From: a virus | DNA: 38,326 bases | IMG/VR virus record: IMGVR_UViG_3300032286_000905 | Coordinates: 1 to 38,326 of that record | Direction: 5' to 3' (one strand) | Shown here: positions 1-38,326 of the stretch, piece by piece | How the letters are laid out: every line of letters begins with the position of its first letter | How positions within the stretch are numbered: the first letter of the stretch is position 1 | Translations under genes and position numbers: made by a program | Notes under the pieces: model-generated | What the model was told of the DNA's origin: nothing | The model's input: the letters and a program-made list of their open reading frames with translations, nothing else | Database searches by the model: none

Positions 1-14
1 GATTGACTCAAACA
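1..14. repeat. 14-base direct terminal repeat, left copy
   Basis: GATTGACTCAAACA opens the window and is repeated exactly as its last 14 bases. The repeat lies about 110 bases before the small terminase gene, where cos sits in lambda-like phages. It may be a cohesive-end sequence, a short terminal redundancy, or the overlap left when a circular assembly was cut open. The sequence alone cannot separate these. An inverted 11-base copy lies at 38080-38090. Confidence 0.85.
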
Positions 15-70
15 TGTTTTATTTTCTGACTGTCGGGGAATTTTTACCCTTTTAGGACAATAAATTTTAT

Positions 71-123
71 TACTAAAAATTTTTGACTTGTTTTAATGAG
101 TAAATATTTACTTAAATATAAAA
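71..123 (+). promoter_or_regulatory. putative promoter and operator palindrome before the terminase operon
   Basis: TTGACT (83-88) fits a sigma70 -35 box. About 16 bases on, TATTTA (105-110) could be the -10 box. The -10 lies inside a perfect 12-base palindrome, GTAAATATTTAC (100-111), which could be an operator. TACTAAAA at 71-78 is the same octamer that occurs three times in the control region near 36.4 kb. Transcription from here would start only a few bases before the ATG at 124, so the mRNA would be nearly leaderless, which fits the absence of a Shine-Dalgarno sequence there. Confidence 0.4.
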
Positions 124-669
124 ATGGCACTAATAAATAAATCTGCATTCGCTCGAAGAATTGGAAAAGATTCTAGAATTGTAAGACGACTTGCAACTGA
201 AAAAAGAATTAAAGAAAATGGCGATGGCATGATTGATACGGATCATCCACTAACCAAAAAATATTTAGAATCTATTGAAGAGACAAAAAAGAATACTAAG
301 ATTTTAGATATTGAAGAAAAAATTAATTCGTATGCCAGTCTTGAAGACCAAAAACTACAAGCTGAAATACAATTAAAACAAGAACAAGCTTTGGCAGTAA
401 AAACAAAACGTGCTCAATTACTTGGAATATTAATTCCTCGTAGTACGGTAGATCAAAAACTTTCCAAACTAGCGGAACAAATTTCCGCAAATATTCTTAC
501 GATACCAAGAAAGGGAACATCTCAAAGCCTGGCAATTATCCAAGCAGAATTGGAAAAACAAAATATTGCATTCGACGTAAGACAAGTAAAGGTAAAACTC
601 GAAACGGTTTGGAGAGAATTAGTATCCAAAGCATTAGAAAAAGCAAAGAACGGTGAAAGTGATGATTGA
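124..669 (+). CDS. terminase small subunit (probable)
   Basis: A 181-residue protein, charged and rich in Lys, Gln and Glu, with a DNA-binding-like N-terminus (residues 1-30, NKSAFARRIGKDSRIVRRL, resembling a helix-turn-helix) and a coiled-coil-like middle. It overlaps the large terminase gene by a few codons and is the first gene of the head operon, the position of lambda Nu1. It would recognise the packaging site and load the large subunit. No ribosome-binding site precedes the ATG. The assignment rests on position, size and the HTH-like start, not on a strong family motif. Confidence 0.7.
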   Translation: MALINKSAFARRIGKDSRIVRRLATEKRIKENGDGMIDTDHPLTKKYLESIEETKKNTKILDIEEKINSYASLEDQKLQAEIQLKQEQALAVKTKRAQLLGILIPRSTVDQKLSKLAEQISANILTIPRKGTSQSLAIIQAELEKQNIAFDVRQVKVKLETVWRELVSKALEKAKNGESDD

Positions 670-2569
670 ATTATCTGAAATTGTAGATCCGGATTGGATT
701 TTAAAATCCGAAAAATCAATTTCAAACCGTATAACAAAATTCATTCCTACAAAAACCACATCGGTAAAACCTTCCGAATGGGCTGAAAATAAACGTAGTA
801 TGCCAGTGGGAACAACCGACATGCCAGGTCAATTTTCTTGGACACCTACTCCGTATTTCAAAGAAATTATAGATAATTTTTCCGAGTCATCGAACATAGA
901 AAGTATTGCAATACTTAAAGGTGCCCAAATTGGTTACAATGTTGGATTGCTTGAAAATTTGATTGGATGGATTATTGATGAATCACCTGGTCCATCTATT
1001 TTTACATCGGGCGACCAAACCATGGCTGAAAATAATATGGAATTGAGAATTGATAAAATGATTCAATCGGCAAATATTAGTGACAAGATTTTTGCACAAG
1101 CTGACAATTTCCAAAATAAAAAAACAGGTAATACTAAATCTAAGAAAGAATTTCTTGGAGGTTTTCTTTTAGCAATCGGGCCAAACTCAGGATCCAAACT
1201 TAGAAACGTATCAATTAGATATGGATTGTTTGACGAAATAGATGCAAGTTTTGGAGAAATAAAAAAAGAAGGTGACTTTTTGGATATTATTGAAAGACGA
1301 TTTGACGCATTCGAGGACACAAGAAAAAAAATCTATGGATCTACTCCGACCGAATTAGAATCATCAAGAATTTGGAGACTATACCAACTAGGGGACCAAA
1401 GAAAGTATCACGTGCCATGTAAAAAATGTAAAAAGCTACAAGTTTTAAGTTTTTATCCCGATGAAAATGGTCGAGGTGGAATACATTATGAAAAAAAAGA
1501 TGGTAAGTTTATAAGGGAATCTGTTCATTATCGTTGTATTTTTTGTGATTCAAAATGGAAAAATTCAGATAAAACATTTTTTTTAGATCCTAAAAATGGT
1601 GCAAAATGGATACCAACTGCAAAAAGTCAAAAAGAAAATCACGTGTCATACTATTTACCGTCGTGGTATGCAGGTATCGGGCTAAGAACATGGGAATCAA
1701 TTTGTGAAGAATGGATTTTGAGCGAAGGTAATTTTTCAAAGTTAAAAGTATTTCAGAATACAGTCATCGGTATGCCATGGGAAAATCGTAAAAATGCAAT
1801 TGCCTACGAAAAAGTCATGCTCAGAAAAGGCGGATACGATTCCAGGCATTTACCGACCAATGTAAAACCATTATTGATTACTTGTGGGGTTGACATACAG
1901 GCGGATCGAATTGAATTGGAGGTAGTAGCTTGGCTCAGAAATTTTGAAAGTTATTCCATGGAATACAGGGTATTTTCAGGAGATACAAGTCAAATTGAAA
2001 ACTCTCCATATTCAGATTTAACTGAATTTCTTTACTCGGATTACAATGGATCTATTATTGATTTATGTTTTATAGACTCAGGATATAGACAGGATATAAT
2101 TTATCAATTTGTATCTCAGTTTGCAGGTGGTGTTTTTGCAATACAAGGAGATTCGGTATCTAGTAGAAAAGGAAAAGGGCCAGTTTTTCGAACATCTTTT
2201 TTGTCATCCTATGGAATTGAAAGAGTGGATTTATTCACCGACATTTTAAAACAAGAATTCTATGGCTATGTCCAAAAATCTTTGGGAGACGGTGGCGAAA
2301 TACCAAGGGGATATTGTCATTTTCCTAGTGATTATACAGATAAAATTTTTAAAATGTATCTCAGTGAAAACAGAGTACCAGAAATAACCAAAGGCGGAAC
2401 GACTGTTTATCGATGGAAAAAAATACATGAAAGAAACGAAGCTTTAGATTGTAGGGTGTATGCTATGGGTGCAGTTTATTACATAGCGTGGGCGTATGCT
2501 CAAAATAATGGATTGGAATACATCGAATGGAATGAATTTTGGAATAGTTTAGAGAATGGAGAGGTATAA
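653..2569 (+). CDS. terL: terminase large subunit, GpA family
   Basis: DNA-packaging motor ATPase and nuclease. Residues 88-97 (LKGAQIGYNV) form the deviant Walker A box typical of the GpA family, and YGLFDEID (190-197) is Walker B plus the catalytic Glu. CKKC and CIFC pairs between about 255 and 300 form a zinc-binding insert. The nuclease half has CGVDIQADRIELE, CFIDSGY and a late Asp in NEALDCRVYA. The length of 638 aa is normal. The start may be GTG at 653 or ATG at 662. Both lie inside the end of the small subunit gene, so translation is probably coupled. Confidence 0.93.
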   Translation: MKVMIELSEIVDPDWILKSEKSISNRITKFIPTKTTSVKPSEWAENKRSMPVGTTDMPGQFSWTPTPYFKEIIDNFSESSNIESIAILKGAQIGYNVGLLENLIGWIIDESPGPSIFTSGDQTMAENNMELRIDKMIQSANISDKIFAQADNFQNKKTGNTKSKKEFLGGFLLAIGPNSGSKLRNVSIRYGLFDEIDASFGEIKKEGDFLDIIERRFDAFEDTRKKIYGSTPTELESSRIWRLYQLGDQRKYHVPCKKCKKLQVLSFYPDENGRGGIHYEKKDGKFIRESVHYRCIFCDSKWKNSDKTFFLDPKNGAKWIPTAKSQKENHVSYYLPSWYAGIGLRTWESICEEWILSEGNFSKLKVFQNTVIGMPWENRKNAIAYEKVMLRKGGYDSRHLPTNVKPLLITCGVDIQADRIELEVVAWLRNFESYSMEYRVFSGDTSQIENSPYSDLTEFLYSDYNGSIIDLCFIDSGYRQDIIYQFVSQFAGGVFAIQGDSVSSRKGKGPVFRTSFLSSYGIERVDLFTDILKQEFYGYVQKSLGDGGEIPRGYCHFPSDYTDKIFKMYLSENRVPEITKGGTTVYRWKKIHERNEALDCRVYAMGAVYYIAWAYAQNNGLEYIEWNEFWNSLENGEV

Positions 2570-2852
2570 AAAAATACTTGACAGAATAAAAAATACAATT
2601 AGAAAGTATTTCATGTCCATCGAATCGGAAAAACAAGCTCTAAGAAATCGTATTTCAGCAATAAATACTATATTGTCAGACGTAAATTATTTAAAAACCG
2701 AATCGTATACTTTGAACACTGGGCAAGGAAGTCAATCAGCGAAATACAGATCATTAAAAGATTTACGAATGGAATTGGATGAATTAGAGGCTGAATTAGC
2801 AAACTTGGAAGGAAATGGGCTGTTATCGGTGGATTTTGTAAGACAATATTAG
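2556..2852 (+). CDS. gpW-like head-tail joining protein (probable)
   Basis: A small helical protein of 98 aa. The pattern near residues 50-90 (YTLNTGQGSQSAKYRSLKDLRMELDELEAEL) matches the gpW/DUF6148 type: a beta hairpin followed by a long acidic helix. In lambda-like phages this gene lies between terminase and portal, as here, and its product seals the portal after packaging. The first ATG overlaps the end of terL. A second ATG at 2613 (MSIESEKQ) would give a 79-residue protein closer to the usual family length, so the true start is uncertain. Confidence 0.65.
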   Translation: MERYKKILDRIKNTIRKYFMSIESEKQALRNRISAINTILSDVNYLKTESYTLNTGQGSQSAKYRSLKDLRMELDELEAELANLEGNGLLSVDFVRQY

Positions 2853-2853
2853 T

Positions 2854-4452
2854 ATGGGATTAATTGACAGATTCAAAAAATACATAAAAAAACAAGATTC
2901 CATTAACGGTATTATACCCTATGGCGGAGATCGTCCAAATTTAAAGGGTGTATCTCAGATAGGATATTTCCAAAATGGCTATGTTTACGGGTGGTTTGGA
3001 CAAAAATATTCCGATGGATTGCCATTTACTACTACAATTTTTAAGAATTATAAAGAATTAAGAAACCAAGCTCGAAAATCTCATCTTGAATCTACCGAAA
3101 CAAGATCCATTGTAGGACGTATTGCAGATTTAGCAATCCATACAGGACTAAGAATGCAATCGACTCCCGAATGGTATTTGATTGATCCGAATGATGAATT
3201 GACCAATGAAGACCGTAGAAAATTTACAAAAAACATAGAAGCTCGATGGAAATTGTATTTCGAATCCAAAGAATGTGATTCAACTGGACAATGGGCAGGC
3301 GGTCAAATTCAGCATTTTGTAAAAACTAGAATGATTGTTGACGGTGAAGTTTTAGCAGTCATACGAAAAGATGAATCGTCAAATCGTATGTCGCCAATTG
3401 CATTACAATTTTATAATGTCGACCAATTGGGATCGGCTTCGGATGATGATTTGTATTCCGTAACACAAAGAAAAAACTATTACAAAGATGGAATTGAATA
3501 CGATAGCCAAGGAAAAACAGTAGCGTATTTCATTTCGGGCGTAAGGGTTCCAAAATATTCACCAAATGGCGATTTATGGGTAATACATTATTTTGAGCGT
3601 GAAGAACCCGGACAGATGCGAGGCATTTCGAGATTATCTCCGATATTACATGATCTTTCAAAATTAACAAGTTACAAAGTAGCTGAATTACAGGCGGCTG
3701 TTATGAATGCCAGTATCGCAGCGTGGGTTAAACCTGGTAACGCTCCAAGTTCCCGTCCATTGATGGGTATTGCAAGAAAAGCAGAATTTCAATCCATAGA
3801 TTTAGCAGTAGATCAAACTATAAAACAAGCACAACTAACACAACCAGGTATTTTTGTTCAAAACTTAAAAGCCAACGAAGAATTAATTTCGTATGATACG
3901 AAAAGACCAAATGTAAATTTTGATTTGTTTGTAAAATCAATGATGAAATATCTTGGCGGATCTATGGGAATGCCAGTGGAAGTAATCGAATTAACATTCA
4001 ACCAAAACTATTCCGCATCACGTGCAACTTTAATATTAGCATGGAGAATGCTAGAAATTGAAAGAGAAAAAGACAATAATGGTTTCAATCGACCATGGTT
4101 TGAATCGTGGTTTATGGAAGAAGTTCGCAAGGGAAACATAATTGCTAACGGCTTAGAATCTCCCGTAATACGAAATGCATGGATTAAAACTGACTGGGTA
4201 GGTATCGCAAAACCTGACATTGACCCAAATAAAACAGCAATGGCAAGAAAACAAAATATAGATTTAGGTCTTACAACTCATGAAAGGGAATCCTTGGATC
4301 ATAATGGTACGGAATTTGATGAAAACATAGCTTTACTAGAAGACGAAAATATAAAACTAGCAAAGGTAAATATTCCAATAAATACCGACATACAAAATGC
4401 TGAAATACAATCTGATGGAAATATGGATAGTGCGACAACTGCAAACAATTAA
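2854..4452 (+). CDS. portal protein, lambda family
   Basis: A 532-residue protein of the lambda gpB portal family. It forms the dodecameric ring at the unique capsid vertex through which DNA enters and leaves. Family features are the N-terminal LESTETRSIVGRIADLAIHTGLRM helix, the central EREEPGQMRGISRLSPILHDLSKL segment, and the later FNQNYSASRATLILAWRMLE clip/stem region. It starts one base after the preceding stop, and its place between gpW and the protease is standard. Confidence 0.93.
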   Translation: MGLIDRFKKYIKKQDSINGIIPYGGDRPNLKGVSQIGYFQNGYVYGWFGQKYSDGLPFTTTIFKNYKELRNQARKSHLESTETRSIVGRIADLAIHTGLRMQSTPEWYLIDPNDELTNEDRRKFTKNIEARWKLYFESKECDSTGQWAGGQIQHFVKTRMIVDGEVLAVIRKDESSNRMSPIALQFYNVDQLGSASDDDLYSVTQRKNYYKDGIEYDSQGKTVAYFISGVRVPKYSPNGDLWVIHYFEREEPGQMRGISRLSPILHDLSKLTSYKVAELQAAVMNASIAAWVKPGNAPSSRPLMGIARKAEFQSIDLAVDQTIKQAQLTQPGIFVQNLKANEELISYDTKRPNVNFDLFVKSMMKYLGGSMGMPVEVIELTFNQNYSASRATLILAWRMLEIEREKDNNGFNRPWFESWFMEEVRKGNIIANGLESPVIRNAWIKTDWVGIAKPDIDPNKTAMARKQNIDLGLTTHERESLDHNGTEFDENIALLEDENIKLAKVNIPINTDIQNAEIQSDGNMDSATTANN

Positions 4453-4517
4453 TTTTATTAGCAATATCACAGAAAAAAATATTGACAGTACTTCAAAAAT
4501 AAACAAGATAAAAAAAT

Positions 4518-5711
4518 ATGGATATGTTTTTTCTTATGAATAGCCTAGAAGTTCAAAAATATAATAAAGATTTAGAGAATTTCAATAAAAATCAAGGGAA
4601 TTTTAATCCCGAAAACAGAATATCCATGTCCGTATCTCAGATAGATTCTCCAAAAAAATTATATGAAGTAGATAAGGACGGCATAGCACACGCACAAATA
4701 AAAGGCGTATTATCTAATAAAGTTTCCATGTTTGATAAAATTTTTGGTTATGCCCCAACTTTGACATACCAAGAAATCGTTGACATGGCTGACCAAGTAG
4801 ATTCCGATCCGAGAGTCAAAGAGTTAGTAATACATGCAGACTCCCCAGGTGGCTACTCGATGGGATCGGATGACGCAAGTGTAGCAATAAGTCTTATTAA
4901 TAAACCAGTAACTACTATGATAGAAGGTCAATTGGCATCGGCTGCATATTACGTGACGGCTGGATCTGATAAAATAATAGCAACTAGCGAACAAAACCAA
5001 ATTGGATCTATCGGAACAGTAGTAACTATTCCCATAGATGTCGAAACTGTCAAAATAAGTTCTTCCGATGCTCCATATAAATCCCCGGATATAATGACCC
5101 CAGAGGGAAAAGCAGTCATACAAAAACAACTCGACGAAATACAAAGTTTATTTGTAAGACGTGTGGCTGAGGGAAGAGGCGTATCAATTCAAAAAGTTCA
5201 ATCCGATTACGGGCAAGGTGGGGTTTTTCTTGCAAGACAAGCTTTATCGGTTGGAATGATTGACGAAATACGAACACTAGAAGACAGAAAAAAACCAATA
5301 CAAGTATCACAAGTGCAATCCATCCACTCTGCAAAAACAGAGAATAATTATGACAAGGGGAAGAAAATGGATTTAGAAAAATTAAAATCAGAGTACCCCG
5401 CAGTTTTTGCGGAGGTTTTACAGATTGGCGTAAGACAGGAAAGAGAAAGAGTGAATTCTTTAAAATCTTTTGCTGAAGCTGACAAAGAAAATCAAAAAGT
5501 AAAAGAAATCGTAGAAGAAGCAATACAAAACGGAAATTCTTTTGAATCAATTCAAGCTAAACTAATAGTAGCAATGCGAGATTACAAAGTGTCTAACAAA
5601 GCTCCTGAAATTCCTGTAAATCCTATTGATCCAATCGAAGGAAAACAAGAATCTAATTCAGAAGAAATTGACAAAGCATTTTCTAAAATGTTTTCGAGAG
5701 GTAAAAAATAA
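4518..5711 (+). CDS. capsid maturation protease, S49/SppA-like (lambda C type)
   Basis: Head protease of 397 aa. The ClpP/SppA-type fold shows in ADSPGGYSMGSD (about residues 110-121) and GQLASAAYYVTAGSDKIIA (about 138-156), where the Ser in LASAAYY is the expected nucleophile. LFVRRVAEGRGVS follows, as in the S49 family. The C-terminal third (about 284-397) is charged and helical and resembles a scaffold. A stop codon at 4509-4511 rules out a start before 4512. The ATG at 4518 has only a weak ribosome site and ATG 4536 is an alternative. See the nested start at 5367. Confidence 0.9.
   Translation: MDMFFLMNSLEVQKYNKDLENFNKNQGNFNPENRISMSVSQIDSPKKLYEVDKDGIAHAQIKGVLSNKVSMFDKIFGYAPTLTYQEIVDMADQVDSDPRVKELVIHADSPGGYSMGSDDASVAISLINKPVTTMIEGQLASAAYYVTAGSDKIIATSEQNQIGSIGTVVTIPIDVETVKISSSDAPYKSPDIMTPEGKAVIQKQLDEIQSLFVRRVAEGRGVSIQKVQSDYGQGGVFLARQALSVGMIDEIRTLEDRKKPIQVSQVQSIHSAKTENNYDKGKKMDLEKLKSEYPAVFAEVLQIGVRQERERVNSLKSFAEADKENQKVKEIVEEAIQNGNSFESIQAKLIVAMRDYKVSNKAPEIPVNPIDPIEGKQESNSEEIDKAFSKMFSRGKK
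5367..5711 (+). CDS. nested capsid scaffold from an internal start (Nu3-like, inferred)
   Basis: Inside the protease gene, in the same frame, an ATG at 5367 is preceded by AAGGGGAAG (5355-5363), a far better ribosome-binding site than that of the parent gene. The product would be 114 aa, MDLEKLKSEYPAVFAEVLQI onward, highly charged and helical. Lambda makes scaffold Nu3 from the 3' end of gene C in exactly this way. The strong internal site and the domain boundary are seen directly. The scaffold role is inferred by analogy. Confidence 0.72.
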   Translation: MDLEKLKSEYPAVFAEVLQIGVRQERERVNSLKSFAEADKENQKVKEIVEEAIQNGNSFESIQAKLIVAMRDYKVSNKAPEIPVNPIDPIEGKQESNSEEIDKAFSKMFSRGKK

Positions 5712-5713
5712 TT

Positions 5714-6427
5714 ATGGCAAATCCAGTAATAACAAATATTAATAACCGTGCAAATATCCTAGGGCCATTTACAAAGAAAATTGAAAAAACAATTTTGCAA
5801 GATGCAAGTGCTGTAATACCAAGCGGTGCAGTGATGGGCGTGGTTTCCGTTGGTGCAATTACGGCGGCGGCTAAATCAGGTGGTAATACAGGAAACGGAA
5901 CATGTACTGTATTAACAGTTAAAGACGGTGCAAAAGCTGGGGTTTATACAGTAAGAATTGTAAGAGTAGCAACTCATATTTTTGATTTTGAAGTCAAAAA
6001 TCCTAACGGAGATCAAATTGGATTTGGAACCGTAGAAGGTTCAGGTGCAACTTTTGTTTTTTCAAAAGAAATTCAATTTACAATGACAGACGGATCAACT
6101 GATTTTATAAAAGGCGATGGCTTTGATATTACAGTAGCGGCTGGATCTGGAAAACTAAAAAGATGTGATTCAACTGCAGTAGATGGTTCTCAATATCCTA
6201 AATATATATTGGTTGAAGCAACCGATGCAATAGCAGGCGATGTAATACGAGAAGTAGTTTATGATACAAACGTAAGAGAAGATTTCTTGGTATTCACAGG
6301 ATCAGAAACTTTAGCTACTAACGTAGACGGAAATAATTTTAGGTATCACCTAGCTCAGATAGGCGGTGATTTTGGTGGGATAATGTGTATCTCAGGAACA
6401 AATTTAACAGCATACGATAATCAATAG
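5714..6427 (+). CDS. head decoration protein, lambda gpD-like with an inserted domain
   Basis: A 237-residue protein. The N-terminus (ILGPFTKKIEKTILQDASAVIPSGAVMGVV) and the C-terminal part (GDVIREVVYDTNVREDFLVF) match the gpD/head-stabilisation family, whose trimers cap expanded capsids. Plain gpD is about 110 aa. Here a beta-rich stretch (about residues 55-145: GTCTVLTVKDGAKAG through DGFDITVAAGSG) is inserted, as in many longer decoration proteins. It lies directly before the major capsid gene with a GAGG ribosome site. Confidence 0.82.
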   Translation: MANPVITNINNRANILGPFTKKIEKTILQDASAVIPSGAVMGVVSVGAITAAAKSGGNTGNGTCTVLTVKDGAKAGVYTVRIVRVATHIFDFEVKNPNGDQIGFGTVEGSGATFVFSKEIQFTMTDGSTDFIKGDGFDITVAAGSGKLKRCDSTAVDGSQYPKYILVEATDAIAGDVIREVVYDTNVREDFLVFTGSETLATNVDGNNFRYHLAQIGGDFGGIMCISGTNLTAYDNQ

Positions 6428-6439
6428 GAGAATAATTAA

Positions 6440-7504
6440 ATGTCAGACATATTTCAAAGAGCAATGCTTGAAGCTTACGAAGAAGGGGTTTCAAGCGATC
6501 CAGAACAATATTTTCTTTCTAATTTATTTAGAGAAGAAGTCATATCTCCCGTTGACGAAATTGAATTAGATGTTATACGTGGAAGTAGAAAAATCGCTGC
6601 GGATGTAACACGTGGCGGTGGCGTAGGAAATACAAACTACGTTCAGCAATACACAAACAAGTCATACAAAGTGCCATTGTATTGGGAACAAACTCCTATT
6701 ACAGCGTCAATGCTTAATAAAAGAGTGCCTGGAATGGATGCTTTCCGTTCTCCAGCTATGAGCGAAGCTGCTAAAATTGGGTATCACGTAGGACGAGCTC
6801 AATCCGAACAAGTAAAGAAAATAAAAAGAGCGATTGAATTACAAGCTGCACAAGCTCTACAAACTGGAATTGTAACACTAAAAAACGCTGATAACATTGA
6901 TTTTCATAAAGATGCAACTCTTAACAATGTTCCATCAACAAAATGGGACAACTCTGGAACTCCAATTGATGACATTGAAGCTTTAGCAGTAGAAATTTTT
7001 CAAAAAGGAAAAGTAAAACCAAACACTGCAATTTTCTCTCAAAATGCATGGGTAGCATTCAGAAAAAATGCAAATGTTCAATCCTTTTTTGATAAAAGAT
7101 TTATCGAACCGGGACTATTAAGACCCGAAGAAACTGTCTTAGGTGCAACTCTTCAAGGTCGTATTGCAATCGGTGATTTTATGCTTAACCTTTATACCTA
7201 TAATGGATTTTACGAAAATTCTAGTGGTACTAATGTGTCATACATGAATACAGAAACCGTAATTGTTATGAATTCACTTGCACAACTTGCAAAGGGATAT
7301 GGTGCTACCGAAGTATTAGTAGAATCAAGAGAGGACTACAGAAATTTGGGTTTACCAGAATTGCCTGAATTTGTGGCTGGTGCTTATGTACCATTCTACT
7401 ATACAATGGCTCCATCCACTATGTATGCAGGTGTGCAATCGGCTCCAATTGTAATACCAAAGGCAATTGATACAATCGGAACAATTACCGACTGTCTTAC
7501 ATAA
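6440..7504 (+). CDS. major capsid protein, lambda gpE family
   Basis: A 354-residue major head protein. Family signs are the central REEVISPVDEIELDVIRGSRKIAADVTRGG, the VPLYWEQTPITASMLNKRVPG segment (the gpE pattern on parallel E-loop and spine elements), and the late VLVESREDYRNLGLPELPEFVAGAYVPFYY. The strong ribosome site TAGGAG before the ATG suits a highly expressed protein. It follows the decoration gene as D and E do in lambda. Confidence 0.92.
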   Translation: MSDIFQRAMLEAYEEGVSSDPEQYFLSNLFREEVISPVDEIELDVIRGSRKIAADVTRGGGVGNTNYVQQYTNKSYKVPLYWEQTPITASMLNKRVPGMDAFRSPAMSEAAKIGYHVGRAQSEQVKKIKRAIELQAAQALQTGIVTLKNADNIDFHKDATLNNVPSTKWDNSGTPIDDIEALAVEIFQKGKVKPNTAIFSQNAWVAFRKNANVQSFFDKRFIEPGLLRPEETVLGATLQGRIAIGDFMLNLYTYNGFYENSSGTNVSYMNTETVIVMNSLAQLAKGYGATEVLVESREDYRNLGLPELPEFVAGAYVPFYYTMAPSTMYAGVQSAPIVIPKAIDTIGTITDCLT

Positions 7505-7513
7505 GGTTTCGAT

Positions 7514-7759
7514 ATGAAATACATATTGAAAGGATGTTTTTCAGCGAGAGGTTTTGAAAGAATCAAAGACGGGGACGAAATCCCCGTTGGATGGTTTGAC
7601 GAATTGACGATTGATAAAATGATTAAAAAAGGTACGATTGTAGTAATACAACCAGAGCAAGAAAAACAAGAAATTATTGAAGAAATTGAAACTGAAATGG
7701 AAATAGAATCCAAAGATGAAATTTTCGAGAACAAGAAAAAAGGAATAAGAAGAAAATAA
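7514..7759 (+). CDS. small head protein in the FI position, function unknown
   Basis: An 81-residue protein with a compact N-terminal part (MKYILKGCFSARGFERIKDGDEIPVGWFDELTIDKMIKKG) and a very charged tail of Glu followed by Lys. It lies directly after the capsid gene, where lambda carries FI, but it is shorter and I see no certain homology. The AAGG ribosome site and tight spacing show that it belongs to the head operon. A role in head completion or packaging is inferred only from position. Confidence 0.6.
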   Translation: MKYILKGCFSARGFERIKDGDEIPVGWFDELTIDKMIKKGTIVVIQPEQEKQEIIEEIETEMEIESKDEIFENKKKGIRRK

Positions 7760-8149
7760 ATGCCAGGTGGAATACTTACATTAGCCGAAAGTGATCTTTC
7801 AGCTTCCTTAGAATCAGATTTCGGAAGGCTTGTAAGTATCACATTTCAATCAGGTGTTAAAAATGTTTATGGTCAGGTAAACAGGATTAACGCTTTGACC
7901 GATCCCCAAACAGGTTTGATGGTAAATATTCCTAGAATTTCAGTAACGGTTCGTATTTCAAGCTTACAAAATGAAAATTTAATTAACAATTTAGATGTAT
8001 CGACAACAGATATTACAGGCGATACAATTACGGGAAAAGTAATAAATGTAAAACCAGATTTGACATTGGGATTTATAACTTTTGAAATAAGCGAAAAGAA
8101 AATTAATCAAACTAAGATAGACTTAAAGTATGCCGGCTCCTCAGTTTAA
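7760..8149 (+). CDS. head-tail connector protein, FII-like (probable)
   Basis: A 129-residue beta-rich protein (GRLVSITFQSGVKNVYGQVNRINALTDPQTGLMVNIPRISVTVRISSL) with the size and position of lambda FII-type head-tail joining proteins, which fill the interface between the closed portal and the tail. It starts right after the preceding stop and overlaps the next gene by 20 bases. The family match is by general pattern rather than a clear motif. Confidence 0.6.
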   Translation: MPGGILTLAESDLSASLESDFGRLVSITFQSGVKNVYGQVNRINALTDPQTGLMVNIPRISVTVRISSLQNENLINNLDVSTTDITGDTITGKVINVKPDLTLGFITFEISEKKINQTKIDLKYAGSSV

Positions 8150-8723
8150 TATTGGATCGTATCACTATTTTTATAAAATATTGATTGCTACTTTAAAGTC
8201 ATACGCAACAGCACAAGGAATATTAGATCCTGAATTAGGGTTTAAAGTTTTTGAGTCATACAGAGATTTTGGAATACAAGATTTGCCATTAGTAAATATT
8301 TATCCTCCAAGTCTTAATAATATTGACGGTCGTAGTACGTCAAGAAATAGATGGGTTTATGCTTGTGAATTCGAATTGGACATTGTAACACAAGGTTACG
8401 AATACAAGGAAGGTGTTAGTATTTATTCTGCAGATCAAAGAGCGGTTGAAAGATTACTTGTTTTACAACAACAAGTTTTAAATGCTATTTATGCATTACA
8501 ACAGGCCGACTTTGGTTTTGATGCTGGCGAAATCTCACGAAAAACTTTTCCAAGTATTCAATCATATAATCAAATGAACCAACAGCAAGAATCTATTTTA
8601 GTAGGAAGTAAAATGACTTTTTCAATGGAATTTGAATGGGTTCCGAGTGAAATACAAAGACCATTATTAACAGATATACAAATTACAGGCAATAAATTAG
8701 AATTAAATTATGATTTTACTTAG
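8130..8723 (+). CDS. tail completion/terminator-like protein (probable)
   Basis: A 197-residue protein placed between the head-tail connector and the tail sheath, which is where Mu gp37 or gpU-type tail terminators are found. The text NRWVYACEFELDIVTQGYEYKEGVSIYSADQRAVERLLVLQQQVLNAIYAL has the alternating strand and helix layout of terminator proteins, but it is longer than usual. It overlaps the preceding gene by 20 bases. Function inferred from gene order. Confidence 0.55.
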   Translation: MPAPQFNIGSYHYFYKILIATLKSYATAQGILDPELGFKVFESYRDFGIQDLPLVNIYPPSLNNIDGRSTSRNRWVYACEFELDIVTQGYEYKEGVSIYSADQRAVERLLVLQQQVLNAIYALQQADFGFDAGEISRKTFPSIQSYNQMNQQQESILVGSKMTFSMEFEWVPSEIQRPLLTDIQITGNKLELNYDFT

Positions 8724-8735
8724 GAGTAATACAAA

Positions 8736-10223
8736 ATGATAACTTTTGAAGGTGTTTCAAGCAATTCCAGGGCATCTGGCGTATTCGTTGAAGAAAAAAA
8801 TGTCCAAAGAAGTTTTGGGAATTTAGTGGCTCCCCAAGTAATACTTATTCTAGGTCAATATAATTCAGGTAAAACACCAACCGACAACATACCTGTAAGA
8901 ATTTACAATAAGGAAGAAGCTTGGGATAAATATGGACGAGGATCATTACTTGCAAGATTATCTGAAAAAGTTTTTTTAGGGAATCAAGGACAAACCGAAG
9001 TTTGGACTTGCCCTATAGCAGAAAATGCAGCTGGCGTAAAATCTGTTGCGGAAGTAGATATTTCGGGTACTGCAAGTGCAGTAGGCGTATTAAGTATCAC
9101 AGTAGGCGATAGAATTATTAGTATCGCAGTGGCAAGTGGTTCTACGGCAACAGCTACGGCTACGGCTCTAGCGGCTGCAATAAATGCAGACTTAGATTGT
9201 ATGTTTACGGCAACTTCTTCAACAGGAGATGTAACACTGACATGCAGACATAAAGGTTTATTTGGAAACGATTATCAAGTATTTTTAAATCCAAGATCAA
9301 CCGATGCAACTCCAGCAGGTCTTACAATTTCCGTAACACAATCGGCAAGTGGTGCTACAAATCCACTAATTGCAACAGCTCTAGGAAACATGGGAGACAA
9401 GTTTTATACTGTTATTGTATCACCATTTAACGATGCTACAAACCTGACAAGCTTAGATACGGTCGGTATTGCAAGAATTGCCCCAAGTGTAAAACGTCCA
9501 TTTATTTCTTTTGTTGGAATAAACAAAAATAAAGCGGATTATATAACAGCTCTTGGAAGTTTAAATAGTCAATTTATTTGCACAATACCAACTTTTGTAA
9601 CACTATATACACCAAGTTTTGAATTAGCGGCTGAAATTTCTGGTAACTTTGCAAGAATTCAATTAGCTACTCCCAACAGACCAGTAAAAGAAATTGCTCT
9701 AAGTGGTGTATCATGCAAAGAAAATTTTGTTAATTTTACCTACTCCGAAAAAAATGATATTGTTTTAGCAGGTGGATCTACATTTAAAATTAGCCCAGAA
9801 AATCAATTAATCATAGGCGATTTAGTAACTACTAGAACAACTAACGCATCCGGTGGTTTGGAAGAAGATTGGAGATTTGCGGAAACAATTTCCAATTTGC
9901 AAACTAAAATTTATTCTTTGGATCAACTTTTTAATGGTTCAAAATATTTACAAGCAATAGTGGTTGACGATGATAGTATCACAAATCTATCGTATGTCGT
10001 AAGACCAAAATCTGTAAAACAAGATATTATTAAATTGATAGATGAACTATGGATGCCCTTAGCTCTCTCTAAGCAAAGAGAAGATATTGTAGAAAACTTA
10101 GTAACAGAAATTAATTCTGCAAATCCGACTAGAATAGATTGTTTCATACCTGACATTCTAGCGGCTGGATTACGAATTGTTGCAGTGAGATACGAATGGT
10201 CATACAGTGGAGGAAATAACTAA
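8736..10223 (+). CDS. contractile tail sheath protein
   Basis: A 495-residue sheath protein, which makes the virion a myovirus. The N-terminus (ASGVFVEEKNVQRSFGNLVAPQVILILGQYNSGKTPTDNIPVRIYNKEEAWDKYGRGSLLARLSE) is the standard opening of Mu gpL-like sheaths. The domain rich in Thr, Ala and Gly between about 105 and 210 is the protruding insertion. The C-terminal part (PTRIDCFIPDILAAGLRIVAVRYEWS) carries the strand that is exchanged between subunits. A good GGAG ribosome site precedes it, and its stop overlaps the tube gene start. Confidence 0.92.
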   Translation: MITFEGVSSNSRASGVFVEEKNVQRSFGNLVAPQVILILGQYNSGKTPTDNIPVRIYNKEEAWDKYGRGSLLARLSEKVFLGNQGQTEVWTCPIAENAAGVKSVAEVDISGTASAVGVLSITVGDRIISIAVASGSTATATATALAAAINADLDCMFTATSSTGDVTLTCRHKGLFGNDYQVFLNPRSTDATPAGLTISVTQSASGATNPLIATALGNMGDKFYTVIVSPFNDATNLTSLDTVGIARIAPSVKRPFISFVGINKNKADYITALGSLNSQFICTIPTFVTLYTPSFELAAEISGNFARIQLATPNRPVKEIALSGVSCKENFVNFTYSEKNDIVLAGGSTFKISPENQLIIGDLVTTRTTNASGGLEEDWRFAETISNLQTKIYSLDQLFNGSKYLQAIVVDDDSITNLSYVVRPKSVKQDIIKLIDELWMPLALSKQREDIVENLVTEINSANPTRIDCFIPDILAAGLRIVAVRYEWSYSGGNN

Positions 10224-10603
10224 TGGCGGCAAGAGGCGGAGACGTAAGACAATATTTAATTTCAGGTCGAGAATTTGACCCCGTTGGAGGATCATCCCCT
10301 ACTATAATTTTAGCAGGTTATATAAATGAAAACCTTCCAACTGGAAACGGAAAAATTCATACTATGGCTAAAAGAAAATTGGGTGGATTTGACGGTGGTG
10401 TAATTTCTTTAGATGCAACCAGAAAGGATCAAGAATTTATTCAAAATCTTATAAATGGTCAAAATGCTTTCAATGTTTCCGTAACACTGGCAAGCGGTAA
10501 GACATATTCAGGATCTGGAAAAATTGAAGGTGATGCAAATTTTAATTCTAATGATGGTCAATTTGAATTTGCTTTTAGAAGTGAAAAATTTGAGCAAATA
10601 TAA
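10223..10603 (+). CDS. tail tube protein
   Basis: A 126-residue protein immediately after the sheath gene (TAATG overlap), as in Mu (gpM) and P2. Tube features are the N-terminal REFDPVGGSSPTIILAGYINENLPTGNGKIHTMAKRKLGGFDGGVISLD and the C-terminal GKTYSGSGKIEGDANFNSNDGQFEFAF strands. It builds the inner tube around the tape measure. Confidence 0.85.
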   Translation: MAARGGDVRQYLISGREFDPVGGSSPTIILAGYINENLPTGNGKIHTMAKRKLGGFDGGVISLDATRKDQEFIQNLINGQNAFNVSVTLASGKTYSGSGKIEGDANFNSNDGQFEFAFRSEKFEQI

Positions 10604-10609
10604 AATTTT

Positions 10610-11038
10610 ATGAAACAAAAAATAAGCGAAGATATAGTAAGTATCACACTAGAAGACTTGGAAAATGAATTTGGTTCTATTCCAAGTCAAAACATAAAAG
10701 AAATTTTAAAAGACGTAATTGCATCGGGAAATTTGGTATATGATGAAAATAAATCCGAAGTGTACTACGAATTACAAAAACCGATAAAAAAAGAAAATGG
10801 AGAAATGTTTTCAAAGCTTAAATTTTACGAACCGACATTATCAGAAATGAAAGAAATTTCAAGGGGTTCAAAATTACAGGCAAACTCAAAAGGATTTATG
10901 GAGATTGATACAGATACCCAACGAAAATTAGCTATGAAAATGGTAACTGTTTTTAATGGAATACCTGATGGCTTGTTAGACAAAATAAAACGTAGAGACG
11001 TGGCAGTTATTGAGGCATTGTCCTATTTTTTCGCATAG
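10610..11038 (+). CDS. tail assembly chaperone, short form (gp41/G type)
   Basis: A 142-residue acidic and basic mixed protein placed between tube and tape measure, the fixed position of tail assembly chaperones. FYEPTLSEMKEISRG and the ending MVTVFNGIPDGLLDKIKRRDVAVIEALSYFFA match the Mu gp41/P2 E chaperone style. The last codons contain the slip site described separately, so most ribosomes would end here and a minority would read on. The ribosome site is weak. Confidence 0.82.
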   Translation: MKQKISEDIVSITLEDLENEFGSIPSQNIKEILKDVIASGNLVYDENKSEVYYELQKPIKKENGEMFSKLKFYEPTLSEMKEISRGSKLQANSKGFMEIDTDTQRKLAMKMVTVFNGIPDGLLDKIKRRDVAVIEALSYFFA

Positions 11039-11196
11039 AACCGATTCAAAATTATAGAAATAAAATATTATTGGTAGTGGATCGGTTCAAATGTGTAGGC
11101 GAAATACAAAAAATGAAATTATCAGATTTAGAATTTTGGTATCAAGGTGCAATTGATTTAATAGAGTCAGAAAAAAATTATATGAAAGAGGCGTAA
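10610..11196 (+). CDS. tail assembly chaperone, long frameshifted form
   Basis: Product of a -1 slip at 11026-11032: 141 residues of the short form followed by 54 from the -1 frame (RIEPIQNYRNKILLVVDRFK and on), ending MKLSDLEFWYQGAIDLIESEKNYMKEA at 11194-11196. The motif LxFWYxGAxxLIE is characteristic of the second chaperone of contractile-tail phages. The product of about 195 aa would bind the tape measure while the tube polymerises. The -1 segment also has its own ATG at 11113, but without a good ribosome site. Confidence 0.8.
11026..11032 (+). promoter_or_regulatory. -1 ribosomal frameshift site T TTT TTC
   Basis: The heptamer TTTTTTC lies in the phase X XXY YYZ relative to the chaperone frame (codons TTT at 11027 and TTC at 11030), three bases before the TAG stop at 11036. 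A slip of one base back places ribosomes in a frame that is open from 11014 to 11196. The same kind of site joins E and E' in P2, G and T in lambda, and gp41 and gp42 in Mu-like phages. Confidence 0.85.
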
Positions 11197-11199
11197 TAC

Positions 11200-12810
11200 A
11201 TGGCTAAACCAACACTAGCAACAGTTTTTACAGCCCAAGATTTCATGTCTCCCCAAATAAAAAAAATGCAAGATTCTGTATCTCGCATGTCTGACAAAAT
11301 TCAGGAAGTTAATAAAAAGGCATCTGGATCTTTTTTAAATCTAAAAAACGCTGCTATTGTAACACTAGGTGTTATGACTATCAATAGAATCAAATCCTTT
11401 GCAGAAGAATTTGCCATTACAGGCGATGAAATAGCAAAAACATCTTCAAGGCTTGGCATGACAAGCGTAGAATTACAAAGACTAAGATATGCAATGGGAC
11501 AACAGGGAGTATCATCCGAAACATTAACGCAATCTTTTGAAACATTAAATAAAAATTTAGGTTTATTGCAAACTGGACAGGGTGCTTTATTTTCTAAACT
11601 TAAAAAAAATAATCCAGAAATGCTTAAACAAATTCGTAATACAAAAAGTAATTCCGAGGCTTTTATGTTACTTATGGATGCCATGGACAAGACTTCGGAC
11701 GCAACAGAAAAAGCGGCTCTATCTACGATTGCCTTTGGTGGTGCAGGTCAGATGATGATCTTGGCTTCCAAGGGTGGATCTAAAACTATAAATGATCTTG
11801 GCAATAAGATGGAAAAATTTGGCGTAATATCCAATGAAGACGCAATAAAAGCAGAGGCTTTAAACGATTCTATAGACAATTTAAACAAAGCTTTTGGTGG
11901 ATTAGTTAATCAAGGATATGTACCTGTACTACAAAAAATGGAACCATTGATTACTAAAATGGCTGACTATATTTCAGAAAATAAAAAGTTTATTGCATTA
12001 GGAATAGAAAAAGCGTTAGATGTAATTTCAAAAGCATTTGATATTTTAAAAATTGGAATAGATACAGGTTTAATTCCTGTAATTATAGGAATGAAATTAG
12101 CTTTCGAGGCTGCTAAACTTGCAATAATTGCACAAACAGCGGTAACAACTGCCTATACTGTAATACAATCAATATTAGATGTTGGATTAATTGCAACTAC
12201 TAAATTAATAATTGCTCAAAACGCTGCATGGCTTGCAAGCCCAATAGGATTAGTAATCGTATCGGTAGCGGCTCTATCATCGGTATTTTATTTGTTATAC
12301 AAAAACATAGAAACAATTGACGGATGGATTTTGACTCTATGGACAAAATTTACAGAAATGAATATTGTTTTAAAAATTCTTATAGGTTATTTAGCAATAA
12401 CAGGAATTGTCGCTTTGGTCGCATTCGCTCCAATAACTGCGACAGTTGTAGGGGTTATGATTGCAATTTATGCTTTGGTTAAAGCGTATCAATATTTAAA
12501 AAATAAAATATCAGGCGAACCAATAGAGACAGAAATCAAAGAACCAGAATTACCAACTTTACCCGGAATACAAAGACCCGAACCGATTCCAGGAATGGAG
12601 GCGATTGATAGAAAAAATTTACAAACCGCAAATAGCGGAATGCTTTTAAATCAAACTATAAATAGAAATAATAATTCAAATGTAACTGTAGATTTTAGAA
12701 ACTTGCCACAAAATGCAAATATAACTCAAAAAGGATCGGCTCCAAATATTAACATCAATAGAGGCATGAATATAGATCCATTTATCTTATTTGGTGGCGG
12801 ATTTAAATAA
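11200..12810 (+). CDS. tail tape measure protein
   Basis: A 536-residue protein. The N-terminus MAKPTLATVFTAQDFMSPQIKKMQDSVSRMSDKIQEVNKK is a common tape-measure opening, followed by helices (SLGMTSVELQRLRYAMGQQGVSSETL) and several hydrophobic segments between about residues 290 and 435 (SPIGLVIVSVAALSSVFYLLY, IVLKILIGYLAITGIVALVAFAP). The length is short for the family. With the usual relation of about 1.5 angstrom per residue, the tail would be near 80 nm. A good GAGG ribosome site precedes it. Confidence 0.88.
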   Translation: MAKPTLATVFTAQDFMSPQIKKMQDSVSRMSDKIQEVNKKASGSFLNLKNAAIVTLGVMTINRIKSFAEEFAITGDEIAKTSSRLGMTSVELQRLRYAMGQQGVSSETLTQSFETLNKNLGLLQTGQGALFSKLKKNNPEMLKQIRNTKSNSEAFMLLMDAMDKTSDATEKAALSTIAFGGAGQMMILASKGGSKTINDLGNKMEKFGVISNEDAIKAEALNDSIDNLNKAFGGLVNQGYVPVLQKMEPLITKMADYISENKKFIALGIEKALDVISKAFDILKIGIDTGLIPVIIGMKLAFEAAKLAIIAQTAVTTAYTVIQSILDVGLIATTKLIIAQNAAWLASPIGLVIVSVAALSSVFYLLYKNIETIDGWILTLWTKFTEMNIVLKILIGYLAITGIVALVAFAPITATVVGVMIAIYALVKAYQYLKNKISGEPIETEIKEPELPTLPGIQRPEPIPGMEAIDRKNLQTANSGMLLNQTINRNNNSNVTVDFRNLPQNANITQKGSAPNININRGMNIDPFILFGGGFK

Positions 12811-14117
12811 TGTCATACATAGATAGAATAGAACGTCTTACATATCAATCTCCAAAAAGAAAAACTTTTGATTTGGAATTTGACGATCTTGCAAGAAACA
12901 TACAAAGAAAAACGGCGATAAACGAATTTCCGTATCAAAATATAGCAAATGTTCAAGACTTAGGAATGGGAAATTTAAAAATTCCTATTAGATGTTATAT
13001 TTCTGGGAATGATTATGATTTGGAAGCTGATAGATTTTTCAAAGCTTTAAATGAGCAAGGATCTGGAATTTTAGATCATCCAAGATGGGGTTCTATAGAT
13101 GTAATACCTATAAACATAACACAATCAGAATCATTTATTGACGGTCTAGGTAGGGCAATATTCGAAATTGAATTTGTAGAATTTTTCCCAGATGCAAATA
13201 ATTTTCCTGAAAAAATATATGCATTTTTTAAAAATTTATTTAAATTAATTACGGGAGTTATTGATTTTGTATTTCAATTAATAGATTCAATTATAACAAT
13301 AGAAACTGATTTAAGACGTGTAGGAAGAACAGGAAAAAGAATTGTAGGATCGGCAATTTCAGAAACAAAAAGAATTGAAACAAGATTAAAAGGTGTATCT
13401 CAAAGATTAAAAGAGGACATGAGAAATAATTTTGTTAGTTCTACTTTTGATCCAACAGTTAGATTTTCCGTAGATGGAAGAGAAAAACAAGATACATTTA
13501 ATAAAAATTTACGTGTATTTCAGGAATACATTGAAGACAATCCAAACATTGTAATTAGCGAAGCCGTAAAACAATTGAACAATTTAGCACGTTTACCACA
13601 GGGAGATAACATACCAGTATCACAAACTATTGCAAGTTATAATACTACAATAGATTACATAGATTCTAAATTTTCCGATACAAATATGAATGATTTTGAA
13701 GCTAATATTAACGGCTATAATGCAATTGCCTTTACATTAGCATTGTCCGAAAAATTAATAAACGCTAATTATGTAACAAGGAATGATTCAATACAGGCAA
13801 TTGATGTATTGCAAGAAAGAAGGGAAAAACTAAAATTAATATACGATAAAGTAATACAAAAAAATGGAAATTTAGATTATGATATATTAGTTCAAACTTA
13901 TAATACAATTTCTAATTCACAAAGACAAATTTTAAATCAATCCCTACAATTACCAACCGAAAAATCTATAATATTAGATAAAGATACATCTCCTATCGAA
14001 TTTGTTTATAGCTTAACAAACGACATAGATAGATTGGATGAATTAATGTCTTACAATAATTTGCAAGGTAAAAATATATTAGTAATACCAAAGGGAACAA
14101 GCGTAAGGTATTATTGA
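12810..14117 (+). CDS. baseplate/tail protein, Mu gpN-like (DNA circularisation N-terminal domain)
   Basis: A 435-residue protein. Residues 1-125 (RLTYQSPKRKTFDLEFDDLARNIQRKTAINEFPYQNIANVQDLGMG through FIDGLGRAIFEIEFVEF) match the Mu gpN family domain often named DNA_circ_N, a tail or baseplate hub component despite the name. The middle is hydrophobic then coiled. The last 40 residues (YSLTNDIDRLDELMSYNNLQGKNILVIPKGTSVRYY) resemble a LysM-like or gpX-like module. Start and stop overlap both neighbours. Confidence 0.78.
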   Translation: MSYIDRIERLTYQSPKRKTFDLEFDDLARNIQRKTAINEFPYQNIANVQDLGMGNLKIPIRCYISGNDYDLEADRFFKALNEQGSGILDHPRWGSIDVIPINITQSESFIDGLGRAIFEIEFVEFFPDANNFPEKIYAFFKNLFKLITGVIDFVFQLIDSIITIETDLRRVGRTGKRIVGSAISETKRIETRLKGVSQRLKEDMRNNFVSSTFDPTVRFSVDGREKQDTFNKNLRVFQEYIEDNPNIVISEAVKQLNNLARLPQGDNIPVSQTIASYNTTIDYIDSKFSDTNMNDFEANINGYNAIAFTLALSEKLINANYVTRNDSIQAIDVLQERREKLKLIYDKVIQKNGNLDYDILVQTYNTISNSQRQILNQSLQLPTEKSIILDKDTSPIEFVYSLTNDIDRLDELMSYNNLQGKNILVIPKGTSVRYY

Positions 14118-15283
14118 TGTCTTTTTATGTACCAGAATTTAAAATTGATTTAATTGAACCAAAATATGATGTATTAAATTTAAATACAAAGAAAAAATCT
14201 CCTTTAATTATTGAAATTAATGGTAAAGAATTTTCTGAATTTAATGCCTTAAGAGTGTCATACGCAATAGATTCAGGATGTGCGGCTTTTAGTTTTGATA
14301 CAATTTTTAATCCATCTAAGGGATTAAGTAATCAAATTAAACCTTTTGGAAATGAAGAAATTATAATAAGATACAAAAATAAAAGAATATTTACTGGGAT
14401 TTTAGAAAAAATTACAACAGGTTATTCCAATTCAGGAAGCAATATTAATATTCAAGGTAGATCAAAATCTGGAATTTTATTAGATACGCAAGTAAAAGGA
14501 AGTCAACTTGCAAATTCAACTATTGAAGGATTATCACAATATTTAAATTTTACAAATACTTTAGAAGAAACAAAAACTATATATCCCTTATTCGATTGGA
14601 ATTCTGGGGATAATGCTTTTGATATTTTATCAAAATACGCAGCTCAAAAAGGTTTTTGGGCTGTTCCTAGGTTTGACGGATCACTTGAATTTATAAATTT
14701 TAATAAATTAACCGATCCTCAAATTAGCATTCAGGACGGAAAAGAAAATGTTTTGAGTATTACAGCTACATACGACATAACAAAAAGATTTTCTGAATAT
14801 GTAGGATTTAAAAAAGGAATTGCACAAAAATCAATATTTGATAATACAATTAATAATAGAGGAAAAAAGTTTTTTAGAACAGACGATAACAATGGAGATT
14901 TAGGGAAAGTAGCTGAACTTGGAAGATCAAAATCAATATCTGAATCAATGACATTTTCCGTAATACTGTCAACTTGGGAATGGGGCGGAAAATTATTTCA
15001 ACCAGGCATTTTGGTAAATGTAATCTCTCCATTAAATTTAATTTACAAAGAGTCTAAATTTTGTATCAAACAAGTAGATTTTACGTATGATATAAATTCA
15101 GGCTATATAATTGAATTACAATTATGTTTACCTTCCGTTTTTACATTACAAGATCCAGATTTAGAATTTTTCCAAACTTTTGAAGACTTAAACCTTAAAG
15201 ACAAAAATTTATTAAAACAAATTTTAGGTATTCCAAATAATGAAATGTATAAAAGTTCTTTGGAGTATTTTAAGAAATTATGA
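14117..15283 (+). CDS. baseplate hub protein, Mu gpP / gp27-like
   Basis: A 388-residue hub protein that links the tube to the spike. Typical stretches are FRTDDNNGDLGKVAELGRSKSISESMTFSVILSTWEWGGKLFQPGILVNVISP and VDFTYDINSGYIIELQLCLPSVF, which fit the phage late-control gpD/Mu gpP class. The ATG at 14117 shares its A with the preceding TGA. A TTG one codon earlier is possible but less likely. It is followed by the spike gene in the usual hub-spike order. Confidence 0.82.
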   Translation: MSFYVPEFKIDLIEPKYDVLNLNTKKKSPLIIEINGKEFSEFNALRVSYAIDSGCAAFSFDTIFNPSKGLSNQIKPFGNEEIIIRYKNKRIFTGILEKITTGYSNSGSNINIQGRSKSGILLDTQVKGSQLANSTIEGLSQYLNFTNTLEETKTIYPLFDWNSGDNAFDILSKYAAQKGFWAVPRFDGSLEFINFNKLTDPQISIQDGKENVLSITATYDITKRFSEYVGFKKGIAQKSIFDNTINNRGKKFFRTDDNNGDLGKVAELGRSKSISESMTFSVILSTWEWGGKLFQPGILVNVISPLNLIYKESKFCIKQVDFTYDINSGYIIELQLCLPSVFTLQDPDLEFFQTFEDLNLKDKNLLKQILGIPNNEMYKSSLEYFKKL

Positions 15284-15768
15284 ATATAATCAAAAACATA
15301 CTTGCTAGTTTTAAAAAATTTGCTAAAAATGATTATAATTCTCAGGTAGCAAAAACTTTAGAATATGAAGAAACTGTTAAGGAAGTGGAATTTTACCAAA
15401 CACCTGGTATCGTATCAGGACTAACAAGCTCGGATGAAATTGCAGTCATACAATTAGAAGGTGGTGGCTATAAAATTGGTATTGCAAGTAACAATTATAA
15501 AATTAGTATCTCAGTAACACCGGGACAAACTAAAATATTTTCAACCGATTCAACTGGATTAATAAAAAAAGCTGAAATAATTTTAGATACAAACGGAAAA
15601 ATTAAAATGTCAAATTCTACTCAATCAATAAAGGCAATAATAGATGAATTGATTGATGAATTAATTGATTTTAAAACTTTTGGAACACCTGCAAATCATA
15701 TGACCGATCCGAGTACGGTAGTAAATTTAAATTTAATAAAAACTAAAATAGGACAATTGCTATACTAA
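15280..15768 (+). CDS. baseplate spike protein, Mu gp45 / gpV-like
   Basis: A 162-residue protein with an OB-fold-like middle (EFYQTPGIVSGLTSSDEIAVIQLEGGGYKIGIASNNYKISISVTPGQTKIFSTDSTG) and a beta-helix-type strand repeat (AEIILDTNGKIKMSNSTQSIKAIIDEL). This is the Mu gp45 layout, though short, with no clear iron-binding HxH tip. The tip that pierces the outer membrane is probably formed by this trimer. The ATGA overlap with the hub gene supports coupled synthesis. Confidence 0.78.
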   Translation: MNIIKNILASFKKFAKNDYNSQVAKTLEYEETVKEVEFYQTPGIVSGLTSSDEIAVIQLEGGGYKIGIASNNYKISISVTPGQTKIFSTDSTGLIKKAEIILDTNGKIKMSNSTQSIKAIIDELIDELIDFKTFGTPANHMTDPSTVVNLNLIKTKIGQLLY

Positions 15769-15769
15769 A

Positions 15770-16009
15770 ATGCCATTATCTAAATCAAGATTAAAGGGAA
15801 CATTAAAAACCGAAATAATAGCTTTAAATACTTTGATGGCTGCATCGCCATTGTCTGACACAGATTATGCTGATAAATTAGCGGAATTAATAGCCAATAA
15901 AGTAATTGACGAAATCACAGGAAATGCTTTAATTCCTTCAGGTATTGCAGTTCAAGTAAACATACTAACCGGAACAGGATCTACTACAGGAACGGGAACA
16001 GTAACATAA
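15770..16009 (+). CDS. small protein between spike and gp46-like genes
   Basis: A 79-residue protein. The N-terminal half is helical (SRLKGTLKTEIIALNTLMAASPLSDTDYADKLAELIANKVIDEITGNALIPSG) and the C-terminus is a low-complexity Thr/Gly run (TGTGSTTGTGTVT). Similar small genes occur at this place in many phages with Mu-type baseplates. No function is known to me. It is tightly packed between baseplate genes, so a virion role is likely. Confidence 0.6.
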   Translation: MPLSKSRLKGTLKTEIIALNTLMAASPLSDTDYADKLAELIANKVIDEITGNALIPSGIAVQVNILTGTGSTTGTGTVT

Positions 16010-16437
16010 TGAGCGATTTGTATATAAAACCAACTGAATTTGGAGGCGAAGTAGAATACGACTCACGAAATGATTTTGTCTTAACGGATGGTTTATTTAC
16101 AGCGTGCTACATAAGTTTATTCAGTGAACCATATTGGGGAAATTCTATCATACCAGCAGAGGCAAGACTTGTATCTCAATTATCTCAATTATTTGAACGA
16201 CCAATTTCCTCTAGCACAAGAAACATTGCAATACGAACAACCGAAAACGCTTTAAATTGGCTGATAGAAAATGATATTGCTAGTGAAATACAGGTTGACT
16301 GCGAGATACAAAACGTATCAAGTATTTATATAGTAGTAAGAATTACAGAACCAAACGACAATATTCAAGAATTTGGATATAAATTAAATTGGCGTGGAAA
16401 TTATATAGAATTGGAAAGGAGAAATAATCTTGGCTAG
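16009..16437 (+). CDS. baseplate wedge protein, Mu gp46 / gp25-like
   Basis: A 142-residue protein, MSDLYIKPTEFGGEVEYDSRNDFVLTDGLFTACYISLFSEPYWGNS, the usual opening of Mu gp46 proteins, followed by TRNIAIRTTENALNWLIENDIASEIQVDCEI as in gp25-type wedge proteins. It joins the sheath to the baseplate. It lies directly before the baseplate J gene, the conserved order 46-47-48 of Mu. Confidence 0.83.
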   Translation: MSDLYIKPTEFGGEVEYDSRNDFVLTDGLFTACYISLFSEPYWGNSIIPAEARLVSQLSQLFERPISSSTRNIAIRTTENALNWLIENDIASEIQVDCEIQNVSSIYIVVRITEPNDNIQEFGYKLNWRGNYIELERRNNLG

Positions 16438-17515
16438 TATTCCAACAATCACAGAAATAAAAGAACAAATTCTTTCCGACATAGAAACGGCAACAGGTAA
16501 GACGGCTCCATTATTGCCAATTTCTGTTTGGAGTATAATTTCTACAGCCTTAGCAGGTGCTTTATATTTAATTTATAAATACATAGATTATACTAGAAGA
16601 CAGATATTTGTATCTACGGCTGATTATGAAGGATTAATTTTAAAGGGTCAAGAATATGGTTTATTCCCTAACGTATCGCAAGAATGGAGAGGTACGGCAA
16701 GTATCACAGGCACAAACGGAACAAATATACCAATTGGAAAAATTTATACTAGGGGAAATTTTGCGTATCAAGTAACTGTTTTGGCTACAATTTCTAGTGG
16801 ATCGGCAACTTTACAATTAGAAAGTCTTACAAGTGGATCAGAACCTAACTTAATAGCAACCGACATATTAACTGAATCAAATCCGACTGTAGGATTAAGT
16901 TCTACAATTACAATTGCAAGTATCACACAATCAGGAAGAGATGAAGAATCAATTGAAAATTTTAGAAATCGTATTTCAGTAAGACAAAAATTTCCTCCAC
17001 AGGGTGGATCAGTAAACGATTACATTATATGGACATTGGAAGTGCCAGGTATTGCGGAGGCTTTTCCGTTTCTTGACTCACCAGGTATTATTTTTATATA
17101 CCCATTGTTAGAAACATCTACACCTACAACAAGGATTCCAGATAATTCAAAATTGCAAGAAGTGGAAGACTATATAAATGATTATGAATTACGACCACTA
17201 AATTCAAATATCAATGTGGTAGCATTTACGGAAATAACTATAAATGTAGCTGTTTCAAATTTACAAGTAGATACACCTGCATTACGTGCTACAATACAAA
17301 GTGAAATTACAGATTACTTTTACCAGAGAAGACCATTATTATTTGCTAACGATCCTGAACCAAAAAATAATATATCCGTCTCGGAATGTATAACAATTGC
17401 AACTTTGGCAGGTGCGAAATCACTAGGAATTGTATTGACTTCAGCAGGTAAGACATTTCCATATTCTTTGGATGATGATGAATTAGCTAAACCGGGAACA
17501 TTTACATGGTCTTGA
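16430..17515 (+). CDS. baseplate J family protein, Mu gp47-like
   Basis: A 361-residue wedge protein. The N-terminus ASIPTITEIKEQILSDIETATGKTAPLLPISVWSIISTALAGALYLIYKYIDYTRRQIF and the GTASITGTNGTNIPIGKIYTRGNFAYQVT strand region are diagnostic of baseplate J. SGRDEESIENFRNRISVRQKFPPQGGSVNDYIIWTLEVPGIAEAFPF is the conserved core. The start codon is TTG at 16430, supported by AAAGGAGA just upstream and by the match of the N-terminus to the family. Confidence 0.9.
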   Translation: MASIPTITEIKEQILSDIETATGKTAPLLPISVWSIISTALAGALYLIYKYIDYTRRQIFVSTADYEGLILKGQEYGLFPNVSQEWRGTASITGTNGTNIPIGKIYTRGNFAYQVTVLATISSGSATLQLESLTSGSEPNLIATDILTESNPTVGLSSTITIASITQSGRDEESIENFRNRISVRQKFPPQGGSVNDYIIWTLEVPGIAEAFPFLDSPGIIFIYPLLETSTPTTRIPDNSKLQEVEDYINDYELRPLNSNINVVAFTEITINVAVSNLQVDTPALRATIQSEITDYFYQRRPLLFANDPEPKNNISVSECITIATLAGAKSLGIVLTSAGKTFPYSLDDDELAKPGTFTWS

Positions 17516-18132
17516 ATTTACTTAAAAGTTTATTTCCGAAAGGATCTCCATGGAATATTTTAGGGGAATTTGGAAAAGTTATAAACGGAATAAGTGAATC
17601 TATTAATAGAGTATATAATTATGCAATACTAACTTTAAATGAATCTGTAACTTTAACGACTACGGATTTATTACAAAATTATTTTGATGCCTTTGGTTTA
17701 GAAAATGATTTAAGTTTATCAATTTCAGAAAAAAGAAAATTATTGAATTCGTACTACATAGGGACAGGCGGACAATCTAAGATATATATACAAAATCAAA
17801 TTCAAAAAGTTTTTCCAAATATAACACTAGAAGAATATAGTATTAATACAAGTTCAATGGTCGGTTTAGGTATGACAGGACAATTGCAAACTGAAAGCTA
17901 TCCTGGATGGGTTCCGTTGGTTAATCAAGATGGAACATTTCCTATGTATCTATATAAAGTAATCGGAACCGTATCAAGTGTAAAACAATATTTAATTTTA
18001 CAAGATTTACTAAAACGATATGCACCATTAACACACCAACCAATATTTATAGATATTGATTTTTTATATATAAGCGGAATGGTAGGTGTAGGACAAACAG
18101 GAATTATGGAAGTAGGAAGAGAAGGAGTATAA
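17506..18132 (+). CDS. baseplate protein, Mu gp48 / DUF2313-like
   Basis: A 208-residue protein. LLKSLFPKGSPWNILGEFGKVINGISESINRVYNYAI is the typical start of the gp48/YmfQ family, which follows gpJ and carries the fibre attachment. The C-terminus has a GMTGQ-type repeat (MVGLGMTGQ and MVGVGQTG). It overlaps the gp47-like gene by 10 bases. Confidence 0.83.
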   Translation: MVLNLLKSLFPKGSPWNILGEFGKVINGISESINRVYNYAILTLNESVTLTTTDLLQNYFDAFGLENDLSLSISEKRKLLNSYYIGTGGQSKIYIQNQIQKVFPNITLEEYSINTSSMVGLGMTGQLQTESYPGWVPLVNQDGTFPMYLYKVIGTVSSVKQYLILQDLLKRYAPLTHQPIFIDIDFLYISGMVGVGQTGIMEVGREGV

Positions 18133-18133
18133 C

Positions 18134-19129
18134 ATGAGAAAAATAGACGGCCCCGGTAACGTATCAAACGCATTCGTAGATTATGATCCAGTCAATAACC
18201 CACAGGGAACAGTAGTAACGGCTGATTTTATGAATGATGTTCAAAATGAATTGATTGCAATACAAACCGATGCATCAATAGCAGAATCGGCTGGATCAAA
18301 TGCTCAAATTTTAAAATTAATAAAATTCAATGCAATAAAATATTCTAAAAATATTGGTGAATTTTTTTATTTGGAAGATAATAAATCTCCATCGGCTTTT
18401 GCTATTAATACACCAGATAATTTTTTTCCAGCAATTAATTTAAGTAAAATTAATATTAATTCCGATATTTCTACAGCAAATTATCCATTGTTGGTTCCGT
18501 ATCTAAGAGCATTAAAAGTAAAGTATTTAGATGGAACAAGTGGCGAAGTAAGTTCATGGACTGCAACAGTAGCAAGTTCTAGTATAACAATGCCAACTTC
18601 GACAAGCTCGGATGCAATACTATCAAGTTTAGCGGAAGACGTTTTAGTTCATGGTGGATATACTAATTTTAGAAGTATCACAGTAGCAGGGACTGAATTT
18701 CCTATTACTAATATTAATACATCTACTAGGGTTATTACAGTTACGGGAACTCCATCGGCTGGTAGTCAGACAGTAGAATTTTATAATTATCGTATAACAG
18801 GATCATCTACTACTGCAAGATTATTTGAAGTGAAAGGACGTGGATTTATTGCTCCAAATGATTCTAGCGGTAGGCATCAAAACGGTTTACGTGTAAGAGA
18901 TAGATTTCAGGGTCACTATCATCAAGCGTATACTAATATGGGTGTATCGGCAGGTGGAGATACCAATGGAGTAGCAAACTCTAATAATAATAACAATTTA
19001 GCTGGAACGGATCACGTAAGACAAGCAATAACAGACGGGACAAACGGAACACCAAGAACAGGATTAACGACTCATGGTGCAGGCGTATCGGCTCATTTAT
19101 ATATTTGGGCAAGGTCATACATAGCATAA
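18134..19129 (+). CDS. tail fibre / receptor-binding protein
   Basis: A 331-residue fibre, preceded by the strong AAGGAG site. Residues 1-60 (KIDGPGNVSNAFVDYDPVNNPQGTVVTADFMNDVQNELIAI) are the baseplate attachment module common to fibres after gp48. The middle is beta-rich. The C-terminus has a collagen-like and His-rich tip (RDRFQGHYHQAYTNMG, NNNNN, THGAGVSAHLYIWARSYIA) in the style of tail-collar receptor-binding tips. Host range would be decided mainly here. Confidence 0.83.
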   Translation: MRKIDGPGNVSNAFVDYDPVNNPQGTVVTADFMNDVQNELIAIQTDASIAESAGSNAQILKLIKFNAIKYSKNIGEFFYLEDNKSPSAFAINTPDNFFPAINLSKININSDISTANYPLLVPYLRALKVKYLDGTSGEVSSWTATVASSSITMPTSTSSDAILSSLAEDVLVHGGYTNFRSITVAGTEFPITNINTSTRVITVTGTPSAGSQTVEFYNYRITGSSTTARLFEVKGRGFIAPNDSSGRHQNGLRVRDRFQGHYHQAYTNMGVSAGGDTNGVANSNNNNNLAGTDHVRQAITDGTNGTPRTGLTTHGAGVSAHLYIWARSYIA

Positions 19130-19140
19130 AAGGAAATAAT

Positions 19141-19359
19141 ATGAATAAATTAATACAATTAATTAATATTGACACGCAAGAAATAATTATAGAAGAAATT
19201 ACAATTCCATCTAATTACGCTGAAAGATCATACATGTATTACTTGCAAATTGATTTATATAAATTGGATGGCATAAACTCGGAATACAAAGAATATGAAT
19301 TAGACTCACAAGGAAATAAAATCATAATAGAAAATGATACAAGCTACATTTCAGCATAA
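19141..19359 (+). CDS. small protein after the tail fibre, possible fibre chaperone
   Basis: A 72-residue protein, MNKLIQLINIDTQEIIIEEITIPSNYAERSYMYYLQIDLYKLDG. The start at 19141 is chosen for its AAAGGAAATAAT ribosome site; an upstream extension overlapping the fibre gene lacks one. Position right after a fibre gene suggests a fibre assembly chaperone, but there is no family motif and it is too short for Tfa. Confidence 0.5.
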   Translation: MNKLIQLINIDTQEIIIEEITIPSNYAERSYMYYLQIDLYKLDGINSEYKEYELDSQGNKIIIENDTSYISA

Positions 19360-19987
19360 AAGATATTTATTATTTCTTGAATCCATAAACAAGGAAGCCC
19401 ATGCAGAATCTATAAGAAATATTTTAAATTTTCAGGCAAAGGGTTCCGAGAGATTAATTAAAAGGAATGTAAAAAAGAAATTTGTACTACGAACAAATTT
19501 TACGATTAATTCAATAAAACAAGATCGTCAACCAATTGGAAACAATACAAAAAAAATGTTTAGTAGGGTAGTAACTACTTCGCCATATTTACATAAACAA
19601 GAAGATGGTGCAACTGAAGACAGAAAAGCTATACCTACAATGTTTACTAGAAATAGTAATTTTAAGAAAACTGTAAGACGTATGTATAGACAGGATAAAC
19701 TAGGGGACTTTGGTGCTAAATACTACGCAACAGGTGGAAGAGGTTTTTTTCTTGGTAAACCAAAAGGCTCTAATCGTTCTTATGGAATTTGGATGCGTCA
19801 CAATAATAATAAACGTCTTACGAAAATTAAAAATGTATCTCGACAAGATATAAAAATTAAACCTACTAAATTTTTTGAAAGTGCTATTTTTGTATTTTCT
19901 AAACAAAGAAATATAGAAAAAGCCTTTTCGATTGATGCACAAAAAAGGCTAAAAGAAACTGCTAAAAAATTCTATACTTCCAATTAA
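19334..19987 (+). CDS. basic protein of unknown function ending the + strand operon
   Basis: A 217-residue, very basic protein (KGSERLIKRNVKKKF, FKKTVRRMYRQDKLGD, RQDIKIKPTKFFESAIFVF). The segment GAKYYATGGRGFFLGKPKGSNRSYGIWMRHNN and the ending resemble virion morphogenesis or gp10-like minor proteins in spacing, but I do not recognise the family with certainty. It overlaps the 72-aa gene by 26 bases and runs into the RecT gene tail to tail, with the two stop codons overlapping and no hairpin terminator visible. Confidence 0.5.
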   Translation: MIQATFQHKRYLLFLESINKEAHAESIRNILNFQAKGSERLIKRNVKKKFVLRTNFTINSIKQDRQPIGNNTKKMFSRVVTTSPYLHKQEDGATEDRKAIPTMFTRNSNFKKTVRRMYRQDKLGDFGAKYYATGGRGFFLGKPKGSNRSYGIWMRHNNNKRLTKIKNVSRQDIKIKPTKFFESAIFVFSKQRNIEKAFSIDAQKRLKETAKKFYTSN

Positions 19988-20805
19988 AATAAAATTTGCT
20001 TTTTACTTTCAGATGTCTCCTCTATTATCTCAGCATCGACCAATTTATTTGTAGCATTTTCTATTTTTGCAACTGCTTTTTCTGAAATTGTTTTGGGTTG
20101 TAATACAGTCTCGGTTTCTTCAATATCTTCCATATCCGAACTCATTAACATAGCCAATCCCTCAGATTCTGAAAATGGCTTTTTCAATAATTGTTTTACA
20201 GCAATTTTTTCAAGCATATCATCTTCTGATTTTTTCCAGCTTGGTGAATTAAGATTAGAATAGTTATTTTTTATTTTTAATATTTTATCTATTCCAATAT
20301 GGGGTATTTCGGTATGTCCATTCCTGTATTGCAATTTCATAAAATAACCTAGCAATTTACCCCTTTCAGAAAATGGACTATATATATGTTTGTATGATCC
20401 CTCTGACTGATTTATACTAAAATTATCATTTTCATGGACTTTGTATAATTCTGGAACATGGCTTAATACTCCATGTGGCCCATGAACACAAGAATGAGAA
20501 TACCCATCTTTAGTAATATCCATTCTAAGAGATCCGGACATATTTATAAAATATACATGTGGTTTTACTCCACCGATTTGTAATCCAATTTGGGCGGCTT
20601 TTGAAAGCTTAAAAAAGAATTGGTTTTTTGCGTCTTGTGATCCAAGAATAAATTCCCTTAATTCTTTATTTTGCGATACTTCAAGAATTGCTCTTTTTGT
20701 CCATTGGTCAAAATTCTGTCTTACGGATTCAACTGCGACAGCTTTAATTTTATCCGATTTTTCTAATACCATTTGTTCTAATGTTTGTTTTTTTGGTTCT
20801 TCCAT
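19984..20805 (-). CDS. recT: RecT family ssDNA-annealing protein
   Basis: A 273-residue recombinase that anneals complementary single strands after exonuclease resection. VRQNFDQWTKRAILEVSQNKELREFILGS and KLSKAAQIGLQIGGVKPHVYFINMSGSLRMDITKDGYSHSC match RecT. The start at 20805 is preferred: GGAG and six to eight bases of spacer precede it, and the ATG at 20820 lies inside the ribosome site ATGGAG. The gene is last of the leftward operon and pairs with the YqaJ exonuclease one base upstream. Confidence 0.88.
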   Translation of the reverse strand: MEEPKKQTLEQMVLEKSDKIKAVAVESVRQNFDQWTKRAILEVSQNKELREFILGSQDAKNQFFFKLSKAAQIGLQIGGVKPHVYFINMSGSLRMDITKDGYSHSCVHGPHGVLSHVPELYKVHENDNFSINQSEGSYKHIYSPFSERGKLLGYFMKLQYRNGHTEIPHIGIDKILKIKNNYSNLNSPSWKKSEDDMLEKIAVKQLLKKPFSESEGLAMLMSSDMEDIEETETVLQPKTISEKAVAKIENATNKLVDAEIIEETSESKKQILF

Positions 20806-20820
20806 TTTTTTTATCTCCAA

Positions 20821-21876
20821 TTATTTTAATTTTTTGTAGTAAAGTCTTCTAAATTTTGATACGTTTATTAGATTCTTTTCTTTTATTTGATTAAAAATCT
20901 CAGGATCTTTTTCTTGTAAAGTTTTAAGGCTTAAAGATTCCCTTTCAGATTCCGAACAGGTAACCAACACATCTCCGTTGGGTGTTTGCAATCTTGTATT
21001 ATTTCCGATTAATAAACCGATAGAATTATCAATATCGTCAATTTCTTTTTCTTGTTCTTTTATCTTAGATTTTAAAATTTCCCTTCTCTCTAAAATGTCT
21101 GACAATTGTATTCTGTTATTTAATTTTTCATCCAATTTAATTATAGAAGCATTTTCTTGGATTACAGGAAACATTTTTACTATGTCAGACCATAATTCAA
21201 CTTTGGGGGGTATTTTATTTTTTACGTTATACATAAAAATATCTGATAATTTACTTATACTATCTATCGTATTATTATCAATTTTTCCCATTCCGTATTC
21301 TCTGTAATCCGAGGTATCAATCAATGCAGAAACCCCAGCATTATGTATGCCATACAATTTCATTTGAAATTGAATTTGTAAATATACAGATAATGGAACA
21401 CCTTCAAGTGTTCGTATCTCATTAGAATAACCAAATTCTCCAGACTCATCAATTTTACTTGCAAACAGTCTTAAAGACTTGGCTTCTTGAATTGAATAAG
21501 ATTTGTCCGAATGCCTTACAACTAAATCAGCGTGTGCTACATAGTCATCTTGCTCGGCTACTGTATTGCTATGAAATTCAAATCCATCGGCTTTAAATTT
21601 GTTTTTACCCTGTAATCTTTTAATGATCCATTTATCGGCAATTTCCTTTGTAGTTAAATTTTCTATATACTTGTATAGTATATTAATTTCGTGCCTATGC
21701 CCCCAATAGGTGGCTTCGTTACCTTTAAAGCCATCGACTAAATTAAGTTTTTCTTGCCATAGGGAATATGTAGATTTTCCGTATTTCAAATTTAAACCTG
21801 CCAAGGTAGGAATATCGGATGATCCAAGTTTACCTTTTCTCTCTCCATGAAAATCGTCTATGTATTTCAATTTCAT
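20821..21876 (-). CDS. YqaJ-like viral exonuclease
   Basis: A 351-residue lambda-exonuclease-fold protein. Motifs in order: GSSDIPTLAG, TYSLWQEKL, EATYWGHRHEINILYKY (metal-binding Glu), DDYVAHADLVV (Asp) and YSIQEAKSL (Glu-x-Lys). It would chew one strand of duplex ends to give substrate to RecT. The C-terminal third is coiled (RREILKSKIKEQEKEIDDIDN), as in the YqaJ group. The ATGA overlap with the PC4-like gene ties the three genes into one recombination cassette. Confidence 0.88.
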   Translation of the reverse strand: MKLKYIDDFHGERKGKLGSSDIPTLAGLNLKYGKSTYSLWQEKLNLVDGFKGNEATYWGHRHEINILYKYIENLTTKEIADKWIIKRLQGKNKFKADGFEFHSNTVAEQDDYVAHADLVVRHSDKSYSIQEAKSLRLFASKIDESGEFGYSNEIRTLEGVPLSVYLQIQFQMKLYGIHNAGVSALIDTSDYREYGMGKIDNNTIDSISKLSDIFMYNVKNKIPPKVELWSDIVKMFPVIQENASIIKLDEKLNNRIQLSDILERREILKSKIKEQEKEIDDIDNSIGLLIGNNTRLQTPNGDVLVTCSESERESLSLKTLQEKDPEIFNQIKEKNLINVSKFRRLYYKKLK

Positions 21877-22067
21877 AAAACAATCTCATTAACGGTTCTT
21901 ACGAATTCATTCCATAATTCCAATTTTATCGTAATACCATCTTTTGACGGAAACCATTCAGAATTGTCTTTTGTATACCATTTCCGTATACCTACAAATT
22001 CATGCCCTTTATACTCAGATTTCTCAATTCTGTATTCGTTGGTGTCGTTTATTTTTATTTTTTTCAT
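21873..22067 (-). CDS. PC4/p15-like single-strand DNA-binding protein
   Basis: A 64-residue protein, MKKIKINDTNEYRIEKSEYKGHEFVGIRKWYTKDNSEWFPSKDGITIKLELWNEFVRTVNEIVL. YKGxEFVGIRKWY, then SEWFPSKDGITIKLELW, is the pattern of the PC4/YdbC family, a small dimer that binds single strands. The start at 22067 has GGAG six bases before it. Lying upstream of YqaJ and RecT, with no other SSB recognised, it may act as the phage ssDNA-binding protein; that is inference. Confidence 0.78.
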   Translation of the reverse strand: MKKIKINDTNEYRIEKSEYKGHEFVGIRKWYTKDNSEWFPSKDGITIKLELWNEFVRTVNEIVL

Positions 22068-22079
22068 TGTCATCTCCAA

Positions 22080-22343
22080 TTAAATTAATTTGTATAAAAA
22101 ATATATATTTATACCTACTGAAACAAAAAAATAAAATATTAATCTATTATTATAATTTTTTATAATATTAAATTGATTCATATACCATCCAATTATTTTT
22201 TGTTGATAATCTACAAAGGGAATTACCTTATCGTATCTCGATTCATCAAACATGTATTTCAGTGAATCAATAATTTCTTGTGTTTGTTCTATTCCTTCAC
22301 GTTTACCAATAATTCCAAATAAACTATTATACTTTTCTTCCAA
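22080..22343 (-). CDS. small protein with a C-terminal membrane segment
   Basis: An 87-residue protein of unknown function. Residues 1-60 are soluble and charged (MEEKYNSLFGIIGKREGIEQTQEIIDSLKYMFDESRYDK). The last 24 (LIFYFFVSVGINIYFLYKLI) form one transmembrane helix. It overlaps the end of the helicase gene by 17 bases and is followed closely by the PC4-like gene. Confidence 0.6.
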   Translation of the reverse strand: MEEKYNSLFGIIGKREGIEQTQEIIDSLKYMFDESRYDKVIPFVDYQQKIIGWYMNQFNIIKNYNNRLIFYFFVSVGINIYFLYKLI

Positions 22344-23781
22344 TTTTATTCTCCCTAACTTTGTTCCAAACTATGTCTGTCCATCCGATTTTATATCCCA
22401 ATGCTTCTCTCAATTTATCTAATTCAAATTTACCATTTTCTTTTTCGCTCAATTTGTAAGCAGTTGACCATAGTAATTTTTGTTTAAATTCGTTGGAATC
22501 CGATGATAATGCTTTTATTGCTATGTCAAATAAATCGCTTCCCAAATCAGGAAAATCAGCTTGTAATTTTCCTTGAATAATTTTTATATCAATAGTTTTT
22601 TTATCAATTTCTACTTTCGTAAAATCAAAATTACAATTTAAACATTTTGAAGGTTTTCCTTCCCATACGGAATAGCATTTTGGACATTCTGTAATACTTG
22701 GTCTATTTTTTTTTGAATCTCTTTTTATACTGTCTAAACTCCATTCTCTATTTTGCAATACATGACCATGTATCAAAGAATTTCCAGCATGATCTAAAAT
22801 TATAGTTTTTTGTTTTCCTTCAAATGGTCTTAATGCTCTCCCTATTTGCTGTAAATATAAACTTAAAGATAATGTTTTTCGTAGTAAAATTGCCCCTGCT
22901 AAAACTGGAACATCTAAACCTTCTGAAATTACATCGCAAGATGTTAATACTTGCGTATCACCATTCGACAATCCATTTATGTATTTATCTCTAAGAGAAT
23001 TATCCATATTTCCATAAACTGCATAAGATTTGTAACCAGCATCAGAAAAATTTTGTGCCATAAGTTTTGAATGTTCGACCGTAGGACAAAAACAAACTAC
23101 TGGCAAACCGTCAAGATGCTCTTTATAATGACCAATAACATCACCAACAATTTTTTTTTGAGATACAAATTTTTCCTGTTCTTGCGTATCAAAATCCCCT
23201 TTTTTCATCTTATAACTATCAGGAATACCCGGAGGTTTGTAAATTATAGGGTAAGACAAAAAACCTTGTTTTATTGCTTCTTTGGTTTGAATGCCTACAA
23301 TAATTTTATTAAAAATATTATTTTCTCCCAATCCTTTTCCGTCCATTCGTTCGGGTGTAGCTGTAAAACCAATTCTAGGAACATCGGAAAAATAGTTTAA
23401 TATACTTTGCCAAGTGTTTCCGATGCTGTGATGACATTCGTCTATAATAATTAGATCAGGTTTATTAATTTTGTTAAGCCTATTGACTACGGTTCCGACC
23501 ATAGCACATTGAACTAATTCCAATCCCATACTTATAAATTTGCTAGTTATTTGCCCGGCATTGATCCCGACGTTAAACAATTTTTCCATAGTCTGTCTAT
23601 GTATCTCACGTCTATGCGTAAGGATCAAAACTCTTTTATTATTCTTTGCAGTAAGACTTGCAATATGAGAAAATATTATTGTTTTACCTGTCCCCGTAGG
23701 TAATACTACGCAAATCCTATTGTATTTCGGTAAATTGTTTCTAATTTCCTCTATGATTTCTATTTGATAATTTCTTAGCAT
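22327..23781 (-). CDS. superfamily 2 DNA helicase with C-terminal zinc ribbon
   Basis: A 484-residue helicase. Motif I LPTGTGKT (27-34), motif Ia LTHRREIH, motif II IIDECHH, motif III GFTATPERMDG, and motif VI QQIGRALRP are all intact. After the core, CPKCYSVWEGKPSKCLNC forms a four-Cys zinc ribbon. The design is like phage SF2 helicases of the RadD/UvsW-like type that unwind or remodel branched DNA. A role in replication or recombination fits the neighbours. Confidence 0.9.
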   Translation of the reverse strand: MLRNYQIEIIEEIRNNLPKYNRICVVLPTGTGKTIIFSHIASLTAKNNKRVLILTHRREIHRQTMEKLFNVGINAGQITSKFISMGLELVQCAMVGTVVNRLNKINKPDLIIIDECHHSIGNTWQSILNYFSDVPRIGFTATPERMDGKGLGENNIFNKIIVGIQTKEAIKQGFLSYPIIYKPPGIPDSYKMKKGDFDTQEQEKFVSQKKIVGDVIGHYKEHLDGLPVVCFCPTVEHSKLMAQNFSDAGYKSYAVYGNMDNSLRDKYINGLSNGDTQVLTSCDVISEGLDVPVLAGAILLRKTLSLSLYLQQIGRALRPFEGKQKTIILDHAGNSLIHGHVLQNREWSLDSIKRDSKKNRPSITECPKCYSVWEGKPSKCLNCNFDFTKVEIDKKTIDIKIIQGKLQADFPDLGSDLFDIAIKALSSDSNEFKQKLLWSTAYKLSEKENGKFELDKLREALGYKIGWTDIVWNKVRENKIGRKV

Positions 23782-23814
23782 TTTTTAAATTATACTCCCA
23801 TACTCGGACAATTT

Positions 23815-24195
23815 TTAATATTTTTTGATTAAAATTTTACTACCATCAAATTTTGTTTCCCAAGCTTCTCCCCCTGAAATTCCAATAAACTGTAAAAAAT
23901 TTAATTGCTCTTTGGATAATCTATCGTTTTTTGTTTTTATTTCGTTAGCCCAAAAAATAGCCAAAATTTTACCAAGATGCTCTTCTGTTATGCGTATCGG
24001 TAAAAATCCTATAAGATCACTTGCCCCAATAATCAAACCAGATTTTAACGGTCTTGGATTTCTAAGATGTAAAACATTATTATTTTTAGAAATAATCTCA
24101 CCTTGCCAAGCTAAACCAGATTGATTTCTCCATAATCGTCCCCCTAGTTTAGTAGCCTGTAATCGGGCATAAGCCAAAATTTCTGATTCTGTCAT
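23815..24195 (-). CDS. VRR-NUC domain nuclease
   Basis: A 126-residue nuclease of the PD-(D/E)xK class. RLWRNQSG at the start, GASDLIGF (metal-binding Asp) and FWANEIKTKNDRLSKEQLNFLQFI (Glu-x-Lys, then Gln) give the full VRR-NUC signature. The size is normal for phage stand-alone forms, which are linked to Holliday junction or flap cutting. It starts in the ATGA overlap with the HTH gene and lies next to the SF2 helicase, with which such nucleases often travel. Confidence 0.87.
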   Translation of the reverse strand: MTESEILAYARLQATKLGGRLWRNQSGLAWQGEIISKNNNVLHLRNPRPLKSGLIIGASDLIGFLPIRITEEHLGKILAIFWANEIKTKNDRLSKEQLNFLQFIGISGGEAWETKFDGSKILIKKY

Positions 24196-24365
24196 TTTTT
24201 CGATTCCATTATTTTTTTTCGTTCTTGCATATCGTCATACAGATTAATAACGGATGTCTTACAATAATAACCATGAGCAAGTTTTTTAATTTTTCCACTT
24301 GATACCAATTCGTAAATTCTTGTAAAACTTAATCCAAGATAATCAGAGACTTCTTTTAGATTCAT
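24192..24365 (-). CDS. small helix-turn-helix protein, excisionase-like
   Basis: A 57-residue protein, MNLKEVSDYLGLSFTRIYELVSSGKIKKLAHGYYCKTSVINLYDDMQERKKIMESKK. The layout VSDYLGLSFTRIYELVSSGKIKK is a MerR/Xis-type winged helix-turn-helix. It overlaps both neighbours (23 bases upstream, ATGA downstream) and has AGGT before the ATG. It may be a regulator or a DNA-bending replication factor. With no integrase in sight, excision is unlikely to be its job. Confidence 0.72.
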   Translation of the reverse strand: MNLKEVSDYLGLSFTRIYELVSSGKIKKLAHGYYCKTSVINLYDDMQERKKIMESKK

Positions 24366-24513
24366 TACCTGTTATAATTTTTAGCATTTTATCAAAAATT
24401 ATCTTATCAATAACTTTGTCATTATATAATCTAACAAGCTGAGATACATTTTTTTCTTGTATTTCAATTGATCCTTCTATACCAAATGTTTTTTTCGATG
24501 GTCTTAAAATCAT
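24343..24513 (-). CDS. small protein of unknown function
   Basis: A 56-residue protein, MILRPSKKTFGIEGSIEIQEKNVSQLVRLYNDKVIDKIIFDKMLKIITGNESKRSL. The ribosome site AAGGGAGA lies just before the ATG, and the ATG overlaps the preceding stop (ATGA). No family is recognised. The helical second half could pair with the neighbouring HTH protein, but nothing in the sequence proves it. Confidence 0.6.
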   Translation of the reverse strand: MILRPSKKTFGIEGSIEIQEKNVSQLVRLYNDKVIDKIIFDKMLKIITGNESKRSL

Positions 24514-24713
24514 ATTTTCTCCCTTGATATACTAATTCCTTTTTCAATTCTCCATAGACATTCATTAGCAACTCTATTCAGGTCATACGTAGAATTATTT
24601 CGAGGCTGTCTATATATCCAAGATCCTATATCGGATTTTTTGCCCTTGTATAATTTTCTGCATTTATTTATTATTTCATCAAATTCTACTAAATAATCAG
24701 GTTTTTCATTCAT
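24510..24713 (-). CDS. small protein of unknown function
   Basis: A 67-residue protein, MNEKPDYLVEFDEIINKCRKLYKGKKSDIGSWIYRQPRNN and on. It is charged, with an acidic first half and a basic second half. Stop and start overlap both neighbours. Not recognised. Confidence 0.6.
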   Translation of the reverse strand: MNEKPDYLVEFDEIINKCRKLYKGKKSDIGSWIYRQPRNNSTYDLNRVANECLWRIEKGISISREKI

Positions 24714-24832
24714 ATTTTATTTTCCCAATATTGTTCTGTTTTTTTTTCGTAATACTTTTCAAGTTCTTCCTCGGTCGGCTCTATATCTTCGATAAAATCA
24801 TCTTCGTCATAATAAAAATCGTCCTCTGTCAT
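24710..24832 (-). CDS. very acidic 40-residue protein
   Basis: The sequence is MTEDDFYYDEDDFIEDIEPT, then a Glu-rich helix ending KTEQYWENKI. Nearly half of the residues are Asp, Glu or Tyr, so the protein could mimic DNA or bind a basic partner; this is a guess from charge alone. Stop and start overlap with the neighbours (ATGA at the start) support translation. I know no family for it. Confidence 0.5.
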   Translation of the reverse strand: MTEDDFYYDEDDFIEDIEPTEEELEKYYEKKTEQYWENKI

Positions 24833-24963
24833 TTTCTTAACCTGTCTATCATATTAATAAGATACCTTTGTTTATTAGCTTTTTCTTTTGCATATTCATA
24901 CGTGCATGTAATTTCATAAATTTCTTTAAATTTTGTTTCGTATGTAAAATATTTTTTTTCCAT
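24829..24963 (-). CDS. small basic helical protein
   Basis: A 44-residue protein, MEKKYFTYETKFKEIYEITC followed by a Lys- and Tyr-rich helix ending MIDRLRK. The start has GGAA upstream, only two bases separate it from the previous stop, and its stop overlaps the next start. Not recognised. Confidence 0.5.
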   Translation of the reverse strand: MEKKYFTYETKFKEIYEITCTYEYAKEKANKQRYLINMIDRLRK

Positions 24964-24965
24964 TT

Positions 24966-25370
24966 TTATTTCCTTTTAATATTAGCATCGACCCAAATCT
25001 TCGGATACCATCGTTTTTTTATTGCTCCAACCTTAAAAGGTGCATCCATTTTTTTTAAAATATTATGAGCATGCGAAATAGTTCTTCCCATAATTTGTGC
25101 AACATCATCTAGGCTATAAGATGATTTTTTTACTTCGTCCGAAACGTCATTCGCTTTTGCGTATTTCTTCGCAATTGGATTGGAACGTATCGACAATCTG
25201 TAATTCAATTCGTTAGATAAATCCTCTATTTGTTTTTTGTTATACCAATATTTGTTATTCATATAAACTTCTTCAATTTTATTTTTTTTAAATATTACAT
25301 GAATTGTTTTATGATTTTGAAAATAAGTCATAGCTTCTTTTCTTGTTATGTAGTTTTCAGGGTTTTCCAT
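24966..25370 (-). CDS. DNA-binding protein with a C-terminal helix-turn-helix (probable)
   Basis: A 134-residue protein. ITRKEAMTYFQNHKTIHVIFKKNKIEEVYMNNKYWYNKKQIEDL looks like a MerR/Xis-type DNA reader, and YSLDDVAQIMGRTISHAHNILKKMDAPFKVGAIKKRWYPKIW is a second HTH-like module with a basic wing. The start at 25370 has AAGGA six bases before it; ATG 25376 abuts the ribosome site. It lies just downstream of the helicase-methyltransferase gene. A regulatory or replication role is inferred. Confidence 0.6.
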   Translation of the reverse strand: MENPENYITRKEAMTYFQNHKTIHVIFKKNKIEEVYMNNKYWYNKKQIEDLSNELNYRLSIRSNPIAKKYAKANDVSDEVKKSSYSLDDVAQIMGRTISHAHNILKKMDAPFKVGAIKKRWYPKIWVDANIKRK

Positions 25371-25416
25371 TTTCATTCCTTTTAAAATCTTTTTAGTATT
25401 CTATGATCTATTAAAA

Positions 25417-27948
25417 TCATGCTATTTTTTCCATCTCAAACAATGTAGGTGCGGTTATGTTTTCAACTATTAATTTATTATAGAAAATTGAATCTTTGTA
25501 ATACTCAATATTTAATTCTATTCCTAAACCTTTTCTGCCCATTAAAACAGATTTATACGTAGTACTCCCCAAACCATTAAAAGGATCTAAAACAATTTCA
25601 TCTTTCATGGAATATCTATTTATTAATCTCTCTATAATGTCTAATTGTAAAGGGCAAATATGTTTTTCTTTTTTGTTGGATACTTGCCTAGCGTTTAAAG
25701 TGTTCATTCTATTAACATCCGTCCATACTAAATCATTATTAGAGTGAACTGGTAAAGTTTGATATGTAGATGATAATCTTTCTAAATTATCTAAATCTTT
25801 ACATATTTCTAAATGTTCTTTATAGCTATAAATAGATTTTTTATTATGGATTTTCCATCTAGATACAATTTCCTTTACTGTATATTTTTTTAATTCTTCA
25901 AAGCTTAAAAGTCTATCTCCATTTGATCTGTAATACGCATGAGCATCCAATTGCCATTGTGCTTTAGAATATTCATCTTTTGTTTTATTTACAGGTGTAT
26001 CACTATAAGAATTATCATTTGATGAAGGTGGTTTTCTAAAAATCAAAACATATTCAGGTAAACCTACACCCATTTTAGAACCATCTTTAGTTTGCTCTGT
26101 CCATCCAAGTCTATAAGTTTGATTATTCTCGGCAACAACATCCGTTGTAATAATAATTTTACCAATTAAAAAAAATCCATGTTTTTCAAAACTCATAACA
26201 GTTTGACCAGAGAAATCCGATATTGTTGTAAATGATGTTCCGTTTTGGTATGAATATTTTATTCGATCTTTAACGTGTATACATGCTATTCTACCAGGTT
26301 GTAATACTCTGTAAAGGTTAGGTATTAAATAATCCATCTGTTCAAAGAATTTACCGTTCCCATGGTTATGACCAAAATCATTGTAATTATCTGAATATTC
26401 ATAATGATCCCCAAACGGAATTGAAGTTAAAATTAAATTTACAGAATCATTTTTAAATTCTTCCTTATCTTGCAATGCAATTACATTATCATTGTTATAC
26501 AGACTTACCAATCCTTCCCCAAGTATAACTTTATTATTATTTTTAAAAATTTGTCTTTCCATTTGGCTTTTAATTATCTCCTTATTTAACCCATACTTTT
26601 TAACTAATTCAATCATTTGAAAATTTAGCTCTTTATGATTTTTCCATTTTTCTTTTAATGTTTTTATAATTTCGGTTTCCGCAACCGTATAAATAATATG
26701 AACATTTACTATTTTTTTTTGCCCAAATCGATATTGTCTATGTATAGCTTGAATAAAATCATTAAATTTATAATCTATACCACAAAATATCATATCACTC
26801 GAAGCATCTTGAAAGTTAGATCCTGACCCAGCTATTTCAGGTTTTGTTAGTAAATATTTATATTTACCTTCCGAAAATTCTATAATATTTCTTTCCTTTA
26901 AATCGTTTTTTTGACTACCATAAACAGAAACATAAGATTCACCTTTTAGAGTTTTTTCTAGTAAATATCTTTCGGCTTCTAAATTATGCCATAGTATCAC
27001 ATTTCCTTCTATATTTTTTGCGATCTCAATAGACTTTTCAATCCTGTCATATATAGAATCTCTTTTTTCTCTGGATACTTCTATAAGACCAGACTTAGTT
27101 ATATTCTTTATTAAAATCCTTTCTCCAAATTTATCATACAATTCTTTTTTAGTATTTGTTGAAATTACATGCTCTATAATATTTAAATCAGGTAAATCGT
27201 ATCCAGTAGAATCATAACCATAATCAGCAGGTGTATTTATAAACGCTGCCCACGTAGATACCCACTGCCAAAACTCTTCTTTTTTATTTTCATACAATTT
27301 TAAGTTTCCAGCTTTTTGAGAATCTCTTTTGAAGAATCTTGTCAAAGCGTGACCCCTTGAAATTACCCCTAAAAAATCGGCATAGTTTAAAATTTCTATG
27401 TAATCGTTAGGCGTAGGCGTAGCGGTCGCAACTATTCTGTATTGCAAATTCTTGAAATGATTTAAAACGTAATTTGTTGTTTCGGTTTGTAAATTTCTAA
27501 TAATAGAAGCTTCATCCATTGATACTCCTATAAAACTATTTGCGTCAATGTTTCCCATTCTTACACGTTCATAATTTGTAATATAAATTTGAGGAGGTTT
27601 ATTTTTATTAATAGAATCGGTTTCTTTTATATATTGTATTTCGATTCCAGTATTTAATTTTAAATTATCTCTTTTAAATTCTCCTGACACACCTAGAGGA
27701 CATACAATTAAAAAACTTTTATTATAGGTTTTTATTAATTGTTTGGCTATTTCTAATTGCATAAACGTCTTACCTAATCCAAAACTTGCAAATATAGCCC
27801 GTCTCCCCCCTTCTATGCAAAAATTTACAATATCTTTTTGATGTGGATAAAGGTTTTCTGAATATTCTAAATTGTTTATTAAATCTTTACTCATTCCAAA
27901 ACTTTCAGCGACTACAACTTTTTTCTTTAAAAACTCTTCATATTTCAT
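25417..27948 (-). CDS. SNF2-like helicase fused to a DNA methyltransferase
   Basis: An 843-residue fusion. The N-terminal half is a superfamily 2 translocase: ASFGLGKTFMQLEIA (Walker A), VSMDEASIIRN (motif II), VATATPTPNDYIEI (III), and IHRQYRFGQKKIVNVHII (VI). The C-terminal half is an amino-methyltransferase: LTSIPFGDHYEY (motif IV) and DPFNGLGSTTYKSVLMGRKGLGIELN (motif I). TSIPF is the form seen in other phage helicase-methylase fusions. No nuclease domain and no long target-recognition domain are visible, so it probably modifies rather than restricts. The start is 27948, after GGAG. Confidence 0.88.
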   Translation of the reverse strand: MKYEEFLKKKVVVAESFGMSKDLINNLEYSENLYPHQKDIVNFCIEGGRRAIFASFGLGKTFMQLEIAKQLIKTYNKSFLIVCPLGVSGEFKRDNLKLNTGIEIQYIKETDSINKNKPPQIYITNYERVRMGNIDANSFIGVSMDEASIIRNLQTETTNYVLNHFKNLQYRIVATATPTPNDYIEILNYADFLGVISRGHALTRFFKRDSQKAGNLKLYENKKEEFWQWVSTWAAFINTPADYGYDSTGYDLPDLNIIEHVISTNTKKELYDKFGERILIKNITKSGLIEVSREKRDSIYDRIEKSIEIAKNIEGNVILWHNLEAERYLLEKTLKGESYVSVYGSQKNDLKERNIIEFSEGKYKYLLTKPEIAGSGSNFQDASSDMIFCGIDYKFNDFIQAIHRQYRFGQKKIVNVHIIYTVAETEIIKTLKEKWKNHKELNFQMIELVKKYGLNKEIIKSQMERQIFKNNNKVILGEGLVSLYNNDNVIALQDKEEFKNDSVNLILTSIPFGDHYEYSDNYNDFGHNHGNGKFFEQMDYLIPNLYRVLQPGRIACIHVKDRIKYSYQNGTSFTTISDFSGQTVMSFEKHGFFLIGKIIITTDVVAENNQTYRLGWTEQTKDGSKMGVGLPEYVLIFRKPPSSNDNSYSDTPVNKTKDEYSKAQWQLDAHAYYRSNGDRLLSFEELKKYTVKEIVSRWKIHNKKSIYSYKEHLEICKDLDNLERLSSTYQTLPVHSNNDLVWTDVNRMNTLNARQVSNKKEKHICPLQLDIIERLINRYSMKDEIVLDPFNGLGSTTYKSVLMGRKGLGIELNIEYYKDSIFYNKLIVENITAPTLFEMEKIA

Positions 27949-27977
27949 TTTTATCTCCATGCTATTTTTATTTATTT

Positions 27978-30560
27978 TTATTCCTCATCAATATATTTTT
28001 TCTTAAATTTATTCCAATCAAACAATCTTACAGATTGCTTGTGTCCAGCTACTCTTCTCTGAACACAAGTTTTCTGTGTAGTGCAAAAATCATTTCGTTT
28101 AATTTGTGCATCGTAATTTTTTTCGAATGTGGTTCCATTTAGCATTTTTGTAATACTTGCATTTTTTTTGCAAATCATTACAATATTTTCTTTTTCGCTT
28201 AGTTTTATCCCGTTTCTTTCCAACTCTTTTCTTTCACTCGAATCATGCTCATAATTTGTAAGTATTTCGGAAACTGTAAGACGTTTTCCCAGTTCCATAT
28301 TAATAGAATAACCTAAAATATTTTCGATAACAGAATCTTCATCTGGATTAAGTGTTTCTTTTTCCTCATTTAAATATGATTCCCATTTTTTAAAAAATTC
28401 AATTCCTTCTTTGCTATTTTGTATTTCATTGTCATTAGTAAGATGCCATATAGACGCTATTATTGGACTCCAATTGTCAGCTTCTCTTTGATTTCCTGTA
28501 ATACTTAAAAAATATTCTGATAAAAATTGAATGTCTTTTGTAATTCGTTCAATCCGATTAAACATTCTTTTTCTAAATTTTTCAGGGTTTTTTAAGCAAT
28601 TAATCCAGACTTTAGAATCCTTTTTTTTGTTTTTTGTAAATTCTGCTAGTTCTTCATTCGGAACGCTTTTTAACTCGGCTCTTAGTATTCTACTATCAAT
28701 AGCATGGTCAATTTGTGGAGGTTGATCCGAGGAAAAACAAAACATTGACCGTACTACAAAAAGATCGACTCCCCCGTCCCTCGCTGTGACTGCTCTAATC
28801 GCTGAAATGTCACTACTTGCATCACGTGCTAAATTTAACTTTTCATAGATTTTATTTTCGTCGTTTTTAACAGTAATTTTCATTTCATCTAATATAATCG
28901 GTAAGGCTGTATTTCGTACCGACCGTCTTACAGCTGATTCGGTTGATCCTCCAGACCCTTTAAAAACAAAGCTACCTAATAGTCTTTCCATAAGATTTTC
29001 TAAAACGTAACTTTTGCCAGTTCCCTTTTTTCCCTCGATCCAAATATGAGGACGCCATGTTAATGCTCCAGCCATAGGGGCAATCAATGACCATCCAAGA
29101 CATGCCAAACCTGATTTTTTAGAAACCCATTTTTGGGAATCAAACAAACCTTGTAATTGCAATCCATCGGCGTAATCTGATTCTTTTTCTCCGAGTTCAT
29201 CGAATGTAATACTACTTGAAACATAAAAATATTTACTTTTAAATTCGTGATATTCCAATTTTTTACCATTCGGAAATTCTAAACAAGATCCAGTATTTAA
29301 AACAAATTTATCATCATCCCTCCAAACTCCCGTCCCTCTAATTTTTAAAGAATCAAACCTACCAATTTCTTGTGATTTGGTTTGAATCCAATCCTGTGCT
29401 TGTGTGACTTTTATGTTACCATGAGGCGAAACAAAATCACAGATTGACCAAAACGCTAACGGTGCAAGCTGTAAAATTTTGGAAGACGTAAATCCAGATC
29501 TTGCAATACTAACTACAATTCGTTCTTTTGTAAGTAAAAAATAATGTAAATCGTCCGAGTATCCAAGAAATCTAAAAAACTGTTCTTCCATATTTTTATT
29601 ATTATTATTTATTATTTCTGTTTTACCTGTTGAAAATTCAGGTGTAGTATTTATAATTTCAAGTAAATCTAACTTCTCTTTTTCGGCGTCGACTATGTCC
29701 CAACCATCTTTTTTGTCAGACAATTTGTAAACATCCAAAACCTTACCATGACCCAAAATTCCCTTTATTCCGAGCATAGCTTTTATTCCAGGCTGTTCAT
29801 GTTTTTCTAATTTTGGTTTCGTGTCACGATCGGGCCATAATATTACTTTTCTATTTTTTAAAGGTGACCAATCTGTCTTGTCATACGCTTGACTTCCTCC
29901 CAGCCACGACACAACTATATAGCCATTTACGTTAACGATTCCACAGGTTTCTCCTTCGACTACTAATACGGGTAAATCAGGGTTTTTGGGTAGTTCATCC
30001 AATCCAAAAATAGGAAAATTATCGCTATATGGTCGGCCCGATTCCCATTTATTTTTTTCGGAATAATAAAAAGGGATGGTTTGTTTAGTATTATTTTTTT
30101 CGAATCTAACGACTACAAATTCGGTTTTATTATTTCTCGAATAGGAAAAATAAGATTTAGGATCTCCAAATTCGTTTATAAAAAAATCACTGCTTACGTA
30201 GTTTTTAATCGTTTTTAATTTATCGTCCGGAATAGGAATTATTGCTTTGCCCTTTTCTATTTTTGGTTTTGATTTTTTTGGAGTGGTAGTCTGTATTTCA
30301 TTGGCTATCAATTCAGCGGATTCTTTCAAAGATATATTCTTAGATCGAGATACCAAATCTATAAAATCTCCTCCCTCATTAGTAGCATGATCGTAATACA
30401 TGCCATCTTTGGAGATATGGAATGAATTTGGTCTTGAATCCGATCTCAATGGGGATCTTATCCAATACTCTTTATTTTTCCATTTTCCACCTGGAAACAG
30501 CTTCTCTATCGAATAGGTATCAATCCTATCCTTGGCAATCTCGAAAATAGTTTTATCCAT
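27978..30560 (-). CDS. primase-helicase with a degenerate zinc-finger domain
   Basis: An 860-residue replication protein. Residues 34-70 have the framework of a primase CHC2 finger (SPLRSDSRPNSFHIS, then YYDHATNEGGDFIDLV), but Cys and His ligands are replaced. A TOPRIM domain follows: VLVVEGETCG (VEGE 201-204) and LWPDRDT (DRD 244-246). The C-terminal half is an AAA+/SF3-like helicase with Walker A GKKGTGKS (510-517) and PIILDEM. It would prime and unwind at the fork. It starts directly after the stop of a 56-residue gene. Confidence 0.86.
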   Translation of the reverse strand: MDKTIFEIAKDRIDTYSIEKLFPGGKWKNKEYWIRSPLRSDSRPNSFHISKDGMYYDHATNEGGDFIDLVSRSKNISLKESAELIANEIQTTTPKKSKPKIEKGKAIIPIPDDKLKTIKNYVSSDFFINEFGDPKSYFSYSRNNKTEFVVVRFEKNNTKQTIPFYYSEKNKWESGRPYSDNFPIFGLDELPKNPDLPVLVVEGETCGIVNVNGYIVVSWLGGSQAYDKTDWSPLKNRKVILWPDRDTKPKLEKHEQPGIKAMLGIKGILGHGKVLDVYKLSDKKDGWDIVDAEKEKLDLLEIINTTPEFSTGKTEIINNNNKNMEEQFFRFLGYSDDLHYFLLTKERIVVSIARSGFTSSKILQLAPLAFWSICDFVSPHGNIKVTQAQDWIQTKSQEIGRFDSLKIRGTGVWRDDDKFVLNTGSCLEFPNGKKLEYHEFKSKYFYVSSSITFDELGEKESDYADGLQLQGLFDSQKWVSKKSGLACLGWSLIAPMAGALTWRPHIWIEGKKGTGKSYVLENLMERLLGSFVFKGSGGSTESAVRRSVRNTALPIILDEMKITVKNDENKIYEKLNLARDASSDISAIRAVTARDGGVDLFVVRSMFCFSSDQPPQIDHAIDSRILRAELKSVPNEELAEFTKNKKKDSKVWINCLKNPEKFRKRMFNRIERITKDIQFLSEYFLSITGNQREADNWSPIIASIWHLTNDNEIQNSKEGIEFFKKWESYLNEEKETLNPDEDSVIENILGYSINMELGKRLTVSEILTNYEHDSSERKELERNGIKLSEKENIVMICKKNASITKMLNGTTFEKNYDAQIKRNDFCTTQKTCVQRRVAGHKQSVRLFDWNKFKKKYIDEE

Positions 30561-30731
30561 CTATCTTTTATTCGATAAATGTAATTTTAAAGCTTGTTCG
30601 GTAAAACTATAAATATTTATACCATTAGTATCGCAATATTCTTTTATTTTATCATGTAGATCATTATTTATTTTTATAGTTTTTTGTTTAGCCCATTGCG
30701 GATAGTAGTATTTCTTTTTATCAGTTTTCAT
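30561..30731 (-). CDS. small ribbon-helix-helix-like protein
   Basis: A 56-residue protein, MKTDKKKYYYPQWAKQKTIKINNDLHDKIKEYCDTNGINIYSFTEQALKLHLSNKR. KTIKINNDLHDKIKEYCDTNGINIYSFTEQAL has the strand-helix-helix pattern of Arc/CopG repressors. The stop touches the primase ATG. The ribosome site GGAATTTATAA precedes it. A DNA-binding regulator of the replication operon is plausible but not shown. Confidence 0.6.
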   Translation of the reverse strand: MKTDKKKYYYPQWAKQKTIKINNDLHDKIKEYCDTNGINIYSFTEQALKLHLSNKR

Positions 30732-30840
30732 TTATAAATTCCTTTTTTATTTTTTTTACAAATTTGCAGGTCAAGAAATTATGATCCGATGCAATAATTA
30801 ATAGTAAGACAATTAATAAGTATTTAAAATAGTTATTCAA
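30721..30840 (-). CDS. 39-residue membrane peptide starting with TTG
   Basis: Starts at TTG 30840, which shares two bases with the spanin stop (TTGA), and ends inside the start of the 56-residue gene (TGA overlap). The sequence, LNNYFKYLLIVLLLIIASDH and a basic tail, gives one N-terminal transmembrane helix. Its perfect fit between both neighbours is the best evidence that it is translated. A lysis helper is possible given the location beside the spanin. Confidence 0.45.
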   Translation of the reverse strand: MNNYFKYLLIVLLLIIASDHNFLTCKFVKKIKKEFINEN

Positions 30841-31208
30841 ATTGGAACTCCCATAAGTTTTCTAAATTTCCAAGCCATTAAACCAATAAAAATAATACTC
30901 ACTAGAATCAAAATCATCCAAAAAGTATTTTTAATATTTCGCCATGTTTGAATTTCCAGCTCTAAATTTTGTATGGTTTGTTTCAAGGAAAAATTCTCTT
31001 TTTCAAGAAAAATATTTTTATTAAAACATTCCTGATTATACAGAGCGGACTCTTCCAATGTTTTGATTATTTTCGATTTTGTCTTGTCCTGTATTTCAGG
31101 ATTGGATTTTATCTCGTTTATGATTTCATCCATATTTGGAGGTTTTGAAATACTTGTTTGGATCGTGCTACATGATAGTAGTAGTATTATTGGTAGGTAT
31201 CTTTTCAT
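30837..31208 (-). CDS. putative single-chain spanin (u-spanin)
   Basis: A 123-residue protein. MKRYLPIILLLSCS is a lipoprotein signal with the lipobox LLSC. A periplasmic charged and coiled region (NEIKSNPEIQDKTKSKIIKTLEESALYNQ through KQTIQNLELEIQTWRNI) follows, and FWMILILVSIIFIGLMAWKF near the end is one transmembrane helix. A lipid anchor in the outer membrane plus a C-terminal inner-membrane helix is the design of T1 gp11-type u-spanins, which fuse the two membranes at lysis. The start at 31208 has AGAGGA. The gene is isolated from the holin and hydrolase candidates. Confidence 0.72.
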   Translation of the reverse strand: MKRYLPIILLLSCSTIQTSISKPPNMDEIINEIKSNPEIQDKTKSKIIKTLEESALYNQECFNKNIFLEKENFSLKQTIQNLELEIQTWRNIKNTFWMILILVSIIFIGLMAWKFRKLMGVPI

Positions 31209-31209
31209 A

Positions 31210-31371
31210 TTAATTCCTCTTTGGATATTTCTTATCATAATCAGGATCAATTTGTTCTATAATCCTATTTTCTTTTACGTTTTTTGTTATTGTAGTTTTT
31301 ATCACTGTAATACCAAAAAAAATTGTAAGACTTATTAATATTGTTAAAATTGCCATTTCTTTAAAACTCAT
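31210..31371 (-). CDS. small membrane protein upstream of the spanin
   Basis: A 53-residue protein, MSFKEMAILTILISLTIFFGITVIKTTITKNVKENRIIEQIDPDYDKKYPKRN. One transmembrane helix (about residues 7-25) and a charged cytoplasmic or periplasmic tail. Its last codons carry the ribosome site of the spanin gene, so the two are coupled. Possible lysis accessory; not recognised. Confidence 0.55.
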   Translation of the reverse strand: MSFKEMAILTILISLTIFFGITVIKTTITKNVKENRIIEQIDPDYDKKYPKRN

Positions 31372-31571
31372 TTTATTCCCTTATTATTTTTACGTAATGC
31401 AAAATATTTTATATTGTTATGTCCACATACTTCACAAGGCACATCCGAGTAATAATCAAAAGATTTAAAATGTCTTTGATTATTAATTAGTAAATCTATT
31501 TTATTTATTTTATGGATCTCACCACAGCAATAATTTATTAGATTAGTTTTTCTTGTTTTTATTTTTATCAT
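31368..31571 (-). CDS. small Cys-rich protein, possible zinc finger
   Basis: A 67-residue basic protein with Cys pairs NYCCGEIH and VPCEVCGHNN about 25 residues apart, which could hold one zinc ion. AAGGGATAA precedes the ATG, and its TGA overlaps the next ATG. The function is unknown. Confidence 0.58.
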   Translation of the reverse strand: MIKIKTRKTNLINYCCGEIHKINKIDLLINNQRHFKSFDYYSDVPCEVCGHNNIKYFALRKNNKGIK

Positions 31572-31581
31572 TCATTATCCC

Positions 31582-31872
31582 TTATGTAATATTCAAATCA
31601 ATTCTAATTACTTCTTTTTTTGGTGTGGTTTCTATAATTTTATTTATTAGATCATGATCCCAATCTGTATGATATTTTAAATATTCTTTAAAATTTTCTA
31701 TAGAATCAAATATTTTATCGTCATATTCAATATATAAACATTCTTTAATGTCTTCAATGTAGCACTCATTCCAGGTAAATTCTCCCTCAAAAACGTCTTC
31801 ATTGCAAAAAAATACTATTTGCTTGTCTTTTGGGAATTCACTAAGTTTATTTATTAAATTTTGATTAGTCAT
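31582..31872 (-). CDS. acidic protein of unknown function
   Basis: A 96-residue protein, MTNQNLINKLSEFPKDKQIVFFCNEDVFEGEFTWNECYIEDIKECLYIEYDDK and on. The start overlaps the end of the upstream 64-aa gene by eight bases. That arrangement is repeated at 32313-32320, see Findings. Not recognised. Confidence 0.6.
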   Translation of the reverse strand: MTNQNLINKLSEFPKDKQIVFFCNEDVFEGEFTWNECYIEDIKECLYIEYDDKIFDSIENFKEYLKYHTDWDHDLINKIIETTPKKEVIRIDLNIT

Positions 31873-32059
31873 GTTCTATTTTATCCCGTAAAGCTCTTAA
31901 TTTAAAAATTAAATTTTCTATACTAATGTTATAATTAGAACTTAATTTATTCATACTATCTAATCTTATTCTAGTTACCATTATTCTTTTAGTTAAGTAT
32001 AACATTTCTTCAAAACCTTCTTCTACTTGATTTAGCAATTCTTTTAATTCATCATCCAT
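31865..32059 (-). CDS. small coiled protein, paralogue of the 63-aa gene nearby
   Basis: A 64-residue helical protein ending SIENLIFKLRALRDKIEHD. The ending is nearly the same as that of the gene at 32313-32504 (RALRDKLEND), and both genes run into an unrelated MT-starting gene in the same way. GGAG lies before the ATG. The function is unknown. Confidence 0.6.
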   Translation of the reverse strand: MDDELKELLNQVEEGFEEMLYLTKRIMVTRIRLDSMNKLSSNYNISIENLIFKLRALRDKIEHD

Positions 32060-32320
32060 TCAATCCATATCTCCGTTATCTTTAAATTCCATGTCATAAT
32101 ATTTTGCTTTGACCGATCCAGTGTAGTATACAGATTCATAAACTGTATAAATATTACTAATACTTGATTGGTTATTTAGTGCATGGCATTTTTTAATAGC
32201 TTCGTCATACGTATCGTAAACACCAATTACATTACCAATTACATATGAATCAGATTCAATAATAGCCCATGATTTTTTAGGTGTGTGATACGTAACAGTT
32301 AATTTATTTGATTCAGTCAT
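32060..32320 (-). CDS. protein of unknown function
   Basis: An 86-residue protein, MTESNKLTVTYHTPKKSWAIIESDSYVIGNVIGVYDTYDEAIKKCHALNNQ. The mixed strand and helix order with TYDEAIKKC suggests a compact alpha/beta domain. It overlaps its upstream neighbour by eight bases. Not recognised. Confidence 0.6.
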   Translation of the reverse strand: MTESNKLTVTYHTPKKSWAIIESDSYVIGNVIGVYDTYDEAIKKCHALNNQSSISNIYTVYESVYYTGSVKAKYYDMEFKDNGDMD

Positions 32321-32504
32321 TTTCTAGTTTGTCCCTTAATGCTCTTGTATATAAAATCAAATTGTTACATCTATTATTAATTATATTCCTAGTCATATCA
32401 ATTCCATTGTCTGTAATATTAAATTTAGCAACTTTGATTTCATCCCTTAATTGTTTAAGCCAATAATCTATTTCAGATATATAATCTATTTCATTCATAA
32501 TCAT
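32313..32504 (-). CDS. small coiled protein, paralogue of the 64-aa gene
   Basis: A 63-residue protein, MIMNEIDYISEIDYWLKQLRDEIKVAKFN through LILYTRALRDKLEND. The shared ending with the gene at 31865 suggests an old duplication. ATG 32498 is an alternative start. It overlaps the upstream gene by 14 bases. Confidence 0.6.
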   Translation of the reverse strand: MIMNEIDYISEIDYWLKQLRDEIKVAKFNITDNGIDMTRNIINNRCNNLILYTRALRDKLEND

Positions 32505-32802
32505 ACCCTATCCTTTCCAATATTAAGTATATAACCATATCATCGTCTTTAATTCCAAAACTATAAAATAATTTTTTAGCTTTTGCAGGTTCTAAACCAG
32601 TATCTAAATATAAATCTTTATCAAAAACATTAAAAAAATAATCAATATGCATATCTACTATTTTTGCTTCAAATTGATATTTGTGTTTTACTAATATTTT
32701 ACAAATCTCACCATTAGTAAATTTTTTATCATATTTTCTTATCGTGGAAATGTATTTATTACTTAGTTTATTATTATAATTTTCGTCAAAATTAATTGTC
32801 AT
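32491..32802 (-). CDS. protein of unknown function, first gene of a leftward cluster
   Basis: A 103-residue protein, MTINFDENYNNKLSNKYISTIRKYDKKFTNGEICKILVKHKYQF and on. AAGG with a nine-base spacer precedes the ATG. It follows a 124-base gap that may hold a promoter. The late segment GLEPAKAKKLFYSFGIKDDDMVIYLILERIGYDYE looks like a folded domain, but no family is recognised. Confidence 0.6.
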   Translation of the reverse strand: MTINFDENYNNKLSNKYISTIRKYDKKFTNGEICKILVKHKYQFEAKIVDMHIDYFFNVFDKDLYLDTGLEPAKAKKLFYSFGIKDDDMVIYLILERIGYDYE

Positions 32803-32926
32803 ATGTCTAGCCTTCTTATAATAATTGCATACCGAATAAAAAAATAAACTTTACAATTAATTTGGTGACGTTCAGTGAATAGCAGGTTTTCAATGTTTTT
32901 AATTTGAATGAGGTATTTAAATATTA
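32803..32926 (-). promoter_or_regulatory. intergenic gap with a possible leftward promoter
   Basis: An unusually long gap in a densely packed region. Read leftward it contains TTGTAA (32856-32851), 17 bases of T-rich spacer, then a weak GGTATG/TATGCA element, and TATTATAA nearer the gene. None of these is a strong -10 match. Promoter assignment is tentative. Confidence 0.28.
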
Positions 32927-33211
32927 TCATAATTTTAATCCTTTGTATTCCAATCTATTTTCTAAATCTCTAAGCAAATCCAAAAATAAAATTCCATGAT
33001 AATGGTGTAATACATTTTCCTGAATTTGCATTACATCGTGAACTAAACTTAATCCTGCATTGGATAAACTAAAATTTACAAAATAACAGTTTTCCCCATC
33101 TTCGTCTTTGTATCGTTTTTCGATTGTTCCTTTTAAAAGCTTGCCCCCAAAAATCATAAATGCATTGTCATTTTTTTTAAATTTGTATTTCAAATTAATA
33201 TCCCCAGGCAT
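32927..33211 (-). CDS. protein of unknown function
   Basis: A 94-residue protein, MPGDINLKYKFKKNDNAFMIFGGKLLKGTIEKRYKDEDGENCYFVNFSL. The NAFMIFGGKLLKGTIEKRYKDEDGENCYFVNF stretch suggests a small beta barrel of SH3 or KOW type. It overlaps the end of thyX by 17 bases and has no clear ribosome site, so translation is probably coupled. Confidence 0.55.
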   Translation of the reverse strand: MPGDINLKYKFKKNDNAFMIFGGKLLKGTIEKRYKDEDGENCYFVNFSLSNAGLSLVHDVMQIQENVLHHYHGILFLDLLRDLENRLEYKGLKL

Positions 33212-33878
33212 TTAGTGTATGGTTAAATTTTCCAGTCTGTCTTACAAGTTCCAACATCCGACTAGCTATCTCATTGATTTCTAATTGTGCATGTTCCGAT
33301 TTTCTAAGTTTTAAAAAGTTTGCAAAGCTTCTCATATTGAACATTATATCACTTTGAATCTGGCTATTATAAGTCTTAAAATACCTTGCCGATTCTTTGG
33401 CTCTTTTACGTCCGAGTATAGGAGTTAAGTCTTCTAAGCATTTATGATACAATTCGTTTCCTATTGAACTAAACTCAAACAATGCCTTTCTCCATAGATA
33501 TTCATAATCATTTGCCTGTGCCTGATAATTCAAATAATTAAAATTATAATGCTTTTCATTAATATCAATCCCTATCCAATCTTTAGGCAAATAAAACTTG
33601 TCTTCTTTTAACTCTTTGTATCTCGCTGACTCAGCATTTAAACTTGAAATACGATGTTTAAGAAGATGAATATGTGATGCAATGTCGCAATTGACTAGAA
33701 AATGTACTACACCTTTCTCGAATGGTGTTTCATGTCCATTATTCCATAGTTCGTTAATCAATTGATTAATTCTATTTTTCTTGTCTTTGGTCAATTCTCT
33801 CGACGTGCTTGTCCATGCACTGCAAGCTATGAGTTCATCGTCTCCATAGATTCCAATTAATTCGACTGAATTATTCAT
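33195..33878 (-). CDS. thyX: flavin-dependent thymidylate synthase
   Basis: A 227-residue ThyX, which makes dTMP from dUMP with FAD and methylene-folate. HETPFEKGVVHFLVNCDIASHIHLLKHRISSLNAESARYKEL holds the ThyX motif, with the usual RHR written KHR here. MFNMRSFANFLKLRKSEHAQLEINEIASRML is the conserved C-terminal FAD/dUMP region. The enzyme supplies thymidine for a very AT-rich genome and fits beside DUF3310. Confidence 0.9.
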   Translation of the reverse strand: MNNSVELIGIYGDDELIACSAWTSTSRELTKDKKNRINQLINELWNNGHETPFEKGVVHFLVNCDIASHIHLLKHRISSLNAESARYKELKEDKFYLPKDWIGIDINEKHYNFNYLNYQAQANDYEYLWRKALFEFSSIGNELYHKCLEDLTPILGRKRAKESARYFKTYNSQIQSDIMFNMRSFANFLKLRKSEHAQLEINEIASRMLELVRQTGKFNHTLNAWGY

Positions 33879-34092
33879 TTTCCATTCTCTCTAAATTTTC
33901 AATTTCCCTTCCGAGATACCAAATTGCTTTTTTTAGATCCTCGATTTTATCGGGTGTTTTTAAGCCTGCTCTCAATATGTATTTTACCACATTTCCCATG
34001 TTAAAATTTAATTCGTAATACTCTATAATTTTAATAGGTTCGTATGGGTTATCATTTCCGCCGTAGTATGCAGGTCTATTTTCCTTATCCAT
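33871..34092 (-). CDS. DUF3310 family protein
   Basis: A 73-residue protein. PAYYGGNDNPYEPIKIIEYYELNFNMGNVVKYILRAGLKTPDKIEDLKKAIWYLGREIENL is the full DUF3310 signature found in many phages next to nucleotide metabolism genes. Its biochemical role is not settled; some are annotated as nucleotide kinases without proof. GGAG precedes the ATG, and its end overlaps thyX. Confidence 0.85.
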   Translation of the reverse strand: MDKENRPAYYGGNDNPYEPIKIIEYYELNFNMGNVVKYILRAGLKTPDKIEDLKKAIWYLGREIENLERMENE

Positions 34093-34282
34093 CTTTTAGC
34101 TCCGCATCCAAATCATCTTGAAATTCAAAAAAATCCTCATTCAATCCATTGTATTCGATGTATGACATGGCTTTAACTAATCTGTCAAATAGTACATCAC
34201 TAGATTTTTTATTAATTCCTTTATTATAAAATTCCTTGTGTATCTCAATATAAATTTCTTTTTTTGTAGTTATTTTATCCAT
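34085..34282 (-). CDS. small acidic helical protein of unknown function
   Basis: A 65-residue protein, MDKITTKKEIYIEIHKEFYNKGINKKSSDVLFDRLVKAMSYIEYNG ending DDLDAELKDG. It overlaps the DUF3310 gene by eight bases. GAGG lies before the ATG, immediately after a hairpin (34300-34317). Confidence 0.6.
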   Translation of the reverse strand: MDKITTKKEIYIEIHKEFYNKGINKKSSDVLFDRLVKAMSYIEYNGLNEDFFEFQDDLDAELKDG

Positions 34283-34299
34283 TTTTGACCCTCATAAAA

Positions 34300-34317
34300 A
34301 TGGGGATTTCTCCCCAT
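34300..34317 (-). terminator. intrinsic terminator for leftward transcription
   Basis: ATGGGGA, loop TTTC, TCCCCAT form a 7-bp stem. Read leftward it is followed by TTTTTATG. It lies between the ribbon-helix-helix gene and the 65-residue gene, so it would attenuate rather than fully separate the two parts of the operon. Confidence 0.62.
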
Positions 34318-34322
34318 AAGAT

Positions 34323-34484
34323 TTATTTTACCTTTTTGGATTTTCCAATTTTTGACTCGATTAGACTTCGAATAAAAACCGAAATACTTATGTTTTCTTT
34401 TTTGGATGCAATCGTAATCTGTCTTTTTTGTGATGCAGTCACTTTTACGACTATTTTATTGTCATACAATTCTACTGTTTTCAT
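34323..34484 (-). CDS. ribbon-helix-helix (Arc/MetJ-like) DNA-binding protein
   Basis: A 53-residue protein, MKTVELYDNKIVVKVTASQKRQITIASKKENISISVFIRSLIESKIGKSKKVK. KIVVKVTASQKRQITIASKKENISISVFIRSLIESKI has the strand, helix, turn, helix pattern of small phage repressors. The ATG overlaps the previous stop (ATGA), and the terminator follows at once. It is a candidate for the factor that reads the palindromes in the control region. Confidence 0.68.
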   Translation of the reverse strand: MKTVELYDNKIVVKVTASQKRQITIASKKENISISVFIRSLIESKIGKSKKVK

Positions 34485-34663
34485 TTAATTAACCTTTTGT
34501 TATATTCTTCTTGTGCTAAATTTAATTTTTCAATTTCTTTATTATCAGTTACCTGTATAACAAAACCGTCATCGTTTTTAAACCAATTAAAATTTTGTTT
34601 TATATAAGATGATTTAGAATTTACTTCAAACTCTAAAAGATGATTTAACTTTTTAAACTTCAT
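34481..34663 (-). CDS. small protein of unknown function
   Basis: A 60-residue protein, MKFKKLNHLLEFEVNSKSSYIKQNFNWFKNDDGFVIQVTDNKEIEKLNLAQEEYNKRLIK. TTGGAGAATAAA precedes the ATG. The first half looks like beta strands and the last 20 residues a helix. Not recognised. Confidence 0.58.
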   Translation of the reverse strand: MKFKKLNHLLEFEVNSKSSYIKQNFNWFKNDDGFVIQVTDNKEIEKLNLAQEEYNKRLIK

Positions 34664-34700
34664 ATTTTATTCTCCAATAAAATTTTTATTTTGATTATAT

Positions 34701-35303
34701 TTATAATCCAGTATAATACCAACATGTTCTAGCCACGTTAGTTTTAATTGTTTTTCCTTGTGAGTCTGCATTCCGAAAAATTCTTTCCAATACAAATTTT
34801 TCCGAGTATTCGACGTTAGATCCATCGCTTGTAAATCCTTCGCCATTGTATGCCAAAGTTTTTTCCGAGCATTTACCGTATGAGTCATGCCATTTATTAT
34901 TTCCGATGTATAAAATTATATGTCCAGATCCAGTTATCATGCTACCGACTTCGACAGGACTATGTTTTTCTTTAGCAATATTTTTTACCTGGATCCAATT
35001 AAAAATTCCAGATACAAGTTTTTGAGGCAATTTTAGAGATTTTAATTTTTGATTTATAGCTTCGGCATGATTGCTAGAATTATATCTACGGGATTCAATT
35101 TCTTTTTCGGATCTCCCTACCAGGGTTAGGTGTTCGATTTCGGTATAATTTGATAATTCTGCAATATTTAATTTGTCACCTAACCAGTTTGTCAGCATTG
35201 TAAATGTGGCGACCATGCACTGATTGTTCGGATCAGGTTTATTGGTAAACGGGTTTTTGTTGTCTCTTTGCGTCAGGTATCGAGGTGTGGGTATGATTTC
35301 CAT
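34701..35303 (-). CDS. papain-fold (C39-like) hydrolase, candidate endolysin
   Basis: A 200-residue protein. NQCMVATFTMLTNWLG provides a Cys nucleophile (C29) at the head of a helix, and GSGHIILYIGNNKWHDSYG gives His128 and Asp140, the order and spacing of C39-like cysteine peptidases. Phages use this fold for peptidoglycan hydrolysis. There is no signal peptide, so it would need a holin. No other lysozyme-like, amidase-like or transglycosylase-like gene is recognised. Endolysin is therefore inferred, and a virion or protein-targeting protease is the alternative. Confidence 0.66.
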   Translation of the reverse strand: MEIIPTPRYLTQRDNKNPFTNKPDPNNQCMVATFTMLTNWLGDKLNIAELSNYTEIEHLTLVGRSEKEIESRRYNSSNHAEAINQKLKSLKLPQKLVSGIFNWIQVKNIAKEKHSPVEVGSMITGSGHIILYIGNNKWHDSYGKCSEKTLAYNGEGFTSDGSNVEYSEKFVLERIFRNADSQGKTIKTNVARTCWYYTGL

Positions 35304-35329
35304 TAAAATTTATGTCCCATAAAATAAAA

Positions 35330-35351
35330 GGTGGTTGTATGGGCAACCACC
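35330..35351 (-). terminator. hairpin terminator before the C39-like hydrolase gene
   Basis: GGTGGTTG, loop TATGGG, CAACCACC give an 8-bp perfect stem; read leftward TTTTATTTTATG follows. It should stop part of the transcription coming from the upstream small genes, or lower expression of the hydrolase. The gene's start lies only 27 bases further on. Confidence 0.62.
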
Positions 35352-35422
35352 AAAAACAGGATTATGTCAGATATTTTTTTTGTCAACTGTTTAATTAAAA
35401 TCTAAAATACTCATCAAAAATT

Positions 35423-35461
35423 TTATTTAAAGTTTTTTCCAGTTTTATTAATAATTTTCAT
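35423..35461 (-). pseudogene. 12-codon remnant copy of the 51-residue gene
   Basis: MKIINKTGKNFK then stop. The first 34 bases around the start (35434-35467) are identical to 35826-35859, the start of the gene at 35698-35853. A duplicated gene start followed by early stop is the simplest reading. Translation is possible but the product would be trivial. Confidence 0.5.
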
Positions 35462-35467
35462 TTTATT
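35434..35467. repeat. 34-base direct repeat, copy 1
   Basis: Exact match to 35826-35859. It covers the translation start and first codons of the 51-residue gene. It marks a local duplication or recombination point within the small-gene cluster. Confidence 0.85.
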
Positions 35468-35684
35468 CTCCTGTAAATACAGATTGCCAATCTGATTTTA
35501 ATTGTTTTCTGTTGTGTTTGTAATAGTTTATAGCATCTTTAATATCCCAAAAACCAATTTGAAAATCTGTATTGAATAAAGTACATTTTGTATCCTCATC
35601 AAATCCATTGCAATTTGCTAAGTTTTCTACAAATATTTTTAAGTTTAAATTTTTAAAATTTCCTGTTTTTATTTTATTTTGCAT
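35463..35684 (-). CDS. small protein of unknown function
   Basis: A 73-residue protein starting MQNKIKTGNFKNLNLKIFVENLANCNGFDEDTKCTLFNTDFQIGFWDIKDAINYYKHNRKQLKSDWQSVFTGE. GGAG lies six bases before ATG 35684, so this start is preferred to ATG 35696. Not recognised. Confidence 0.6.
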   Translation of the reverse strand: MQNKIKTGNFKNLNLKIFVENLANCNGFDEDTKCTLFNTDFQIGFWDIKDAINYYKHNRKQLKSDWQSVFTGE

Positions 35685-35697
35685 TGTAATCTCCATT

Positions 35698-35853
35698 TTA
35701 TCTGTAAGTTATAACCCATGATTTTTTTTTTTGAATTGCTATTAAATCGTAATCAATTACAACAAATTTATTTCCAAAATATGATCCTGCATAAATCATA
35801 TTTTCTATTTTTATTTTATTAAGTGTTTTTCCAGTTTTATTAATAATTTTCAT
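35698..35853 (-). CDS. 51-residue protein of unknown function
   Basis: MKIINKTGKTLNKIKIENMIYAGSYFGNKFVVIDYDLIAIQKKKSWVITYR. Beta-strand rich. The opening resembles MKLINKSSFKFTG of the gene at 36156, so they may be distant paralogues. Its start lies inside the 34-base repeat. Confidence 0.55.
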   Translation of the reverse strand: MKIINKTGKTLNKIKIENMIYAGSYFGNKFVVIDYDLIAIQKKKSWVITYR

Positions 35854-35859
35854 TTTATT
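35826..35859. repeat. 34-base direct repeat, copy 2
   Basis: Second copy of the repeat at 35434-35467, here overlapping the start of an intact 51-residue gene. Confidence 0.85.
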
Positions 35860-36085
35860 ATGCTCTCTTCTCGATTAATTGTAAAACATTATAATACAAT
35901 TCCTGTAATGTCCAAGCATCTATACTGTTTGGTTGATTCCAAAATGCGTTATTGTCTAATACTGAGTAACTATAAGCTCGTTTTTTAGAGCACGTTATTC
36001 CCCATTCCGACGGATGGGCAATTGCTATTGTAATTCCCTCTTTTTTTGCGATTTTTGCAATTTTTTTTACTGTTAAATTTTTCAT
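35858..36085 (-). CDS. protein of unknown function
   Basis: A 75-residue protein, MKNLTVKKIAKIAKKEGITIAIAHPSEWGITCSKKRAYSYSVLDNNAFWNQPNSIDAWTLQELYYNVLQLIEKRA. GGGAGATCAAAAACC precedes the ATG, identical over about 20 bases to the leader of the gene at 36156. The leader contains the GC-rich hairpins. Not recognised. Confidence 0.62.
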   Translation of the reverse strand: MKNLTVKKIAKIAKKEGITIAIAHPSEWGITCSKKRAYSYSVLDNNAFWNQPNSIDAWTLQELYYNVLQLIEKRA

Positions 36086-36114
36086 GGTTTTTGATCTCCC
36101 TTGCTTCTAGCGAT

Positions 36115-36146
36115 CCCGAAGGATTTCGGGGGGTAGCAAGCCCCCC
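36115..36146. promoter_or_regulatory. two overlapping GC-rich hairpins in the leader of the 75-aa gene
   Basis: CCCGAA-GGAT-TTCGGG (36115-36130) and GGGGGG-TAGCAAG-CCCCCC (36128-36146) share GGG at 36128-36130, so they cannot both form in full. In an AT-rich genome this is an island of strong structure. Read leftward, no T-run follows, so it is not a plain terminator. It lies just before a ribosome site. Confidence 0.6.
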
Positions 36147-36155
36147 ATCATCAGG

Positions 36156-36347
36156 CTAGTTGTTGTGAATAACCCAAACATCGCACAATTTCGATTGTGC
36201 AATTATGTTAACTATACCAATAGACAATTCCAATTTTATTGCATGCAATGTATAATTTTGGAAAGCATTTCTGCTTAAAATATCTTTGAGGATAACTGCT
36301 TTGTCCTCTCCCGTAAATTTGAATGATGATTTGTTTATTAATTTCAT
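36156..36347 (-). CDS. first gene of the leftward operon, unknown function
   Basis: A 63-residue protein, MKLINKSSFKFTGEDKAVILKDILSRNAFQNYTLHAIKLELSIGIVNIIAQSKLCDVWVIHNN. AAAGGAGATC precedes the ATG. Being the first gene after the control region it is probably expressed at once after infection. Early genes of this size often bind host proteins, but nothing here shows it. Confidence 0.62.
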   Translation of the reverse strand: MKLINKSSFKFTGEDKAVILKDILSRNAFQNYTLHAIKLELSIGIVNIIAQSKLCDVWVIHNN

Positions 36348-36629
36348 GGTTTTTGATCTCCTTTGATCTATTAATACTATCGTTTATTAATCCTAAAAAG
36401 TCAATCTTTTTTTACTAAAAAATACTAAAAATCACATTTTTTTTACTAAAATTCTAGTGGTTTATACACCTATTTTTAGTCAAATTCGACTATACATATG
36501 TATGTGTAATACGCAAAAAAGCCAATAAAAACAAGTTTATTATGTCGTATGATGTCCCTTTTTGTAGATAAAATTTTATAGTTAAGCAATTCCGAAAAAA
36601 TCCGACATAATATTTATGGAGATAAAAAC
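36348..36629. promoter_or_regulatory. divergent control region with operator-like repeats
   Basis: Between the leftward operon and the + strand gene at 36630. ACTAAAA occurs directly at 36414, 36424 and 36445 and inverted at 36474-36480. TAGTC-AAATTC-GACTA (36477-36492) and ATACATATGTAT (36492-36503) are palindromes. Leftward, TTGACT (36404-36399) is a good -35 box with GATAGT or TAGTAT downstream. Rightward, TTAAGC and CATAAT (about 36583 and 36606) are possible, with GGAG before the ATG. The gap holds no gene that I can see. Confidence 0.55.
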
Positions 36630-37115
36630 ATGAAATCAAAATTTTTTGAATTTTTTAAAACTAAAAGGCTAAAACTTAGCCTAGTAATATTTTTCGGAAC
36701 TATTGGAGTAGTATCCAATTATTCAGCTCTCAAATATTTTCTTGGTCAAACACGTATGGATTTTATTGGATCTGAATTCAGTCTTACAATCTATGCTATT
36801 GGTATCACTATGGCTCTCGATGTGAGTATTATTGTATTTCATCTTGCAAGGATCTATGGTTTAATGTTCGGATCTGCTTTACTTGCATTTATGATTTCGC
36901 TCGGTGCAAATACTACTACGTATTTTGCTTGTGCCGGATCTTGCAAAAATGCCCTGGATGATTTCGGAACGATAGTAATGTTTAGTCAATCGTTAGTTAT
37001 GTCTGTATTACCAATTATTATAATAGTTTATTTAACGGAATTGGCTGTAAAACAATATGATTCTGAAATTGAGGAGGTTTATAAAAATTCTTGGCAGGAT
37101 ATTAAATTAGATTAA
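36630..37115 (+). CDS. four-helix membrane protein, moron candidate
   Basis: A 161-residue protein with four transmembrane helices at about 16-38, 52-73, 77-100 and 115-138, a basic N-terminus and an acidic C-terminal tail. FACAGSCKNALDD between helices 3 and 4 has two Cys that could pair. It is the only + strand gene in the right half and has its own putative promoter and terminator, the usual form of a lysogenic or exclusion moron. No family is recognised. GGAG precedes the ATG. Confidence 0.66.
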   Translation: MKSKFFEFFKTKRLKLSLVIFFGTIGVVSNYSALKYFLGQTRMDFIGSEFSLTIYAIGITMALDVSIIVFHLARIYGLMFGSALLAFMISLGANTTTYFACAGSCKNALDDFGTIVMFSQSLVMSVLPIIIIVYLTELAVKQYDSEIEEVYKNSWQDIKLD

Positions 37116-37121
37116 TTATAT

Positions 37122-37170
37122 AATTGCCCTGTAATACCTAGACTACATATCATAGTATTATAGGGTAATT
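37122..37170 (+). terminator. terminator after the + strand membrane gene
   Basis: Left arm 37122-37137 (AATTGCCCTGTAATAC) pairs over 16 bp with 37155-37170, loop 17, followed by TTT. In the + strand RNA the two non-Watson-Crick pairs are G-U; in the - strand RNA they become A-C mismatches. The hairpin thus favours stopping rightward transcription, although the holin gene converges on it. Confidence 0.72.
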
Positions 37171-37171
37171 T

Positions 37172-37390
37172 TTAAACATATCCCTTATCTTGTATTTCAG
37201 GATCCTCTACAAAAAAATTAGTCATGCCCTTTCCAATCGTCCCGATCAATATACAAACCAAAGCCAACCATTTTTCATCCATAACAACAGCGTATCCAGT
37301 CAAAAACTGCGACATACCTAGTAATGCATCACCAAGTTTTCTAAAATTCTTTGGTGTAGGCTTGTAATACCCATTTATATCAAATTTCAT
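37172..37390 (-). CDS. holin-like membrane protein
   Basis: A 72-residue protein. YYKPTPKNFRKLGDALLGMSQFLTGYAVVMDEKWLALVCILIGTIGKGMTNFF holds two hydrophobic segments (about 21-36 and 42-58), with a charged C-terminus. The style is like small phage holins annotated beside lysis genes. It overlaps nothing and follows the other holin-like gene by one base. It would release the hydrolase, though the two lie about 2 kb apart. Confidence 0.62.
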   Translation of the reverse strand: MKFDINGYYKPTPKNFRKLGDALLGMSQFLTGYAVVMDEKWLALVCILIGTIGKGMTNFFVEDPEIQDKGYV

Positions 37391-37391
37391 T

Positions 37392-37595
37392 TTATTTTAC
37401 CTTAATCAGTAATTGTTTTACGTCTGCTTTTATTTCTCGAAGCTCATCTTTAATTTCTTGGACTATTCTTCTATCTTGTTGGGTTTCACTTTCTAACTTA
37501 ACAATACGTATTTCATGGGTATAATATGCGACTGACAAGGAAACAATAAAGCTTCCGTATGTCAGAATATCTTTAAAATCAAATTTAAATTCCAT
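37392..37595 (-). CDS. second holin-like or lysis-associated membrane protein
   Basis: A 67-residue protein: one transmembrane helix (about residues 11-26, LTYGSFIVSLSVAYYT) and a long coiled coil (EIRIVKLESETQQDRRIVQEIKDELREIKADVKQLLIKVK). TM plus coiled coil is common in holin partners and XhlA-like proteins. No clear ribosome site; an A/T-rich -10-like TATAAA lies about 20 bases upstream of the ATG. Confidence 0.58.
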   Translation of the reverse strand: MEFKFDFKDILTYGSFIVSLSVAYYTHEIRIVKLESETQQDRRIVQEIKDELREIKADVKQLLIKVK

Positions 37596-37749
37596 ATATG
37601 ATAATTATTTATATCAGGTTTAAAAAAAATCCATTCTTTTTTAAGTGATTTTATACAAAAAAAAGAACAGATCAAAAACAAACAAAGGATTATTATTGGA
37701 GATAATAATTTAGTAATACATAACGTATCCCAGTAGTCAAGTTTTATTT

Positions 37750-37762
37750 CTGTCCCAGTTTT
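37750..37762. repeat. inverted repeat CTGTCCCAGTTTT, left arm
   Basis: The reverse complement is exact at 38061-38073. The arms lie 298 bases apart and enclose the A/T palindrome. Confidence 0.8.
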
Positions 37763-37780
37763 TGACGTTTTCGGATGTAA

Positions 37781-37874
37781 AACTATCCAAAAAACTAGAC
37801 AAAATAAATCAATAAAATCAATGTTTTTTGTATCTCAAAAAATAACTAGACAGCAACTATCCATCAACTATCCA
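37781..37874. repeat. iteron cluster, left (five AACTAKMCA copies)
   Basis: AACTATCCA at 37781-37789, 37855-37863 and 37866-37874; AACTAGACA at 37793-37801 and 37844-37852. All are in the same orientation. Spacings of start points are 12, 51, 11 and 11 bases, that is, close to one helical turn for neighbours in a pair. Confidence 0.75.
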
Positions 37875-37901
37875 AAGAAAAATCCCATTTTTCCCTTATA
37901 T

Positions 37902-37931
37902 TATATATATATTTTATAAAATATATATATA
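37902..37931. repeat. 30-base perfect A/T palindrome
   Basis: Arms 37902-37916 and 37917-37931 pair fully, centre TTTTATAAAA. Every base is A or T. It would melt or extrude easily and lies at the centre of the iteron region. Confidence 0.8.
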
Positions 37932-38045
37932 TATATATAGTAAAAAACATGGATATAAATATATTCCTTTTTATATAAAAAAAAGTTAAAATCAAAATTT
38001 ACGAAATACAATATATTAGTTATAACAGCTCGCAAGGTATTTTTC

Positions 38046-38158
38046 AACTAGCCAGCCTGTAAAACTGGGACAGCATCAATTTGAGTCAATAGAATCAATG
38101 GTAAAGGTGGCTAGTTTGCGTTAGACACCATGGATAGTAAAACTAGCCAACTAGCCAC
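38046..38158. repeat. iteron cluster, right (four AACTAGCCA copies, one inverted)
   Basis: AACTAGCCA at 38046-38054, 38141-38149 and 38149-38157, with TGGCTAGTT at 38108-38116. GTGGCTAGTT (38107-38116) and AACTAGCCAC (38149-38158) make a 10-bp stem over a 32-base loop. Confidence 0.75.
38061..38073. repeat. inverted repeat AAAACTGGGACAG, right arm
   Basis: Right partner of 37750-37762. Confidence 0.8.
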
Positions 38159-38312
38159 GGTATAAAAATACGCAATACAATTGATTTTAAGCCATTTCAA
38201 AGGCTTTGTAGGTCGGGCATAGTAAAGTAGTTTTAAACGTCTTACAAGGCAATCTGTGAGTCGTGAAGGGCAAAAAAATCAAAAGGTACTGTGCCAAATC
38301 TATAGCTAAATG

Positions 38313-38326
38313 GATTGACTCAAACA
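38313..38326. repeat. 14-base direct terminal repeat, right copy
   Basis: Identical to bases 1-14; see the left copy. Confidence 0.85.

What the first reader, a model, noticed from the sequence alone, without database searches (positions are those of the whole stretch)
37750..38158. Candidate origin with a new iteron family AACTAKMCA
Nine copies of a 9-base repeat (AACTATCCA x3, AACTAGACA x2, AACTAGCCA x3 direct and x1 inverted) surround a 44-base pure A/T run with a 30-base perfect palindrome, and a 13-base inverted pair encloses the core. A 15-base near-direct repeat (37809-37823 and 38086-38100, one mismatch) also links the two sides. No gene fits here. This is the layout of an iteron origin, yet no Rep protein is recognised, so the primase-helicase or one of the small DNA-binding proteins may read it.
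Basis: partly seen in the sequence, partly recalled or inferred. Interest (0 to 1): 0.74.

Follow-up and report, generated by a model that had tools for sequence, protein, structure and literature searches.

The report
Phage replication origin beside packaging site
A conserved non-coding stretch next to the packaging (cos) end of an uncultivated tailed phage carries two groups of short repeats around the most easily melted DNA in the genome, the layout of a replication origin otherwise described as special to phage satellite islands.

Summary
Nine exact AACTAKMCA copies, plus a tenth with one mismatch, flank the least stable DNA in the genome; no gene fits. (1) The window is probably a complete phage genome: both ends are GATTGACTCAAACA and relatives begin or end at the same place, so the region sits about 155-565 bp from a 14-nt cos end, opposite the terminase genes. 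(2) Two 97-99% relatives keep all nine repeats at identical spacing, and their few changes fall on the degenerate K/M positions. (3) A divergent relative (75-83% protein identity) keeps the layout and AT core but carries different repeats (TRRGAC, 11 copies versus 0.9 expected). One feature survives unchanged: a pair of CAATARAATCA boxes, one per side. Best reading: a two-cluster iteron origin, like that of phage-inducible islands (PICIs/SaPIs), read by the phage's primase-helicase and/or the ribbon-helix-helix protein encoded beside it. The two HTH proteins are unlikely readers because the divergent relative lacks them. Origin activity is inferred, not shown; the host is unknown; the 30-bp palindrome is not conserved in the divergent relative. 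Membership of the PICI family fails on gene position.

The parts
37750..38158 (.). whole candidate origin region (two repeat clusters, AT core)
37750..37762 (+). left arm of the 13-bp inverted pair CTGTCCCAGTTTT
   Evidence: arm kept in G002 and G005
37781..37789 (+). repeat AACTATCCA
37793..37801 (+). repeat AACTAGACA
37809..37823 (+). left conserved box TCAATAAAATCAATG (CAATARAATCA kept in all relatives that hold this side, including divergent G004)
37844..37852 (+). repeat AACTAGACA
37855..37863 (+). repeat AACTATCCA
37866..37874 (+). repeat AACTATCCA
   Evidence: the five left repeats share one helical face
37896..37996 (.). AT core, least stable 50-bp and 100-bp segment of the genome; contains the 44-bp pure A/T run 37896-37939 and the 30-bp palindrome 37902-37931; proposed unwinding element
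38046..38054 (+). repeat AACTAGCCA
38061..38073 (+). right arm of the 13-bp inverted pair AAAACTGGGACAG
38080..38100 (+). right conserved box TTTGAGTCAATAGAATCAATG; its first 11 bases equal the inverted cosN sequence
38108..38116 (-). repeat AACTAGCCA, inverted
38131..38139 (-). tenth repeat TACTATCCA, one mismatch, inverted
38141..38149 (+). repeat AACTAGCCA
38149..38157 (+). repeat AACTAGCCA
38313..38326 (+). right-hand copy of the 14-nt end sequence GATTGACTCAAACA (cos)
1..14 (+). left-hand copy of the 14-nt end sequence (cos)
124..669 (+). terminase small subunit; considered as reader, judged unlikely
30561..30731 (-). RHH1, 56-aa ribbon-helix-helix protein (Arc/Omega-like), directly upstream of the primase-helicase; candidate reader
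27978..30560 (-). primase-helicase (CHC2 finger, Toprim-like DUF6371, SF3/D5-like AAA+ core, Pfam matches below cut-off); candidate initiator

Best explanation
The region is the phage's replication origin, built as two clusters of short iterons around an AT-rich unwinding element, and placed beside the cos packaging end. Shown from sequence: the repeats, the AT core, the conserved box pair, conservation in relatives, and the adjacency to cos. Inferred: a phage initiator binds the iterons on both sides (the primase-helicase itself, or the RHH protein encoded just upstream of it, or both together), the AT core melts, the helicase loads there and primes, and forks leave both ways; almost all genes point away from the region and converge near 19.98 kb, roughly opposite it. 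The box pair, unchanged while the iterons diverge, would be read by a more slowly changing partner, perhaps the primase-helicase, whose ATPase core is 92-100% identical even in the divergent relative. Packaging would later cut at cos a few hundred bases away.
For: Repeat cluster far above chance and first in a blind genome scan. All nine repeats and their spacing kept in G002 and G005; repeat columns 87/89 identical versus 282/320 elsewhere in the region, Fisher p 0.004, with the changes at the degenerate K/M positions. AT core is the least stable segment of the genome, and likewise in the held parts of G005; in G004 the homologous 50 bp is also the least stable 50-bp segment. Divergent G004 keeps two flanking clusters with a different repeat, TRRGAC: 11 sites versus 0.87 expected, at most 5 in any window outside, 6 of 11 falling on window iteron columns (shift test p 0.04). 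CAATARAATCA boxes kept on both sides in G004. Left repeats lie on one helical face (p 0.0025). The genome encodes a primase-helicase with an adjacent RHH gene, and RHH1 is one of its faster-changing proteins (44% in G004, with changes in the predicted DNA-contact strand). PICI origins are described as always two iteron sets flanking an AT-rich region (PMC6092414).
Against: No functional data exist. No recognised iteron-type Rep, and no near-match to a DnaA box within 37750-38158. The primase-helicase gene is 7 kb away, unlike PICIs. Its C-terminal part is no more diverged in G004 than the rest, so it does not visibly track the iteron change. Non-coding GC skew changes sign across the core in the window and G004 but not in G002 and G005. 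The region also lies upstream of lysis genes on the left and the terminase genes on the right, so regulatory sites are expected there too. The G004 repeat was partly found by eye, and a rival pattern elsewhere in that genome scores nearly as high; fixed 6-mers and 7-mers did not rank the G004 region first. The structure model of the primase-helicase failed.
Confidence: 0.62

Rival explanations
1. A transcription-control region: the repeats are operators for a phage regulator (for example RHH1 or RHH2) controlling divergent promoters toward the lysis genes (left) and the terminase genes (right).
For: The region lies between leftward lysis genes (holin) and the rightward terminase genes; RHH proteins commonly bind repeated short sites (established for Omega, CopG, Arc). 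Operator sequences often change with their repressor.
Against: Ten sites over about 380 bp on both sides of the least stable DNA in the genome are many for a simple operator. Promoter-like sites are no more frequent than in shuffles (9 versus 7.6). The same lysis cassette in other phages (G007-G010, 83-87% for the membrane protein) has no paired iterons. No iteron copy lies by the RHH1 promoter, where autoregulation would be expected.
Confidence: 0.17
2. A packaging element: repeats bound by the terminase small subunit, a displaced cosB/cosQ-type site that helps cutting at cos.
For: The region ends about 155 bp from cosN; the right box repeats the inverted 11-base cosN sequence TTTGAGTCAAT, also in G004.
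Against: In lambda cosB lies between cosN and the small terminase gene; here the repeats lie on the other side. The small terminase of G003 is about as diverged from the window's (131/180) as that of G004 (122/181), including its N-terminal HTH, yet G003 keeps AACTAKMCA repeats and G004 does not. In G002, G003 and G005 the cosN-like 11-mer in the right box is imperfect. A large AT core has no known role in cos cutting.
Confidence: 0.12
3. A partition centromere read by an RHH protein of the ParG/ParR type.
For: RHH1's best structural match, though weak, is ParG; partition centromeres are arrays of short repeats.
Against: No ParA-type ATPase (CbiA family) in this genome or three relatives, control positive in 14 of 14 genomes; no integrase and no sign of a plasmid prophage state. 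ParM-type ATPases were searched only through PHROGs.
Confidence: 0.05

Closest known systems
Origins of phage-inducible chromosomal islands (PICIs, including SaPIs)
   Same: [quoted passage not shown] replication module with a primase and an SF3/D5-type helicase initiator.
   Different: Here in a full-size cos phage; the region is beside cos and about 7 kb from the primase-helicase gene instead of directly 3' of it; additional conserved box pair; no evidence of integration or helper dependence.
Satellite phage P4 origin (ori1 and crr, alpha protein)
   Same: From memory: repeated iterons in both orientations around AT-rich DNA, initiated by a primase-helicase fusion that binds the iterons.
   Different: In P4 the two elements are far apart; here both clusters flank one core; no sequence relation was tested.
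Iteron plasmid origins (Rep_3/RepA type)
   Same: Tandem 9-bp repeats, left ones about one helical turn apart, next to AT-rich DNA.
   Different: No Rep_3 protein, no DnaA-box near-match in the region, repeats on both sides of the AT core.
Lambda-type cos region
   Same: 14-nt identical genome ends and a gpA-type large terminase gene just downstream.
   Different: Repeats are on the side away from the terminase genes and far larger in extent than cosQ/cosB.

Membership tests
[quoted passage not shown]
   description in PMC6092414
PICI/SaPI-type origin | located immediately 3' of the replication initiator gene | tested here: not met
   primase-helicase is at 27978-30560, 7 kb away; neighbours of the region are a holin gene and the terminase genes
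PICI/SaPI-type origin | iterons bound by the C-terminal domain of the cognate SF3/D5-type Rep helicase | not testable with these tools
   helicase core recognised only weakly (RNA_helicase PF00910 and DUF5906 below cut-off); structure model unusable
PICI/SaPI-type origin | region plus initiator drives autonomous replication | not testable with these tools
   needs a plasmid assay
Iteron plasmid origin (Rep_3) | Rep_3 initiator encoded | tested here: not met
   no PF01051 match in four genomes, control positive
Iteron plasmid origin (Rep_3) | direct repeats about one helical turn apart beside AT-rich DNA | tested here: met
   spacings 12, 11, 11 bp in the left cluster; phase p 0.0025
Iteron plasmid origin (Rep_3) | DnaA boxes in the origin | tested here: not met
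   no TTATNCACA with up to one mismatch in 37750-38158
Lambda-type cos packaging region | short cohesive-end sequence shared by both genome ends | tested here: met
   14-mer at both window ends; contig G005 has the same with a matching change of the 14th base; G004 begins and ends with it too; G002 has one copy at the joined junction
Lambda-type cos packaging region | terminase-binding repeats between cosN and the small terminase gene | tested here: not met
   the repeats described here lie on the opposite side of cosN; whether other repeats in bases 15-123 serve was not examined further
ParA-type partition centromere | ParA ATPase encoded | tested here: not met
   no CbiA-family match in four genomes, control 14 of 14

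The most novel reading that the evidence does not exclude
A two-code origin fused to the packaging end: fast-changing iterons are read by a small RHH adaptor, unchanging CAATARAATCA boxes by the conserved primase-helicase, and a cosN-like copy inside the right box lets terminase and initiator compete, linking replication to packaging.
Probability: 0.1. Interest if true: 0.75.

Novelty: new variant of a known kind. Interest (0 to 1): 0.47.

Why it matters
[quoted passage not shown] Finding it in a free-standing cos phage would weaken that as a mark of PICIs and hint at a phage source for such replicons. A relative pair with the same layout but different iterons gives a ready test of which protein reads them. 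The adjacency to cos also raises whether initiation and packaging interact.

Tried and rejected
Prophage relatives in bacterial genomes: two genome scans with terminase and primase alignments found none, so the host is unknown. Named phage records: no DNA match to the region. Scanning viral contigs for the cos sequence returned mostly chance matches plus the known relatives. Scanning for the box pair returned 36 loci, three of them this family, nearly all the rest coding and unrelated. Structured RNA: no Rfam match. tRNA: none found. AlphaFold of the primase-helicase failed (pLDDT 38). Hairpin telomere reading of the palindrome was dropped: the palindrome is absent in G004 and the genome ends lie elsewhere. 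RHH1 homologues in other contigs (L161, L163 and similar) are next to tail genes, not primases, and gave no help. GC skew as an origin test was set aside as confounded. The HTH proteins at 24192-24365 and 24966-25376 were set aside as common readers because G004 lacks both.

Full report
Setting. The window is one IMG/VR virus record of 38,326 bases. It encodes a contractile-tailed phage: gpA-type large terminase and small terminase, tail sheath and baseplate proteins, RecE/RecT, two helicases and a primase-helicase, ThyX and a holin. No integrase was found. Host unknown.

The record is probably a complete genome with cohesive ends. Bases 1-14 and 38313-38326 are the same 14-mer, GATTGACTCAAACA. 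Contig G005 (98% terminase identity) starts and ends with GATTGACTCAAACC, changed at the 14th base at both ends; contig G004 (83%) also starts and ends with it; in G002 a single copy joins the two sides. Three records ending at one place is what filled-in cohesive ends give. The region of interest is therefore about 155-565 bp to the left of cosN, with the small terminase starting at 124 on the other side.

The observation. Every element described is present. In a blind scan of degenerate 6-mers the region ranks first in the genome. A tenth, one-mismatch repeat exists at 38131. The five left repeats fall on one helical face.

Conservation. G002 and G005 hold all nine exact repeats at identical spacing. 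G003, a short contig, keeps the right cluster. These relatives are close, so the test is modest.

The divergent relative. G004 (terminase 83%, primase 75%) lacks AACTAKMCA here but has 11 TRRGAC sites where 0.87 are expected, and at most 5 in any window outside. In the blind scan TRRGAC is the best pattern that is not self-complementary, though TMKGGG elsewhere is nearly as strong (8.68 versus 8.58), and fixed k-mers did not rank the region first. Six of the 11 sites fall on window iteron columns (shift test 0.04). So a concerted change of repeats with kept positions is supported, not proved. The CAATARAATCA box pair is kept on both sides (37810 and 38087 in the window; 38017 and 38308 in G004). 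The AT core is the least stable 100 bp of the window and the least stable 50 bp of G004, although the 30-bp palindrome is lost in G004.

Who reads the repeats. A reader common to window and G004 must be encoded in both. The HTH genes at 24192 and 24966 are not found in G004. The small terminase differs from the window's about as much in G003, which keeps the repeats, as in G004, which does not. This leaves the primase-helicase, RHH1 and RHH2. RHH1 (56 aa, gene abutting the primase-helicase) resembles Arc/Omega-type repressors, has helices placed as in the RHH fold, with weak structural matches to ParG, CopG and Arc, and changes at predicted contact positions in G004. The primase-helicase ATPase core (about residues 481-640) is 92-100% identical, and its C-terminal part about average.

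Mechanism. Most likely an origin: initiator binding on both flanks, melting of the AT core, helicase loading and priming, bidirectional forks. Nearly all genes run away from the region and converge at 19.98 kb, roughly opposite, which fits but is common in phages anyway.

Comparison with what is known. [quoted passage not shown] SaPI Rep and Cch2 helicases bind such repeats through a C-terminal domain (PMC7581432). The layout matches; the position next to the initiator gene does not, and binding is untested. It works like a PICI origin but is not filed as one. Rep_3-type and ParA-type systems are excluded as far as the searches go.

Verdict. A real, conserved, well-organised element; origin 0.62, transcription control 0.17, packaging 0.12, partition 0.05.

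Noticed in passing
1-14 and 38313-38326: The record is listed as linear without end repeats, yet both ends are one 14-mer that relatives share at their ends: a likely complete genome with a 14-nt cos.
   Followed up: yes
38080-38090: The 11-base inverted cosN sequence TTTGAGTCAAT recurs inside the right conserved box, also in G004; G002, G003 and G005 have imperfect copies.
   Followed up: partly
25417-27960: Helicase-DNA methyltransferase fusion, 96% identical in L044, but replaced by unrelated genes in the otherwise similar G004.
   Followed up: no
36630-37595: A membrane protein and holin cassette (membrane protein 83-87%, holin 78-88% identical) is shared with otherwise unrelated phages (L012-L015), suggesting a mobile lysis module.
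   Followed up: no
L030:1-580: G004 has several CGRYCG sites in the first 580 bases beside cos, not enriched in the window; possibly its own terminase sites.
   Followed up: no
21873-22079: Small protein matching phrog_4053 (transcription regulation); from its sequence it may be a PC4-like single-strand DNA binder next to RecE.
   Followed up: no
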